From Spirochaetales bacterium (GTDB lineage Bacteria; Spirochaetota; Spirochaetia; SZUA-6; JAFGRV01), in assembly GCA_016935735.1 (NCBI GenBank), contig JAFGQK010000071.1, forward strand, positions 1 through 64,000: 64,000 nucleotides of DNA, read 5' to 3'. Below the pieces are notes generated by a model. That model made no database searches and was not told the DNA's origin. It was given only the letters and a program-made list of their open reading frames with translations. Of the stretch, positions 1 through 64,000 are shown one piece after another (positions within the stretch are counted from its first letter, which is position 1; every line of letters begins with the position of its first letter). Both the position numbers and the translations under genes were made by a program.

Positions 1-470
1 GTGATAATATCTGAAAGAATTATCTTTCACTTTTTTATGAAGACATTTCTTACAGTTTATTGATTCTGAAGTAAAGTACCGGGATCCGTCAATTGTAATA
101 AGATAATATGAATCGAGAAAAGGTATTGAGATAAATATTTCCCTCGCTGCATCCGGTGGAAATATTCCTTAAAAACTCCCTTGATTGGATTATATGAATG
201 AATATCAATGATATCTCGAAGTTGTGTATCAGAAGGAAGGCTTTTTATATTGAACACCGTTGAGAGGTTGTTGCGGCTCGTTTCTTTTTGAAACCGCCGC
301 TGAAACTCTAAAACAGATTTGTCTTGAAGAAAAAAAAGTGCAAACCCACAAGAATAAATATCAGACATAGAATATTCAATTTTTTCAGGGTGGCGGGTAT
401 CAGGTATATTGTTGAAAGCCTGCTTTAGACTACCAGGAAGTGAGGAAAACACAACATTGACATAATTCAT
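1..470 (-). pseudogene. Transposase-like (IS4/ISNCY-type DDE) gene, frameshifted, running off the left edge
   Basis: N-terminal part 'FNNIPDTRHPEKIEYSMSDIYSCGFALFFLQDKSVLEFQRRF' resembles DDE transposase N-termini. Around nt 120-130 the frame breaks; another frame continues 'PFLDSYYLITIDGSRYFTSESINCKKCLHKKVKDNSFRYYH' to the window edge. Confidence 0.6.
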
Positions 471-518
471 TTTCTCTAATATATTGTAAAATACAAAGGA
501 TTACAGGGTGATATAATT

Positions 519-660
519 ATGCGCAATGAATTTACAGCCATAATAGAAAAGGACGGGGAATGGTATATAGGGTATTGTTGAAGTAATTCCAGGACATAAA
601 GAAATACCAGATAAGCTTGTAAAAAAAATATGTAAAAATTTATCTGTTCCCGTATTATAA
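519..660 (+). pseudogene. HicBA toxin-antitoxin scar: HicB N-terminus joined to HicA C-terminus
   Basis: Frame 1 from 519: MRNEFTAIIEKDGEWYIGYC* (HicB N-term). Shifted frame: IVEVIPGHKEIPDKLVKKICKNLSVPVL* (HicA C-term 'RHKEI...LxKKICKDLG'). Confidence 0.55.
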
Positions 661-1020
661 AAATAAAATTACCTTGTAGTTACTCCTTTTTCAATACACA
701 CGTCATAGAAAATCGTTTTAAAACGTAGTCAAATTTTAGCCGGATTAAAAACAAAACCTGCTATAAAAAGCCAAATAGAATAATAAAAACTTGACATTAT
801 TTCATATATCATATACATTTTTACACAGAAAATGACAGCAAGGCAAAAAACGGATTATGGCAAGATAGAATAGTGCAAAAACCAGATGGGGCAGAACAGG
901 TAAGAATTCAATCAAATGATACGGCGTTATATATGCAAAAAGTCCGTCATGGGTTTATCTATGCATTGTATTTTTCTAAAATAAGCAGGATATGAAAAAA
1001 AGAGTGGGAGGACAAAACCC

Positions 1021-1800
1021 ATGGTAAAAACATGCATCGTTACCGGTTATGGAATCAACGCAGATGATGAATTGAAAAAAGCCTTTGAACTCACCGGAGC
1101 GGATGTCCAGAAAATCCATATAAACGATTTGATCAGGATCCCCACACTCCTTGGCTTCTACCATATTCTGGGTTTTCCCGGGGGATTTTCCTTTGGGGAT
1201 CATATCGGATCAGGCAAAGTTTTTGCAAGTCTCTTTAAAAAGAAACTGAAACAGACCCTTGATAAATTTATTGAAGCGGGAAAGCTGGTTATTGGAATCT
1301 GTAATGGATTCCAGGTTCTTGTTAAAATGGGCATTCTTCCAAACCTCTCCGGTAACTGGACTCAGGAAGTTTCTCTTATCCACAATGACTCCGGTAAATT
1401 TGAAGACAGATGGGTGAAGCTGAAAATAAACCCTGAATCCCCCTGTATCTGGACAAAAGGTATTTCCGAACTGGAAGTTCCGGTCAGGCATGGGGAGGGG
1501 AAGCTTGTCATTGCAGATGATGAGGTCGAAAAACACATTCTGGATAATCACCTGGATGCTGTCACTTATACGTCGAAAAACGGTGGCGAAGTACACTACC
1601 CGGATAATCCCAATGGATCGGTTCATAATATTGCAGGGATTTGTGACCGGACAGGCCGTGTCTTTGGTCTTATGCCCCATCCCGAGGCATTCATTTTCCC
1701 GGAAAACCATCCCAGGTGGCAAAGGGAAAAGATTGAAACCGGTGCGGGACTTGCACTATTCAGAAACGGTGTTGAGTTTCTTAAGAGAGATAAAAAATAG
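1021..1800 (+). CDS. purQ: Phosphoribosylformylglycinamidine synthase, glutamine amidotransferase subunit PurQ
   Basis: GFPGGFSFGDHIGSGKVFA, GICNGFQVLVKMG (nucleophile Cys), PVRHGEGK and GLMPHPEAF motifs. Confidence 0.9.
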   Translation: MVKTCIVTGYGINADDELKKAFELTGADVQKIHINDLIRIPTLLGFYHILGFPGGFSFGDHIGSGKVFASLFKKKLKQTLDKFIEAGKLVIGICNGFQVLVKMGILPNLSGNWTQEVSLIHNDSGKFEDRWVKLKINPESPCIWTKGISELEVPVRHGEGKLVIADDEVEKHILDNHLDAVTYTSKNGGEVHYPDNPNGSVHNIAGICDRTGRVFGLMPHPEAFIFPENHPRWQREKIETGAGLALFRNGVEFLKRDKK

Positions 1801-1846
1801 TAACACAGCGCTGGCTACGCCGGTTATTGATTGAACAAAGAATACA

Positions 1847-2446
1847 ATGAAACAGGCTTTACTTGTTATTGATTATATTGAATGCTGCTGTATTGAAACA
1901 TACAGGGACCCCCAGTTGAATCTCGGACTTTCAAAGGTAAGGGAAATCGCCCCATCACTTGAGAAACTGGTCACCTTTTACCGGACAAAGCACCTTGGGG
2001 AAGTGATCTGGGTAACGTGCTGTCCATGGGTAAAAGGGTATGTGCATCCCACTATTGAACTGTTTTATGAGGAAAATCCGGAAGCCAGGTTTTACAGCAA
2101 TACCCTGGAAGGTAACGGCTTTTATATGCTTACTCCCGAAAACGATGAACAGGTTTTTAAAAAGAATTTGTACAGTGCCTTTTCCGGGACCGGCGGATTA
2201 TTACATAAATATCTGCAGGAAAAACAGATAAAACACCTGATAATGACAGGGATTTATTCAACCGGGTGCGTGAATGCAACGGTCTGCGAGGCGTTTCACC
2301 ATGGATATAAACTCACCATTATTCGTGATTGTGTGGAAACATTTGATTACCCTGGCAAGCAGGAATACCAGGAATACCTTCTTGTAGATTGGTCGTATAT
2401 GTATGGGAAGGTAGTGAAGCTGGATACATTCATGAAGGGTCCTTAA
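1847..2446 (+). CDS. Isochorismatase-family cysteine hydrolase
   Basis: ALLVIDYIE start, K-N-x-YSAFSGT, IMTGIYSTGCVNATVCEAFHHGY (catalytic Cys region). Confidence 0.85.
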   Translation: MKQALLVIDYIECCCIETYRDPQLNLGLSKVREIAPSLEKLVTFYRTKHLGEVIWVTCCPWVKGYVHPTIELFYEENPEARFYSNTLEGNGFYMLTPENDEQVFKKNLYSAFSGTGGLLHKYLQEKQIKHLIMTGIYSTGCVNATVCEAFHHGYKLTIIRDCVETFDYPGKQEYQEYLLVDWSYMYGKVVKLDTFMKGP

Positions 2447-3701
2447 TAATCCCCATCTCTTCTGCCACGATTTCAAGGAGCCTTGCTGCCACTTCTTGTT
2501 TGGAGGCAAGGGGTATTTGTTTTACTTCTTTTTTCCTGTTCACCACAAACAGTTCATTTGTATCGGACTCGAATCCTGTATCCGCTTTGCTTACATCATT
2601 CACTGCAATAAGGTCTGCATCTGCTTTGAGCATGCGGGTATATGCATTATCAATTAATTCAACCTGTGCAAGATGGTAAAGGGCACGAAATGCAACGATA
2701 AAAGAACCGGGAGAAACCTTTTTCACCGTATCGAGTATTTTGGGATTCGGTACAAGGGTTAATGTCAATTCTGAATGGGTATGGGTGGAAATCTTTTCGT
2801 TTGATTTTTCTTTTGGCCTGAAATCTGCAATTGCAGCAGATAATATCACCAGATCGTATTTTTTCTTTTTTAATTCCTTCATAATTGCTTCATTCATCTG
2901 GACCGCGGTTTCAACATCGATAATCCTGCACCCGGAAGGCCTCCGGGCAGTACCTTTCCCATATACAACAGTGACATCACCACCCATCTGTACTGCCTTT
3001 TCTGCAACAGCCATACCCATCTTTCCTGTGCTGTTATTGGTTAAAACACGGACAGGATCAATATATTCCACTGTTCTTCCTGCGTTGATAAGAATTTTTT
3101 TCTCTTTAAATATCCGTTTTTTTAAAAGGATTTGTACGATACAATCATAAATCTCCCCGGTTTCCGGGATCTTTGCCTTTCCCTCTTCCATCCTCGGCAG
3201 CATGATATGAATACCATATGACTTACATCGTTCTATATTTTTTAAGACAACCGGGTGTTTGTACATGCTTTCGTGCATTGCAGGGACAATTAAAACCGGG
3301 ATCCCCTCTCCGATTGCAGTCGTTGCACAGGTAGTTACCGGTGTATCGTCGATACCACAGGTGATTTTGCCTATGGTATTTGCAGTGGAAGGCGCGATGA
3401 GCAGGAGATCCGCTTTGTTTTCCACATTACCGCACAGTGCAACATGTTCGATGGCACCGGTAAGTTTCGTAACCGGTTTGTTCCCTGTTGCCCAGAAAAG
3501 AAGTTCCGGATTGATAATCTGTATTGCGGCCTTACTCATAACAGAAAACACTTCCGCACCATGCCGCATTAAAAGCCGTGCAATATCCGGTGACCGTACT
3601 GCGGCAACACTCCCGGTGATACCCAATACAATTATCCTGCCGGACAGGGTGTCGCCGTCTGAACTGATAATGTCTTTTGACGGATGGGGCTGTTTCTCCA
3701 T
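2430..3701 (-). CDS. coaBC: Bifunctional phosphopantothenoylcysteine decarboxylase/synthetase CoaBC
   Basis: GSVAAVRSPDIARLL, APSTANTIGK, PAMHESMYKHP, INAGRTVEYIDPVRVLTNNSTGKMG motifs. ATG at 3701 preceded by GGAGG. Overlaps the 3' end of the convergent isochorismatase gene. Confidence 0.9.
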   Translation of the reverse strand: MEKQPHPSKDIISSDGDTLSGRIIVLGITGSVAAVRSPDIARLLMRHGAEVFSVMSKAAIQIINPELLFWATGNKPVTKLTGAIEHVALCGNVENKADLLLIAPSTANTIGKITCGIDDTPVTTCATTAIGEGIPVLIVPAMHESMYKHPVVLKNIERCKSYGIHIMLPRMEEGKAKIPETGEIYDCIVQILLKKRIFKEKKILINAGRTVEYIDPVRVLTNNSTGKMGMAVAEKAVQMGGDVTVVYGKGTARRPSGCRIIDVETAVQMNEAIMKELKKKKYDLVILSAAIADFRPKEKSNEKISTHTHSELTLTLVPNPKILDTVKKVSPGSFIVAFRALYHLAQVELIDNAYTRMLKADADLIAVNDVSKADTGFESDTNELFVVNRKKEVKQIPLASKQEVAARLLEIVAEEMGIIKDPS

Positions 3702-3910
3702 AACAATTTCCTCCATGTATTCTTATATTTCGTAAGCTGAATGTCAATACCCGGGATGAGAATATGAGAATATAATGATTGATAGACAAAATCTACGGGA
3801 AAAATCAATATTCTCTCTTAAAGCCACAGTTGTAAATTTTTCTTAATAATGCTACTAATGAAAATGAATGATTTCTTACGTGATCTTTTTAATGACGAAA
3901 TAACTGGGAT

Positions 3911-4282
3911 ATGAAACTGAAACCGGGTGATATTATCATAATTATTATCGCTATGGGTGCGATTACTTTCCTTACTTTCTCTCTTTTCAGCAACCAGGTG
4001 AACAATAAAAATTGCCACATCATTACCCCGGAAAAAGAATATATATATCCATTACATATAGATCAATCCATTGAAATAAAGGGAAGCCTCGGCATTTCCC
4101 ATATAGAGATCAAAAACAACCATGTTCACATGTTATCATCCCCCTGCTCGTTAAAAACCTGCATAAAAAGGGGTGAAATATCAGAGGTGGGGAGCTGGAT
4201 TGCCTGTCTGCCCAATAAAATACTTATCATTATAAAAGGGAAAAAGAGTGAAAAAGCAGAAATCGATATCCTTTCAGAGTAA
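3911..4282 (+). CDS. NusG domain II-containing membrane-anchored protein
   Basis: N-terminal TM helix then 'SSPCSLKTCIKRGEISEVGSWIACLPNKILIIIKG', the NusG_II signature. Confidence 0.75.
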   Translation: MKLKPGDIIIIIIAMGAITFLTFSLFSNQVNNKNCHIITPEKEYIYPLHIDQSIEIKGSLGISHIEIKNNHVHMLSSPCSLKTCIKRGEISEVGSWIACLPNKILIIIKGKKSEKAEIDILSE

Positions 4283-4793
4283 CATTGTCGCACTCCTTGC
4301 AGCATGTTGTATTTTTCTGTCTGCTTTTGAATATATCATCCCTAAACCAATACCCTTTTTAAGAATAGGGCTTGCCAACCTCCCGATCTTAATCGGTATT
4401 ACATTACTGCCCTTTCCGGCGTTTCTCCTGCTTATCTGTATGAAAGTTTGTTTCCAGGGACTTATCTACGGTACATTCTTTTCCCATATTATCATCCTTT
4501 CTGCCGGGGGAACATTTTCAAGCAGTATTGCCATGTTTTTTTTATATAAGTTTTGTAAAAAATATATCTCTTTTATAGGGATAAGTGTAACCGGTGCATT
4601 ATTGAGTAATACAGTGCAGTTATATCTTGCCGGACTTCTGTTCTTCGGACCATCTGTCTGGCTTATCAGCCCGCCATTTTATATTATCGGGGGAATAGCC
4701 GGCCTGCTTCTTGGCGTTTTTACCAATACCTTTACCGGGAAATCCATGTGGCTTACACAATGCAGGGAACTATTGTATGCAGATAACTCATAA
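4248..4793 (+). CDS. Gx transporter family / heptaprenyl diphosphate synthase component I-like membrane protein
   Basis: Multi-TM; 'EYIIPKPIPFLRIGLANLPILIGI', typically beside NusG_II genes in Firmicutes and spirochaetes. Confidence 0.75.
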   Translation: MKKQKSISFQSNIVALLAACCIFLSAFEYIIPKPIPFLRIGLANLPILIGITLLPFPAFLLLICMKVCFQGLIYGTFFSHIIILSAGGTFSSSIAMFFLYKFCKKYISFIGISVTGALLSNTVQLYLAGLLFFGPSVWLISPPFYIIGGIAGLLLGVFTNTFTGKSMWLTQCRELLYADNS

Positions 4794-5412
4794 ACTGCCG
4801 GAAATACATTTTTCCCCGGTTATGTTATTTATTCATGGTTTTTGTATTCTTCCTGCATTCATATTCCAGAAGGTTCTTTTATTTCGTGTTTTCCAGACAA
4901 TCCTTTTTATTTTCCTTTCATTATTCCATGCATCTTCATCTGTTGATAAAAGGAAACAGCTTGTTTTCTCTTTCTTTTCTTTTCTTTTTATCCTTGTATT
5001 CAATATGCTTACACCCCATGGGGAAGTCCTTTTTACCTTATTCAATTTTCCTGTCACCCTTGGTGCAATCAATACCGGTATATTCAAAGCAACAGTATTT
5101 ACCGGCCTTCTGGCACTCTCGAAAATCACCATTGCAAAAAACCTTTCTCTTCCCGGGCCTGCTGGGAAAATGGTCAGTAAGGTTTTTTATTATTTTGGAG
5201 AGCTCAAAGAGGTACAGGGGAAATATAAAACAAAAGATATAATAAAGCGTATCGATCTGATTTTACTCTCTATTACCCCTCCCCCGGATACCGGTGATTC
5301 AGTACCAATAGAACAAAAATTGAAAACCAGTCGTGCCGGTATCTTACTCATTTGCATATCACTATTTTTTCACTGGGGAATTTTTATACTGTCATTATAT
5401 ATAGCAAAGTAA
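4777..5412 (+). CDS. CbiQ-like / uncharacterised polytopic membrane protein
   Basis: Overlaps the upstream gene; multi-TM; 'NMLTPHGEVLF' and 'GLLALSKITIAKNLSLPGPAGKMVSKVFYYFGEL' resemble ECF T-component-like proteins. Confidence 0.5.
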   Translation: MQITHKLPEIHFSPVMLFIHGFCILPAFIFQKVLLFRVFQTILFIFLSLFHASSSVDKRKQLVFSFFSFLFILVFNMLTPHGEVLFTLFNFPVTLGAINTGIFKATVFTGLLALSKITIAKNLSLPGPAGKMVSKVFYYFGELKEVQGKYKTKDIIKRIDLILLSITPPPDTGDSVPIEQKLKTSRAGILLICISLFFHWGIFILSLYIAK

Positions 5413-5427
5413 GCCCGTGCATTCCGG

Positions 5428-5475
5428 CAATTACCAAATATCTTGCGCACATGGCGCAAGATATTAAGGTAATTG
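5428..5475. repeat. Long interrupted palindrome between convergent genes
   Basis: CAATTACC-aa-ATATCTTGCGC-acatg-GCGCAAGATAT-taa-GGTAATTG. Confidence 0.85.
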
Positions 5476-5506
5476 CATTGAAGAGATAAGCTTTTTCTAT
5501 TTTATC

Positions 5507-5977
5507 CTATTTTTGTAATACGACTGCCTGAAGGTTTCCGAAGAACCTGTTTGCAAGTGTGATCCCTTTTACTACAAGAGTCTGTGAGCCGACATCCAGT
5601 TTCACTGAACCAACCTCTACATCAATAAATGCAGACCAATCACCGGTATCCGGCACTTTAAATGGTAATGTTTCACCGGCTACAGTCACACCGACTGTTG
5701 AACCTGCAAACTGTGGATCGCATGCGATTTTTACCGTAACCTTGTATTCCCCGGCATCTGCAACATCAAATGTCCAGATAATTTCATCATCTTCCTTTTC
5801 CCACCAGCCGATGTTGTCTCTGTCCGGACCTTCTTCGTAAACCAGATTACCAGTCGTTTTCAGTTGTGCGTCTACTGCACTCAACGTGATTTTAGCTGGT
5901 TTCCCTTTGGGTGTAGATACACAGGAGAAAAGGAAAAGCATACATATGATGACAGCAGCAATAAAACTTTTATACAT
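5507..5977 (-). CDS. Lipoprotein with carbohydrate-binding-module-like beta-sandwich
   Basis: Lipobox MLFLFSC; 'ETTGNLVYEEG...IGWWEKEDDEIIWTFDVADAGEYKVTVKIACDPQFAGSTVGVTVAGE', a CBM-like pattern. Confidence 0.6.
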   Translation of the reverse strand: MYKSFIAAVIICMLFLFSCVSTPKGKPAKITLSAVDAQLKTTGNLVYEEGPDRDNIGWWEKEDDEIIWTFDVADAGEYKVTVKIACDPQFAGSTVGVTVAGETLPFKVPDTGDWSAFIDVEVGSVKLDVGSQTLVVKGITLANRFFGNLQAVVLQK

Positions 5978-6002
5978 ATTTACCTCCTAATAGAATGTAT
6001 AT

Positions 6003-6028
6003 AAAAACCCGATAACATCAGGGTTTTT
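6003..6028 (-). terminator. Intrinsic terminator downstream of the TCS operon
   Basis: aaaaaccc-gataacatca-gggttttt, between 6187 (stop of regulator) and the next minus-strand gene. Confidence 0.55.
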
Positions 6029-6186
6029 GTATAAATTAAGGTGATATAGATCAGACCTTAAGGGAATAACCCGAAATTGCCCTGTTATGTAAACAAATAT
6101 GTTAAACGTATATCATTAAAAATCGATTCTGTAAAGATGAAAATATATAAAAATTGTTTTTTTTAAAAGCAGTGAACCAGAAGCCA

Positions 6187-7527
6187 TCATTCAATGCCAT
6201 ATTCCTTCATTTTATTAAAAAGTGTTCTCCGTGTAATACCCAATTCCTCTGCCGCTTTTGTCCTGTTTCCTTCCCAGCGTGTGAGGGCAAAGAGTATTGT
6301 TTCTTTTTCCATTTCCCTGATTGTTCCCTTTTTTAATACAGGGTTGTGCTTTTCGTCCTGTTGTTCAATATCAAAATCGGAAGTGGTGAGTATGTCCGTT
6401 TCAGCAAGAATAAATGCACGTTCTATAAGATTTTCAAGTTCACGGATATTGCCGGGGAAAGAATAATTATGAAGCAATTGCAATGCTTCCGGGGTTATTC
6501 CCTTTATTTTTCTGTCATGTTTTTTCATGATTTTATTGAATTGTTCTATAAAGAAACCAATAAGCTGCGGAAGATCATTAATCATCTCTTTTAATGGAGG
6601 AAGGTGGATATTGATGATATTGAGCCGGAAATAAAGATCTTCCCTGAATCTGCCCGATGCGATGAGTTTTTTTAAATCCCTGTTTGTTGCTGCAATGATA
6701 CGTACATCTACAGGGATGGGTTTTAAACTGCCAAGCCGTTGAATTTTTTTATCCTGGAGAAACCTGAGTAATTTCACCTGGAGTCCGGGAGCCATATCAC
6801 CGATTTCATCAAGAAAGAGTGTACCGGAAGATGCGAGTTCAATTATTCCCTGTTTTCTTGATGCCGCACCGGTAAATGCGCCTTTTTCATACCCGAATAA
6901 TTCACTTTCCAGCAAGCTTTCCGGCATCCCCCCGATATTGATCGGGATAAAAGCATTCGCTGCCCTGTCTGACATAAGATGGATTCTCTTTGCGGTTATT
7001 TCTTTTCCTGTTCCACTTTCCCCGGTAATAAGAATTGTTGAACCGGTTTTTGCCACTTTGCCGATAATTCGTTCAATTTCTTTGTTTTTTTCACTTCTGC
7101 TTATCCAGATTTTTTCTTCATGATAAAGCCGTTTCCCAATTGCTATATGATCTTTATTTGCCTGTTCTTCCAGGAGCCGTTTTAGACGGAAGACAAGTTC
7201 TTCCGGATCAAAGGGTTTTACAATATAGTCTTTTGCGCCGGATTTCATAGCCTGGACCGCATCCCGAATTTCTCCGAATGCACTGATCATAATAACAGGA
7301 ATATGAGGACCTTCTTTCTGAATCCACTGGAGTAATTCAAGACCATCCATTCCCGGCATTTTAAGATCCACCACTGCTGCATTAAAGACCTCATCTTCCA
7401 ATAGACGTTTTGCAGAAAGACCATTTTCTGCAGCTATACCTTCTATCCGGTCGAGTTCCAGATAACGGACAACCGAATCACGTATGTTCTTTTCATCATC
7501 AACTACAAGAATTCTCGGCTTTTTCAT
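6187..7527 (-). CDS. Sigma-54-dependent response regulator (NtrC family: REC-AAA+-HTH Fis)
   Basis: Receiver 'VVDLKMPGMDG'; GESGTGKE Walker A; ELFGYEKGAFTGA (GAFTGA sigma-54 loop); C-term Fis HTH 'NRTKAAEELGITRRTLFNKMKEYGI'. Confidence 0.95.
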   Translation of the reverse strand: MKKPRILVVDDEKNIRDSVVRYLELDRIEGIAAENGLSAKRLLEDEVFNAAVVDLKMPGMDGLELLQWIQKEGPHIPVIMISAFGEIRDAVQAMKSGAKDYIVKPFDPEELVFRLKRLLEEQANKDHIAIGKRLYHEEKIWISRSEKNKEIERIIGKVAKTGSTILITGESGTGKEITAKRIHLMSDRAANAFIPINIGGMPESLLESELFGYEKGAFTGAASRKQGIIELASSGTLFLDEIGDMAPGLQVKLLRFLQDKKIQRLGSLKPIPVDVRIIAATNRDLKKLIASGRFREDLYFRLNIINIHLPPLKEMINDLPQLIGFFIEQFNKIMKKHDRKIKGITPEALQLLHNYSFPGNIRELENLIERAFILAETDILTTSDFDIEQQDEKHNPVLKKGTIREMEKETILFALTRWEGNRTKAAEELGITRRTLFNKMKEYGIE

Positions 7528-7587
7528 GGACTTTTCCCGGTTTCTTCTTGTGCTTTATTCAACATAGTTGAGCCCCAATTATTATTT

Positions 7588-8826
7588 TCATATAGTTCTC
7601 TGGAAAAAGATTTTGACCTCTGTTCCGCCGCCTTCCCTTGATTGAAGGGAAATTTTCCCCCCATTTGCCTCCAGAAAACGTTTTGTTATTGAGAGACCGA
7701 TTCCTGAACCTTTTGCCCTGGTGGTATAAAAAGGATCAAAAATTTTATCTCTTTTTTCCGGGGGTATACCGGTTCCCCGGTCAATCACCGAAAGAACGAT
7801 ATACTTCTTATCTGCCATTAATTCCAGTTTCACAGGTTCATGGTTGTTTCCATCCCCGGTCTGCTGGCTTTCCAGTGCATTGTTAATGACATTCTCCAAA
7901 ACACTCCTTAACCTTTCCCTGTCAAAAAGGATGGTATCATCCGGGAGAGAAGGTATAAATGTTACCGGTGAATTAAATCTTTTTAAAAGATTTTGAAGGA
8001 AAGATTCCAGGGCAATTTTCTCCGGCGAACCTGATGGATCCCGTACAAAATCGGAGATTCTGTTTGTTAAGTGTGAAAGCCGGTCTATCTCTTCTTCTAT
8101 AACAGAAAGATCGGATATATGCTTTTCCGGGAGGACCTTTTTTAAATAACCGGTTTGAATTCTCATTGCACCCAGCGGATTCTTTATTTCGTGGGCAAGT
8201 ACACGGGCGATTTCACCCAACCTGGCGAGTTGTTCCCTGGATTCAAGCTTTCTGCGGTATCCCCGGTTCTTTGTGTACAGGAATAAAAGACCGATCATTG
8301 CTGCCAGGAGAAAAAAAGCAATAAATATCCCCAGAAAGCGAATACGATATACCTGGTGCAAATAAGCGGAAGCATCAAGCTCAAAATATAGGAGATTGGC
8401 ATTATTACCGGGCTGCCTTCGCATCATAAAAGGCATTGGTCCCGGTTGTCTGTGATGAAACCCCGTTCTCCGGATAAGGATAAGACTCTGTTTCTTTCTG
8501 TTGATGATAAAATAGTAATCCTTTTTACGGACAGGAATTGAATCCAGATATTCAGGCGCATCCCCCCATGCACTGATCTTTTCTCCACTTGACTTATATA
8601 TCCCGAATCCCAGTACATTCTCCGGTAATTCAAAACTCCCGGATAAGGAATTACGCATAAGGGTTTCCATAAACATAGCAGCGGACCGTTCTGCTTCATA
8701 TTCAATTAAAATCCTGTGACGAAGAGATTCACCACTTAAAATCCACAGAACAAGGGCAGTAATCCCGGTATAAAGCAAAATGAAGAGAAGATAAACTACA
8801 TATATTCTTTTCCCGGATCGTTTCAT
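7588..8826 (-). CDS. Membrane sensor histidine kinase (NtrB-like)
   Basis: Two TM segments; H-box 'VLAHEIKNPLGAMR'; N-box 'VLENVINNALES'; 'DRGTGIPPEKRDKIFDPFYTTRAKGSGIGLSI'. Confidence 0.95.
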   Translation of the reverse strand: MKRSGKRIYVVYLLFILLYTGITALVLWILSGESLRHRILIEYEAERSAAMFMETLMRNSLSGSFELPENVLGFGIYKSSGEKISAWGDAPEYLDSIPVRKKDYYFIINRKKQSLILIRRTGFHHRQPGPMPFMMRRQPGNNANLLYFELDASAYLHQVYRIRFLGIFIAFFLLAAMIGLLFLYTKNRGYRRKLESREQLARLGEIARVLAHEIKNPLGAMRIQTGYLKKVLPEKHISDLSVIEEEIDRLSHLTNRISDFVRDPSGSPEKIALESFLQNLLKRFNSPVTFIPSLPDDTILFDRERLRSVLENVINNALESQQTGDGNNHEPVKLELMADKKYIVLSVIDRGTGIPPEKRDKIFDPFYTTRAKGSGIGLSITKRFLEANGGKISLQSREGGGTEVKIFFQRTI

Positions 8827-8851
8827 ATCCTTATTAATACTATCTTTTTTT

Positions 8852-8884
8852 GAAAAAAAAGGCCAGCCGGGTTTTTATCCCGGC
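8852..8884 (-). terminator. Probable intrinsic terminator after the secreted protein gene
   Basis: GCCGGG-tttttat-CCCGGC stem with A-run (U-run on minus strand) at about 8852-8860. Confidence 0.5.
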
Positions 8885-8901
8885 CAGCTTCTTCTGTTTT
8901 T

Positions 8902-9408
8902 TTATTCAAACATGTCGAAAAAAGAACCCTTGAATCCGGGGCCAGTTCCACGATTACCTTTATAATGATGGTTCATTCTCCCCCATTTCCCCTGGTTGGG
9001 TTCCTGACACTGTTTGAATCCCTGTTCCGGATTATACTCTTTTCCGTTAATCACCGCTTTTGTTACAAAGAGGACTTCATCACCTTCGTTCAGAAATCTT
9101 GTCTGAACACCCTGTTTTACCTTAAGCTTGACACCTTCCACTGTCACTTCCATGTTGTCCGTAATATCAGTATCTGCAAGGCAATACCGTGGAACCATCA
9201 ATTTATAGGTGTCATCCCCTGCGTTAAGTTCAGGAAAAACGCGGTTGGAAATGATAATCCGGCCGGTCAACGTAATCTTTTCCCTGGATTCAATGAAATT
9301 TTTGAATTCCTGGTTTCCTGTCCCGCTTCCATCCCACTGACCATATCCAAATAGTGATATGGTTAATCCAAGAATCAACAGGACAAATAAAGTTCTTTTC
9401 CCTGTCAT
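8902..9408 (-). CDS. Secreted protein of unknown function, predicted sigma-54 regulated
   Basis: Signal peptide 'LFVLLILGLTISLFGYGQ'; RBS GGAGG before ATG; sigma-54 promoter upstream. Confidence 0.7.
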   Translation of the reverse strand: MTGKRTLFVLLILGLTISLFGYGQWDGSGTGNQEFKNFIESREKITLTGRIIISNRVFPELNAGDDTYKLMVPRYCLADTDITDNMEVTVEGVKLKVKQGVQTRFLNEGDEVLFVTKAVINGKEYNPEQGFKQCQEPNQGKWGRMNHHYKGNRGTGPGFKGSFFDMFE

Positions 9409-9443
9409 TTTCTGCCTCCTTCATATAGTGTTATTAATAGATA

Positions 9444-9459
9444 TGCAAAAACTGTACCA
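9444..9459 (-). promoter_or_regulatory. Sigma-54 (RpoN) -24/-12 promoter
   Basis: Minus strand TGGTACAGTTTTTGCA: GG-N10-GC spacing intact, close to TGGCAC-N5-TTGCA; about 36 bp upstream of the start codon. Confidence 0.65.
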
Positions 9460-9620
9460 GGTTAATGAGTTATTTTTATAATGAGGGGAAAAAGGATAAA
9501 TAACCTGTTTTTTAATGGCAACCGGCTCTATTTTTTTCCCGGTAAAAGACAAATGTTATCAACAGAAGAGGATTGTCTGTATCAGTAGCACCATTTCCGC
9601 AGTTTTTTACTTAAAAAAAT

Positions 9621-9663
9621 GGGAATATTTTTCCCACTTTTTCCCGACAGGAATATTTTTCCC
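9621..9663. promoter_or_regulatory. Paired palindromic sites, candidate enhancer (UAS) for the NtrC-type regulator
   Basis: GGGAATATTTTTCCC (9621-9635) and GGAATATTTTTCCC (9650-9663), about 29 bp apart, about 190-230 bp upstream of the sigma-54 element. Confidence 0.4.
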
Positions 9664-9827
9664 GCCTGAAATCAATTTTATCAGGTTTACAAGGAAAGAA
9701 TTAAAGTAAATTCAATCCTGTAAATCATGTTAATCCTATCGGGAAGAAGTCAGATTACTAAAAGAGCACCTTATATGGGGTTTCAACTATATTGAAGATT
9801 ACCCGTGTTCATGATACACTTGCATGC

Positions 9828-11363
9828 ATGAATCAAAAAAGGCTGGCATCACTTCTAAATGAAATTTCCATACAAAAAATACAGGGAAACGCAGATGTCC
9901 TCGTAAATGGTATTACCTATGATTCACGAAGGGTGAAACCGGGATTCATCTTTACTGCACTTCCCGGGTTTCATATCGATGGTCACAGGTATATTGATAA
10001 TGCCATACAGAATGGTGCCGGGGTTATTATTCATGAAAAGGAACGTGAAAACCATACTACAGGGATTACCTATATCAGGGTAGAGAATGTACGTGCAGCC
10101 CTTTCCGCACTTTCTGCTGCATATTTTGATCATCCTTCCCGGCATCTTGCCATGATCGGGGTAACAGGGACAGACGGGAAAAGTACTACCGTATGGTTTA
10201 TCCATCAACTCCTGGAAGCACTTGGGGAAAAATCCGGGTTTCTTTCCACGGTCCAGATAAAAATAGAGGACCAGGTCATGAAAAATCCATTAAGACAGTC
10301 TACCCCCGAGGCGCCGGAAATACACGAGGTGCTGCATAAAATCCGGAAGGCAGGAAAGGACATCGCTATTATAGAAGCGACATCTCATGGCCTTTCCGAA
10401 CAGACAAAAAGGCTTTCCCATGTTGATTTTGACTGTGCTGTTTTGACAAATGTTACCCACGAACATCTCGAGTTTCACGGTTCTTTTGAACAATACAGAT
10501 CAGACAAGGCAAATCTTTTCCGTATGCTCGATAAACAGGGGAATAAGAAATTAAAACACGGTAAATCCATTACCAGCTGCGGTATTATTAATAATGATGA
10601 CCCGTCAGGCAGCTTTTTTAGATCAGTAACAAAAAAAAGAGTCTGCACATACAGTGTAGTGGAAAAAGATGCGGATCTTTTTGCTCACTCCTTTACCCCG
10701 GATTCCGGCGGGACTGGCTTTGTCATATCCGCAGGAGACTATCATCATGAGGCATTATTGAATATTCCTGGTCTTTTCAATATAGAAAACCTGCTTGCAG
10801 CATGTCTTGCCGTATGCAGCCTTCTTAATATCCATATATCCCGTCTCGTCCCGTTTTTCCCACACCTTACAGGAGTACCGGGAAGGTTGATTCCTATTCA
10901 TGAAGGGCAGCCATTTCATGTTATTGTGGATTATGCACATACACCGGGATCCTTTGAAAAGATTATGCCCATGATGAGGCAACTTACAAAGGGGAAGCTT
11001 ATCGCGGTCTTCGGTTCTGCCGGCGAGCGCGATGTGGGAAAAAGACCGATGCAGGGACGAATTGCATCAACTTATTGTGACATGGTGGTCCTTACGGATG
11101 AAGATCCAAGGCTTGAAGACCGTTATAAAATTCTTTCAGAAATTGCAGCAGGATGCCATATGCTTGAAAAGGGGAAAACTCTTTTTCTTGAACCGGACAG
11201 GGTAAAAGCGATTTCACTGGCATATTCCTTAGCAGCAGACAATGATGATACCATTCTCCTGCTTGGGAAGGGACATGAAAGCAGTATTATTTATCCGGAT
11301 GGACCCGTTGAATGGGATGAAACAGAAGTAGCCCGCAGGCTACTTAAGGAGATGAAGTTTTAA
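9828..11363 (+). CDS. murE: UDP-N-acetylmuramoyl-tripeptide synthetase MurE
   Basis: GVTGTDGKSTT P-loop, ATSHGL, LTNVTHEHLEFHGSFEQY, VDYAHTPGSFEK, TDEDPRLED, LLLGKGHESS. Confidence 0.9.
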   Translation: MNQKRLASLLNEISIQKIQGNADVLVNGITYDSRRVKPGFIFTALPGFHIDGHRYIDNAIQNGAGVIIHEKERENHTTGITYIRVENVRAALSALSAAYFDHPSRHLAMIGVTGTDGKSTTVWFIHQLLEALGEKSGFLSTVQIKIEDQVMKNPLRQSTPEAPEIHEVLHKIRKAGKDIAIIEATSHGLSEQTKRLSHVDFDCAVLTNVTHEHLEFHGSFEQYRSDKANLFRMLDKQGNKKLKHGKSITSCGIINNDDPSGSFFRSVTKKRVCTYSVVEKDADLFAHSFTPDSGGTGFVISAGDYHHEALLNIPGLFNIENLLAACLAVCSLLNIHISRLVPFFPHLTGVPGRLIPIHEGQPFHVIVDYAHTPGSFEKIMPMMRQLTKGKLIAVFGSAGERDVGKRPMQGRIASTYCDMVVLTDEDPRLEDRYKILSEIAAGCHMLEKGKTLFLEPDRVKAISLAYSLAADNDDTILLLGKGHESSIIYPDGPVEWDETEVARRLLKEMKF

Positions 11364-11384
11364 TAAATAATTCACATAAGCTCT

Positions 11385-11807
11385 TTATTCCGGTATAAAT
11401 TGCAGATCTGATATTTCTAATGCAAAACCAAAATTCTTACCCGGATAATCTGCATTTCTGAATTGAATATAATTTACATCACTCTTGTCAAAATCTGCCT
11501 GCTCTGCCCATTCGGATTGTTTGCAATGATCAAAGAGGATCGTGATTTCAGTCTCATTTAAATTCCAGGTGATATCAACATATGCCAATATTTTCCTTTA
11601 TTTCTTCCCTGCCTGTTTTAGAAAACGCTCTGCATCCTGCGCATATGTATGGTAATCCTGGTTTGCGATGGTGTGAAAGATTGTTTGTGTCTGGTCAATT
11701 TCTCCCGGTTGATGCAATGCCACCCCCCTATAGTAGGAAGCTTTGGTGTGGTCCGGTGATACGGTTATTACCTGTTGAAATAAATCCAGGGCGGTAAAAG
11801 TATTCAA
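11385..11807 (-). pseudogene. Adjacent gene fragments: TPR-like C-terminus and beta-sandwich-like C-terminus
   Basis: 11598-11807 'LFQQVITVSPDHTKASYYRGVALHQPGEIDQTQ' is TPR-like without an N-terminus. 11385-11588 'NYIQFRNADYPGKNFGFALEISDLQF' is a short terminal fragment. Confidence 0.35.
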
Positions 11808-12246
11808 AATAGCTTAAATGGACCTCATCCACCCAGCAAATTTTTACATGAGTATGGGCGGGAGCCTGTTCCCGTGCTGTTTTTTAAAAAAAAGCCTGGA
11901 ATTAATATGAGAAAAACGGCCGGTCCGGTACGGGGCAAGGCAATAAGAGAAATCCGGATAGGTACCGATAGAGAGAATGTAACATTTATAGTCTTCTGGA
12001 AGAAGTAACGTATTACTGCCCTGTTCGGTAATAGAAGATATTTTTATGAATTCCTGATTGATAATATCCAGGGAAAACATATTTCTGAAATAATCTGCTA
12101 TATTTTCCTCAAAAATAGAAAATACAGTATGAATTATATTCATATATATTAGATGAGTATTTGAGTATTGGTCAAAAAAAAATTCATTATTTCCTGGAGT
12201 AAAATTGAGGTTTTTCTATTTTTTAATCATGTAAATAATAAATATC

Positions 12247-13224
12247 TTAATGCAAATTCATCTGGGGGCCAATATCTATTGCTTTATCTTTTTTTGCGGT
12301 CACCCGTTTTATCCCCCTGTTGTCTCCCTTGTAGTAATTGGTAATCGCCCTGTTGATGAAGGTCATAATGAGTACTAAAAGAAACAACAACCATGCAATT
12401 GCACTTCCCCGGCCGTATTTGCCGGCACGCTGGAGTGACCACAGAATATAGAAAGCAGCGGTAAACCCTGCATTATTTGCCCCACCCATCCAGAGATATC
12501 CCTGGGTAAGGACAAAAGGTTCGTCAAATATCTGCATTCCGCCAATGATACTCATGGTGACTGCAAAGAAAATGATCGGGAGAAGCATGGGTATCGTAAT
12601 ATTAACATGCTTGGTAATTAAAGAAGCACCATCGATATCTGCGGATTCATATAATTCATTGGGAATAGCTTGTAAACCGGCAAGATAGATAAGAGTGTTC
12701 CAGCCGATCCACCGCCAGTTAATGACAATTGCAATTGCTATAGGGATTGACCAGGACCAGTTAATCCAATCTACCGGTGCAACTCCGAAGATTCCTGTTA
12801 TATAGTTAAGAAGACCGTATTTCATGTTAAAAACGTTTTGAAAAATAATAGCAACGGAAACAGCACTGGTAATAACAGGCAGGAAATATGCTGTACGGAA
12901 TATATCCCTGCCCCGTATAAGCTTGCTGTTCAGAACTATTGCAAGCGGTATTGCAAAAAGATGCTGGGTAAATGATCCAAAAATAAGAAGCCATATCGTT
13001 ATCCCAATGGTCTTCCAGAAATAGACATCTTTAAAAAGAAGAAAGGAAAAGTGTTGAAGACCGGCGAATTGAGCGGTTTTTATTCCACCCATACCTGACC
13101 ATTTATGGAAAGAAAGAAAAATAGAAAATCCCAGTGGAAAAACCATAAATGCAGCAAATACAATAAAAAACGGACTAATAAATACATATGGAGCTATTTT
13201 TTGCCTGTTCAGTCTCATTTTCAT
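12247..13224 (-). CDS. Sugar ABC transporter permease (MalF/UgpA type)
   Basis: Six TM segments; 'ADIDGASLITKHVNITIPMLLPIIFF' EAA-like loop. Confidence 0.9.
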   Translation of the reverse strand: MKMRLNRQKIAPYVFISPFFIVFAAFMVFPLGFSIFLSFHKWSGMGGIKTAQFAGLQHFSFLLFKDVYFWKTIGITIWLLIFGSFTQHLFAIPLAIVLNSKLIRGRDIFRTAYFLPVITSAVSVAIIFQNVFNMKYGLLNYITGIFGVAPVDWINWSWSIPIAIAIVINWRWIGWNTLIYLAGLQAIPNELYESADIDGASLITKHVNITIPMLLPIIFFAVTMSIIGGMQIFDEPFVLTQGYLWMGGANNAGFTAAFYILWSLQRAGKYGRGSAIAWLLFLLVLIMTFINRAITNYYKGDNRGIKRVTAKKDKAIDIGPQMNLH

Positions 13225-13239
13225 CCTTTCCTTACTTAT

Positions 13240-14121
13240 CTATCCTTTAACACTCCCGGCAAGCATATTTGAAATAATTTGCCTGGAGAAAAATATAAAT
13301 GCGATTAAAATGGGAATAAGCCCAAGAGCATTCCCCAGCATGACAGGCCCGATAATCCCTTCGCTGCGGAGATTCATCTCCGACAGGGCGACCGGGATAG
13401 TCCTTGCTTCTTCTTTCGTAAGCATCACCATTGCATAAATAAAGTCATTCCATGAAAAAACAAAGGAAATAGTTCCCAACACAGCAATTCCTGCCCTGGA
13501 GAGAGGAAATCCAACCCGGAGGAGGATTTGAAATTCGCTTAATCCGTCAATTCGGGCTGCATCAATCAGGTCAAGAGGGACAGAACCTTCTATGAATTGG
13601 GTCATAAGGAACACCCCGAATGCATTTCCTATCTGGGGTACAATCATGGGAAACCAGGTGTTTGTTACTTTTAACCAGACCATCATCTGTAAGGTCGGGA
13701 TAAGCCAGAGAAAACGGGGAAGCATAATGGTGATAAGAATAAAGGGAAACAATATTCCTTTATATTTAAAATTGTATTTCGCAAAAGCAAATCCTGCCAT
13801 GGTACAGAAAAAGACCTGGGTAGCAGTGGCAAGAATTGCGATTCCCAGGCTGTTGAACATATTCAAATGATAGGGAATCTTCTGAAACAGGGTATCCCAG
13901 TTTTCGCAAAAACTGTTTCCTATCCAGGTGGGAGGGGGATTTGTATAGATTGTCTGGTAATCCCTGGTTGCAAGAATAAAAACATGATAAAAGGGATATG
14001 CAAAAATAAAGAAAAAAGTGATAAGAATAAAATAAAGTATTACTCTGCCGAATACCCTCCCGATTTTTTTTAATAATATGGATTGCTTATTAAAAGCCGG
14101 CTGTAATTGAAGTGTTGACAC
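13240..14121 (-). CDS. Sugar ABC transporter permease (MalG/UgpE type)
   Basis: 'DAARIDGLSEFQILLRVGFPLSRAGIAVLG' EAA loop; TM pattern. Confidence 0.9.
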   Translation of the reverse strand: MSTLQLQPAFNKQSILLKKIGRVFGRVILYFILITFFFIFAYPFYHVFILATRDYQTIYTNPPPTWIGNSFCENWDTLFQKIPYHLNMFNSLGIAILATATQVFFCTMAGFAFAKYNFKYKGILFPFILITIMLPRFLWLIPTLQMMVWLKVTNTWFPMIVPQIGNAFGVFLMTQFIEGSVPLDLIDAARIDGLSEFQILLRVGFPLSRAGIAVLGTISFVFSWNDFIYAMVMLTKEEARTIPVALSEMNLRSEGIIGPVMLGNALGLIPILIAFIFFSRQIISNMLAGSVKG

Positions 14122-14198
14122 AAATCCCTCCTTGCAACTGGTTAATCGGTCGTGTTTTATTCAAACAGGATGCGTTTTGTTAAAAAGTAAAAAAAACA

Positions 14199-14223
14199 AG
14201 AGGGTCTCTATTTCAGACCCTCT
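14199..14223 (-). terminator. Internal terminator/hairpin between SBP gene and permease genes
   Basis: AGAGGGTCT-ctatttc-AGACCCTCT followed on minus strand by a T-run. Confidence 0.75.
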
Positions 14224-14239
14224 TTATTTATTTAAAATA

Positions 14240-15508
14240 TTACATCTGGTTCTTAATTTCTGTTTTTGCTGTTTTGTAAGCTTCATCTACCGGAACACCA
14301 TCATCAACAACCGCTTTAATTGCATTGTTGAAAATATCAACAGCAATTGCATCGTATTCGGATACGTTCTGCACCGGAATATTCTTGCCAATATCCTGGA
14401 AAATAAGACGGACTTTCTGCCCACCGTAGTATTCTACAGGTTCTGACATTATAGGATCGTCAAACACCGTCACTAATGCAGGAAAAGCATCGGTCGTCTT
14501 AAAGGTGATAAGCTGGGCATCCGGGTTTGTGCAGAGATATTTTGTCACTTCCCAGGCCATGGGTTTCTTTTCTGCTGATGTTTGTTCAGGAATTCCAATA
14601 TAAGAACCACCGTATGAAGCAAAAACTTTCCCCGGGCAATAATCGACTCTCCAGTCACCGGCGAGATCCGGACACATCCAGTTCTTGAAATGACCGCCAA
14701 GCCATGCACCGGAGAACATCGTTACAACAATCCCTTCTTTAAAAGAATTAATCCATTCACCCGACCATCCGGGGAAGTTGGCATCAATACCTGCTTCCCT
14801 GATTTTTTTGCAGAGTTCAAGCACCCCTTTAAATCTTTTTGCCGGTTCAAGAGGTTCATTGTTCTGGAACCACCCGCCTTTTCCTCCATTTAGCGGGATC
14901 ATGGATACGTCATTCGGGTTGGTAAGTGCGTACTGGTCAATAACGCCATCACCGTCTTTGTCAATTGTAAGCTGTTTTCCCTTTTCGATGTATTCATCCC
15001 AGGAAGCAATGCCGGTAAGTTCCACACCAAGGTCGTCTGACACACTCTTTCTGTAGAAAAATACCGCGGGTGCAATATCCACCGGGAGCGCCACAAGTTT
15101 TCCATCTGTCGTTGTTGCATTCGACATACCAAATTTTACCAGATCTTTCCCCACCTGTTTTCCTTTAAAAAGATCTGCTGAAAGGTTGGTAAATCCTCCT
15201 TCTCTTACAAAACGGGCTATGTAGCCGATCTCTAAAGCTTCGACGTCATTTGCACCAACACCTGCAGCAATTTGAGTAACAAGTCTGTCATGATGTCCAC
15301 CAAAGTCCGAAGACTGGAATTGAAGTGTCAGCTTGGGGAATTTTTGTTTGAAACCATCCGAATCCTTTACTGCTGTATAAGCTGATTCAAGGTCTCCAAA
15401 AACACCCATAGTGAGGGTAATTTCCTGCTTAGAAACATCCTGCGGGCCGGACGCAAATAGTGTTCCTGCAAGGAACGCTATTATAAGTACCAGGCATAGT
15501 CTTTTCAT
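14240..15508 (-). CDS. Extracellular solute-binding protein (family 1) of sugar ABC transporter
   Basis: Signal peptide; SBP family 1 layout; linked to two permeases. Confidence 0.9.
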   Translation of the reverse strand: MKRLCLVLIIAFLAGTLFASGPQDVSKQEITLTMGVFGDLESAYTAVKDSDGFKQKFPKLTLQFQSSDFGGHHDRLVTQIAAGVGANDVEALEIGYIARFVREGGFTNLSADLFKGKQVGKDLVKFGMSNATTTDGKLVALPVDIAPAVFFYRKSVSDDLGVELTGIASWDEYIEKGKQLTIDKDGDGVIDQYALTNPNDVSMIPLNGGKGGWFQNNEPLEPAKRFKGVLELCKKIREAGIDANFPGWSGEWINSFKEGIVVTMFSGAWLGGHFKNWMCPDLAGDWRVDYCPGKVFASYGGSYIGIPEQTSAEKKPMAWEVTKYLCTNPDAQLITFKTTDAFPALVTVFDDPIMSEPVEYYGGQKVRLIFQDIGKNIPVQNVSEYDAIAVDIFNNAIKAVVDDGVPVDEAYKTAKTEIKNQM

Positions 15509-15726
15509 AAAGACCTCCTCTCTCTTTTTTATGATTTACCGATAACATCGGTATATTCACCTTAAATAACTCCTCCAAAAGAACAAATTCCACCTTTTAA
15601 AAAAAATATCTGAAGAAGGAGAATCTGTCAATGGGTTTATTTTAAAAAAACAGCCCTTTTTTTATTATAAATGTATGTGTTTATAACTGAAATACCAATA
15701 GAACAGTGGTATAAATACCATTTGTA

Positions 15727-16893
15727 TTAAAAATAAAGATTCAATGTAATAACGGTAAGATCACTTTTTTGAATCTGGTTGACGATTGAATCAAAACGTA
15801 TATTCACTTTCTCGCAAGCTTCACTTAAATAGGAGAGATAATAAAGACCAAGTTCCGTATTTACCAGCTTATCCGGCGATTCTTTATAAAAATCGGTAAG
15901 ACTCTTCTTTTTTAAATTAATACCTTTTTTATCGTCAATAGTCTGCTTTACCTTCCTGTATTCTGATTCCCTGTTGTAAAGTGTAACCTGAAGCAGATGC
16001 CTTGTATGTATAGAGGAACTCTTCCCCCCGATCTTCCAGGATAAATAAAGGAGTTCGCCACGGCTTTCCATATCTCTTAACACCTTATTCCTCATATGCT
16101 GGTCATAAACAAGGCTTTCTGAATTAATCGTATCTTTGTACATCTTTTTAGTAAACTTCTGCATATTTGTATTTTCTGCATTAATAACAAGCTCCATAAC
16201 CATAAGCGAAAGATATTCAGCGATTTTTGTTTTATCCAGGTATTCCATTACGCCTTCCCGTATATCTGTCAGGAGAAGCAGATAATCCCTGGAGGCTTGA
16301 AACCTGGAAAGGATAAACCAGGTAGATGGTCTTAAATTTTTTAAAAACTTCTCACAAATAAAGAATCGCATCTTTTTTTCTTCATGAAGCAGGTTATTGT
16401 CATTATTTATTCTCGCTAGAATCGGGGCAATAAGACCTTTTTTCACTGCTTTTATCTGTAATTCATTCTTTTTATTAATTGTATCCAGGAAGGTTTCGTT
16501 TATTTTCGTTCTATCATCTATGATATTACTCGGATTGTTCCTGTTCCAATTCTTTATGAGATTGGAATCCAGAATTTTTTTAAAAAGAATGGTATCGAGT
16601 TGTTTGTAAAGAATACCATAGGTAATGAGTTTTGTAAGATCCATAATATCCTGACGCTTCGAGACAAACTCAACCCGGGCCAATTCTATTTTCGAGATAT
16701 AATCTATTAAAAGCATATGTTGAATTGATGCTGGTGAAAAATTATCCAATCGTATACCATATTCTTCCTGATCATCCGCCATTTTAAACCGATTGAGTTT
16801 TTTATTATGCTTTATAAAAAAATTAATTCCGTTTTCTGTAAGTATTATATGAAGGGGAAGGTTTCTGATCATTCCGTTTCTTTGTTCAATCAT
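15727..16893 (-). CDS. Conserved hypothetical protein
   Basis: Long ORF of ordinary composition; no family recognised with confidence. Confidence 0.6.
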   Translation of the reverse strand: MIEQRNGMIRNLPLHIILTENGINFFIKHNKKLNRFKMADDQEEYGIRLDNFSPASIQHMLLIDYISKIELARVEFVSKRQDIMDLTKLITYGILYKQLDTILFKKILDSNLIKNWNRNNPSNIIDDRTKINETFLDTINKKNELQIKAVKKGLIAPILARINNDNNLLHEEKKMRFFICEKFLKNLRPSTWFILSRFQASRDYLLLLTDIREGVMEYLDKTKIAEYLSLMVMELVINAENTNMQKFTKKMYKDTINSESLVYDQHMRNKVLRDMESRGELLYLSWKIGGKSSSIHTRHLLQVTLYNRESEYRKVKQTIDDKKGINLKKKSLTDFYKESPDKLVNTELGLYYLSYLSEACEKVNIRFDSIVNQIQKSDLTVITLNLYF

Positions 16894-17199
16894 CTTCTAC
16901 AACTACTCTTTATAGAATTTTATGCTCCCGATGTAAACAAGGAAAATACTCAAAACTAAAACCGTAATGTTGGCTGCACTCACAACCGGCGATTTCATCC
17001 TTAATTTGTTTACAGGGGAAATCCTCATTATTAAATTTTATTATGAGTTTTCACAAAAAGCAACCTATTTCCTCTTTTAAACAAATTCATACAAATCCAT
17101 TACTTTTTTAGCCACCTTATTTAAACAACAATTGCACGATTGTAATGTATAAGGTACTGGTCAACATGAAAACTCCTTTAAAGGTTTAAAAAATCCCGC

Positions 17200-17715
17200 T
17201 TACCAGTGATTATAAGAAACTATCTTTTTTATAGATTTCCGGGGAGTTTTTTCAGGTTCTTCATCAGAAACACCAATACCGATGAGCATTACCACCCTCA
17301 TGGCATGCGGAACAGTAAGTATTTCTTTTACAGCCTGTTCATCATATGTTGTAATACAACATGTCCCAAGCCCTTCGTGAACTGCCTGCAGTGTTATAAA
17401 TGCAGCGGCAAAGGATAAATCGACAGGATAAGAAAGCTGCCCATTCGGCATCCTGTATTCGATATTCGTTGTACATGCAGCAATAAGAACAGGTGCCTGC
17501 TCAATATACTCCTGGCCATATGCGGCATTCTTAATCTTTTCACGAATTGCTTTATCCTGTATAACAATAAACCGCCACTGTTGTCTGTTTTTTGCCGAAG
17601 GGGCAAGTCTCCCTGCTTCCAAAATTCTATCTACCTTATCATCATCTATTTTATCCGGTTTAAATTTCCTTATGCTTTTTCTTTGTACAATTTCCCTCAT
17701 TACATCCATACTCAT
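17200..17715 (-). CDS. Nitroreductase family protein
   Basis: 'RKSIRKFKPDKIDDDKVDRILEAGRLAPSAKNRQQWRFIVIQD', 'GLGTCCITTYDEQAVKEILTVP'. Confidence 0.9.
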   Translation of the reverse strand: MSMDVMREIVQRKSIRKFKPDKIDDDKVDRILEAGRLAPSAKNRQQWRFIVIQDKAIREKIKNAAYGQEYIEQAPVLIAACTTNIEYRMPNGQLSYPVDLSFAAAFITLQAVHEGLGTCCITTYDEQAVKEILTVPHAMRVVMLIGIGVSDEEPEKTPRKSIKKIVSYNHW

Positions 17716-18013
17716 AATTCCATTATCAATTAAACACTATTTTTAAATTCATATCAAGTAGAAAATTTTGACTAAAAACAATTATTCTTATATTGACTCA
17801 TTTATTATACTTAACATATCTTTATAGTGAAAAGAGGTTCTTGCAAAAATACCATATTTACTGCAAGAACCAACCTATACGAAAGTGGAGTATTTTTAAT
17901 TCCTTTTAATATAATAAAATAAAAATACTCCAAAGCCAATTGCAAAAAATCTACAACTATTATTGGATTTTTGCAGTTGGCTGGAAAACCTTATTAATGG
18001 CAAAAAAAGAGCG

Positions 18014-20221
18014 ATGAAAAAAGATATACTCATACTCCTCATGCTCCTCCTTACTGCCTTTTTATCTGCCCAGACCTCTCTTCCCCCGCGGCCTGATCTG
18101 ACTCTTACAATGCTTTCTGATCTGGATATTTATTTTCCCCGCTATGAAGGCTCCGGCGCTGAAAAGCAGGTAATCAGATATATTGAAAATACACTTTCGT
18201 ATCTGAATCTTCCTTATTCAAAAGATGATTTTTCCAGTTCAAATTCATTCCATTCATTTTCCGAAAGTATCCGTGTCACAATCCATGGCAAAGAGAAAGA
18301 TTCAATCATCTTTCTTATTCCCTTGAATCATCCCCTGGATGCGGAAAAGGAGACAGACGGGCTCATCAATATAGCCCTTGGTCTTACCCTTATTACCCAT
18401 TATTCTTCAAGAAAACCGCCTGTTACTCTTCAATTTGTCTTCCTGGGTGCGGAATATGGCGATAGTTCCCTGTATCCCCTGGGAAGTACTCTTTATCTTG
18501 ATGACTTTTGTCCTGATTATCCTGTTATGCTTCTTTATTTTTCATTCCAGAACATCCCGAAACGTATTATTGTCGGGGGAGCAGGACAGGGAAGGATCGC
18601 TCCCTACTGGTTTACCATACGCTGCTCGGAAGCACTGAAAAAAGCTGATGTACCGTTTTTAATAAGCGGGAATAAAAATCAGATATTCAGACTGGGTCTG
18701 GCAGAAGGGAAAACATCCATCGAACCTTTTCTAAAAGCCAGGTATCCATCACTTTCCTTAAGCGGGATGGCCAGCCGGCTTTCACTTTCTGAAAAAAAGA
18801 ACTGGATATTTTCTTTCTGTTCATTTATCGATATTCTCATCAACAAAAGCAGCCAGGGAATTCCTGAATACTGGGACCAGCACTATCTTTTTTTTCAACT
18901 CTATGATTTTTACCTTATTATTCAGGAAAATATTATATTGATTGTTTTTATTGTTATCTCCGGGATTGCCATTATCTTTACTCTTATTTATTACAGCAAA
19001 ATAAAATCGAATATCATTAATGTTATCAGATATACCTGGGTGGCTCCGCTCATCTTTGCAGTAGCATTTCTCCTTTTATTCTTTTCTACCTTGATAATCC
19101 AGGGTATTTTACAGCTTCGCCAGGATTTCTCCTTCTGGGAAGCCTATCCGTTTCTTTTCCTCATATTAAAAGGGGCGATTGCGCTTCTTCTTTTTATTTT
19201 TTGCCTTAAGCTTTTCCGTTTTATCCGCCTTCCCATGAAAAGAAACTTTTACGCGACACTCACTATAATCCTGCTTCTTATCAATATTTTCTTTATCGCT
19301 TTAATAAATATCTCTTTTGTTTATTATTATTTATGGGCTTTCTGCTTTATTTTTCTTGCATTTCTCTTTAAGAATAGAATTATCCGGTTGATTTTGATAT
19401 TACCTGGTCCATACTGGATTATAAAACTGGTACTGGATTTTTTTATCTTTATTCCTGAACCAATTTTTTGCCGTATTGTACTGTTCTCACTTCTTAAAGG
19501 AAATATCCTCATCAGCCTGCTTCTCCTCCCGTTCATTACCCTGGCCATAACTGTTTTCCTTTCTTTCTTTCCTGCCCGGCATAAACGATCAAGAGTACAG
19601 TATAATGCAACAACCCTCTTTTTTATTGTCGTAAACCTTGTCCTGATCCTGACCCTGCTGTTCATCCCTCATTTTTCAGAAAACCGGCCGCAGGAAGTGA
19701 CAGTGCGGAATGTAATAGATTTTGAAGACCTTACCAACCAGATCGTAATAGATAGTTCCTCCCCCCTTGGTGATGTAACCCTGTGGAATGAACAGGTGGT
19801 TTTTAATTTTGAGACCACTTCCAGGAAATACATTCTCCAGAAAAAATATATACCGGATCTTCTTGCAATTGATATGGTACACACCTCTTTCTTCGATAGA
19901 AATAATGTGATTATTACGATTCGACCCGAGGGCACACCAAATAAAATATTTTTAAAAGTCCACGCAGATAAGGAATTCACCCTTTATGATTCCAATTTTC
20001 CCTTTAAGAAAACAGGAAACGGGGAAGATTATGAAATTTTGATAGGAGCATTTCCCCCATCCCCACTTAAAATTACTCTTACCATTCCCCAGGATCTCTC
20101 CTGCGTTTTTTCCATACAAGTCGATTATGTGAACATTCCATTTCTTTTAAAAGCATCCGGGAAAAATAAACAGATAAAAACAATTCTTACCCTTAAGAAA
20201 CAGGTAAGCCTCGGGGAGTAA
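18014..20221 (+). CDS. Polytopic membrane protein with a degenerate M28 peptidase-like N-terminal domain
   Basis: Signal peptide at ATG 18014; 'IIFLIPLNHPLDAEKETDGLINIALGLTLITHYSSRKPPVTLQFVFLGAEYGDSSLYPLGSTLYLDD' follows the M28 layout but lacks the EE pair; multiple TM helices follow. Confidence 0.65.
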   Translation: MKKDILILLMLLLTAFLSAQTSLPPRPDLTLTMLSDLDIYFPRYEGSGAEKQVIRYIENTLSYLNLPYSKDDFSSSNSFHSFSESIRVTIHGKEKDSIIFLIPLNHPLDAEKETDGLINIALGLTLITHYSSRKPPVTLQFVFLGAEYGDSSLYPLGSTLYLDDFCPDYPVMLLYFSFQNIPKRIIVGGAGQGRIAPYWFTIRCSEALKKADVPFLISGNKNQIFRLGLAEGKTSIEPFLKARYPSLSLSGMASRLSLSEKKNWIFSFCSFIDILINKSSQGIPEYWDQHYLFFQLYDFYLIIQENIILIVFIVISGIAIIFTLIYYSKIKSNIINVIRYTWVAPLIFAVAFLLLFFSTLIIQGILQLRQDFSFWEAYPFLFLILKGAIALLLFIFCLKLFRFIRLPMKRNFYATLTIILLLINIFFIALINISFVYYYLWAFCFIFLAFLFKNRIIRLILILPGPYWIIKLVLDFFIFIPEPIFCRIVLFSLLKGNILISLLLLPFITLAITVFLSFFPARHKRSRVQYNATTLFFIVVNLVLILTLLFIPHFSENRPQEVTVRNVIDFEDLTNQIVIDSSSPLGDVTLWNEQVVFNFETTSRKYILQKKYIPDLLAIDMVHTSFFDRNNVIITIRPEGTPNKIFLKVHADKEFTLYDSNFPFKKTGNGEDYEILIGAFPPSPLKITLTIPQDLSCVFSIQVDYVNIPFLLKASGKNKQIKTILTLKKQVSLGE

Positions 20222-20271
20222 AAAATAGATTTGACAAACGACGTCCGGTATACTATAATATATCTTAACAT

Positions 20272-21447
20272 ATGATAAGTACCATCTTCCACATTGATCT
20301 GGATGCATTTTATGCATCGGTGGAACAATACGATAACCCCCTGCTAAAAGGAAAACCCGTTATTGTCGGCGCCCTGCCCGGGACACGGGGAGTTGTATCT
20401 GCCTGTTCATATGAAGCCAGGAAATACGGGATACGTTCTGCAATGCCGATTTCCCAGGCATACAGGAAATGCCCGGGTGGTATTTACCTCCAGGTACGGA
20501 TGAAACGTTACATGGAAGTATCGGGGAAGGTCATGACTATTATTAAGGAATACAGTCCGGATTTTCAGCAGATTTCCGTGGATGAGGCATTCCTTGATAT
20601 GACAGGAACCGAACGCCTGTACGGTGCCCCGGCGGTTGCTGCAAAGAAAATCAAGGAACGGATAAAGAAAGAAACCGGACTTACCCTTTCCATCGGCATA
20701 GCGCCGAATAAGTACCTTGCAAAACTCGCATCCGAATACAAAAAGCCGGATGGCCTTTTCCGGATTATCCCGGGACAGGAGGAAGAATTTCTCGATTCCC
20801 TGAATCTTAAAGACCTCTGGGGCGTGGGGAAGAAAACCCTGGAACGCCTTTCTGAATTGAATATAAGAACAGTAAAAGAACTCAGACTGTATCCCCTGCA
20901 TATCCTTACTTCCATGCTCGGTGATGCAATGGGCGAGTTTCTTTTTAATGCAGTACGGGGAACAAGTCCGGAGATACATAACACGGAACCGAAAAGCCAT
21001 ACGATAAGCAACGAAGTCACCTTTGAATTTGACAGAAAAGATACCGAAGGATTGCAGAAGGTAATCCTGGAGCTCTGTCATTGCGCAATGCACCGGCTTT
21101 TAAAGGAAAAAGGTAAATCCAAAACAGTCAGCATTAAACTGCGGTATTTTAATTTCCATACCATTTCTGCACAACACACGGTTAAACACTGGGTTTCATC
21201 CACGGAAGAATTCTTTAGAATTGCAAAATCCCTTTTTGAATCCCGGTGGGACGGCTATTCACCCATACGGCTCATCGGGATCGGTCTTTCCAATGTCGTA
21301 AAGAACGGTTATCATTCCCAGGCAGAACTTTTTGAAGATACAACGGACAAAAAGAAGAGGGCAGAGGAAGCAGTGTTTAAGATAAAATCAGAATTGGAAG
21401 GGGTAAGGATTACAAAAGCAAGCTTAATGAAAGAGGAAGATAGATGA
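20272..21447 (+). CDS. dinB: DNA polymerase IV (Y-family)
   Basis: FHIDLDAFYASVEQYDNPLLKGKPVIVG; YSPDFQQISVDEAFLDMTGT; SIGIAPNKYLAKLASEYKKPDGL. Confidence 0.95.
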   Translation: MISTIFHIDLDAFYASVEQYDNPLLKGKPVIVGALPGTRGVVSACSYEARKYGIRSAMPISQAYRKCPGGIYLQVRMKRYMEVSGKVMTIIKEYSPDFQQISVDEAFLDMTGTERLYGAPAVAAKKIKERIKKETGLTLSIGIAPNKYLAKLASEYKKPDGLFRIIPGQEEEFLDSLNLKDLWGVGKKTLERLSELNIRTVKELRLYPLHILTSMLGDAMGEFLFNAVRGTSPEIHNTEPKSHTISNEVTFEFDRKDTEGLQKVILELCHCAMHRLLKEKGKSKTVSIKLRYFNFHTISAQHTVKHWVSSTEEFFRIAKSLFESRWDGYSPIRLIGIGLSNVVKNGYHSQAELFEDTTDKKKRAEEAVFKIKSELEGVRITKASLMKEEDR

Positions 21448-21758
21448 ACGAGTCATTTACCGAACGGGTAAAAAATCTTATTAAAGCCATTCCATCCGGC
21501 AAAGTTGTTACTTATGGGCTCATTGCTGCATGTGCAGGAAACCCCCGGGCATCACGCCATGTAGTACGTATCCTGCATTCATCATCAGAGAAGTATCACC
21601 TGCCCTGGCACCGGGTAATAAACAGCAAAGGCCGGGTATCCCTGCCCAGGGGTAATGGATATGAAATACAAAAAGAACAGCTTTTAAAAGAAGGGATTGT
21701 CTTTAAAAAGGATGATGTGATAGATCTTGAAGTCTTTTTATGGAAACCAAAAGAATAA
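21444..21758 (+). CDS. Alkyltransferase-like protein (ATL; MGMT family without active-site Cys)
   Basis: IPSGKVVTYGLIAACAGNPRASRHVVRIL...LPWHRVINSKGRVSLPRG: PWHRV instead of PCHRV. ATGA overlap with dinB. Confidence 0.88.
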   Translation: MNESFTERVKNLIKAIPSGKVVTYGLIAACAGNPRASRHVVRILHSSSEKYHLPWHRVINSKGRVSLPRGNGYEIQKEQLLKEGIVFKKDDVIDLEVFLWKPKE

Positions 21759-21784
21759 CTGAACCTCATGACTATCGATACTGT

Positions 21785-22840
21785 TCAGGTTTTTATTTTT
21801 TGTATATAATCACTGAGTGTTTGTCCTTTCCCATCATCGTAAACCTCAAAAAACCTGCCATCAAGAGGAGTTCTATGCCATTTTACCAGCCGTATCATAC
21901 TGTTTTCAATTTCCAGGACAGTAATTCCATTTGTATAGAGAGCACACCCGCAGTTAAAATAACATGGCACGGGTGTTTTATCCTTTTCTGCCGGGTTAAT
22001 TCTTCTCCCCTTTTTCTTTTCTTCTTTCATTATTTTATTTAAGTGTTTTCTTCTTTTTTTTATTTCCTGGATTCGTTCTTTACTCAGACCGGGTGTTTGT
22101 AATCCTGTATTTAATACACGAATTTCTTCTTTTAATTTATGATAATAAGATTTAGCCGCGAAGATCGCCCTGTGGGAGTGGCCGCATATCAACATGAGAG
22201 TCTTTGTTTTTGCCCAGGAATAAAGAATTTGTTCATATCGTTCGGTTACCTGTGATCTTGCCGCAGAAGGATGGCTTTCAATTTTCAGGATTCTCAATAC
22301 CGGCTCAAGCGGAGTCCATATATATTTAATAAAAAAACGGCTTAACCAGCTGTTTGTGTCACCCACAAAAGTACCCTGGTGCCCATGAACAAGGAGTATC
22401 CCGGATTCACCTTCCTTAACAATCATCTTCAACGCTTCCACAGGTTCACTGATTCGTACTTCATCCGTTTTCAGGGAATCTTTGATACTCCAATCAAGAT
22501 CATGATTACCATACACACGGTAAACACGGTCTTCTCCAAAATTCATCAGGAGGGGATAAATGGATTTACCATAACATTTTTTGATCTGTTTAATAGTAAA
22601 TTGCCAGAATTCTTCTATATCACCAAGCAATATCAATTTGAATCCGTTATTCTTATAATACTCCAATGCACGGAGAATAGCCTCTTTATTGTCACATAAA
22701 TTATCCGCCCCACCCCCGTCTCCTATATGTAAATCGCTCATGATGACATATTTTTCCCCCGCTGTCTCCAGTACATCGATCTCTGTATTTTCCCATAATT
22801 GTGAAAGTTTTTTCTCGATTAATTTTCTGTTATCTCTCAT
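21785..22840 (-). CDS. Metallophosphoesterase (calcineurin-like)
   Basis: 'IMSDLHIGDGGGADN', 'LILLGDIEEFW', 'YRVYGNHDLDW', 'LLVHGHQG', 'LMLICGHSHRA'. Confidence 0.92.
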   Translation of the reverse strand: MRDNRKLIEKKLSQLWENTEIDVLETAGEKYVIMSDLHIGDGGGADNLCDNKEAILRALEYYKNNGFKLILLGDIEEFWQFTIKQIKKCYGKSIYPLLMNFGEDRVYRVYGNHDLDWSIKDSLKTDEVRISEPVEALKMIVKEGESGILLVHGHQGTFVGDTNSWLSRFFIKYIWTPLEPVLRILKIESHPSAARSQVTERYEQILYSWAKTKTLMLICGHSHRAIFAAKSYYHKLKEEIRVLNTGLQTPGLSKERIQEIKKRRKHLNKIMKEEKKKGRRINPAEKDKTPVPCYFNCGCALYTNGITVLEIENSMIRLVKWHRTPLDGRFFEVYDDGKGQTLSDYIQKIKT

Positions 22841-22869
22841 TGCTATACCTTATATTAATGTAATCCACA

Positions 22870-23014
22870 CCATAACGAAGGCTTAAGCCCACGACCCAAA
22901 TAATGAGTTATCCAGGTTTCTTTTAATGATACTGGTCTATTTAACCTGCCGGCCAACGTTTATCTATTTTGCTTAAAATCTTGTTATTTTAACAAGATTT
23001 TAAGTCAAAATAGC
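22870..23014. repeat. Intergenic repeat blocks A (CCATAACGAAGGCTTAAG) and B (TTAAGTCAAAATAGC) plus a perfect 15-bp-arm hairpin
   Basis: A at 22870-22887; hairpin CTTAAAATCTTGTTA-ttt-TAACAAGATTTTAAG at 22972-23004; B at 23000-23014. Confidence 0.85.
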
Positions 23015-23176
23015 ATAGCTCCGGCAAGGGCTTGCTTAATCGTTGAATCTTTTGTTGTATCCTGGTTGCCTGCATGTTGAATGATAACAAAATTTTCAAT
23101 AGTTATGCAAGAATTACGAAAGGATTTGAATGAATAATTGAAGTACTGACAATGAAAGGGAGTTGCCCATTTCCCC

Positions 23177-24229
23177 TTAATGACCGGGCATTCCCGGGTC
23201 TTCCGGGTATTTTAATGCGTAATAGATCCTGTCCATCTGGGTCCGTCCTGCATTCAGGTAGAGGTAATTTTTAGATCCTGCTTCATCCAGGCAATATGAG
23301 TAGAGTGGTTTAGCAATTTTAACTTCATATCCCCTGTTTTTTATCCCGGCCTGTAATGCTTCCATTTCTGTTGCAGGAAATCCATATTCAGGAAAAAGAG
23401 CGGGGATTTTATTTTTTATGATAAAATCAGCAATACTCTCCCGTCTTTTTTCCGAGACAGTATCCGGTGAATCCGGTGTATAAAGACTCATCACTTCATA
23501 CCCGAATTTTTTCCCGAAATAGGTAAAAGCTGGATGAAGCGTGATAAGCACCCTTCTTTGTTCGGACAAACGGCCGGACCAGGGTTGTATATAACGAAGA
23601 TCCATCATATGGAGGGATTCACCGTACCGTATAAAGGTACTTCCGTAACTGAACTCAAATTCCGGGTCAACATCCGAAAGAATATGCACCACATGGAGGA
23701 TAACCTTTTCCCAGAGCATCGGGTTCCACCAGAAATGGGGATCATATCCTCCTTTATAATCACGGGAAGGAATAAGTTGATCCTTATTCTCCTTTTCAAG
23801 AAGAACAGAGGAAATGGCTTCACACCGGACTTTACTGCTTACCTGTTTTACAAGTGTTTCAATCCCTGGTTCCAATCCGAGTCCCATGTAAAGGACAAGA
23901 TCTGCTTGAAGCATTTTTTCTTTGTCGTCTTCTGTCGGTTTATATAAAAGGGGATTTACTCCCGGTTTTATGCAGACATAAGGCTTATCACTTCGTGCCC
24001 GGGCAAACTGGTAAAGAATCTCCCTTATCAAATCAGTTGAGACAACAATAAACATTGGGTTATCCTTTAATGGAACATGGTGGATATCTTCTTCGGGTAA
24101 ATAGGTAGGTTCCGGGGTTGATACAGATGTTCCCGCACCCTTGTTGTGGAAAAATAGAAAATAAACACCAGTCCCAAGCGCGGTTGCAATGATTATGCTA
24201 ATAATGATAATAGGAATCACCCTGTTCAT
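23177..24229 (-). CDS. Metal ABC transporter substrate-binding protein (ZnuA/TroA family), no permease nearby
   Basis: 'ADLVLYMGLGLEPGIETLVKQV', 'DPHFWWNPMLWEKVILHV', 'LITLHPAFTYFGKKFGYEV'. Confidence 0.8.
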   Translation of the reverse strand: MNRVIPIIIISIIIATALGTGVYFLFFHNKGAGTSVSTPEPTYLPEEDIHHVPLKDNPMFIVVSTDLIREILYQFARARSDKPYVCIKPGVNPLLYKPTEDDKEKMLQADLVLYMGLGLEPGIETLVKQVSSKVRCEAISSVLLEKENKDQLIPSRDYKGGYDPHFWWNPMLWEKVILHVVHILSDVDPEFEFSYGSTFIRYGESLHMMDLRYIQPWSGRLSEQRRVLITLHPAFTYFGKKFGYEVMSLYTPDSPDTVSEKRRESIADFIIKNKIPALFPEYGFPATEMEALQAGIKNRGYEVKIAKPLYSYCLDEAGSKNYLYLNAGRTQMDRIYYALKYPEDPGMPGH

Positions 24230-24389
24230 AATGCACTCCTCTATTAAAGTTTCTGTGAAATCCCCTTTACTTCATTTGCCGCCATGGAGTGAATATATTT
24301 CCCTGCACCTGGAATGTCAAGGGACTTCCCTTATTTACTTATTTATGGCAATGACAATGTACCGGGAATTATAATTGTACTCCCGCATT

Positions 24390-24417
24390 CCATAACGAAG
24401 GCTTAAGTCAAAATAGC
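24390..24417. repeat. Fused copy of repeat blocks A+B
   Basis: CCATAACGAAGGCTTAAGTCAAAATAGC, same A and B blocks seen separately at 22870 and 23000. Confidence 0.85.
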
Positions 24418-24546
24418 GCAACTTACAGTAAAAAAAATATTCTTTATGCAATCAGCACGATATTTTAATAGCTGCCGGGATTACCGGAATTATTGTATAT
24501 TGTATATTTGACATATCTATTCTTTGCACATATAATAAAAATTGCC

Positions 24547-25413
24547 ATGGATGTTATCAATCTTATTGCAGAGTGTGCAAAAATTCCATCATTCAGTACG
24601 GAAGAACACCATCTTCATCCTTTTATAATCGATTTTATAAAAAAGAATACCCCGGGGAAGATAGAACTCATCCACAAAAACAACGTTATTGTCTCTGTAC
24701 CGTCCGGGAAAAATATACAGACCGACAGGAATCTGCCCATGGTTGCCCTTACTGCACATCTTGATAAAATAAATCATTTTGGGGATACAATACCAGGAGA
24801 ACTCCCGGTGTCCGCAGACGGAACCAGAATTACCGGACAACTGGATGATGCGACAGGGGTCGGGATATGCCTGTATATTGCATTTATGAGCCAGAAAGAA
24901 AAATTCCCACCACTCCTGCTATTGTTTTCGGAAATGGAGGAACACGGCCTTTATATAAATCCCTTTCAGGGAGTTGTTTCCGGACTTGGTGCAGTAAGGA
25001 TATCACGGCACCTTCTCATTACGGGAAGGATTCCTGCCTTACTCCTCACCATCGATACTACCCCGTTTTACCAGGGGACAAATGGGATTTCCCTGTATTC
25101 CAGGTTCTGGGAGAAATGCGCATTCGATCCATCTGACAGGATAGTAGCATTTACCGAAAAATTGGAGGATTATTTTCTATCACGGTTTCCTGAAATAAAA
25201 CATCAGAATAATACAAACGACTATATTACCTATGGGAGGCATTTTAATACGGGGAGAGAGTATACGGTGCCGAGTATTGCTTTAGAACCTGCCATCTATC
25301 CGTATCATACAAAAGATGAAGGTGTTTTTATTTCCGATGTTCACCAGGTTGTTGCAATACTAAGAACATTTCTTTTAGAATTTCCATTTCATCTAATGGG
25401 CCCGATCTTGTGA
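24547..25413 (+). CDS. Zinc peptidase-like protein (M20/M42-type)
   Basis: 'VALTAHLDKINHFG', 'ITGQLDDATGVGICLYIA', 'LLLFSEMEEHGLY'. Confidence 0.75.
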   Translation: MDVINLIAECAKIPSFSTEEHHLHPFIIDFIKKNTPGKIELIHKNNVIVSVPSGKNIQTDRNLPMVALTAHLDKINHFGDTIPGELPVSADGTRITGQLDDATGVGICLYIAFMSQKEKFPPLLLLFSEMEEHGLYINPFQGVVSGLGAVRISRHLLITGRIPALLLTIDTTPFYQGTNGISLYSRFWEKCAFDPSDRIVAFTEKLEDYFLSRFPEIKHQNNTNDYITYGRHFNTGREYTVPSIALEPAIYPYHTKDEGVFISDVHQVVAILRTFLLEFPFHLMGPIL

Positions 25414-26276
25414 ACTGGCCAGAAAGAGAAGAACGCTTTCCCAATAAGCTTATAGTAAAGTACCGGGCCATAAAACCTGGCATCTTTTGAAAGATCACGG
25501 TTATCCCCCATGGGGAAAAACCGGTTATCCGGGATATACCATCCGAGAAAATCCTTTCGCCACGAAACAACAGTATGCCGTTTATGGGGATTTTCAGCAT
25601 AAATACCGGTATATTCCGGTATGTGGCGTAAGGGATTTTCACCCTGTATCTCATGTTGTAAAAGTATCCTCTGCACAGGATAGGACAGATGACACCGATT
25701 TTTTATCTCTTCTTCTGTTACCCAGGAAACTTCTCCTTCCGGGAGAATCTGGACATTTCCCTGCCGCATCCTGATTCTTTCCCCCGGCACACCGATTACC
25801 CGTTTTAAAAGAAGACGTACCTTTGGTCTTCCGAACTTATCTGCATCAATATCCACCTGGGTAAGGGTAAGAAGAAACACGATCTTGTGTATTATTTTTT
25901 TGAAAGGTCCCATGGGCTCAAGCCGGGGGTCCGGGTTTTCAAATACTATCACCTCTCCCCGGTAAGGCACCCGGAAATAGCGGTATTTCACTGTTCCCGG
26001 CAGAATCTCCGGGCCAAAAACGGTTTTTAATACCAGGGCACGGGTTCCTTCTTCAATTGTCGGGATCATTGAACCTGTTGGGATAACATAGAGTTCAAAA
26101 AGAAATTGCTGAAGTAAAATCACAATCACTATTGCCCAGAGAATTGCTTCTATCCATTCCCTTACGATATTCTTTTTTTTAAGTTTTTCTTCTTTTCTTT
26201 TCTTTTTTCTCCTGCGCCAGGTTAAATATCTTTCTGTCCATTTTACGAGTTGATTAACGAAAGCATAAAAGGTCAT
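25389..26276 (-). CDS. lepB: Signal peptidase I
   Basis: 'YVIPTGSMIPTIEEG' (catalytic Ser), 'RLLLKRVIGVPGERI' (catalytic Lys), 'PDNRFFPMGDNRDLSKDARFYGPV'. RBS AGGAG before ATG at 26276. Confidence 0.93.
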   Translation of the reverse strand: MTFYAFVNQLVKWTERYLTWRRRKKKRKEEKLKKKNIVREWIEAILWAIVIVILLQQFLFELYVIPTGSMIPTIEEGTRALVLKTVFGPEILPGTVKYRYFRVPYRGEVIVFENPDPRLEPMGPFKKIIHKIVFLLTLTQVDIDADKFGRPKVRLLLKRVIGVPGERIRMRQGNVQILPEGEVSWVTEEEIKNRCHLSYPVQRILLQHEIQGENPLRHIPEYTGIYAENPHKRHTVVSWRKDFLGWYIPDNRFFPMGDNRDLSKDARFYGPVLYYKLIGKAFFSFWPVHKIGPIR

Positions 26277-26412
26277 AGTTACTCTCCTGACTGGGTTTCC
26301 ATGTCTATTATACTCAAATAATAAAAACAAGGTAAAGAGTCTCATAGCCAGAACCATACCCATTCTTTTCGAAGCAGTTGACATATAAGCCTGTAATGAC
26401 TAAATTCTTATA

Positions 26413-27033
26413 ATGAGAATATTAGAAGCATTAAGAAAACCAATTCGTTACTCCTTTTTTTATGCGACATTCTGGCTTATCGGGATTAATATTTTTCTGT
26501 ATTTTCTTACTTTTATAAATATTTCTTTATACAGACTATTAGCACTTTATTCAAGTGATGTATTTTTAAAGGGATATTTCTGGCAGCCTTTTACTTATAT
26601 GTTTATCCACAGCAAGTTAAGCATTACCCATATCCTCTTTAATATGTTCGGGCTTTTTGTCTTTGGCTTCCCGCTGGAAAAGAGACTGGGTAGTGTGGAA
26701 TTCCTCCTGCTTTACCTTTTTACCGGTACCGCAACGGGAATTATTATGCTTCTATTCGGACTGAACGTCGTGGGTGCATCCGGTGCAATCTTTGGGCTTG
26801 TCCTGGGATATGCAACATTTTACCCGGATTCTACACTCCTTCTTGGCTTTTTTATCCCGATTAAAGCAAGAATTGCCGTAATCCTGTTTGTAGTTCTTTC
26901 TGTTATTCTTCATTTTATCGACCGCTCTTCCAATATAGGACACCTGGGACATCTTGCAGGATTATTTTTCAGTTCTGTTTATTTTATCGTACGCCTGGGT
27001 ATAAATCCGGTAAGAGTATTGTTCCGAAAATAG
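26413..27033 (+). CDS. Rhomboid family intramembrane serine protease
   Basis: 'THILFNMFGLFVFG', 'VGASGAIFGLVLGY' (Ser), 'NIGHLGHLAGLFF' (His). Confidence 0.93.
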   Translation: MRILEALRKPIRYSFFYATFWLIGINIFLYFLTFINISLYRLLALYSSDVFLKGYFWQPFTYMFIHSKLSITHILFNMFGLFVFGFPLEKRLGSVEFLLLYLFTGTATGIIMLLFGLNVVGASGAIFGLVLGYATFYPDSTLLLGFFIPIKARIAVILFVVLSVILHFIDRSSNIGHLGHLAGLFFSSVYFIVRLGINPVRVLFRK

Positions 27034-27067
27034 AAGGGTCTTGCCAATCACTGTTTTTTTTCCGATA

Positions 27068-27751
27068 ATGAGACTGATGAAAGGACGTGTCCAGCAGATT
27101 CTCTTTATCATTATCCTTCTGTTCTTTATTTTTCCCCTTTATCCGGATTCGGAAAAGCTTACCATTACACTCTGGGGTGAACTCGAACCCTTAATTACCC
27201 TTGAAGGAGAGGAATATCCACTTTCAGAAAATGAAGTAATACGCCGGGTACTGGAACATGCCCGGGTAATCTTTTCTGCCATGATTTACGGTTACGGGTT
27301 TGCCTATACCCCATATGATAAACAACGCGGTATTTCCGAATATTTTCAACTTGAACCTTTCTCTGAAATAAAATGGGGGGATCCCCATCTTAAAATTATT
27401 GCTTCCCGGATTATAGAGAAAAGATTATATGTGACAATCAGCTACCGGTGTATGGATTTCCAGGCATCGAGGCGTGAAGCATGGAAAAGCCTGGCTGTGC
27501 CTGCGGCCAGCGGACAGGGCACCGGGGATTATTTTAAAGGATATACAGAAATGACAACTTCCTTTAAAAATGCTCTTAAAGAAGCAATCCGGGATTATAT
27601 GCGGAAGAGAACTTTTAACAAGCCAAAGGAAATTAAAGGTGAGGTTCTTCTTCTGGAAATGCCAGGCACAATCATCCGTGCGGGTGAATATATAACAACA
27701 GCAAAGATAAAAGTAAATATAAAGGAAGTTATCCCTTACAAGGTTTTTTAG
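27068..27751 (+). CDS. Conserved hypothetical exported protein
   Basis: Signal peptide 'ILFIIILLFFIFPLYPDS'; LPP20-like layout but not firmly assigned. Confidence 0.6.
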   Translation: MRLMKGRVQQILFIIILLFFIFPLYPDSEKLTITLWGELEPLITLEGEEYPLSENEVIRRVLEHARVIFSAMIYGYGFAYTPYDKQRGISEYFQLEPFSEIKWGDPHLKIIASRIIEKRLYVTISYRCMDFQASRREAWKSLAVPAASGQGTGDYFKGYTEMTTSFKNALKEAIRDYMRKRTFNKPKEIKGEVLLLEMPGTIIRAGEYITTAKIKVNIKEVIPYKVF

Positions 27752-27944
27752 ATTAATTTTTTATTTCTTTCTCCATTTACTTTTTTCACTTTCTTTATTT
27801 ATTCCTTGAAAATTTAATCCGTGTGAATTATTCTTAAAAAGAAATGGTGTCCCATGGCTATATGGCATAGCCTTGAACAGGTTTTTATGGAAGGTCATTT
27901 CCTATGCCATTATTTTTTAGGGAATTTGTGAAAGGAGAAAACAA

Positions 27945-28763
27945 ATGATGTGGTATATTATCGCGATTATCCTTATGGGAGCAGGAATAGGACTCTATTT
28001 TGGTTATAGATCCCAGGGGGAAAAGCTGTTCCAGATTAAAGCAGTACAAACATATCTGTCTTCGGACCTTAAACAGGAAGCAAAAGATGTGGAAGAAGGT
28101 CTTGGAGAAAAGGGTTCTTTTAATAAGCTTGCAGAGGTAAAGGGAAAAGTTGTCTGTGATAATCCCCTGACTTCTGAACTGGCCAGAAAAAAATGTATCC
28201 ATTATTCCATGAGTATTACAAGGAAATGGGAAGAAACATACTGGGACAAGGATTCACAGGGCAGGCGTGTTCAGAAAACACGGCAGGGTTCCGACACCGT
28301 AGCCCATAACGAGAGATCTGTTCCTTTTTATATTGAGGATTCGGCAGGAAAAATAAAAATAAATCCTGAAGGTGCGGAAATGATAAGAGAAAAGGTCTAT
28401 TCGGATTTTAAAACAGGGGAACTTGGCGGGAGTAAGATTTCAATTGGAAGTTTTTCCATAACACTTCCTTCTGTTGCTTCCGTATCCGGCCGCCGGACAA
28501 TAGGATATGAATATGAGGAATCAATAATCCCTCTTGACAGGGATATCTATATTCTCGGGGAAGCTGCGGACAGCAGTGGCGAGGTTCAAATTCAAAAGCC
28601 ATCCGAAAAGAAGAATAAATTTATCATCAGTGTAAAGAGCGAGGAAGAGTTGAAACGGGATATTCAGGGTTCCATGACAGCAATGCTTATCGGCGGAATT
28701 GTCGCGGAGATTGCAGGCGTAACACTTCTTCTTTTACGGATTTTTAATGTCATACAGGGATAG
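27945..28763 (+). CDS. GIDE-domain membrane protein (MUL1/MAPL GIDE-like)
   Basis: TM at both ends; 'AEVKGKVVCDNPLTSELARKKCIHYSMSITRKWEETYWDKDSQG...SVPFYIEDSAGKIKINPEGAEM...YEYEESIIPLDRDIYILGEAAD'. Confidence 0.7.
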   Translation: MMWYIIAIILMGAGIGLYFGYRSQGEKLFQIKAVQTYLSSDLKQEAKDVEEGLGEKGSFNKLAEVKGKVVCDNPLTSELARKKCIHYSMSITRKWEETYWDKDSQGRRVQKTRQGSDTVAHNERSVPFYIEDSAGKIKINPEGAEMIREKVYSDFKTGELGGSKISIGSFSITLPSVASVSGRRTIGYEYEESIIPLDRDIYILGEAADSSGEVQIQKPSEKKNKFIISVKSEEELKRDIQGSMTAMLIGGIVAEIAGVTLLLLRIFNVIQG

Positions 28764-29096
28764 GGCAGGGGAAGAAGAAACCAGGGAAGAGGGCTGGAAG
28801 TAAGAAAGAAAAGGGGGTTTCCGTGCCCGGGTTTTCCTTAAATGATAGAAAAATAAAAAACCAATTGAAAAAATAAGGGAGGATTAATTTAAAATTTTCA
28901 ATTGATTTTATTGATTAGTCGGTTTTTAAAATAGTGCATATTCCCCAATTTTCATTGACGGTGAAAACTTTATACTTTTCCTGAATACCTGATTGTAGCA
29001 TCGCATCAATCATAGTAAAAAAACATTGATTTTTTTTTGAAAGTCTGGTACTATTAAACTGTTGAAGATTATATTTCAATAAATAAGGAATTAAAA

Positions 29097-30008
29097 ATGG
29101 AAGTATTAAATGCAATCCAGCTCTCCAGGCTTATCGATATGAGTAATCCGGGCAAGGTATTAAATGAAATAAAAAAAATATTTTGCCATCATTACCCGGC
29201 AAACCGATTTAATCCGGTGAAATCTTATTTTGTCCAGGTAAAAAGGATTTTCGAGGGGAAATTTAAAGGATATAAAAGATGTAATACCTATTACCATGAT
29301 TTTAAACATACACTCGATACCCTGCTTGCCTCTGCAAGAATCCTGGATGGCTACAATCTGAAAGAAAAACCAATCCCGGTAAATATGGCCACGAATCTTC
29401 TTGCTGCTGCTCTTTTTCATGATGTCGGTTATATTCAGGAAGAGTGGGATAATGAAGGGACGGGTGCGAAATTTACAAAATATCATATCCAGCGGAGTGT
29501 TGAGTTTCTCCTGAAACACCAGGATAAACTGAGAATTGACAAGGATAATATCGAAATGATTAACCGGTTTATCAGGTGCACAGGATTTGCCTCGGAAATG
29601 CTTTTAATTAAGTTTCTTTCAGAACAGGAAAGAATAACAGGAGCAATCCTTGGAACAGCAGATCTTATGGGGCAGATGTCAGACCGGACCTACCTGGAAA
29701 AACTCCTTTTTCTTTATTATGAGTTTAAAGAAGCAGAAATCGAGGGATATGAAACGGAATTTGATGTTATAAAAAAGACAATTGATTTTTATGAAATGAC
29801 AAAGGAAAAATTCAAAAAACCCCTTATGAAAATGAATACATATGTACTGTATCATTTTAACAAGAGATATGATATTCATCATGATCTTTACGGGGAGACC
29901 ATAGAAAGACATATTAATTACATTAAGCGGATTATTTCAGATAGCAGTACGAATTTTAGAAGAAAACTGAACAGGGCTAATTGGGTGGAAGAGTACGTTT
30001 ATTCCTGA
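29097..30008 (+). CDS. HD-domain phosphohydrolase (PDEase-like layout)
   Basis: 'NTYYHDFKHTLDTLLASARIL' and 'LLAAALFHDVGYIQEEWDNEGTGAKFTKYH'. Confidence 0.7.
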   Translation: MEVLNAIQLSRLIDMSNPGKVLNEIKKIFCHHYPANRFNPVKSYFVQVKRIFEGKFKGYKRCNTYYHDFKHTLDTLLASARILDGYNLKEKPIPVNMATNLLAAALFHDVGYIQEEWDNEGTGAKFTKYHIQRSVEFLLKHQDKLRIDKDNIEMINRFIRCTGFASEMLLIKFLSEQERITGAILGTADLMGQMSDRTYLEKLLFLYYEFKEAEIEGYETEFDVIKKTIDFYEMTKEKFKKPLMKMNTYVLYHFNKRYDIHHDLYGETIERHINYIKRIISDSSTNFRRKLNRANWVEEYVYS

Positions 30009-30101
30009 ATAACCTTTCAATCTTCTCAATTTTCCATTTTTATTGACAACAGGGGAAATAGCTGTTATTTTTATAATAACGAAAAAGAGTAAACAGTATA
30101 T

Positions 30102-30386
30102 GTCCTGGCAGTACAGGAATGGCTCTGGCAGACGATTGACGGGCTTAATAACAGCATCAATAATACAAGACCATGGGATTTGCTGAAACAGGATTCATCC
30201 ACTCTTTTACAGGATAGATTGAAAGCCTTGGTGTGAAAACTCATTGAATTCGGGTGCCGGCTCAGTCCTTTCCTGCCGGATACAGAAGAGGAGATTATTG
30301 ACAGGTTTCATTCGACACCGATAAGACGGGACACCCGATGTTTCCGCAAAAAGAGTAAAGACGTCATTCCTATTCCAGGAGATTAA
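30102..30386 (+). pseudogene. Remnant of methionyl-tRNA synthetase anticodon-binding region
   Basis: Frame: VLAVQEWLWQTIDGLNNSINNTRPWDLLKQDSSTLLQDRLKALV*KLIEFGCRLSPFLPDTEEEIIDRFHS; MetRS-like 'N.YI....PW.L.K...LLL.PFMPET...I'. In-frame TGA; no catalytic domain upstream. Confidence 0.5.
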
Positions 30387-31887
30387 GCATCTTTTCCGTT
30401 GCTTCTGCCGCGGCAAGAACCTGGTCTGAATGGACCCCTTTTGTGACAAATGTCGTATGATTTCTCCATGTTATGGAACATTGCACCAGGGCATCGGTTT
30501 TCCCCCCGGGCGGAATATTAACCTGGTAATCCACCAGTTCAGGAAGATTGAACCTGAGTTTACTCGCAATCTTTTTTATTGCATCCATAAACGCATCATA
30601 ACCACCATCTCCCTGGCCTGTTTCCTCATATACTGTTTCCCTGGTATCAGCCTGCATTTTGTAATTTATTTTGATTGTGGCAATGGATTTAAGGCCTTTA
30701 CCTGAAACAATAATACAGGCATCTATAGAAAATTTTCTCTGTTCGGGCCGTTCAAGAACATCGGAAATAATATACGGCAGATCTTCCTTTGTAATAATGG
30801 CCTTTTTATCCCCCAGTTCGACAATACGTTCAAGAATTTTATTCTGCTGGTCTTTTGTTAATTCGATGCCAAGTTCCTTGAGGTTGTACTCAAGATTCGA
30901 CTTCCCGCTTAGTTTTCCCAATGCATAATGCCGTTTCCTGTCAAACCGCTCCGGCAGGAGGGGATTTGCATAAAGATTGCCCTTTTTATCACCATCTGCA
31001 TGAATTCCCGCAGTCTGGGTAAATACATTTATCCCACTAATCGGTTTATGGAACGGCAGCCGTTTACCTGAAAATACCTCAACCGTTTCACTCATCGCAC
31101 AGAGTTTCTTTTCGTCTATATTGGTTTTCATCTTAAGAAAATCATGGATGCACACCACTGCTTCATCCAGGGGAGTATTCCCTGCCCGTTCACCCATCCC
31201 GTTAACCGTGCAATGAATGCCGTGAATCCCTGCACTCACGGCAGCAATGGTATTGGCTGTCCCGAGCCCGTAATCATTATGAGCGTGAAAATCAAAATGA
31301 AGGTCCGGATAACGCCGGATATGTTCGGTAATAAAGGAAGTCACCTGTGTGGGACAGAGGATGCCGAGAGTATCCGGGAGCATGAACCGTTTAATCGGTG
31401 TATCCTTTAATGAATCAATCAGTGTATAGATATATTCCGGGCATTCAAGCATACCGCCGGACCAGATTTCAAGATAAATATTACATCTGAACGATTTTTT
31501 TTCTGCATAGTCAACCGTTGCAATAATATCCCGGATATGTTCTTCCGGGGTTTTATTCAGTTGTTTTTTCACATGATTAAGAGATCCCTTGGCCAGTAAA
31601 TTCATTACCTTGCAGCCGGTTTCCTCCATCCAGTCCACGGACTTTATATTGTCAGTAAATCCCAGTATCTCAATCCTGTCACCATACCCATGTGACAGGG
31701 CCCATTCCATGGTTTTGGCCACTGTCTTCTGTTCCCCTGCACTCACCCGCGCACTGGCAATTTCGATTCTGTCCACTTTCACTTCTTCCAAAAGCATTTT
31801 CGTAATAGTGAGTTTTTCCGCGGATGTATAACTCACATCTTTCATCTGTTCACCGTCCCTTAATGTTGTATCCATTACTTCTATCAT
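30370..31887 (-). CDS. cimA: (R)-citramalate synthase, Leptospira type (DRE-TIM/LeuA-like)
   Basis: 'MDTTLRDGEQMKDVSYTSAEKLTITKMLLEEVKVDRIEIASARVS', 'GFTDNIKSVDWMEETGCKVMNLLAKGSLNHVKKQL', 'FTQTAGIHADGDKKGNLYANPLLPERFDRKRHYALGKLSGK' closely match the Leptospira CimA pattern as I recall it. Confidence 0.85.
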   Translation of the reverse strand: MIEVMDTTLRDGEQMKDVSYTSAEKLTITKMLLEEVKVDRIEIASARVSAGEQKTVAKTMEWALSHGYGDRIEILGFTDNIKSVDWMEETGCKVMNLLAKGSLNHVKKQLNKTPEEHIRDIIATVDYAEKKSFRCNIYLEIWSGGMLECPEYIYTLIDSLKDTPIKRFMLPDTLGILCPTQVTSFITEHIRRYPDLHFDFHAHNDYGLGTANTIAAVSAGIHGIHCTVNGMGERAGNTPLDEAVVCIHDFLKMKTNIDEKKLCAMSETVEVFSGKRLPFHKPISGINVFTQTAGIHADGDKKGNLYANPLLPERFDRKRHYALGKLSGKSNLEYNLKELGIELTKDQQNKILERIVELGDKKAIITKEDLPYIISDVLERPEQRKFSIDACIIVSGKGLKSIATIKINYKMQADTRETVYEETGQGDGGYDAFMDAIKKIASKLRFNLPELVDYQVNIPPGGKTDALVQCSITWRNHTTFVTKGVHSDQVLAAAEATEKMLNLLE

Positions 31888-31909
31888 GTTCCACCTCCAT
31901 AAAATAAAA

Positions 31910-31935
31910 AAGCCGTGGGATTCTGCCCACGGCTT
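31910..31935 (-). terminator. Attenuator terminator of cimA
   Basis: AAGCCGTGGG-attctg-CCCACGGCTT, 10-bp perfect stem followed on minus strand by TTTTTATTTT. Confidence 0.9.
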
Positions 31936-31959
31936 AGCAATTATCTTTTGTCGTTTCCC

Positions 31960-32073
31960 TCAAGCCGGGGCTTCTTTATGGGTAATGCCAATAATAATAG
32001 CGATTATGGTTATTATTATCCGGATTGGGGAAATAAAAATGAATGTATTCAATAGCCCATTACATTGTTTCAT
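31960..32073 (-). CDS. Isoleucine-rich leader peptide (attenuator) of cimA
   Basis: MKQCNGLLNTFIFISPIRIIITIIAIIIGITHKEAPA*: 12 Ile in 37 residues, directly upstream of the terminator and cimA. Confidence 0.85.
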   Translation of the reverse strand: MKQCNGLLNTFIFISPIRIIITIIAIIIGITHKEAPA

Positions 32074-32080
32074 TTTAAAG

Positions 32081-32109
32081 AAAATAACATATACGAAAAA
32101 AAGTGTCAA
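32081..32109 (-). promoter_or_regulatory. Sigma-70-type promoter of the cimA leader
   Basis: TTGACA (32109-32104) N17 TATTTT (32086-32081) on minus strand. Confidence 0.7.
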
Positions 32110-32126
32110 GCAGGAAGAAGTAAAAA

Positions 32127-32939
32127 TCAGGGATCTTTTTCTTTGTTATTTATTTTAGCAGTGAATTTTCCTGCCAGCTTTCTCAAATCACGCATTCTTA
32201 CTCTCATCGTACCATCAACCTCAAGAGAAATAACTGCTTCCGGCGTATACTGTTCAAGTGCATAAAAAAAGGTATCGAAGTCTATTACGCCTTTTCCGAT
32301 CGGCCAGTGATGATCTGCTTTCCCGTCATTATCATGGAGATGTACATGTTGGAGCCGGGCCCCCATAGCTTTTACCCATACAGGGGCACTATCATCCGCG
32401 AAAAGATTCAAGTGCCCGATATCAAGACATAAACCGAAAAATGGGTTATTCACCTCATCAATAAGCCGTATAAGAAGATCCGGCGTTTTTTCAATCGTAT
32501 TCTCGATTACAATACCAATACCGGCTTTTGCCCATCGTTGAATTTCCTTTTTCCAGTATGCAGAGGTTTGTTTAAATCAGATATCCTGTCTTGCAAACAT
32601 ATCAACCTCGGCGGTAAATCCGCTGTGCAGGACAACGCGGAATGCATTCAAATGAACAGCGGCATCGAATATCATATCTATCCGCTTTTCAACAGCACGG
32701 CGAATTAAGTGGTCAAAATGAGCATATTCAATACCAACAAACGGTCCGTGCAATACTATCTGGCCGCTGAAACTGGATCGAACAGTCCGGTGTACGGAAA
32801 TTCGATGTATCCATGCCTGTTTTGATTGTACACCAACCAATCCGTAACTTCCTAATTCGACTTCGGCATTAAGCTTTTTTATTTCCGGCAGGAAGGGAAT
32901 TTGCTCATCTTCACCACATATACTTATCATTACCTTCAT
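32127..32939 (-). pseudogene. Sugar phosphate isomerase/epimerase (xylose isomerase-like TIM barrel) with one in-frame TGA
   Basis: N-part 32577-32939 ends 'MFARQDI*', same frame continues 'FKQTSAYWKKEIQRWAKAGIGIVIENTIEKTPDLLIRLIDEVNNPFFGLCLDIGHLNLF...LQHVHLHDNDGKADHHWPIGKGVIDF'. Confidence 0.75.
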
Positions 32940-33248
32940 TCATCATCCTTATTCAATAAAAATGCTTGCTTTGTATTATCACGTTTTTACAGATCATGTT
33001 ACTTTTTATTTTTAAACCTGTAAAGAGAATAAAACCGGGAAAAAATCTTATTTTATAATATTCCAGCATACAGCCATTTCCTGCCGTTTTTCTCTTTTTT
33101 TTAAAGTTTTCTGCAGGAATATCTTTTAAACCTCATAAAATCTGTTATAATACTAACAAGAATCCTGAACCTGTTGCGTTGGGAGCAGATAAAAGGTGAA
33201 AAAAGTATAAAAAAAATGACAAAATAAAAAAAAGCAGTTACAATATAA

Positions 33249-33305
33249 TTATAGAGGTGGTGCTCAACATTCGTTGAGCCCCAATTGTAGTTTTATAGAG
33301 GTGGT
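33249..33305. repeat. Short palindromic element bracketed by 13-bp direct repeats
   Basis: TTATAGAGGTGGT at 33249-33261 and 33293-33305 around gCTCAAC-attc-GTTGAGccccaattgtagtt; related copy at 7559-7588. Confidence 0.75.
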
Positions 33306-33319
33306 AAAGAGGAATACCA

Positions 33320-34081
33320 ATGGCTTTCAAGAAATTAAGTGCCCAGGAAATATCAGAGGTTATTGCAAAAATAAGATCCAAATATGATTTTTACTGCAAA
33401 ACCTTTTACAAACCAAGCCGGTTAAAACAGGAGTTTGAAAACCGCTACCGGGATGCCTTAAAACAGGGATTTGATGTTTCCAATTTTCTTCTTGCAGAAA
33501 TAAGTGTTATAGAAGAACTTGTTAAAAAAGAAGAGGATAAGATTGCGCAAAGCAAACCTGTCCAGGAAAAGCCGAAAGAGGATTTTGCAGATAGAATTAT
33601 TTTAGAAAACCTTAAAAAGATAGAGAAATATCCCACTGTTCACATTCATAAGGATTCTTCGGAAGAGATAAGAAGACTTGTCGGGGGGCTTAAGAAAATA
33701 TATGATATCCATATTCCTGAACTTCACAGTCTTTTTAGAAAACTCGATTCAAATCCGAATTTCAAATATATGGAAGTATATGAATCCCGACTGCGTATAC
33801 TTGCAGATGTGGGAAAGGGACTTGTTCCAGCTCAACTTACCCGGTTTTATGCATACCTGAACAAATTTCCCCGGGATTACAGAGCAATCGACTGGGAAGA
33901 AAAGCAGTATATTTTAGAATCATCCTTTCTTCTTCATGATCTGCACAACACCCTTATGAATATACTTGAAGAAACCCCAGGGCTATCTCCTGATCTTAAG
34001 GACAATTTAAAGAACATTATCGATTATATCAATAGTATGATCGAAGATTTCAGACTTAAAGATCTGAAGAGAAAGATGTAG
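33320..34081 (+). CDS. Conserved hypothetical protein, helical
   Basis: 253-aa ORF with normal composition and RBS-like AGAGGA upstream; family not recognised. Confidence 0.6.
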   Translation: MAFKKLSAQEISEVIAKIRSKYDFYCKTFYKPSRLKQEFENRYRDALKQGFDVSNFLLAEISVIEELVKKEEDKIAQSKPVQEKPKEDFADRIILENLKKIEKYPTVHIHKDSSEEIRRLVGGLKKIYDIHIPELHSLFRKLDSNPNFKYMEVYESRLRILADVGKGLVPAQLTRFYAYLNKFPRDYRAIDWEEKQYILESSFLLHDLHNTLMNILEETPGLSPDLKDNLKNIIDYINSMIEDFRLKDLKRKM

Positions 34082-34103
34082 GAGTGTATATCCTGTCCTG
34101 ATT

Positions 34104-36299
34104 TTATACCAGCTTCCTTTTCCTGGTTTTTACTTTTATGTAAAAAGCGAAGACTGCCTTTACATCATGCTTTCTTACCTTAGAACCGCCATACATCATC
34201 TGAATAACAACCTGAATAAACTGCCCGACAGGATAATCCGGTTGCAGGGAATTCTGCTCTATCTGCTTTCCCCATTCGATCCAGCCAATTTCTTCCGGAA
34301 GATGAAATCCCTTTCTTTTATGCTTTTTTATTATTTTTCTTAAAAGCATAATAACAGTATGCCGGTTTTTTTTGAAAACATACTTTATAACATATGCAGA
34401 ACGGAAAAAGAAAAAAACCAGGGCTAATACAAGAAATCCATAAAGGAAATAAAGCGGATTGATGTTGATCCAGAATGAAAAATCCTTTGATTCCTTTGCA
34501 GTGACCACAGGATCACCCATTAAAGCAGAAATCTGCTGTTGTGTCATTGAATTAAGAGTAATGTTCTTATTATACAAAATACCGGTCCCGGTAACCGTAT
34601 AGAATTCCGGATTTACGGCAGGGGTCGCTTCTTCTATGGTCCATCCCGTATCATCATACCAGACCTCCGGCCAGACATGGGCAGATAAACCGGTGATTGT
34701 TATCTTGAATCCGCTGAATGTAGTCTGCTCTTCACGGGGATGTGGGATTACGGCAAGAAAACCGGTCGCATACCTGGCCGGAATATTATTGAAACGAGCA
34801 AGGATGATTAACGCGGTTGCAAAGTGGACACTATAGCCCTCTCGTGTATTAAAAAGGAAATTCTCAAGAAAGCTTTCATTTTCCCGTATCCCGCCCGTAT
34901 CAATATTATAAGAATAATTCAAGGCAAGATCCTGCTTTATTTTTGCTATCTTTTTGCGCGGATCTGGAATAGAGGTATATGTTCCGGCCAGTTGTTTAAT
35001 TTGGGGAGAAATCATTACCGGCACCTCTATATATGGAGTAAATGTTTCCGGCTGCACAGGCTCTTTTTTTTCTTCCTTTAAATAAAAAACATCACCGGAA
35101 AGAAGCATATCGGTATTATCCAGATAGAATCCTTTATCAAAATCACCAAATATCACCTTTGGCGGGGTTCTCATAAATCGAAAAGACACGGTATCCAGGG
35201 TATGGGGCAGAAGGTGATAATACTCCCCCAGCACCTTTAAAGCGATTTCATTATCTGCTTTGTTTCCTGTTCCTTCAAACGCAGGAATACTAACCGGTTC
35301 AGATGCTACCGGTTCGCCCCCGGTCAGATTTTTCTTTTCCTCCTGTTCTGCTATAAAAAGATCATACGCAGGGGTTTCCCATGTATTATTTTCAAAGTAT
35401 TCGTAAATTCTTGTCCTTAAATAGATCGTCCTGTCGCCGGGATTCGCCTGAACTTCGAAAAGGGGAATGGAGGAAAGCACCGGTGTGGAGCCCAAATTTC
35501 TTCTAAATTCATCGTCAAAAGCAAAGCCATACTCAGGAAGTTCATACATCAAGGGAATCTGCGGAAAAAGCTTCGAAATAACATTCCTGAGTGATGTGGA
35601 AAGTGTATCAATAACTTTGCTTCTCTCTATCTGCACCATCGAATGGAATCCCCATCCAGTACCCAGGCACAAACCGATAATGACCGAGGAGATGAGAATG
35701 TTCCCCACTCTATTCCCCTTATCCAGGTACCGGAAAGCGATATAAACAAGATAGAGTACAATAAGGACAAGAGAAATAAAATAGATTGGGATAAATTGAA
35801 AAATTAAACCGGAAAGAAGAGAGATAATAAAAGCGATCCCGATGAAAGGACCTGCATAATCTCCTTTAATAATGGTACAGGAAAAGGTAGTTGAAAAGAA
35901 TGCCAGGAAAAGAATAAAGAGATTCGATAACCGGCCCGGGTTGCGTAAATTTGCCTGCATCTCCTTAAAAAGAACCCTGTATGCGTTTGCAGGGGTAATG
36001 AGTATCCCGATAATAATAAGAAATACAAACAGAAATGAATAGACACTTGATATTGTGATACAGACACGCTTTATTTTCTTTGATGTATACTCGGAAAGAA
36101 TTGCGATCGATGGTTTTATAAAGACAAGTATAAGAACAAGTACAATGGAAAGATGAGATTTAAAAGCTATTTTTACAAGGAAAGGAATTACAAAGGCAAA
36201 AATATATGCAAGTACATATCTGAATAGAATTTCTCCTGATAATTTTCGTTTTGAATCCGGTTTTAATCCTTTTTTTTCACTCATGGAATTCCTTTTCAA
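34104..36299 (-). CDS. Transglutaminase-like membrane protein (TgpA/DUF3488 type)
   Basis: N-terminal TM cluster; 'NTREGYSVHFATALIILARFNNIPARYATGFLA', 'AHVWPEVWYDDTGWTIEEATP' (Cys replaced at the YSVHFA position, see findings). Confidence 0.85.
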   Translation of the reverse strand: MKRNSMSEKKGLKPDSKRKLSGEILFRYVLAYIFAFVIPFLVKIAFKSHLSIVLVLILVFIKPSIAILSEYTSKKIKRVCITISSVYSFLFVFLIIIGILITPANAYRVLFKEMQANLRNPGRLSNLFILFLAFFSTTFSCTIIKGDYAGPFIGIAFIISLLSGLIFQFIPIYFISLVLIVLYLVYIAFRYLDKGNRVGNILISSVIIGLCLGTGWGFHSMVQIERSKVIDTLSTSLRNVISKLFPQIPLMYELPEYGFAFDDEFRRNLGSTPVLSSIPLFEVQANPGDRTIYLRTRIYEYFENNTWETPAYDLFIAEQEEKKNLTGGEPVASEPVSIPAFEGTGNKADNEIALKVLGEYYHLLPHTLDTVSFRFMRTPPKVIFGDFDKGFYLDNTDMLLSGDVFYLKEEKKEPVQPETFTPYIEVPVMISPQIKQLAGTYTSIPDPRKKIAKIKQDLALNYSYNIDTGGIRENESFLENFLFNTREGYSVHFATALIILARFNNIPARYATGFLAVIPHPREEQTTFSGFKITITGLSAHVWPEVWYDDTGWTIEEATPAVNPEFYTVTGTGILYNKNITLNSMTQQQISALMGDPVVTAKESKDFSFWININPLYFLYGFLVLALVFFFFRSAYVIKYVFKKNRHTVIMLLRKIIKKHKRKGFHLPEEIGWIEWGKQIEQNSLQPDYPVGQFIQVVIQMMYGGSKVRKHDVKAVFAFYIKVKTRKRKLV

Positions 36300-37506
36300 G
36301 CTCTTCTACTATCGTATCTGAATGGTTTATCACAATAATTCTTGCACCGCGGTTTTTAAGGGAATAAAAAAATTGAAGGTTTCTCTCTTTTTTATCCGGG
36401 GAAAATCCGGATTGATTAAACACAACAGTAAAGATAATATCCGTGCCCAAAGCTGCCTGAATGAGGTTAAAAAGATCAATATCCAGGTTATGCGTGATAA
36501 AGAAGATGGAGTTTGAATCTATTTTTTCTCCCTTTTCTTCTATTTTATAAAGTCTGGAAAGCGGGATGGTGTCCTGAAAAATGAGATTTGTCGTAGAATC
36601 ATAAAATTCCTTGAAATCACCGGCGTCTTTACCGTAAAAATTGAAAAACTCTCTTCCAGGGGCTTTGACAGAGGTTTTTATCTCATGATCCAGAAAGTAT
36701 TTTACCAGTGCAGTAAGTATTTCGACAGAGGTATCTTCGATTTCCAGTTCACTTACATACTTTTCCTGCGATTTGGTCAGGTCAAAATAGATCCTTACCG
36801 CGGGCCGGGGTGATGTATCAAACTGCTTCATATATGGTCTGCCGGTAATAGCGAATTTCTTCCAGTATATATGTTTAATTGCCTCCCCTTCCCTGTACTC
36901 TTTTAACTGGTCGAACATCGCATAATCCGGTTCCCCGCCAAACGGTAGTCCCTTGTCCCCACCGGCAATATCTTCCATTCCCGGTGAGAAATTGGTCAAT
37001 TCAAGGATTCTCGGGTATACATAGAAGGTATTGTGCCAGACCTTTAACTTGAACCGGATAAAATGAAGCAGATCCTCTATGACTACTTTTTCCAGTCCTA
37101 CAGTATAGATTCCCCTGTACGGGCAGTTAATAGTAAAGAGCTTTTTAAACTCACCTCCCGGCTTTATAAACACCGAGTATTCGGGAAGATGCATATCCAT
37201 AAGGGGGGTAATTGTTTTAAAGCTCATATTTACATGGGGAAAGGGGAGCTTCGTTTCATTGGTAAAGTGAATCGTATATTCCACATTTTCCCCTTTTACC
37301 GGGTGCTCGGTGCTGAAATTCTGCGAGAACCTGGCATTGGTATAGGTAAAGAGAAGCATAAAAAAAGACATAACAGGGTAAAGAAGCAGGGCAAAAAAAA
37401 TCATATAAATAAACCTGTCAAAATATGTTCCTGCAAGAAAAGCAATAAACACACAAAAAAAATAAATTGTCATTGCCCGTAATTTGACCGGATATTTCCC
37501 ATTCAT
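36277..37506 (-). CDS. DUF58 domain protein
   Basis: 'GEPDYAMFDQLKEYREGEAIKHIYWKKFAITGRPYMKQFD' (DUF58 core 'REY..GD..R.I.W...A'). Confidence 0.88.
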   Translation of the reverse strand: MNGKYPVKLRAMTIYFFCVFIAFLAGTYFDRFIYMIFFALLLYPVMSFFMLLFTYTNARFSQNFSTEHPVKGENVEYTIHFTNETKLPFPHVNMSFKTITPLMDMHLPEYSVFIKPGGEFKKLFTINCPYRGIYTVGLEKVVIEDLLHFIRFKLKVWHNTFYVYPRILELTNFSPGMEDIAGGDKGLPFGGEPDYAMFDQLKEYREGEAIKHIYWKKFAITGRPYMKQFDTSPRPAVRIYFDLTKSQEKYVSELEIEDTSVEILTALVKYFLDHEIKTSVKAPGREFFNFYGKDAGDFKEFYDSTTNLIFQDTIPLSRLYKIEEKGEKIDSNSIFFITHNLDIDLFNLIQAALGTDIIFTVVFNQSGFSPDKKERNLQFFYSLKNRGARIIVINHSDTIVEELEKEFHE

Positions 37507-37570
37507 TTATATACCTCTTCCTGCTATCCTCTGATCTTTCCCTCCTCCTGATTTTCCACATAAACCGGTA

Positions 37571-38566
37571 TTATTCCACTCCAGTTGGAATCTCTATTTC
37601 CTGCTTGATTCTGGAAATAATCATTTCCGGGGTCTTGTTTTCTATTTTTGCTTCTGCGGATAATACAAGCCTGTGGGCAAGAACAGGTTGAGTCATTTTA
37701 AGAATATCTTCGGGAATAACATAATCTCTCTTTTTTAAGAAAGCCTGGGCCTGGGCAGCGAGAAGGAGATGCTGGGAAGCCCTTGGACTCAATCCGAGTT
37801 TTACATTCTTATTTTTTCTCGAACCCGCAGCTATTTTCACTATAAAATGCTTGATACTGTCTACTACACGAATTTTCCTTATAATTCTGCGGATTTCAAT
37901 AATATCCTGTGGAGTAGCAACAGGCTTTAATTCCAGGAGTGGATTTTTCTCCTGAAACCTGTTTAGCATCAGGACTTCATTATCTTCATCTAAATACCCG
38001 ATTGAAAAGGAAATTCCGAACCGGTCTACCTGCGCTTCGGGAAGGAGAAATGAGCCGACAAAGGTTACCGGATTCTGTGTGGCAACAACAAAGAAAGGTT
38101 CTTTTAATTTATAAGTAATACTATCCACGGTAACACTCCCTTCCTGCATCGCCTCAAGAAGACTGGACTGTGTCCGGGGAGAAGCCCTGTTCAGTTCATC
38201 TGCAAGGATAAACTGATGCATAATTGCACCCTCTTTAAAGATAAACTCCCTCTTTTCATTACTCCAGACTGTCATGCCAACAATATCCCCGGGAAGAAGA
38301 TCCGGAGTAAACTGAATCCTTCCGAAATCAAGCCCTATACTTTGTGCAAGACAGCGGGCAAGGGTTGTCTTTCCAACACCGGGGATGTCTTCTATAAGAA
38401 CATGAAGCCCGGAAATAAAGCCAATGATCAAGGTCTGTATCTGGTATTCTTTCCCTACAAAGACTTTGGAGATATTATTAATAATCCTTATAACGATATC
38501 TGCCTTTTCTGATATTATTTTCTCTTCCATACAGAAAAGCGTAAAACACCTTATGATAAAATTCAA
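37571..38566 (-). CDS. MoxR family AAA+ ATPase
   Basis: 'EDIPGVGKTTLARCLAQSIGLDFGRIQFTPDLLPGDIVG', 'ADELNRASPRTQSSLLEAMQEGSVTVD'. Confidence 0.95.
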   Translation of the reverse strand: MNFIIRCFTLFCMEEKIISEKADIVIRIINNISKVFVGKEYQIQTLIIGFISGLHVLIEDIPGVGKTTLARCLAQSIGLDFGRIQFTPDLLPGDIVGMTVWSNEKREFIFKEGAIMHQFILADELNRASPRTQSSLLEAMQEGSVTVDSITYKLKEPFFVVATQNPVTFVGSFLLPEAQVDRFGISFSIGYLDEDNEVLMLNRFQEKNPLLELKPVATPQDIIEIRRIIRKIRVVDSIKHFIVKIAAGSRKNKNVKLGLSPRASQHLLLAAQAQAFLKKRDYVIPEDILKMTQPVLAHRLVLSAEAKIENKTPEMIISRIKQEIEIPTGVE

Positions 38567-38590
38567 GGAAAAAAAGATAAACTTGTTTTT

Positions 38591-39517
38591 TTACCCGCTT
38601 TTTGAAATTCTTTCCCAGTAAAGCATCTGGTCGTCCATGATCTTTTTAATTGTTTGATGAAATAGATAATCCCCCTCTTTTATTTCAGGTTTGTATTCAT
38701 TGAGTGCTGTGGTAAACTCGGCTTTATAAAAATTTATTTTGTTCATAAGAAGGGAGTTCTTTCCCAGGGTATCCACTATCCTCCTGGCCTGTACTTCCGC
38801 CTTTTCCAGCTGACTGTTATTGGAAAGGATAACCGCGATATCACCATCCCCGCAAATTCCAAGGTAATCCGTTTTCCTTATACATTTTCTGATAAGTTCA
38901 TAAAAAAGAGAAAAAGCCATTGTCTGTTTTAATTTATTCACTGCAAATCTCGGCACAAAAAAAGTAATCATGATTAAAGAGAATGTTCCCCCGTATCGCT
39001 TAATCTCATCTGCTTTGACGTTTATCTTTTCCATAATAGCATCTTCATTAAGTATCTTCTTTTTCCCCATTCGTGAGAAGAGATTTATGATTTTCATAAA
39101 AATGAAATAGTACAACCCCTGGAGAATCATCGTAATAGCAAGATTCGGGATGGCGAGGAGGACAAGAATAACAGGTGATATTTTTGACTGTCCCATAAAT
39201 GAATCAGGAAGAATCCAGAAGAGGAGAAAATATGAAGAAAGAAAAATAACAAGGAGTTGAAGCGGTGGCCTGTTTTTATAATTATTTTTTATGGCAATAA
39301 TGAATTCTGCTTTAATTAAAATCATACTTATAAATGATCCGAAGAATATCGCAAGACCAATCAGAAATATGTTGAGGTTATTGGCGTACTTGAAGAATAA
39401 AAACAGCAATAGTAACAGGTTTGAAAAGAGAATACTTATAATAAATGCGACAATAATAACAGTCACAAGCCTGGAAGTAATAATGGAGATATTTTCTTCG
39501 GTTCTTTTATTCGCCAT
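38591..39517 (-). CDS. Membrane protein with degenerate GGDEF-like domain
   Basis: 4+ TM helices then 'YGGTFSLIMITFFVPRF...LIRKCIRKTDYLGICGDGDIAVILSNNSQLEKAEVQARRI', GGDEF fold pattern with GDGDI in place of GGDEF. Confidence 0.6.
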   Translation of the reverse strand: MANKRTEENISIITSRLVTVIIVAFIISILFSNLLLLLFLFFKYANNLNIFLIGLAIFFGSFISMILIKAEFIIAIKNNYKNRPPLQLLVIFLSSYFLLFWILPDSFMGQSKISPVILVLLAIPNLAITMILQGLYYFIFMKIINLFSRMGKKKILNEDAIMEKINVKADEIKRYGGTFSLIMITFFVPRFAVNKLKQTMAFSLFYELIRKCIRKTDYLGICGDGDIAVILSNNSQLEKAEVQARRIVDTLGKNSLLMNKINFYKAEFTTALNEYKPEIKEGDYLFHQTIKKIMDDQMLYWERISKSG

Positions 39518-39668
39518 TGATACAGTACTCCTTTCATTCTTTTCCCATTTTTAAGTATATAGCTTGAATACATGATCGCAAATATATTTTTATTTTTTTT
39601 CTCCGGTGGATCGATTAGAAAGTAATTTTCTAGCAACATTTTCACCGCTTTCCCGTATAATATTACAG

Positions 39669-40229
39669 ATGAAAAAACAAGGTAGACTCCTGCTTTTTTT
39701 AAAGAATAAAGGTGATGAATACCAGCGAAAAGAGCTTTTTTCTGAAATATGGCAGGTTTATTATTCAGGATTAATTCTTTTTATACGTTCATTTCCAAGG
39801 ATAAAAGATGAAGCAGATGATCATGCACAGGAAATCTTTATGAAAGTTTTTTTATCCCTGGATAGCTATAATCTATTTTATTCATTTTCAACCTGGTTTT
39901 ATCGTATTGCCCGCAATTACTGTATAGATGTTTTAAGAAAAAAAACAACACATGAAGGGAAAAACGTAAATATAAGAAAAATCGAAAAGAGTAATCAATT
40001 ATCGCCGGAAGATATATTAATACAAAAAGAGGAATTATATATTTTAAACAAATTTATAAACAAGGTTTCTGAAAGAGAAAAACAAATTCTCATACTGCGG
40101 TATTCGGAAAATCTGAAATACAGGGAAATTGCAGAAATACTTCAATTAAACAGTTCTACTGTCAGATCCATTGTAAGAAAACTAAAGATGGACTGTAAAA
40201 AATATCTGGAGAAAGAATATGAAAGATAA
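39669..40229 (+). CDS. RNA polymerase ECF sigma factor
   Basis: 'DEADDHAQEIFMKVFLSLDSYN..FSFSTWFYRIARNYCIDVLRKK' (region 2) and 'VSEREKQILILRYSENLKYREIAEILQLNSSTVRSIVRKLK' (region 4). Confidence 0.92.
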   Translation: MKKQGRLLLFLKNKGDEYQRKELFSEIWQVYYSGLILFIRSFPRIKDEADDHAQEIFMKVFLSLDSYNLFYSFSTWFYRIARNYCIDVLRKKTTHEGKNVNIRKIEKSNQLSPEDILIQKEELYILNKFINKVSEREKQILILRYSENLKYREIAEILQLNSSTVRSIVRKLKMDCKKYLEKEYER

Positions 40230-40530
40230 ATGGGATAAACTATTATTAAGATTGTTTCATATAAAGAAAACATCAATAAAAATTCCGGAAATCCCTGATA
40301 AAATTATACCGGAGTTCAGATCCGGCCAGCGACTGGGTTTTTCAATCAGTTTTGTGGTAATTATTGCTTTCTGTTTTGTTTCGTTTATTTTATTTACTTT
40401 TATTATAAATGATTATGAGGTCCCCTTTTCAACAGTTTACAGTAATTTTATAGAGAAATTTAAGCTGGGCGAAAAAATTATAGAGGGTATTTCTTATTTA
40501 CAGGATAGTTTTATCGGGAATCAATTATAA
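40219..40530 (+). CDS. Small single-TM protein overlapping the sigma factor gene; candidate anti-sigma factor
   Basis: 11-nt overlap with the sigma gene; short cytoplasmic N-term, one TM 'LGFSISFVVIIAFCFVSFILFTFII', short C-term. Confidence 0.55.
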   Translation: MKDKWDKLLLRLFHIKKTSIKIPEIPDKIIPEFRSGQRLGFSISFVVIIAFCFVSFILFTFIINDYEVPFSTVYSNFIEKFKLGEKIIEGISYLQDSFIGNQL

Positions 40531-40618
40531 AAAAACAATAAATTTTGAGTAATTTTCAACAAAGAACATTATTTTCCGTATAATATTATAGAAATACACC
40601 ACAATCTCAGGTTACGAG

Positions 40619-41083
40619 ATGAAACAGGAGGTTTATATGTATCGAAGCTATTTTTTTACTGTAATAGGAGTATTGGGGATTTTACTCGGAGCATGCTTTA
40701 CTACCGGAGTATCTATTCTCATTTTTCTTAATCTACTCTCATTCGGAATAATCACTTTAATCCCGGTTATTCTGTCGTTAAGTTCATATTCTCCAGCAGA
40801 AATTGCAGAAAACTTTGTTATTGCTTTCAGCAGGAAAGAGAAAACAAAAAATCAATATGAAAAAGCACTTATTTTCTTCAGAGCATTACAAAAATATTCA
40901 ATCGGTGCCGCTGTAATTGGAATTCTTATTGCTTTTATAGCGATGCTGGTTAAAATTGAAGATAAAAGCATGATTGGATACGGGCTTTCTGTTTCTTTCA
41001 CGAATGTTCTCTATGCTGCTACTCTTATACTCCTTATTGTTGTTCCATTTACCACTGCATTAAAGAAAAAACTTGCAGAGTAA
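40619..41083 (+). CDS. Small multi-TM membrane protein
   Basis: Four hydrophobic segments; ORF preceded by AGGAGG-like sequence. Confidence 0.6.
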   Translation: MKQEVYMYRSYFFTVIGVLGILLGACFTTGVSILIFLNLLSFGIITLIPVILSLSSYSPAEIAENFVIAFSRKEKTKNQYEKALIFFRALQKYSIGAAVIGILIAFIAMLVKIEDKSMIGYGLSVSFTNVLYAATLILLIVVPFTTALKKKLAE

Positions 41084-41190
41084 ATTCCTGTTTTTCTTAT
41101 TTTGTATTGCAGGCGTAGCCAAAGCCATACTCCTATACATTTTCTGCACAATAGTTTATAAAGGAGTGAAGAAGGAAAACAATAGTTCAA

Positions 41191-41493
41191 ATGGCTTTTT
41201 ATACTGTACAAAAGGATAAAATAATCGTCCATATCAGGGTAACCCCGGGAAAACCGGTGAATAAGATTGCCGGTATTGCCAATAATGAACTCTGCTTATA
41301 CATTAAAGCACCACCGGAAAAGGGAAAAGCCAATAAGGAAATACTGAAATTCCTTGCAAAAAAGCTCGATATTTCACGTACAGATATCGAAATAAAAGCC
41401 GGCCATGCGAATAGACATAAAACATTACTTTTCCCTGCCGGCAGTAGAGAAAAATTGAAAAATCTCGCCGGTACATTATCGGCAGAGGAATAG
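41191..41493 (+). CDS. DUF167 (YggU) family protein
   Basis: '[19 protein letters not shown]...[48 protein letters not shown]'. Confidence 0.9.
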
Positions 41494-41506
41494 AAAAGGA
41501 GGCAGT

Positions 41507-41923
41507 ATGAAAAGTTATAGAAAAGAATTATGGTTCGAGACAAAAGAAAGGAGAGAACTCATAAACATTACCCCGGATATTGCAGAATGTTTAAAAGCCA
41601 GCGGAATTAAAGAAGGGCTTCTTCTCTGCAATGCCATGCATATTACGGCAAGTGTTTTTATCAATGATGATGAGTCCGGGCTTCACCAGGATTTTGAGAC
41701 ATGGCTGGAAGGATTGGCACCGGAGAAACCGTATTCCAGATATCTTCATAATGGTTTTGAAGATAATGCAGATGCACATTTAAAACGGACAATTATGGGA
41801 AGAGAAGTGGTGGTGGCAATTACCGGGGGCAAACTCGATTTTGGCCCCTGGGAACAGATCTTCTATGGGGAATTTGACGGCAGGAGAAGAAAAAGGGTAC
41901 TGGTAAAAATAATAGGTGAATAA
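41507..41923 (+). CDS. YjbQ family (UPF0047) protein
   Basis: '[43 protein letters not shown]', '[49 protein letters not shown]'. Confidence 0.92.
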
Positions 41924-42010
41924 AGCAGTTTATGTTCTTCATCATAAATTTCCGGAATGAATTGCAGATTTCCCTGGAATTTATCATGCTTATTATACTA
42001 TATTATATAT

Positions 42011-42028
42011 TGATAATAATTATTATCA
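42011..42028. promoter_or_regulatory. Perfect 18-bp palindrome TGATAATAATTATTATCA
   Basis: Exact palindrome upstream of the tRNA promoter. Confidence 0.6.
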
Positions 42029-42046
42029 GGCAAGTGGTTAACCCCC

Positions 42047-42075
42047 TTGACAAAATTATTATTGATTTATATAAA
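42047..42075 (+). promoter_or_regulatory. Sigma-70-type promoter of tRNA-Ala
   Basis: TTGACA-N17-TATAAA, 12 bp before the mature tRNA 5' end. Confidence 0.85.
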
Positions 42076-42087
42076 TAGAGTAATTAT

Positions 42088-42161
42088 GGGGGCGTAGCTC
42101 AGTTGGCTAGAGCGTATGAATGGCATTCATGAGGTCGTGGGTTCGATTCCCGTCGCCTCCA
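42088..42161 (+). tRNA. tRNA-Ala (anticodon GGC)
   Basis: Cloverleaf: acceptor GGGGGCG/CGCCTCC, D-arm GCTC..GAGC, anticodon loop AT-GGC-AT, T-arm GTGGGTTCGATTCCCGT; CCA not encoded. Confidence 0.95.
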
Positions 42162-42304
42162 GGATAATACCGGTGCTGTACCACCTGCCGGTCATTGAAA
42201 TGATAATGGGTGTATGAACATCCCGGTATATTTCAAGACAAACAATACGGGATTTCATAAAAAAATCACTCATTGCAAAAAATAGATTGTATTAATTGTG
42301 GAAA

Positions 42305-43918
42305 ATGGCGGATAAATTTAAAGGCGAATTAGATCCACAGATTGCAGAACTCCTTACCGTTAATGATGGCCAGGAAAATGGGACAAATCCCGATTTTGGG
42401 ACGCTTTCAGGTGAAGCGGGTTTAAAAGTACAGAATCAGACAAAAGCAGCGGAAAAATTTCATAAAATTAAAATAATTGAAGAAAAACCAAAACCACTTT
42501 TTAATGACAAGGATTTTTACAAAAAAGCGATCCAGGGCGAAGGTGAATCGACAAAACGTGTGCACGATTTTTTAACACAATTTTTGAATGCAAAAGACCC
42601 GCAGGATAAATCCATGTACAGGGCGCGCCTGATTCCTGCTTTCTGGGATCTTGCTTCCAGTATTTCCGGTAAAATTTCCATGAAATTACCACTCTGCAAG
42701 ATTTTACTCCTCCGTTACGGCATACTCTCCCCTTCTCTTATTACCCCGCCACAGCAGGAGATGTTAAGCAAAATTATATTAAACAACAAGACCGGCCACC
42801 CCCTTTATTACATAGATGAATGGCTAAAAAGAATAGCATCTGGTGAAGAGAACATCTCTGCCACAGATGAATTAAAACGGACCCAGAAGGACAGTAATCA
42901 AAAAATACTTGATAAAATGGACCAGACAAAGGGGCAGAGAGATTCGGAAATCCTTTTATTAAAAAACAAGCTGACCGAAAGGGATGCATGTGAAAACCAG
43001 CTTGTCCTCTGTGTGAAAAATATAATGAATCATCCGGCCCAGGGTCTTGAAGGCCTTGGGGAACCATATAGCGGGGATCAAAAGCGGAGTATGACATCAA
43101 TAAATGAGATTTTAAGAAAACTGGGTTTTCTTGACAGGGATATTTCCAGGTCGTATAACACTCTGCAAAACCTGGAACAGAATATCAATATGTTGAACAA
43201 AAAGGCAGATGGTGTCCAGGTAACTGCTGTTGATTCGGAACAGGTGATATCCGAATTTAATACAATCCGCCAGATGTCAAAACTCTGTGTGGGACGGAAA
43301 GGAAATCATTTCCCCATATTGATGAAGCATTATTTACGTCCCAATATCCGTGACCTGGGAATACGGGAAAATATAATTAATGAACTGGCCTTTGTGGAAT
43401 CCCTTGATGCCGGACTTTTTTTGCGTACCTATAAAAACCAGACAACAAGGATTATCCCCAATATCCTTATTTTACCGAACTTTGGCGAAAAAGGAATTTG
43501 CTGGGAACCGTTTGAGCGGAAAAACAGGTCATCAAGCCGGGGAAGGGTGGCAATTCCATTGTATCCCAAAAACCTCCATATTGCCGTGATTTCAGCATGC
43601 GCGGATTTAAGGTGGCAGGTTGCAAAAGAGAAAGCTCTTCACTACTGGATGGAAGAAGGGATTACCGGAAATTATTACCAGTGGTTCCAGAATCAGAAAC
43701 TCCGGGGTGATGTAAAGGAATACTTTATAAACGATTATATCCTCTGGATAACAAGAGAAAGCGAAGGAACCCAGAAACTTGACAGAACAGTACGCGGGAT
43801 TTTCTGGCGTTTAATGCCTTTTCCGCAGGAATTGAAGGATAAACTCAGAAACAGGGGCTATGTATATAATGAATTATTTAAAAAAGACATAAATATCTCC
43901 AAATCGGATGGATATTAA
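42305..43918 (+). CDS. Conserved hypothetical protein (about 537 aa)
   Basis: Long ORF, normal composition, coiled-coil middle; family not recognised. Confidence 0.65.
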   Translation: MADKFKGELDPQIAELLTVNDGQENGTNPDFGTLSGEAGLKVQNQTKAAEKFHKIKIIEEKPKPLFNDKDFYKKAIQGEGESTKRVHDFLTQFLNAKDPQDKSMYRARLIPAFWDLASSISGKISMKLPLCKILLLRYGILSPSLITPPQQEMLSKIILNNKTGHPLYYIDEWLKRIASGEENISATDELKRTQKDSNQKILDKMDQTKGQRDSEILLLKNKLTERDACENQLVLCVKNIMNHPAQGLEGLGEPYSGDQKRSMTSINEILRKLGFLDRDISRSYNTLQNLEQNINMLNKKADGVQVTAVDSEQVISEFNTIRQMSKLCVGRKGNHFPILMKHYLRPNIRDLGIRENIINELAFVESLDAGLFLRTYKNQTTRIIPNILILPNFGEKGICWEPFERKNRSSSRGRVAIPLYPKNLHIAVISACADLRWQVAKEKALHYWMEEGITGNYYQWFQNQKLRGDVKEYFINDYILWITRESEGTQKLDRTVRGIFWRLMPFPQELKDKLRNRGYVYNELFKKDINISKSDGY

Positions 43919-44067
43919 GAACCCGGGAATTTTAACTATATAACCACGGATAGAAGATTAATTCTCTTTTTATGTAAAAAACCAGTTTACGAAATTGCCC
44001 CCTTCGTACCCCAAACACTTGACAGTATTATTCCGCTGTTATACCTTACGATAACAAAGTAGCTGGC

Positions 44068-44751
44068 ATGATATTACAATGTGAACAGATATCAAAAAAC
44101 TACAAGGCCGCGGATGGCCGGACAGAAATAAGTGTGCTAAAAGATATTTCCTTTTCTGTCAAAGAAGGTGAATCTGTTGCCATCCTCGGACCTTCGGGGT
44201 CAGGCAAGAGTACGTTGCTGCATATTACAGGACTCCTCGATTATCCGTCCTCCGGGAATGTTTTTATAAATGATAACGATGTTACCCTTATCCCGGAAAA
44301 AGAACGCGATATATTAAGAAACCGGGTTCTCGGATTTGTTTTTCAGCTTCATTACCTGCTCCCCCAATGTACGGTTATGGAAAATATTCTTATCCCTACA
44401 TTGCCCCGGGCAAACCGCCGGAGCCGCCGGAATGCGGAAAAGCGGGCAGAGTACCTGATTCACCGCGCAGGGCTTGACTCCAGGATTTACCACAGGCCAT
44501 GGCAGCTTTCCGGTGGGGAACTCCAGCGTGTTGCATTTATCCGCGCACTCATCAATTCACCAAAGATCCTGCTTGCTGATGAACCTACCGGTGCCCTGGA
44601 CCACCGTACATCAGTTACCCTTGCCGATCTCTTAATAGAGTTGAACAAAGAAGAAGGGATAACACTCATCGTCGTGACACACTCGATTGAGCTTGCAGAA
44701 AAAATGGACAGGGGATTCATCCTTAAAGACGGTATATTAAAAAATAAATGA
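44068..44751 (+). CDS. ABC transporter ATP-binding protein (LolD/MacB type)
   Basis: GPSGSGKSTLLHITGLLDYPSSG, QLSGGELQRVAFIRALINSPKILLADEPTGALD. Confidence 0.95.
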   Translation: MILQCEQISKNYKAADGRTEISVLKDISFSVKEGESVAILGPSGSGKSTLLHITGLLDYPSSGNVFINDNDVTLIPEKERDILRNRVLGFVFQLHYLLPQCTVMENILIPTLPRANRRSRRNAEKRAEYLIHRAGLDSRIYHRPWQLSGGELQRVAFIRALINSPKILLADEPTGALDHRTSVTLADLLIELNKEEGITLIVVTHSIELAEKMDRGFILKDGILKNK

Positions 44752-47700
44752 GAATTCACACACTCATAAAACAGAATATTATCTATCACTGGAAAACACA
44801 TCTTAGCCTGTTTCTTGGAACTGTCCTGACCTCTGCAATTCTTATCGGTGCTTTGACTGTGGGCGATTCGGTACGGGAAAGCCTTAAAAAGATGACACTC
44901 AAACGGCTTGGGAATACTGTTTATGGCATGGAACTTAAAGAGGGTTATGTCCGGGCTCAACTGGCAGGGAATATTGAGGAAAAAATAAAGACCCCGGTCG
45001 CCCCTGTTCTTGGGCTTACCGGGATTGTCACCCTGGACGGGGGAAAAATAAGAACACCGGGAGTACAGGTATATGGTATTGACAGGAAGTTTTCCCTGCT
45101 TACCGGTAATCCGTCAGCCTTTCCCGGTCTTGAATCCGGTGAAGCCCTTATCAACAGGCGGCTTGCTCAAAAACTTGACCTGGAAGCAGGGAATACCTTT
45201 CTGTTAAGGGTTCAGAATGCCGGCATCATCCCTTTAAATGTGCTGTTTTCCGATACGAAGGGGACAGATACCATTTCTTTCCGGTTAAAGGTAAAAGCAG
45301 TCCTGGAAGATGACCAGCTTGGGGAATTCAGTCTACGGATACACCAGGTTCCCTCTTTAAATGTATTTCTCCCGGTTGAGGATATCCACCCGGTATTAAA
45401 AATAAAAGGGAAAGCGAATATGCTCCTTATTGCATGGAATGGAAAGAAAGGTCCTTCCCTGGATGCAGTAAACCTCGCATTAAAGGAAACATGGACACCA
45501 CTTGATGCGGGAATAACACTTGAAATGTCCGGTAATTCCATACTGCTCAGATCGGAAAAGATATTCATTAACTCAACTATTGCAGAGGCAGGACTTCAAC
45601 TTCACCCTCGTGCAGAAGGGATTTTTACCTATTTTGTCAATGAGATGAGCTCCGGGAAAAGGATAACCCCTTACTCTTTCGTTTCCGCACCGGGACCCGG
45701 GGGCATATCTGCTTCCATAAAGGATAATGAAATAGTAATAAACGAGTGGCTTGCCAGGGATCTGGAAGTAAGACCTGGTGACAAACTCAATCTAACCTAT
45801 TTTGTCCCGGGAGCAGAAGACCGGCTGGATACGGAATCATCCGAATTTACCATACAAAAAATTATTCCTGTAATAAATACCAATGAAGAAAGATCTGTAG
45901 TCCCTCCATTTCCCGGATTATCAGACGCTTCCCAGTGCAGAAACTGGGACCCCGGTATTCCCATTGATCCTGGTAAAATCCGTGACAAAGATGAAGAATA
46001 CTGGAATAAATACAGGGAATTACCCAAAGCATATATAAGTCTTGCATCTGCCCGTAACATATGGAAAAACCCGTTCGGCACCCTTACATCAATCCGTTAT
46101 CCGGCAGATAAGATTTCCATAAAACAGATTGAAGATTCTCTTACCGGGCAACTTGATCCCGGGTCATTCGGATTTGAGTTTCTACCGGTGCGGGAGAAAG
46201 GACTTTATGCAGGGGAGAATGCAGTGGATTTCGGGGGTCTTTTTATCGGGTTAAGCTTTTTCATTATTACAGCTTCCCTCCTTCTTCTGTCCATGTTTAT
46301 TTCCATCGAAAAGGAATACCGGGCCCCTGAATTCGGGCTCTTGCGCAGTATGGGTTATTCCAAAGGAAAGGTAATAACGATATTCCTGATTGAAACACTC
46401 ATCATTATCATTTGTGGTAATCTGGCAGGCATGCCGGCCGGTATTTTGTATAACCAGGGGGTGTTATGGGGACTCAATTCAATATGGAAAGGAGCAGTCG
46501 GTACCTCCTCTTTAACACTATTTGTTCATCCGGCCACTATTGGAACAGGTCTGCTTATGAGTCTTGCCGTTACCGTGTTTACCATTTTTGCAGCAGGATG
46601 GAAATACTTCACTCTTCCAATCACTCACCTTATAAGGGCAAAAGGGATGGAAGTACCGGGAATGAAAAAATCAACCCCCATAAGAAGCCTGGTGATGATG
46701 CTTGCATGCATTCTTCCTGTTTTCCTTATGTTTTTTCTCTCTCTAACTAAAATTATCACTATAGACGAAACACACTTTTTTTTATCGGGTTTTCTTCTGC
46801 TCGGGGCATGCATCAGTTTCTGCAACCTGGTTTTAAGCCTTGTAAAAACAGTAAAAAAAGGGAAAAAACCGAATTTATCCAGCCTGGGAGTAAATAACCT
46901 TGCGCTGCGGAAAAAGAAGAGTATGGTAACCATAAGTCTTCTGGCTTTCGGTATATTTGTCATTATCTCAGTAGGGGTGTTCCGGGGCAAGCTCCCGCAG
47001 AATCCGGAGCTCCGTTCCTCCGGGACCGGGGGATTCAGGTTTTTTGTCGAGACTTCCCTGCCTATTACAAGGGATACATCCGATGTGCTTACCAACCAGT
47101 TTGCATCCGCCACCGGCACTTCATTTGTTTTCATACGGGTGCAGGAGGGGGATGATGCAAGCTGTCTTAATCTGAATTATGTGGAAAAGCCCAGGGTGCT
47201 GGGCGTAATGCCGGATGAATTTGCAAAAAGGGGTTCATTTTCTTTTACAGAGGTTCCGGATTCCCATTCAAAAAAGAATCCATGGCTCTCCCTGCATGAG
47301 AAACAGGAAAACGGTATTATCCCTGCTATTGCGGACCAGACAGTCATTACCTGGAGCCTCGAGAAAAAGATTGGCGATATCCTGCTTATAAAAGATGAAT
47401 CCGGGAAAGATATCCCTGTAAAGTTTGTTGCCGGTCTTGAAAACTCCGTTTTCCAGGGGAATATAATTATCTCCGATGAATTTTTTAAAGAACTCTACCC
47501 TTCTGTAAGCGGATACAGGCTTCTTCTGGTAGATGTCCCGGAATCCGGGGCCATGGATTTTGCACAACGCCTGGAAGATCGTTTGAAAATCCTCGGCCCG
47601 ATTATAGAAACAGCTGAACAACGGCTTGAATCGTTTACTATCGTGGAAAATACCTATTTATCAATATTCCTTCTCCTTGGCGGGATTGGAGTGCTCCTCG

Positions 47701-48032
47701 GTTCCCTGGGATTCGGGATTATTGTTTTAAGAAAGATAATGGAATCAAAACAGGAATATGCTATTCTCCGGGCCGTGGGATTCAGCCGGCTTTCCCTGTT
47801 TTTCTCTGTTCTTATTGAAAATAGTTATCTCCTTTTTTCAGGGCTTGCCTGCGGACTTTTTTCCGGAATTGGAGCATTATTATTATATCGAACCTCACAA
47901 AGCACCAATTTTTCATTCGGGTTTATTCTGATTATTCTTACCGGCATTCTTATATCCGGGATTATCTGGATATCGGTTCTTGCAATAACAACCTTTTCCC
48001 GATCCCTCATCACCGTGCTAAGGAATGAGTGA
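44748..48032 (+). CDS. FtsX-type ABC transporter permease (large, 1094 aa)
   Basis: ATGA overlap with the ATPase gene; N-term TM plus large extracytoplasmic regions; C-term 'ILLGGIGVLLGSLGFGIIVLRKIMESKQEYAILRAVGFSRLSLFFSVLIENSYLL'. Confidence 0.92.
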   Translation: MRIHTLIKQNIIYHWKTHLSLFLGTVLTSAILIGALTVGDSVRESLKKMTLKRLGNTVYGMELKEGYVRAQLAGNIEEKIKTPVAPVLGLTGIVTLDGGKIRTPGVQVYGIDRKFSLLTGNPSAFPGLESGEALINRRLAQKLDLEAGNTFLLRVQNAGIIPLNVLFSDTKGTDTISFRLKVKAVLEDDQLGEFSLRIHQVPSLNVFLPVEDIHPVLKIKGKANMLLIAWNGKKGPSLDAVNLALKETWTPLDAGITLEMSGNSILLRSEKIFINSTIAEAGLQLHPRAEGIFTYFVNEMSSGKRITPYSFVSAPGPGGISASIKDNEIVINEWLARDLEVRPGDKLNLTYFVPGAEDRLDTESSEFTIQKIIPVINTNEERSVVPPFPGLSDASQCRNWDPGIPIDPGKIRDKDEEYWNKYRELPKAYISLASARNIWKNPFGTLTSIRYPADKISIKQIEDSLTGQLDPGSFGFEFLPVREKGLYAGENAVDFGGLFIGLSFFIITASLLLLSMFISIEKEYRAPEFGLLRSMGYSKGKVITIFLIETLIIIICGNLAGMPAGILYNQGVLWGLNSIWKGAVGTSSLTLFVHPATIGTGLLMSLAVTVFTIFAAGWKYFTLPITHLIRAKGMEVPGMKKSTPIRSLVMMLACILPVFLMFFLSLTKIITIDETHFFLSGFLLLGACISFCNLVLSLVKTVKKGKKPNLSSLGVNNLALRKKKSMVTISLLAFGIFVIISVGVFRGKLPQNPELRSSGTGGFRFFVETSLPITRDTSDVLTNQFASATGTSFVFIRVQEGDDASCLNLNYVEKPRVLGVMPDEFAKRGSFSFTEVPDSHSKKNPWLSLHEKQENGIIPAIADQTVITWSLEKKIGDILLIKDESGKDIPVKFVAGLENSVFQGNIIISDEFFKELYPSVSGYRLLLVDVPESGAMDFAQRLEDRLKILGPIIETAEQRLESFTIVENTYLSIFLLLGGIGVLLGSLGFGIIVLRKIMESKQEYAILRAVGFSRLSLFFSVLIENSYLLFSGLACGLFSGIGALLLYRTSQSTNFSFGFILIILTGILISGIIWISVLAITTFSRSLITVLRNE

Positions 48033-48164
48033 ATTACGGGAGCTTCCATAAAAAAGGCTTTCGATAAGCCTTATTGACAAAGAAATAATTTAAGACCTGC
48101 TTAAGATTTGTTAACCACGGAAGGAACACGGAAAGACACGGAAAAGAATCTGTACAAGTAATGT

Positions 48165-48193
48165 AAAGGCGAAAGTCCTGAACTTTCGCCTTT
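48165..48193. terminator. Perfect 12-bp-arm hairpin between convergent genes
   Basis: AAAGGCGAAAGT-cctga-ACTTTCGCCTTT. Confidence 0.7.
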
Positions 48194-48263
48194 AGTAACA
48201 AAAGAACAGTAAGAGAGTATACTCATATGCCGGTTATAAACTCAACCATATTATCAGGAACAA

Positions 48264-49517
48264 TTACCTTTTTACAAGAACCAGTGTGACATCATCTGAA
48301 GTATTTCCGGTATTGCTTCCTGTACCCGGCATAAAATATTGTCTCGAGAAAGGACCAAATAAATTAGCAAGGGCCATAGCATCCTGCAATCGTGTGTTTA
48401 TCTGGCTTACGGTATCGGGTAATGCATCCATGATACGATCCTTGATACTCCCGCTTTTAACTCCTCCTTCTACCCAGCAGCCATAATAGGCAACATAACC
48501 ATTCAGTGAACCGGCTGAATTAATATAGGGATAAAGCCAGTACCAGATTTCCGCATCATAGTCAAACCAGTTTGGAACATCCACCCGTACGGGAATCTTA
48601 AGATGAATGAATCTTCTATTATCATTGGGATGACTGCTGCCGCCTTCCGGCCACAGGTCCCAGGTTATTACGGGTGTTCCCCTTAAGGAGATACGGTTTA
48701 CAGAAGAAACATAATCACCTATTTCATCCCGCAGACCGAAACTTCCAAGAGCAAGGGAAAATTCATTATTAAAACGCCTGACAACCAGTATTGAAGAAGT
48801 CTTGTCATTCATAAAATTACCGACATAACTTGTCCAGACAGATGTACTGGGCGAAGATGGATTTGTGGGGTAGCATGAATACCGTCCCAAATATCTGTCA
48901 TGCTGGAATAATACTATTGTACCCCCAATTTCCGTTGAACTTGCATCAACGTAAAGGGAAGAGATACAGTCATGCATCGATGCAGACCGTAAAGTCGAAG
49001 AGCGAATTAACCGGTAAACCCAACCCGGACCATGATTTATATAATATGATCTTCCATTATAATTTGAATGTTGATACACCCTTGTCCAGATACTGTCAAT
49101 ATCAGTTCTTCCGGGAACAACAGTGCCCAGCATTTTAATAGCTTCATCAATGATTTTTGTGGTGTTTGTATCAAGTTTTTCTTTGGCAATTATTTTATTT
49201 ATTGTCTCTTCGATAAGCAACTGTTTTTCTATATCCGGTTTTTTACGATATTCGGAAACCAGTGCATTCAATACATCGAGCGGTTTTTTCTTAATCAAGT
49301 CCGGACCAAGCTGCACCTTTTTTTCTACAAAAAAGTCTTCGTCATTCAGCTTGATTTCGGCCGGGGTAAGCTTATTTTTATCTACCAGCAGTTTGGATAG
49401 TACAGGAGGTTGTGTCACAACCGTCCCATATTTCTTCTTGAATTCATTTGCAATTTTTATAATAGCTTTTTGACCAGCAGATTCCAATAATTTTTTTTCC
49501 AGTTCTTCTCTTTTCAT
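48264..49517 (-). CDS. Beta/gamma-crystallin domain protein
   Basis: 'TRVYQHSNYNGRSYYINHG...SMHDCISSLYVDASS..GGTIVLFQHDRYLGRYSCYPT...FMNDKTSSILVVRRF': two Greek-key repeats with D/N-x-x-S-S clamps. ATG 49517 preceded by AAAGGAG. Confidence 0.7.
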   Translation of the reverse strand: MKREELEKKLLESAGQKAIIKIANEFKKKYGTVVTQPPVLSKLLVDKNKLTPAEIKLNDEDFFVEKKVQLGPDLIKKKPLDVLNALVSEYRKKPDIEKQLLIEETINKIIAKEKLDTNTTKIIDEAIKMLGTVVPGRTDIDSIWTRVYQHSNYNGRSYYINHGPGWVYRLIRSSTLRSASMHDCISSLYVDASSTEIGGTIVLFQHDRYLGRYSCYPTNPSSPSTSVWTSYVGNFMNDKTSSILVVRRFNNEFSLALGSFGLRDEIGDYVSSVNRISLRGTPVITWDLWPEGGSSHPNDNRRFIHLKIPVRVDVPNWFDYDAEIWYWLYPYINSAGSLNGYVAYYGCWVEGGVKSGSIKDRIMDALPDTVSQINTRLQDAMALANLFGPFSRQYFMPGTGSNTGNTSDDVTLVLVKR

Positions 49518-49619
49518 AATAGTATTCTCCTTTAAGATAAAGATGCTGACACAGGGCACAATCTGTACTTCCACCAAATTTGCCGGATATGTCATTAATA
49601 TAATAAATAATAATATAGT

Positions 49620-49920
49620 TCACATTATGTAATAATTCAATCTTTTTTTATAGTAAGAAAATTTTTTCAGGGTTTTTCCCGGATCATGTTCCATAATACG
49701 GATAACCCATTTTACAGAAAGTACCCCACACGGTGATATTGTCCATTGCCCGTCCATAGAGAAAGAGTCCTGTCCCGATAACTTCTGCCAATGGACAGCC
49801 ACCTTTTTACCGGTAGTATCTATCACGGGATATAATCGATTCACGCCCGTTAGATGTGTACTGGTAATATATAAGGGGAGTTGCCACATCAACAATCTCA
49901 ATCGTCCGCTTTATTCCTGA
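49620..49920 (-). pseudogene. Remnant C-terminus of a phytoene desaturase-family FAD oxidoreductase
   Basis: One frame: 'IKRTIEIVDVATPLIYYQYTSNGRESIIS'; other frame: 'KLSGQDSFSMDGQWTISPCGVLSVKWVIRIMEHD', matching 'vdvaTPlTyerYTgn' and 'fymaGqW..PgGG.p....sGr.a'. Confidence 0.55.
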
Positions 49921-50048
49921 GTTGGCCGGAAAAAATCGATGAAATAAAGAAAAATGTCGATTTTACAGTAGAAAAACCAGGTAATAGTGTATTATGATTT
50001 ATTTAATGGAGACAGGGAACCATAAAGAACCTGATTTCCTTAAGTAGT

Positions 50049-50501
50049 ATGAGTGAGAATTTTTATTCAGATATCAAGTCATTACTGCCCGGAGATATTA
50101 TCGATAAATCTGTCTGTATCGGTTACAATAAGTATGGCTGGAAATTGCATGATGTACAATCTGTTGTAACAGCGTATGAACATATAAAGATTGCAGCCCT
50201 TGGCGGTTCCGTTAAATGCGTTTTTTCACAGGAAGAAGTATTTATTTTAATTGATATTTATACAGAAACAGGTAAAAAGAATCAAAATGAATCCTGGGAT
50301 TCTTTTGTTCATAGAAGCTGCAACGATTTTATGAGTATGTTTAACGATGTTATTTTGAAACTGGATCTCAAAAAAGAAGCGCTGGAAATAGAGAGTATTA
50401 AAGCAAAAATCGAAAACGGGCTGGATATCGATGACTATTTGTATGTATTTATTACCCCTGTCTCGGAAACAACGCACAATGTTTTTACCTCTCTTTATTA
50501 A
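50049..50501 (+). CDS. Small protein with immunity-protein-like (Imm40-like?) pattern
   Basis: 'AYEHIKIAALGGSVKCVFSQEEVFILIDIYTETGKKNQNESWDSFVHRSCNDFMSMF'; assignment tentative. Confidence 0.5.
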   Translation: MSENFYSDIKSLLPGDIIDKSVCIGYNKYGWKLHDVQSVVTAYEHIKIAALGGSVKCVFSQEEVFILIDIYTETGKKNQNESWDSFVHRSCNDFMSMFNDVILKLDLKKEALEIESIKAKIENGLDIDDYLYVFITPVSETTHNVFTSLY

Positions 50502-50665
50502 TGAAAATTCATAATGATGGAAATACTTCAGCATTAATTCGATTGGGTGATTCCCGGGAAGAATTAATGAAGAATATATATGAAGCAGTTGAAGCGTGCT
50601 TAAGTGTCGATTTAAAGACGATTCAATTAAAAGAAGCAGACAAGGTTATTGAGGTCGCTGTTTGA
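50501..50665 (+). CDS. 54-aa HicB-like fragment/small protein, translationally coupled
   Basis: TAATG junction at 50499-50503; MKIHNDGNTSALIRLGDSREELMKNIYEAVEACLSVDLKTIQLKEADKVIEVAV*. Confidence 0.5.
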   Translation: MKIHNDGNTSALIRLGDSREELMKNIYEAVEACLSVDLKTIQLKEADKVIEVAV

Positions 50666-50712
50666 AGTCTGTTCCCGGAAAAGAATTGTGTAAAATACTT
50701 GAAATTATCTAT

Positions 50713-52197
50713 CTATACAGGCAATACCAGGCTGTTCGTTATGCATCGTGGTGCTTCTTTGCTGTAATGTGTTACGAAAATGACATCCGTATCCGAATGC
50801 TTTCCGATCTTATCCGCAAGGTCCAGGATAAGCTCCCTGTTGTTCCTGTCCAATCCCTGGCAGGGTTCATCCAGGATAAGAAGCAGGGGGGACTTCACCA
50901 TACTTCGGGCAAGAAGCACCATCCGTTGTTCACCGAATGAAAGATGTTGAAACATGCTCCCTTCTTTATGCAAAAGGTTGATGGTCTTGAGCCATGCCCG
51001 TGCAATCTCTGTCTGTTCATCCGACGGTCTTCTGTAAAGTCCTGTAGAATCAAAGAAACCGGAAAGAAGCACATGGAGTACCGGTGCTGTTTTGTAATAA
51101 TTTAAATGAAATTGAGATGAGACGAAACCTATCTTTTTCTTTATATCCCAGATACTTTCCCCTGTGCCCCGGCGCCGGCCGAAAAGATATATCTCACTCT
51201 TATAGGCCTGCGGATTGTCTCCTGTAACAAGGCTTAAAAGTGTCGATTTTCCTGAACCATTCGGTCCTGTAATAAGCCAGTTTTCACCCCTCATCATTGT
51301 CCATGAAAGAGATTTAAAAACAATCACCTCACCATACGTTATAAAAACATTATTCATATGGATGAGTTCCTTATATTCATATTCTTTGTTTCCTGAATAA
51401 AAGGAAGGCAGGCCGATACCTTCTGCATCCGGTCCGTTCTTTCTGCTTTTTTCTGCACCATAGAAAAACGACAGGTTATTATCTATTAAGGCGGCTCGTA
51501 AGAGTACACCCCGTTTCCCCTGTTTTAAAACCCGGCAATGATCGACAATCAGAATATGTGTGATTTCCTTTACGATTTCTTCATGCCGGTGGGTAACCAG
51601 GATAATCTGGACATTCAGCCGGGACAGCATCCGGATATGTCTGCTTAACCTTTTCCTGCTCTTTTTATCCAGGCCGTCAAAAGGTTCATCAAGGATAAGA
51701 AGAGATGGTTTTTTCATCAACTCTTTTACGATAACGACTTTACGCATCTCACCTGTCGACAGGGCAGGGATTGACCGTTTAAGAAGAGGGTGAAGCCGGA
51801 AAAGGGATATAAGTCTCTGCAAATCCTTTTTATTGATATTTACAATATCTTTGCAAATAAAGGATGCCACGGTTTCGATATCATCGATTTTGCCGCTAAA
51901 ATACCTTTCATCATCCTTAAGACGTTCCTTTTCCAGGTACTCCCTGTGTGCTTCGAACGAGATATACCCGATATTTTCTTTAAGGGCTAAGGGATTATAT
52001 CGGTGTACCCTGCCTTTAATAACAGGAATCTTGCCTGTAAGTGCTTTCACAAGGGTGGTTTTCCCTGATCCATTAGCCCCGAGAACAGCCCAGTTTTCAT
52101 GTTTATGAATTTTCCACGATGTATGTGAAAAGACAATTCTATTGTAAAGGCGAATACTTATATCGTCAAGGTGTATAACAGGGTCTTTTTTACTCAT
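50713..52197 (-). CDS. Tandem ATP-binding-cassette protein (ModF/PhrA-like)
   Basis: Two Walker A (GANGSGKTTLVKAL; GPNGSGKSTLLSLV) and two signature/Walker B regions (LSTGEMRKV...LLILDEPF; LSFGEQRMV...LLILDEPC), no TM. Confidence 0.88.
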   Translation of the reverse strand: MSKKDPVIHLDDISIRLYNRIVFSHTSWKIHKHENWAVLGANGSGKTTLVKALTGKIPVIKGRVHRYNPLALKENIGYISFEAHREYLEKERLKDDERYFSGKIDDIETVASFICKDIVNINKKDLQRLISLFRLHPLLKRSIPALSTGEMRKVVIVKELMKKPSLLILDEPFDGLDKKSRKRLSRHIRMLSRLNVQIILVTHRHEEIVKEITHILIVDHCRVLKQGKRGVLLRAALIDNNLSFFYGAEKSRKNGPDAEGIGLPSFYSGNKEYEYKELIHMNNVFITYGEVIVFKSLSWTMMRGENWLITGPNGSGKSTLLSLVTGDNPQAYKSEIYLFGRRRGTGESIWDIKKKIGFVSSQFHLNYYKTAPVLHVLLSGFFDSTGLYRRPSDEQTEIARAWLKTINLLHKEGSMFQHLSFGEQRMVLLARSMVKSPLLLILDEPCQGLDRNNRELILDLADKIGKHSDTDVIFVTHYSKEAPRCITNSLVLPV

Positions 52198-52330
52198 CCC
52201 TGCTATTTTACTCCAACTCTGTTTTCTGTAAAACCTTATCTGATATTTTTTTTGTTTTTTGGTTAAAAATAGTATTAAAAACTGAGAAAATTCATATAAT
52301 TTTACCTTGTGGAGAATAATGGGAGGTCAT

Positions 52331-54622
52331 ATGAAAAATGCTTTGCTCTTTTTCATTATTTTATGTGGAAAAATCATATGCCCGGAATGTGAAGAATTAT
52401 ATTCCACAGGCAGTAATGTGTCCTCTTTTGCAGATGTCTTTTCCGTAAACAGGATAACAGATAGGGACAGCCTTTTTATTCTTCAAAAATTCTATGTTCT
52501 GGAAACGAAATTGGAGGAAGACCGTTATATTCTTGATGATCTTCCGGGTCCGGGATTTTTAGAATATAACGGAACATTGCCTGTGCATGATGAGAATATT
52601 AAAAGACCGATGTATACCCTGCGTACAGGGTTTTATATTGATAACGGGTTAAAAGGGGAGAAGCTTTCATTGTACACACGATTAATCGGATACCCCCGTA
52701 ATATTTATCTGAATGGACAAAAAATCCATATTGCAGGAAAGTACGGTGAGAATCATAATAACTCATCGATTTTCGCATCGAATATATATCTTTCAAATGA
52801 TATTCTTCATTATGGAAATAGAGTAAACGAACTGGCTGTACAATTGTATCCGGAAGGAAACAGTATCAGTATGATGAATCTCGGTATATCATCATATTAC
52901 AGGAATGCTGTCAGGGTTTTTATACAGAATTTTATCGGTGTGAACCTTGTCCAGGCAGGTGTTATTGCTGCTTTTATTTTGTTTGTTTATTTTTTCTTTC
53001 TCTTCATTACAATGGGAAAAAAAAATACATCGTATCTCTATTTCGGCCTTACCTGTCTTTTTTTCGGGTTTGCCAGTTTTAATATGTGTTTTCATTCGGA
53101 CGGGATATCGCAGCTATTCATCGACAAAGTTTCCCGTTGCTCATTTCCATGGCTACTTATGAATGTTGCGTTTTTTTCAATGGAATTTACTAAAATAATG
53201 AATAAAAAGTTATGGCTCAAGATTGTGATCATTGTTTTCGCTATAATTCTTACCATTGTAACAGTTGTTCAGAAAAGTATCGGGGAAGTGAATTCCGTAT
53301 TCACTTTAACCATGCTCGGTTTTATAGCCCCATTACTTTTATTATCCATTATCGTGCTTTTCATCTCACTTATTAAAGATAAACGCAAAGACTCTATTAT
53401 AATCCTGTTTGCCTTTACCATTATCATCGGGACTGCGGCTCATGATATATATTATGTAGCACAAAACCTTTACCCCTATTCATATTTAATGCAATTCGGA
53501 TTCTTTTCCCTGGTCATAAGTATCTTTTTTCTTCTTGCGTATGAAAATTCAAAATTATTCATGACATCTTTAAAAACATCCGGTGACCTTAATATTAAAA
53601 ATAAGTCCCTGAACGAAATGGTTCGGAAAATTTTCGCTGTATCCGAAAGCCTGAGTTCATCAGGTGAAAAACTGGAAAAGGGTGTCCATTCTTCTACAGA
53701 ATTAATCCAGCAGTATGAAGACAATAACAAGAAGATAATGGCCACGGTATTAAACAGGCTGGATGATGTAGAGAGTATGATGATAAAGATAGGTGAAAGA
53801 ATCGATATATCAATAGAAAAAATCCCACAGGCAATTATCAATCAGACAGCGATTGTGGAGGAAGTGTCTGCAACAATTACACAAATGAATTCCCATATGG
53901 CACACACAATGGAAAACTCGAATAAATCAAATAGTGCGGCCAGGCATCTTTCAGTCCTGGCGGAAAAAAGCAGGGATATGATCCTGGAATCCAGGGATGC
54001 TATAAGTAAAATTTCCGAATACTCCCAGTTTTTAAATGATGTTCTTGTCGCTATACAGGATATATCGGACAGGACAAATGTTCTTTCTATTAATGCGGCG
54101 ATTGAAGCAGCCAGGCAGGGAAAATCCGGAAAGGGATTCTCTGTTATTGCAGGTGAGATAGGTTCTCTTTCCCAGAAATCCAAAGGCACCCTTGAAACCA
54201 GCTTCGAGAAAATCAAGTCCATGTATGAGATTATAGAGAGAAGCACGCTTCTTTCTGATGAAGTTTCTGCAAGTCTTCTTTCAATGATTACAAAAATAAA
54301 GGAATCCTCAACCATGATACATACAATCACGGATCTTATACAGGAACAAAAATCGAGTCTTTCTGAAATTCTTATATCGGTAGAGAATCTTCTTCAGGAT
54401 ACCTTTACCATAAAAAATCTGTCAGAAGAAGAGTATCGTGAAAATGAAAAGATCAAGAACACACTTTCCGAATTAAAAACCACACTTTCCACAATTACCG
54501 GTCTTATTAAGAATCAACTTGCAAAAGGTTCCGAGCTGTATTCATTTATAGGCAGGATAAAGGAGATTACCGATGAAAATTTGGAGAATGTGGATATTTT
54601 AAGAAAAACAACAGCATCATAA
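52331..54622 (+). CDS. Methyl-accepting chemotaxis-type protein with 7TMR-DISM-like sensor
   Basis: Extracytoplasmic N-term, seven TM helices, then MCP hairpin 'DISDRTNVLSINAAIEAARQGKSGKGFSVIAGEIGSLSQKS'. Confidence 0.88.
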   Translation: MKNALLFFIILCGKIICPECEELYSTGSNVSSFADVFSVNRITDRDSLFILQKFYVLETKLEEDRYILDDLPGPGFLEYNGTLPVHDENIKRPMYTLRTGFYIDNGLKGEKLSLYTRLIGYPRNIYLNGQKIHIAGKYGENHNNSSIFASNIYLSNDILHYGNRVNELAVQLYPEGNSISMMNLGISSYYRNAVRVFIQNFIGVNLVQAGVIAAFILFVYFFFLFITMGKKNTSYLYFGLTCLFFGFASFNMCFHSDGISQLFIDKVSRCSFPWLLMNVAFFSMEFTKIMNKKLWLKIVIIVFAIILTIVTVVQKSIGEVNSVFTLTMLGFIAPLLLLSIIVLFISLIKDKRKDSIIILFAFTIIIGTAAHDIYYVAQNLYPYSYLMQFGFFSLVISIFFLLAYENSKLFMTSLKTSGDLNIKNKSLNEMVRKIFAVSESLSSSGEKLEKGVHSSTELIQQYEDNNKKIMATVLNRLDDVESMMIKIGERIDISIEKIPQAIINQTAIVEEVSATITQMNSHMAHTMENSNKSNSAARHLSVLAEKSRDMILESRDAISKISEYSQFLNDVLVAIQDISDRTNVLSINAAIEAARQGKSGKGFSVIAGEIGSLSQKSKGTLETSFEKIKSMYEIIERSTLLSDEVSASLLSMITKIKESSTMIHTITDLIQEQKSSLSEILISVENLLQDTFTIKNLSEEEYRENEKIKNTLSELKTTLSTITGLIKNQLAKGSELYSFIGRIKEITDENLENVDILRKTTAS

Positions 54623-54661
54623 GAACCGGGAATACGCTGTTCAACACAGTCGAGGCACACC

Positions 54662-57613
54662 TTAATATCCCAGTCTTTTTAACTCCTTAAAAAGGTACTG
54701 CACCTCTTTATTGTTTTTTTCTTTTTCTGCAAAACGGATGAATTCCTCTTTTGCCTGTTTATAGTTTCCCATGGCAAAATAGGTCTCCCCAAGTTCAAAA
54801 AAGGCGTTTTTAAAGCTGGGGAAATGGTCCGTCACGATTTCCAGTTCCCGGGCTGCTTCCTTGAACCGGCTGTCCAGCCGGTAAATGACAGACAGTAAAT
54901 AGTGAGCCAGTCCATTTTCCGGTTCGAGCTCGAAAACCTTATCGAGCAGCGTACATGCTGATGCATGATTTCCTGTTTTAAAATAAGCATATGCCAGATC
55001 CAGGTATCCGAGGGGATTATCTTTATCCAGATCAATCCCGGTTTTGTATTGTTCCACTGCCTTTTCGAAGTTTCCTGTTTCCGAGTACCTGTCTCCCAAA
55101 GCCTTGTGAAAGCTGAAATTATAGGGATTCAACCGGGCTGCCATGGATAGATTCTCCGTTGTATCACCTTCCGGGGACTGAAAATAGGTATACCGTGCCT
55201 TCAGGAAATATACTTCGGCATCAACATACTGTTTGAGCTTTTCTCTATCATCCGGAGAAGGCATATTCACCATAATACTATTCGCATCCCTGGGATAGGT
55301 GAGAATTTCGTCAATAATCTTCAAATTCGGGGTGGTGCTCATATACTTGCTGAATTCCGGGAGCGGATAGTTATCCGAATTGGGCGGGATATCTTTCAGA
55401 TAATTTTCAAGTTCATCCTTCCCGCACGTATAAAGGGCTAACAATGAAAAAGGATCATCCAGATGGACTTCCTTCAGGTCATTCCTTATTTTAGGCCTGT
55501 TTAATTTGTACATAAATCTGTTAAAATCTATTTGTAATGGACCGGGGGTGCCCAGGATGAGGATATGTCCGATGTTGGAAATCCATAAGCTTGTATGGGG
55601 AAAGACATCGATAAAGCTTTTTATGAGCATCCTGTATTCATATTCACTTAACCAGTTCGTCGCCATCCACTGGCACATAACACCCTGTTTTGTGAGTTTT
55701 CTCTTGCACAGCTGGTAGAACTCCTTTGTATAAATATTGATACTCAACCGCGGGTGGACGGCATTTGTCGTGATGATATCGTACGTATCATCCGTCATTG
55801 CCATATAACTCCTCCCGTCTTCGATAACCACCTTTAGTGTGGGCTCGTTTAATACCTTTTTATTTTCTTTTTTAAAATACCCGGATGACCCATCGATTAT
55901 TTCAGTACAGATTTCCACACAGGTAACTTCTTTCATGTCTTCCTGGATAAGGGACTGGCAGGTAATTCCCATCCCGAATCCCACGACCAGGGCATTACCG
56001 GGTTTCTCACATAACAGATAAGGCAGGTAAGCAAGGAGTTTGTGAACCCGGATATCCCCGTATTCTGCTATAGCGGTGACAGCACCGTCTATCGCCAGTT
56101 CCCTGACACCATCGAATTTTTCCGGCACTGCAACCGTGGATCCCAGACCCTCTTTATAAAAAAGCAGGCGGTCCCCTTTCTCTTCTGTCTGCCAGTGCCT
56201 GAAATAGTTCTCCCCGGGGAGAATGGCAACCATAAAGACCATTGCAGCTGCGGTAATGATAACAGATAACACCTTGATTTTCGTTTTTAAATGGGGATGA
56301 AAGATAATAAGTGCGATCCCGATAAGAACATTTAATAGAGCAGTAAAAAGCGCTGCTTTTACCACACCGAGAAAAGGAATAAGAATGAACCCTGCTGCAA
56401 AAGATCCGAAAATGGAACCGATCGTATCCAGGAAACCGATAATGCCCAGTTTCAAACCGAGCTTTTCTATATTGGTTGTATATATCCTGGCGACGATGGG
56501 AAAAGTCATTCCCATAAGTGTTGCGGGAATAATCATCAACAGGAAAAAGAAAAGGTATTCTTTGCCTGAAGAGAATAGCCATGGTTCCGTATAAAAGCGG
56601 CGTGCAGTACTGAAATAACCGGATATCTGTACAAAAAAGAAAAGGACCGTACATGCAATGATTCCGATCATTACTTCAATTGCACCGAGCAGAAATACAA
56701 GATTCTTTCTCTTATCCACAAAACGGGCAATAATGAAACTTCCCAGGGAAAGCCCGGAAATAAAAGCGATTATGACAGTGGAATAAAAATAAATGCTTCT
56801 GTCATAAGAGATGCCGAGGAGGATTCTTGTCCAGATGACCTCATAGGAAAGTGTGGTGAATCCTTCTATTGCAAATACCCAGAGAACCAGGCGGAGGAGA
56901 AAAGGGGGACAGGTTTCTGGTTGACCGGGGTTTCTTTTTTTTACGGCAACTGCCTTTTTATCCTCTGAAATAATAAATATCGGGGTTTTTCCCCTTATAA
57001 TAAAAACCACCCCGGCAATAAGGATATTGATAAGTGCGGCACTATAGATAGTGCAGGAAAGCCCGGCAGCCTGTATAAGGAAGAAACTTGCAATAAAACA
57101 TCCGGCAACAGCGCCCAGGTTATTGATTGAATAGAGATTTCCCACATTTCCGCCAAGCCGGCTCAGATTTTTTATATAGTATTTGCTTAAGACAGGTAAT
57201 GTACCCCCCATAAGGGTCGTGGGAATAAGGAGAAGAAGGAAAGAGAATACAAAGCGGAGAATGCTGTTGATGTATAGACCGGGTTGTATAAGGGAAGCCA
57301 GGGAAATATACATACCTGCAAGCAGTTTTAAGAGAATGGGAAATAACAGGGCAAACACTCCTATTCCCAGTTCCAGGAGAAGAAAAATGAAAAGGGGGTC
57401 TTTCACTTTATCGATAAGCCTGCCAAAGAAATAACTGCCCAGGGCCAGACCGGCCATGAAAGCAGTTAACACGGTACTCACGGCAAATATGGTAAGTCCG
57501 AAAGCCTGGCCAAGCATCTTTATCCAGACAATCTGATAGATAAGTGCACTGATACCTGAGAAGAAGAAAATGATAAACAGGATCACTTTTATAATCTTTG
57601 CATTATCTTTCAT
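54662..57613 (-). CDS. Fused MFS-like transporter / spermidine synthase-like methyltransferase / TPR protein
   Basis: 12+ TM; 'KPGNALVVGFGMGITCQSLIQEDMKEVTCVEICTEIIDGSSGYFKKEN' methyltransferase motif; C-terminal TPR 'PYNFSFHKALGDRYSETGNFEKAVEQYKTGIDLDKDNPLGYLDLAYAYFKTGN'. Confidence 0.9.
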   Translation of the reverse strand: MKDNAKIIKVILFIIFFFSGISALIYQIVWIKMLGQAFGLTIFAVSTVLTAFMAGLALGSYFFGRLIDKVKDPLFIFLLLELGIGVFALLFPILLKLLAGMYISLASLIQPGLYINSILRFVFSFLLLLIPTTLMGGTLPVLSKYYIKNLSRLGGNVGNLYSINNLGAVAGCFIASFFLIQAAGLSCTIYSAALINILIAGVVFIIRGKTPIFIISEDKKAVAVKKRNPGQPETCPPFLLRLVLWVFAIEGFTTLSYEVIWTRILLGISYDRSIYFYSTVIIAFISGLSLGSFIIARFVDKRKNLVFLLGAIEVMIGIIACTVLFFFVQISGYFSTARRFYTEPWLFSSGKEYLFFFLLMIIPATLMGMTFPIVARIYTTNIEKLGLKLGIIGFLDTIGSIFGSFAAGFILIPFLGVVKAALFTALLNVLIGIALIIFHPHLKTKIKVLSVIITAAAMVFMVAILPGENYFRHWQTEEKGDRLLFYKEGLGSTVAVPEKFDGVRELAIDGAVTAIAEYGDIRVHKLLAYLPYLLCEKPGNALVVGFGMGITCQSLIQEDMKEVTCVEICTEIIDGSSGYFKKENKKVLNEPTLKVVIEDGRSYMAMTDDTYDIITTNAVHPRLSINIYTKEFYQLCKRKLTKQGVMCQWMATNWLSEYEYRMLIKSFIDVFPHTSLWISNIGHILILGTPGPLQIDFNRFMYKLNRPKIRNDLKEVHLDDPFSLLALYTCGKDELENYLKDIPPNSDNYPLPEFSKYMSTTPNLKIIDEILTYPRDANSIMVNMPSPDDREKLKQYVDAEVYFLKARYTYFQSPEGDTTENLSMAARLNPYNFSFHKALGDRYSETGNFEKAVEQYKTGIDLDKDNPLGYLDLAYAYFKTGNHASACTLLDKVFELEPENGLAHYLLSVIYRLDSRFKEAARELEIVTDHFPSFKNAFFELGETYFAMGNYKQAKEEFIRFAEKEKNNKEVQYLFKELKRLGY

Positions 57614-57826
57614 AAGTATGGAGTATAGTGAATTTATAATAAACGGACAAGATGAAGGGGAATTTCCTGCCTGCTACGGAGTTATTTTTATTATGGTGAT
57701 ATATGATTTCATGATGCACGTATGGCTTTATTTTTAAAATTTTGCCTGAAATAACCTGAAATATACTTGATTATTTCCTGTTCCTCTATACAATAACTAC
57801 ATTTACGTTACAAAGGATTGCCGGTG

Positions 57827-58945
57827 ATGACGAAGATGGAGACAAAATGCCTTTATATTCTTTTAAGCAGCCTGAGGGGTGGGGGATCCGAAAAGGTTTG
57901 CGTTACCATAGCAAATAAGCTTCAGAAGAAAGGGTATATAATTCGTATTCTTACATTAAACCTCTATAATGCTGTATACCAGGCTTTTCTTGATCCATCA
58001 ATCGAGCTCATCAATTTGAATAAGAAACATGCACGGCAGGCTTTGTTCCCACTGGGGAAAATGATAAAAAAATTAAAAATAAAGAAGCTCCTGGTATTCA
58101 ATTACCAGCTGGCTGTTCTGGTGTACATAATAAAAAAAATATTCCTTCTGGATGTAACGATAATTTCAAGGAATATTATAGCGCTTAGTGAAGCAAGAAA
58201 TTACAGAAAAAGAATCTATGACGGGATCATATCATTTTTAGTGAAAAAGATATATCGTCATGTCGATTGTATTATTGCGCTATGCCAGGCCATGAAAGAT
58301 GATCTGGTGAAAGAATTCAATATAGCACCGGAGAAAATAGCCGTTATCAATAATCCTCTGCATGACAAATTTATTCCACCGGATACCGATACTAGCTTCC
58401 AATGGATAGATCAGATTCAGCGGAAAAAACAATTGCTTTTTATAGGCAGGCTGGGACAAACAAAAGGAATACAATACCTGCTTTCGATATATAAAAAGCT
58501 TGGAAGTATTAAACCCGGTTATTCATTAAAAATAGTCGGAAAAGGGCGCTTGAAAAAAGAAATAGAGGACTGGATTAGTGAGAATAATTATAATAATGTA
58601 ATTGAAATGATTGATTTTACCCTGGATATTGACCGGATATATAAAGAAAGTGATATAACACTCCTTACCTCTCTTTATGAGGGATTTCCGAATGTACTTA
58701 TTGAATCAATATCTACAGGAACACCGGTTGTCAGTTTTGATTGTCCGACTGGTCCTTCCGAAATTATTGTGAACGGACAAAACGGTTATATAGCCAGGTA
58801 CCTTGATGAAGAGGATTTTGTAGAGAAGGTCGTTATGTTGATTGATCATCCGCTTGACAGGAGGAAAGTCGCTATGACGGCCAGGAAATATTACCCCGAT
58901 ATGATAATTCCCGAATACGAGAAAGTGATTTTCCCGGGGAAATGA
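57827..58945 (+). CDS. Glycosyltransferase family 4
   Basis: 'SLRGGGSEKVCVTIANKLQKKGY', 'LLFIGRLGQTKGIQYLLSIYKKL', 'SLYEGFPNVLIESISTGTPVVSFDCPTGPSEII'. Confidence 0.93.
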   Translation: MTKMETKCLYILLSSLRGGGSEKVCVTIANKLQKKGYIIRILTLNLYNAVYQAFLDPSIELINLNKKHARQALFPLGKMIKKLKIKKLLVFNYQLAVLVYIIKKIFLLDVTIISRNIIALSEARNYRKRIYDGIISFLVKKIYRHVDCIIALCQAMKDDLVKEFNIAPEKIAVINNPLHDKFIPPDTDTSFQWIDQIQRKKQLLFIGRLGQTKGIQYLLSIYKKLGSIKPGYSLKIVGKGRLKKEIEDWISENNYNNVIEMIDFTLDIDRIYKESDITLLTSLYEGFPNVLIESISTGTPVVSFDCPTGPSEIIVNGQNGYIARYLDEEDFVEKVVMLIDHPLDRRKVAMTARKYYPDMIIPEYEKVIFPGK

Positions 58946-59045
58946 TATGCTTGTAAAAGGAGAAAGCTTTTCTCCATATCTTCTTTCTTTGAAAGAAGTG
59001 TGTTTTGGATATATTTTTAATGTATTATCTTTGAATTATGTATAG

Positions 59046-60371
59046 ATGAACATAAAATCTTTATTTAAGCGTTTCAACGCTGGAACATTAGTAAAAAATG
59101 TGGCATCTCTCTCCCTTTCTATGGTTGTTTCACAGATTGTACTCATCATATCATCACCCATCTTAACAAGGTTTTTCAGTCCGGCTGAATTTGGAGTACA
59201 ATCTATTTTTGTTTCAATCTCCATGGTTATAACGATTGTCTATACATTACAATACGATATGGCAATCGTATTACCTAAAGAAACCGAAGAATCCGGGAGT
59301 CTGAAACAGATTGCCATCAAATGCTCTCTCTACGGACTATTTATTTTTTTATTTATTGCGTCAATAATATTCTTTTTCGGCCTTCATAGAATTTTTATAA
59401 AATCACTTAGTGGTATTGTATTATTGTTAAGTGTGCTTCACGCATGGATTCTCTCTGTCGAGAGAGTTTCAAACTATTCGAATATCAGGGATAAGCGATT
59501 CACTCAATTATCTGTTGGTGTTGCCGCAGGATCAATTATTGCAACGATTGTCAATATCATAACAGGATATTTCTGGGGCGGCAGTCTTTTCCTGATATTC
59601 GCAGTCATGTTGAAATCCGTCATCAGTACCATCATTCAAAACAAGGGAGCTGCGAATCCTGTTTATAAAATGCTTAATAAACGTCTGTTTTCCTGGTCTG
59701 AAAAGGAAAAAAAGCTTATGGGGGAGTATTCCGCATTTCCCCGGTATCGGATGCTCCAGAATTTACTGAATACACTCAGCCAGAATTTACCTTCACTAAT
59801 GTTCGCTGCATTTTTCAATTCCACTATTGCAGGTTTTTATGCTTTAGCGAGAAGAATCATTCACCTCCCGGCTCTTTTAATCTCCAATGCGTTGAGGAAG
59901 GTTTATTATCAGAATGCAGCTGAATTAAAAAATAATAAGAAATCCCTTTTTAAGAAAACATTACAATTCACCATTGGTTTGAGTATTCTTGGTCTGGTTC
60001 CTTACGGTGTTCTCATAATTTTCAGCAGACCCCTGTTTTCACTCATTTTTGGTTCAACATGGAAGGAAGCCGGCTATTTTGCTTCCTGGCTGGGTGTAGG
60101 ATCTTTTTTCGGTTTTATTAATGTTCCTTCCGTCTCAATTATCCCGGTATTGGGATTACAGAAAGAGAACTTTATTTTCGAAGTAATAATAATAATATCA
60201 CGGATCATTTCCATCCTTATCGGCGTATTTCTCGGGTCACCGAGGATTTCTTTAATTATTTTTTCTACAACAGGAGCGATATTGAATTCCTCCCTAATTT
60301 TCTGGATTCACAGGTATTTATATAATTATGAAAAAAAGGATTCAGATATCGACAAAATACATGCATCCTGA
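59046..60371 (+). CDS. Oligosaccharide flippase family protein (Wzx-like)
   Basis: 'VASLSLSMVVSQIVLIISSPILTRFFSPAEFGVQSIF' start; about 12 TM. Confidence 0.9.
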   Translation: MNIKSLFKRFNAGTLVKNVASLSLSMVVSQIVLIISSPILTRFFSPAEFGVQSIFVSISMVITIVYTLQYDMAIVLPKETEESGSLKQIAIKCSLYGLFIFLFIASIIFFFGLHRIFIKSLSGIVLLLSVLHAWILSVERVSNYSNIRDKRFTQLSVGVAAGSIIATIVNIITGYFWGGSLFLIFAVMLKSVISTIIQNKGAANPVYKMLNKRLFSWSEKEKKLMGEYSAFPRYRMLQNLLNTLSQNLPSLMFAAFFNSTIAGFYALARRIIHLPALLISNALRKVYYQNAAELKNNKKSLFKKTLQFTIGLSILGLVPYGVLIIFSRPLFSLIFGSTWKEAGYFASWLGVGSFFGFINVPSVSIIPVLGLQKENFIFEVIIIISRIISILIGVFLGSPRISLIIFSTTGAILNSSLIFWIHRYLYNYEKKDSDIDKIHAS

Positions 60372-60452
60372 TACTATAGATCATGTTATGATGCCAGGCA
60401 GAAGCAAAATCATGCATTGTTATAATTTGTTAAGAGGATTAGAAGCAGTATT

Positions 60453-61493
60453 ATGACGACGATAAATACTATTAAGAAAAGTGTAATAAAAATAATTCCA
60501 TTCAGTCTGTATAGAATTTTAAGAACAATCAAGCGAATGTTACTCTTATTCTATTTACTTCTGATTAAACGGTTTGTCGTAAACAGGAAGTGGAAACTGG
60601 ACAGGGTGAAAACGAATAGACTGGAAGAAAGCCATAAAAAATTGTATTTTTCAATTCAATCTTTTTATTATAGAAGATTTAAGAAATTTGCGGATATAAT
60701 TAACCCTGTCGATTATAATGAAAAGATACAATGGCTGAAACTCTTCGATCAGGATGCTTTGATGATATCCTGTACAGACAAATATGCTGTGAGGGAGTAT
60801 GTCAAAAAAACGATTGGAGAAAAACATTTAAAAACGTTATATGGTGTCTACGAAAGGTTTAAGGACATCGATTTTAATACATTACCGCGTTCGTTCGTGA
60901 TAAAGACAAATCACGATTCGGGAACAATTTTTTTGGTCAAAGATAAGGCAAAAGCGAATTGGAAGTATATTAAGAACCGGATTAAAAATTCAATGTCGTA
61001 TGTTTATGGTGTGAATAACGGGGAATGGCAATATTCCTTTATTCCCAGTAAAATCCTGGTGGAACAATATCTACAACCGGAATCAGATACTCTACCAGTG
61101 GATTATAAATTCCATTGTATCCAGGGGGAAATGCAATGGCTGCAATATATTTTCAACAGGGGTGAAAATACAACCAGTGAAATATATTTTGATAAGAATT
61201 TTAACAGGATGCCGTCTCATCTTGGCAGGAGTTTTCTTTTATCGGATAAACCGGTGCAACTGCCGGATAATTTGAACGATATGATACTGATAGTGGAAAA
61301 ATTAGCCGCTCCATTCAGATATGTACGGGTAGATCTTTTTAATATCAACGGGGCCATTTTTTTTGGTGAATTAACGTTCTTTCCCAGGGGAGGATTCTAC
61401 CCGAGCAAGGATGTTGTCGAATTCGGGAAATTGATGAATTTTGATATGATGAATGTGAAGAAACCTGTAACGGGACCCTGCCCAGGGAACTGA
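60453..61493 (+). CDS. TupA-like ATP-grasp protein
   Basis: 'NPVDYNEKIQWLKLFDQDALMISCTDKYAVREYVKKTIGEKHLKTLYGVY...SFVIKTNHDSG', 'ELTFFPRGGFYP'. Confidence 0.85.
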   Translation: MTTINTIKKSVIKIIPFSLYRILRTIKRMLLLFYLLLIKRFVVNRKWKLDRVKTNRLEESHKKLYFSIQSFYYRRFKKFADIINPVDYNEKIQWLKLFDQDALMISCTDKYAVREYVKKTIGEKHLKTLYGVYERFKDIDFNTLPRSFVIKTNHDSGTIFLVKDKAKANWKYIKNRIKNSMSYVYGVNNGEWQYSFIPSKILVEQYLQPESDTLPVDYKFHCIQGEMQWLQYIFNRGENTTSEIYFDKNFNRMPSHLGRSFLLSDKPVQLPDNLNDMILIVEKLAAPFRYVRVDLFNINGAIFFGELTFFPRGGFYPSKDVVEFGKLMNFDMMNVKKPVTGPCPGN

Positions 61494-61588
61494 TTATCTG
61501 CAAAACAATACCATAAAAAACAAGCCCGGCAGCATTTGAAATACCACCGGGCATTATTTCACCTACTTATCACTATGACAACAGGAAA

Positions 61589-64000
61589 TTAATTCTCTGT
61601 ATCCTCTTCATTTAAATCATCCAGTTTCTTCATCATTTTTGTGGCTCTCCAGCCGATGAGCTTGAATGCATATTCGCTTTCCGAAGAATAAGCAGGATAT
61701 TTGTTATCCCCCGGATGGTCAAATATCGTAAGAGCATAGTCCTTTTTTCCCCTGGCCGTAATCCGGTATAAGAATGGTTCATTTTCCATATCCGATTTCT
61801 GTCTGTCCGTGTAATACTCTTCGCATACCAGGTTTCCCATGGTATTAAGGATATCGTCGATCGACCGTTTGCGTACAGGTCCCTTTACTGCATCGGAAAA
61901 CCATAATTCCTCGCCGGTTGCAGCACCTTCCTCGTCCAGTTCCTTGAGCTGTTTTGTTATCGTTATCATCTGGCTATCGAACTCAAGAACAAGTTCCGTG
62001 ATCTCGTTTTTAGGATAAGATAACACCTTTTCATCCCGGAGGCTGTCGTTGTCCTTGTCAAAAAGCTGCTGGAGGTTATTCTTTACACTGTAGATATTGG
62101 GATCACCCTTCAGGGTCACATACGTATGGGAGGAGGATGATGACGGTTTCCCGATATCCAGTTCCCTCACCAGGGTATCGTCAATAAAGGCTTGCACGTG
62201 GATTTTGTTCTCATCATCAAGCTCGTACCGGTCATACTGCTTTTGTTCGGAAATAAGTTCCGAGATTTCAATATCCGAAAGGTTGTCCAGCATGGCATTG
62301 GTATGAGCAGGATCCACAGGAAAACCCTCGGGCATGATATGCCATTTATCGTCTTTGTCCTTTTCCAGTGTAAAAGTACCTTTTTTATTGGTAAAGGCAA
62401 TTTTATCGATCTTTTTCTCGTCCACCATGGTGAGTTTTGGCAGCTTATAACGGATAACACCAAGAGAACGTGAAACATTTATCCAGATAAGAGTGCCGAA
62501 AAGGACCGCTATAATAATGATAAGGGTAAGATAGTCCTTTGTAAACTTTAACCGTTTTATCCCTGCCCGGCTTACTTCTGCTGATACCGGTTCTTCTTTT
62601 AAAGGCACTGCATGAGTAGCTGTACCCTTTTTAGAGAACTTAAGCTGTAAATTTTTTCTCTGGGCATTTCTTAGAATAAACACTATTATGCCTAAGAATG
62701 CGACCAGCACAGGAATGCCGATGATATTGAAAAATGTGGTAAAATCCTTGATAAAAGGAGTGATTTTTGATTCATCAAGAGGATTAATGAGCTGGAGCTT
62801 GCTTCTCATGGCAGCATAATCCTCTTTGCCATTACAATAATCAATCACATTACTTACCAGGGCCCTGTTGGGAGGAATATCCGACGGATTCTGCGGCGTC
62901 GGATCATAGGAAAGAAGATAATCCCGGATAATTTCCGATGTCCCGATAAGAATGATTCTCCCGGGTGATTCGGCTTTCTCGATTACCTTAATCTGATCGG
63001 TGACTTCTTCGGAAAAGGCTTCCGATTCCGCTGCTTCTTCCCCTTCAGGTTCTTCTATTTCCTTTTTCGGTTTTTGCGGGATCGGTTTATCCTTAAAGTA
63101 ACTCGGGAATTGTCCTTCAAGCGCAACAGCTAACGGATAACTCTGCATATCCTCTTTTGATTCGGGTGGCATAATAGTGAGCGGATTATCAAGAGAAATA
63201 TGTTCGGAAACTTCCCAGGATTTGTTCGAGGAAGAAAAGAGGATATCTGCTTTTATATCATTTGTTTTTAACGTCTCTTCATACAGTTTGATGGGGGATG
63301 CCTGGATCATTAAAAGACCCCGGATATTTCTCATATACAGGAGCTTTTCATTGATAAACTCGTTCTGAATTAGCGGGAAATAATAGATTTTAAGATCCCC
63401 GTATTTCCGGTCCGAGGTCTCGAAACATTCCTGATCATAAACATAGGAATTCTTGACAGTCACTCCATAGCGTTCCAGGAGGAATTCCAGTCCTGTTTTT
63501 ACGGCAGGATATTCTTTCGGAACATTGTAACCATAAAGCTGCCTGTTCATCTGGGGTGTTTCTTCCTTTAACCCGTCAAGAAAAATGGCAAGGGATTTCC
63601 CCTCCATAAGAAATTGATCGATCTGGAAGAGCTCCCAGTCCGAAAACACATCCTTTGGTCCGGCAATCACAAGACACTCGATTCCCTTGGGGATATTTTC
63701 TCCTTCACCGAGCTTGATCTCTTTTAATGTGTGGTGCTCGGTAAGAATTTCCTTGAGTGTGTCTGCCGTTATCTTTCTTACATCCTGGCCCGGATTTGCC
63801 TGGGCATACGCCTGGAGTTCGTACTCATCCCATTGCAGGCGTGCAGTACCGTGATCTGCCAGATAACCGATGTATTCATTTATATCGATAATATTGGTAA
63901 CCGTATTGCTGATTGCCTCTTTAATTGTTTCCTCGTTTGCAATCTGTGGATGGCTTCCAAACGGTGTCCGGTATATTTCCAGGAAATTGTATTTTTCAAT
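61589..64000 (-). CDS. GldG-type ABC auxiliary domain fused to DUF4340 domain; 5' end beyond the window
   Basis: The frame stays open from 63670 to 64000 (...GYLADHGTARLQWDEYELQAYAQANPGQDVRKITADTLKEILTEHHTLKEIKLGEGENIPKGIECLVIAGPKDVFSDWELFQIDQFLMEGKSLAIFLDG). C-part 'KIDKIAFTNKKGTFTLEKDKDDKWHIMPEGFPVDPAHTNAMLDNLSDIEISELISE' = DUF4340. Confidence 0.85.
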   Translation of the reverse strand: MEKYNFLEIYRTPFGSHPQIANEETIKEAISNTVTNIIDINEYIGYLADHGTARLQWDEYELQAYAQANPGQDVRKITADTLKEILTEHHTLKEIKLGEGENIPKGIECLVIAGPKDVFSDWELFQIDQFLMEGKSLAIFLDGLKEETPQMNRQLYGYNVPKEYPAVKTGLEFLLERYGVTVKNSYVYDQECFETSDRKYGDLKIYYFPLIQNEFINEKLLYMRNIRGLLMIQASPIKLYEETLKTNDIKADILFSSSNKSWEVSEHISLDNPLTIMPPESKEDMQSYPLAVALEGQFPSYFKDKPIPQKPKKEIEEPEGEEAAESEAFSEEVTDQIKVIEKAESPGRIILIGTSEIIRDYLLSYDPTPQNPSDIPPNRALVSNVIDYCNGKEDYAAMRSKLQLINPLDESKITPFIKDFTTFFNIIGIPVLVAFLGIIVFILRNAQRKNLQLKFSKKGTATHAVPLKEEPVSAEVSRAGIKRLKFTKDYLTLIIIIAVLFGTLIWINVSRSLGVIRYKLPKLTMVDEKKIDKIAFTNKKGTFTLEKDKDDKWHIMPEGFPVDPAHTNAMLDNLSDIEISELISEQKQYDRYELDDENKIHVQAFIDDTLVRELDIGKPSSSSSHTYVTLKGDPNIYSVKNNLQQLFDKDNDSLRDEKVLSYPKNEITELVLEFDSQMITITKQLKELDEEGAATGEELWFSDAVKGPVRKRSIDDILNTMGNLVCEEYYTDRQKSDMENEPFLYRITARGKKDYALTIFDHPGDNKYPAYSSESEYAFKLIGWRATKMMKKLDDLNEEDTEN

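Follow-up and report, generated by a model that had tools for sequence, protein, structure and literature searches.

The 64-kb window analysed here (the whole stretch of DNA, 64,000 nt of contig JAFGQK010000071.1) carries on its minus strand a cimA gene preceded by a short open reading frame (ORF) crowded with isoleucine codons and by a terminator-like hairpin, and the locus raises the question of whether, and how, the citramalate route to isoleucine is governed by the supply of its own end product. The leader has the complete 1:2 / 2:3 / 3:4 anatomy of an attenuator and, judging from its sequence and modelled folds, we regard it as very likely that it is a ribosome-mediated transcription attenuator, which would sense charged Ile-tRNA and control cimA. 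Ribosome-mediated attenuators are known from the trp, leu, thr and ilvGMEDA operons of Escherichia coli, in which the leader peptide is rich in the amino acid that the operon produces.

The 505-aa product of cimA has its best match in the NCBIfam family NF042433, at 672 bits against 307 for the next family and below the curated cut-off of 950 bits for NF042433. Over 318 residues it aligns with 3ble, the structure of the catalytic domain of Leptospira CimA (E 5.5e-119), and its C-terminus aligns with 3f6g, a structure deposited as alpha-isopropylmalate synthase, which we take to be the regulatory domain of Leptospira CimA. A separate 2-isopropylmalate synthase, LeuA, is encoded in the genome (TIGR00970, above cut-off). 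Because of the best family match, the match to 3ble and the separate LeuA, we infer that the gene codes for an (R)-citramalate synthase of the Leptospira type, in line with the preliminary description of the locus, which had placed a citramalate synthase gene downstream of the leader. No threonine deaminase above threshold was found in the genome, which is approx. 93% complete (the best candidate scored 65.8 bits, the cut-off being 378.75), and for this reason citramalate is likely the only entry to isoleucine in the host. FlaA proteins are present in the genome and were found in none of 14 control genomes, which supports its spirochaete affiliation.

The features of the leader and of cimA are as follows:

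32104..32109, minus strand: -35 box TTGACA, from the sequence and a consensus scan (10 of 12 matches together with the -10 box, which for TTGACA/TATTTT as a bare pattern is no better than chance)
32081..32086, minus strand: -10 box TATTTT, 17-nt spacer from the -35 box, TG ahead of TATTTT
31960..32073, minus strand: leader peptide ORF MKQCNGLLNTFIFISPIRIIITIIAIIIGITHKEAPA, 37 aa with 12 Ile codons, then the stop codon TGA
31984..32040, minus strand: stretch of Ile codons, residues 12-30, the proposed stall region, from the sequence
32020..32033, minus strand: segment 1 UUUCCCCAAUCCGG, partner of 31968-31954 in untranslated RNA, from minimum-energy folds
31962..31971, minus strand: segment 2 GCCCCGGCUU (GCCCCGGCTT), touching the leader stop codon, antiterminator partner of segment 3
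31954..31968, minus strand: partner of segment 1, CCGGCUUGAGGGAAA, overlapping segment 2, from minimum-energy folds
31925..31935, minus strand: segment 3 AAGCCGUGGGC (AAGCCGTGGGC), 5' arm of the terminator with the core GCCGUGGG, from the duplex and comparison of orthologues
31910..31919, minus strand: segment 4 CCCACGGCUU, 3' terminator arm, with the U tract at 31909-31900 directly behind it, from the sequence and a stem scan
31891..31900, minus strand: Shine-Dalgarno region of cimA, ATGGAGGTGG, from the sequence
30370..31887, minus strand: cimA with its ATG at 31887, 505 aa, Leptospira-type (R)-citramalate synthase by profile and structure match

The leader thus runs from the promoter through the Ile-rich ORF and segment 2 to the terminator with its T tract, the Shine-Dalgarno sequence and cimA. 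The promoter, the 37-aa ORF with 12 Ile codons and the 10-bp terminator with a T-rich tail ahead of cimA had all been named in the preliminary description, the coordinates of which proved correct throughout. The description does not mention that a mere 7 nt separate the leader ATG from the -10 box, and because of this short distance the leader transcript is predicted to be, probably, leaderless or nearly so. The terminator (31935-31910) consists of a 10-bp stem, a 6-nt loop and the T tract (-17.7 kcal/mol); segment 3 starts 26 nt beyond segment 2, and 12 nt separate segment 2 from the final Ile codon. No other short ORF of the 64-kb window is both Ile-dense and followed by a terminator-like hairpin within 80 nt.

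Three mutually exclusive stems were found in the window RNA, namely 1:2, 2:3 and 3:4. The 1:2 stem (UUUCCCCAAUCCGG with CCGGCUUGAGGGAAA) comprises 16 pairs and forms part of the minimum-energy fold; the 2:3 antiterminator duplex amounts to -17.9 kcal/mol. The complementarity between the segment at the stop codon (31971-31962) and the 5' arm of the terminator, on which the preliminary description had built its switch, was recovered, and when the upstream stretch was dinucleotide-shuffled 500 times, only a single shuffle matched it in pairing with that arm; for the fold of the leader RNA as a whole, one shuffle in 200 did as well or better (z = -2.8). A compact attenuator of two states had been suggested, and of this the alternation of 2:3 and 3:4 holds, whereas the restriction to two stems does not, the third stem, 1:2, having been missed. 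With an assumed downstream footprint of 12 nt, a simulated ribosome placed on any of four Ile codons left the nascent RNA to form the full 10-bp 2:3 stem, a ribosome at the stop codon allowed the 3:4 terminator to form, and untranslated RNA formed both 1:2 and 3:4, so that the opposite outcomes expected for a stalled ribosome and for one at the stop codon were reproduced in the model. The 12 nt that lie between the end of the Ile stretch and segment 2 fit this footprint, segment 2 being free under a stalled ribosome and covered by one at the stop codon.

In the mechanism that we propose, RNA polymerase would begin just ahead of the leader ATG and be followed by a ribosome translating the Ile-rich leader. 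When isoleucine is scarce, the ribosome would stall on the Ile codons, covering segment 1 and leaving segment 2 free to pair with segment 3 as the latter emerges; no terminator would form and cimA would be transcribed. When isoleucine is plentiful, the ribosome would reach the stop codon and cover segment 2, segments 3 and 4 would pair, and transcription would end. A leader that is left untranslated would adopt 1:2 together with 3:4 and would also terminate. It is from the sequence and the modelled folds that we infer leader translation, stalling at uncharged Ile-tRNA, the efficiency of termination and a response to isoleucine.

Orthologues of cimA with 58-81% protein identity to that of the window were found in three families of the order (f1, the window's own, as well as f3 and f5), and ten of them, the window included, have upstream sequence; counts among these and other related genomes overstate the number of independent events, because such genomes are non-independent samples. 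The Ile-rich upstream ORF (uORF), the terminator and the 2:3 pairing are kept upstream of cimA in relatives, a conservation that the preliminary description had anticipated. The terminator arm GCCGTGGG lies upstream of cimA in all ten, and its core GCCGUGGG is invariant in the ten leaders. For the 2:3 pairing, no more than 30 of 500 shuffles were as good in seven of the ten (range 0-30) and 51 of 500 in an eighth; at the loci L015 and L016 the pairing of segment 2 was no better than in the 500 shuffles. Segment 2 encodes different peptides from genome to genome (EAPA, KKPWP, NSPSV, CPRPP); it is covered by the codons GCC-CCG-GCT-T in the window and its genus mate, lies in other reading frames in the remaining two genera of f1, and is represented in f5 by CCCACGG approx. 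40 nt before the terminator arm. Because the complementarity of segment 2 is kept while peptide and frame change, these comparisons indicate that selection acts on the RNA pairing and not on the peptide. The terminator stem itself showed little covariation beyond shuffles in the orthologue alignment, which is uninformative because the 5' arm hardly varies.

A ribosome simulated on Ile codons left the nascent RNA in the 2:3 form in every one of the six f1 and f5 orthologues, and one at the stop codon gave 3:4; 1:2 is part of the minimum-energy fold in five of these orthologues (it is missing in L007). For the completed RNA at equilibrium, 3:4 was preferred in five of the six despite the mask of the stalled ribosome, so that the switch would depend on 2:3 forming first; on these models it must be largely kinetic, with the order of synthesis being decisive. 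Attenuation of trp likewise depends on the order of RNA synthesis.

The GCCGTGGG palindrome was also considered as a dispersed repeat. This was rejected for the AT-rich f1 genomes, since the four that carry the leader hold one or two copies each, the cimA copy always among them; in GC-rich genomes the palindrome occurs at background frequency, the same as its reversed control. The four orthologues of family f3 have leaders with only 2-4 Ile codons, and in L013, L014 and L016 the leader ORF stays open through the terminator, with no stop codon ahead of it; f3 leaders are therefore not counted here among the attenuators. The stop codon of the leader ORF in these three overlaps the start codon of cimA (TTGA or ATGA), an arrangement that could reflect translational coupling. 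In one genome of the window's family (G003, locus L017) a more distant CimA (44% identity) lacks the leader, while Val and Leu leaders are retained elsewhere in the genome; this cimA is possibly a replaced gene.

The amino acid in the leader was then approached by a blind scan for closed uORFs shortly upstream of an intrinsic terminator, in which any of the 20 amino acids could win. At cimA, Ile won in six of the ten orthologues of the order, these being the six f1 and f5 genomes. Leu won at leuA in all nine genomes of the order that have this leuA, and Val at ilvB in five out of five genomes of the window's family:

L178 (contig C149 of the window's own genome) and L179-L186: Leu-rich leaders with terminator upstream of leuA, 9 of 9
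L187 (contig C39 of the window's own genome), L188, L189, L190 and L192: Val-rich leaders with up to 13 Val in 30 aa, a terminator and then ilvB

The ilvB leader peptide of the window's genome reads MMSVYRFLSKVDVPVVVVVVVVVIVLGGYG. The same scan found an Ile leader at none of 26 control cimA genes, of the Leptospira type, from other classes of the phylum, two of which show any amino acid at that density, Ile in neither case. A scan of Bacteroidota, Proteobacteria and archaea for Ile density only, in which a terminator was not required, yielded a few weak hits and no convincing Ile-rich uORF before related genes. With Ile at cimA, Val at ilvB and Leu at leuA, the sequences indicate that the leader amino acid follows the product of the enzyme. 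An attenuator, as the preliminary description had read the locus, is thus supported computationally by conservation, by the footprint folds and by the Val and Leu leaders at ilvB and leuA.

Where ilvB lies near leuA, its leader combines codons for Ile, Leu and Val (L194, L195, L196, L202 and L204), and in one checked case, L019, a cimA of the TIGR00977 type is near ilvB and leuA as well. These mixed leaders suggest that leaders became specialised as the operon was split. In the window's family the cimA and ilvB leaders start 6-10 nt past the -10 box (for ilvB of three genomes the nearest in-frame ATG was read by eye), and because of this distance their transcripts are predicted to be, probably, leaderless. 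Taken together, the family may run separate, product-matched attenuators (Ile for cimA, Val for ilvB, Leu for leuA) derived from an ancestral operon with a mixed Ile/Leu/Val leader, with cimA and ilvB leaders translated from leaderless transcripts; we would give this wider scenario an even chance of being right.

Other explanations of the locus have to be weighed against attenuation by Ile-tRNA. The strict invariance of the GCCGUGGG arm in ten leaders would be expected if the leader sensed something other than tRNA, be it through nascent-peptide arrest, a protein, or a small molecule acting on that arm in the manner of a riboswitch or T-box. However, the arm serves in both 2:3 and 3:4, and this double duty accounts for its invariance; no peptide motif is conserved besides the amino-acid run, and no Rfam family, T-boxes included, was matched at the gathering threshold in the leader region, nor at E <=1 in the locus. 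We consider such a signal very improbable, if the least improbable of the alternatives. Slightly less credence still is given to the Ile-rich ORF being a functional small membrane peptide, with the hairpin as its terminator and cimA expressed by readthrough or from another promoter. The leader peptide is indeed hydrophobic enough for a membrane helix, but relatives preserve the single-amino-acid run only and not the peptide sequence, the run becomes Val at ilvB and Leu at leuA, and segment 2 is complementary to the terminator arm in different frames.

It might finally be argued that an intergenic run of Ile codons has arisen by chance in AT-rich DNA next to the ordinary terminator of the upstream gene, and the upstream ORF, which ends at 32127, just 17 nt before the -35 box, could use the terminator found here. 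This is already contradicted by the comparative data, and we deem it next to impossible: the combination of Ile ORF and hairpin is unique in 64 kb, related genomes of the order keep the leader, the 26 control cimA genes lack it, and leader and product match at three genes.

Attenuation by Ile-tRNA, the reading that we prefer, has close parallels. The cimA leader shares with the E. coli attenuators segments 1-4 with alternative pairing and a U-tract terminator just before the first structural gene; it differs in that Ile alone is enriched, whereas the ilvGMEDA leader mixes Ile, Val and Leu, in that its target is cimA of the citramalate route and not ilvA, and in that its transcript is probably leaderless. 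In actinobacteria, ilvB(NC) and leuA are preceded by uORFs enriched in branched-chain amino acids and in many cases by a terminator (PMC10272879; PMC8079986; PMC1262725), and the ilvB-II motif of Corynebacterium has been tested with lacZ (PMC10272879). The IlvL and LeuL leaders of Streptomyces are transcribed leaderless, as predicted here for the cimA and ilvB leaders (PMC8079986). Actinobacterial ilvB leaders are mixed in Ile, Leu and Val, and none has been reported before cimA. Anatomy alone can mislead, because in Streptomyces coelicolor changes of the regulatory codons in a similar ilvB leader were without effect, as cited in PMC1262725. Branched-chain attenuators before ilvB have been proposed for many bacteria, Leptospira among them (PMC10272879). 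The Leptospira ilvB motif (PMC8632094; reinterpreted as a proposed attenuator in PMC10272879) is a uORF in which three or more Val codons follow one another. It comes from another spirochaete and is similar to the ilvB leaders rich in Val that the window's family carries; it was proposed for ilvB only, and no cimA leader was described.

A literature search on attenuation of cimA or the citramalate route and on attenuators in spirochaetes and Leptospira, with many subscription papers outside its scope, found no cimA attenuator, and the present one appears to be the first described for a citramalate synthase. The mechanism itself, ribosome-mediated attenuation, belongs to the textbook. The cimA leader suggests that the threonine-independent route to isoleucine falls under the same ribosome-stalling logic as the classical amino-acid operons, a form of control hardly documented in the phylum. 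The set of three leaders is the most interesting extension of the cimA finding, since three product-matched leaders within a single genome amount to a natural experiment on the tuning of leader codons after pathway genes separate.

Further upstream, on the minus strand at 32127-32939, two ORFs lie adjacent to one another, and the one further downstream is similar to the C-terminal half of a sugar-phosphate isomerase/epimerase; the pair is possibly one gene split by a frameshift or an assembly error.
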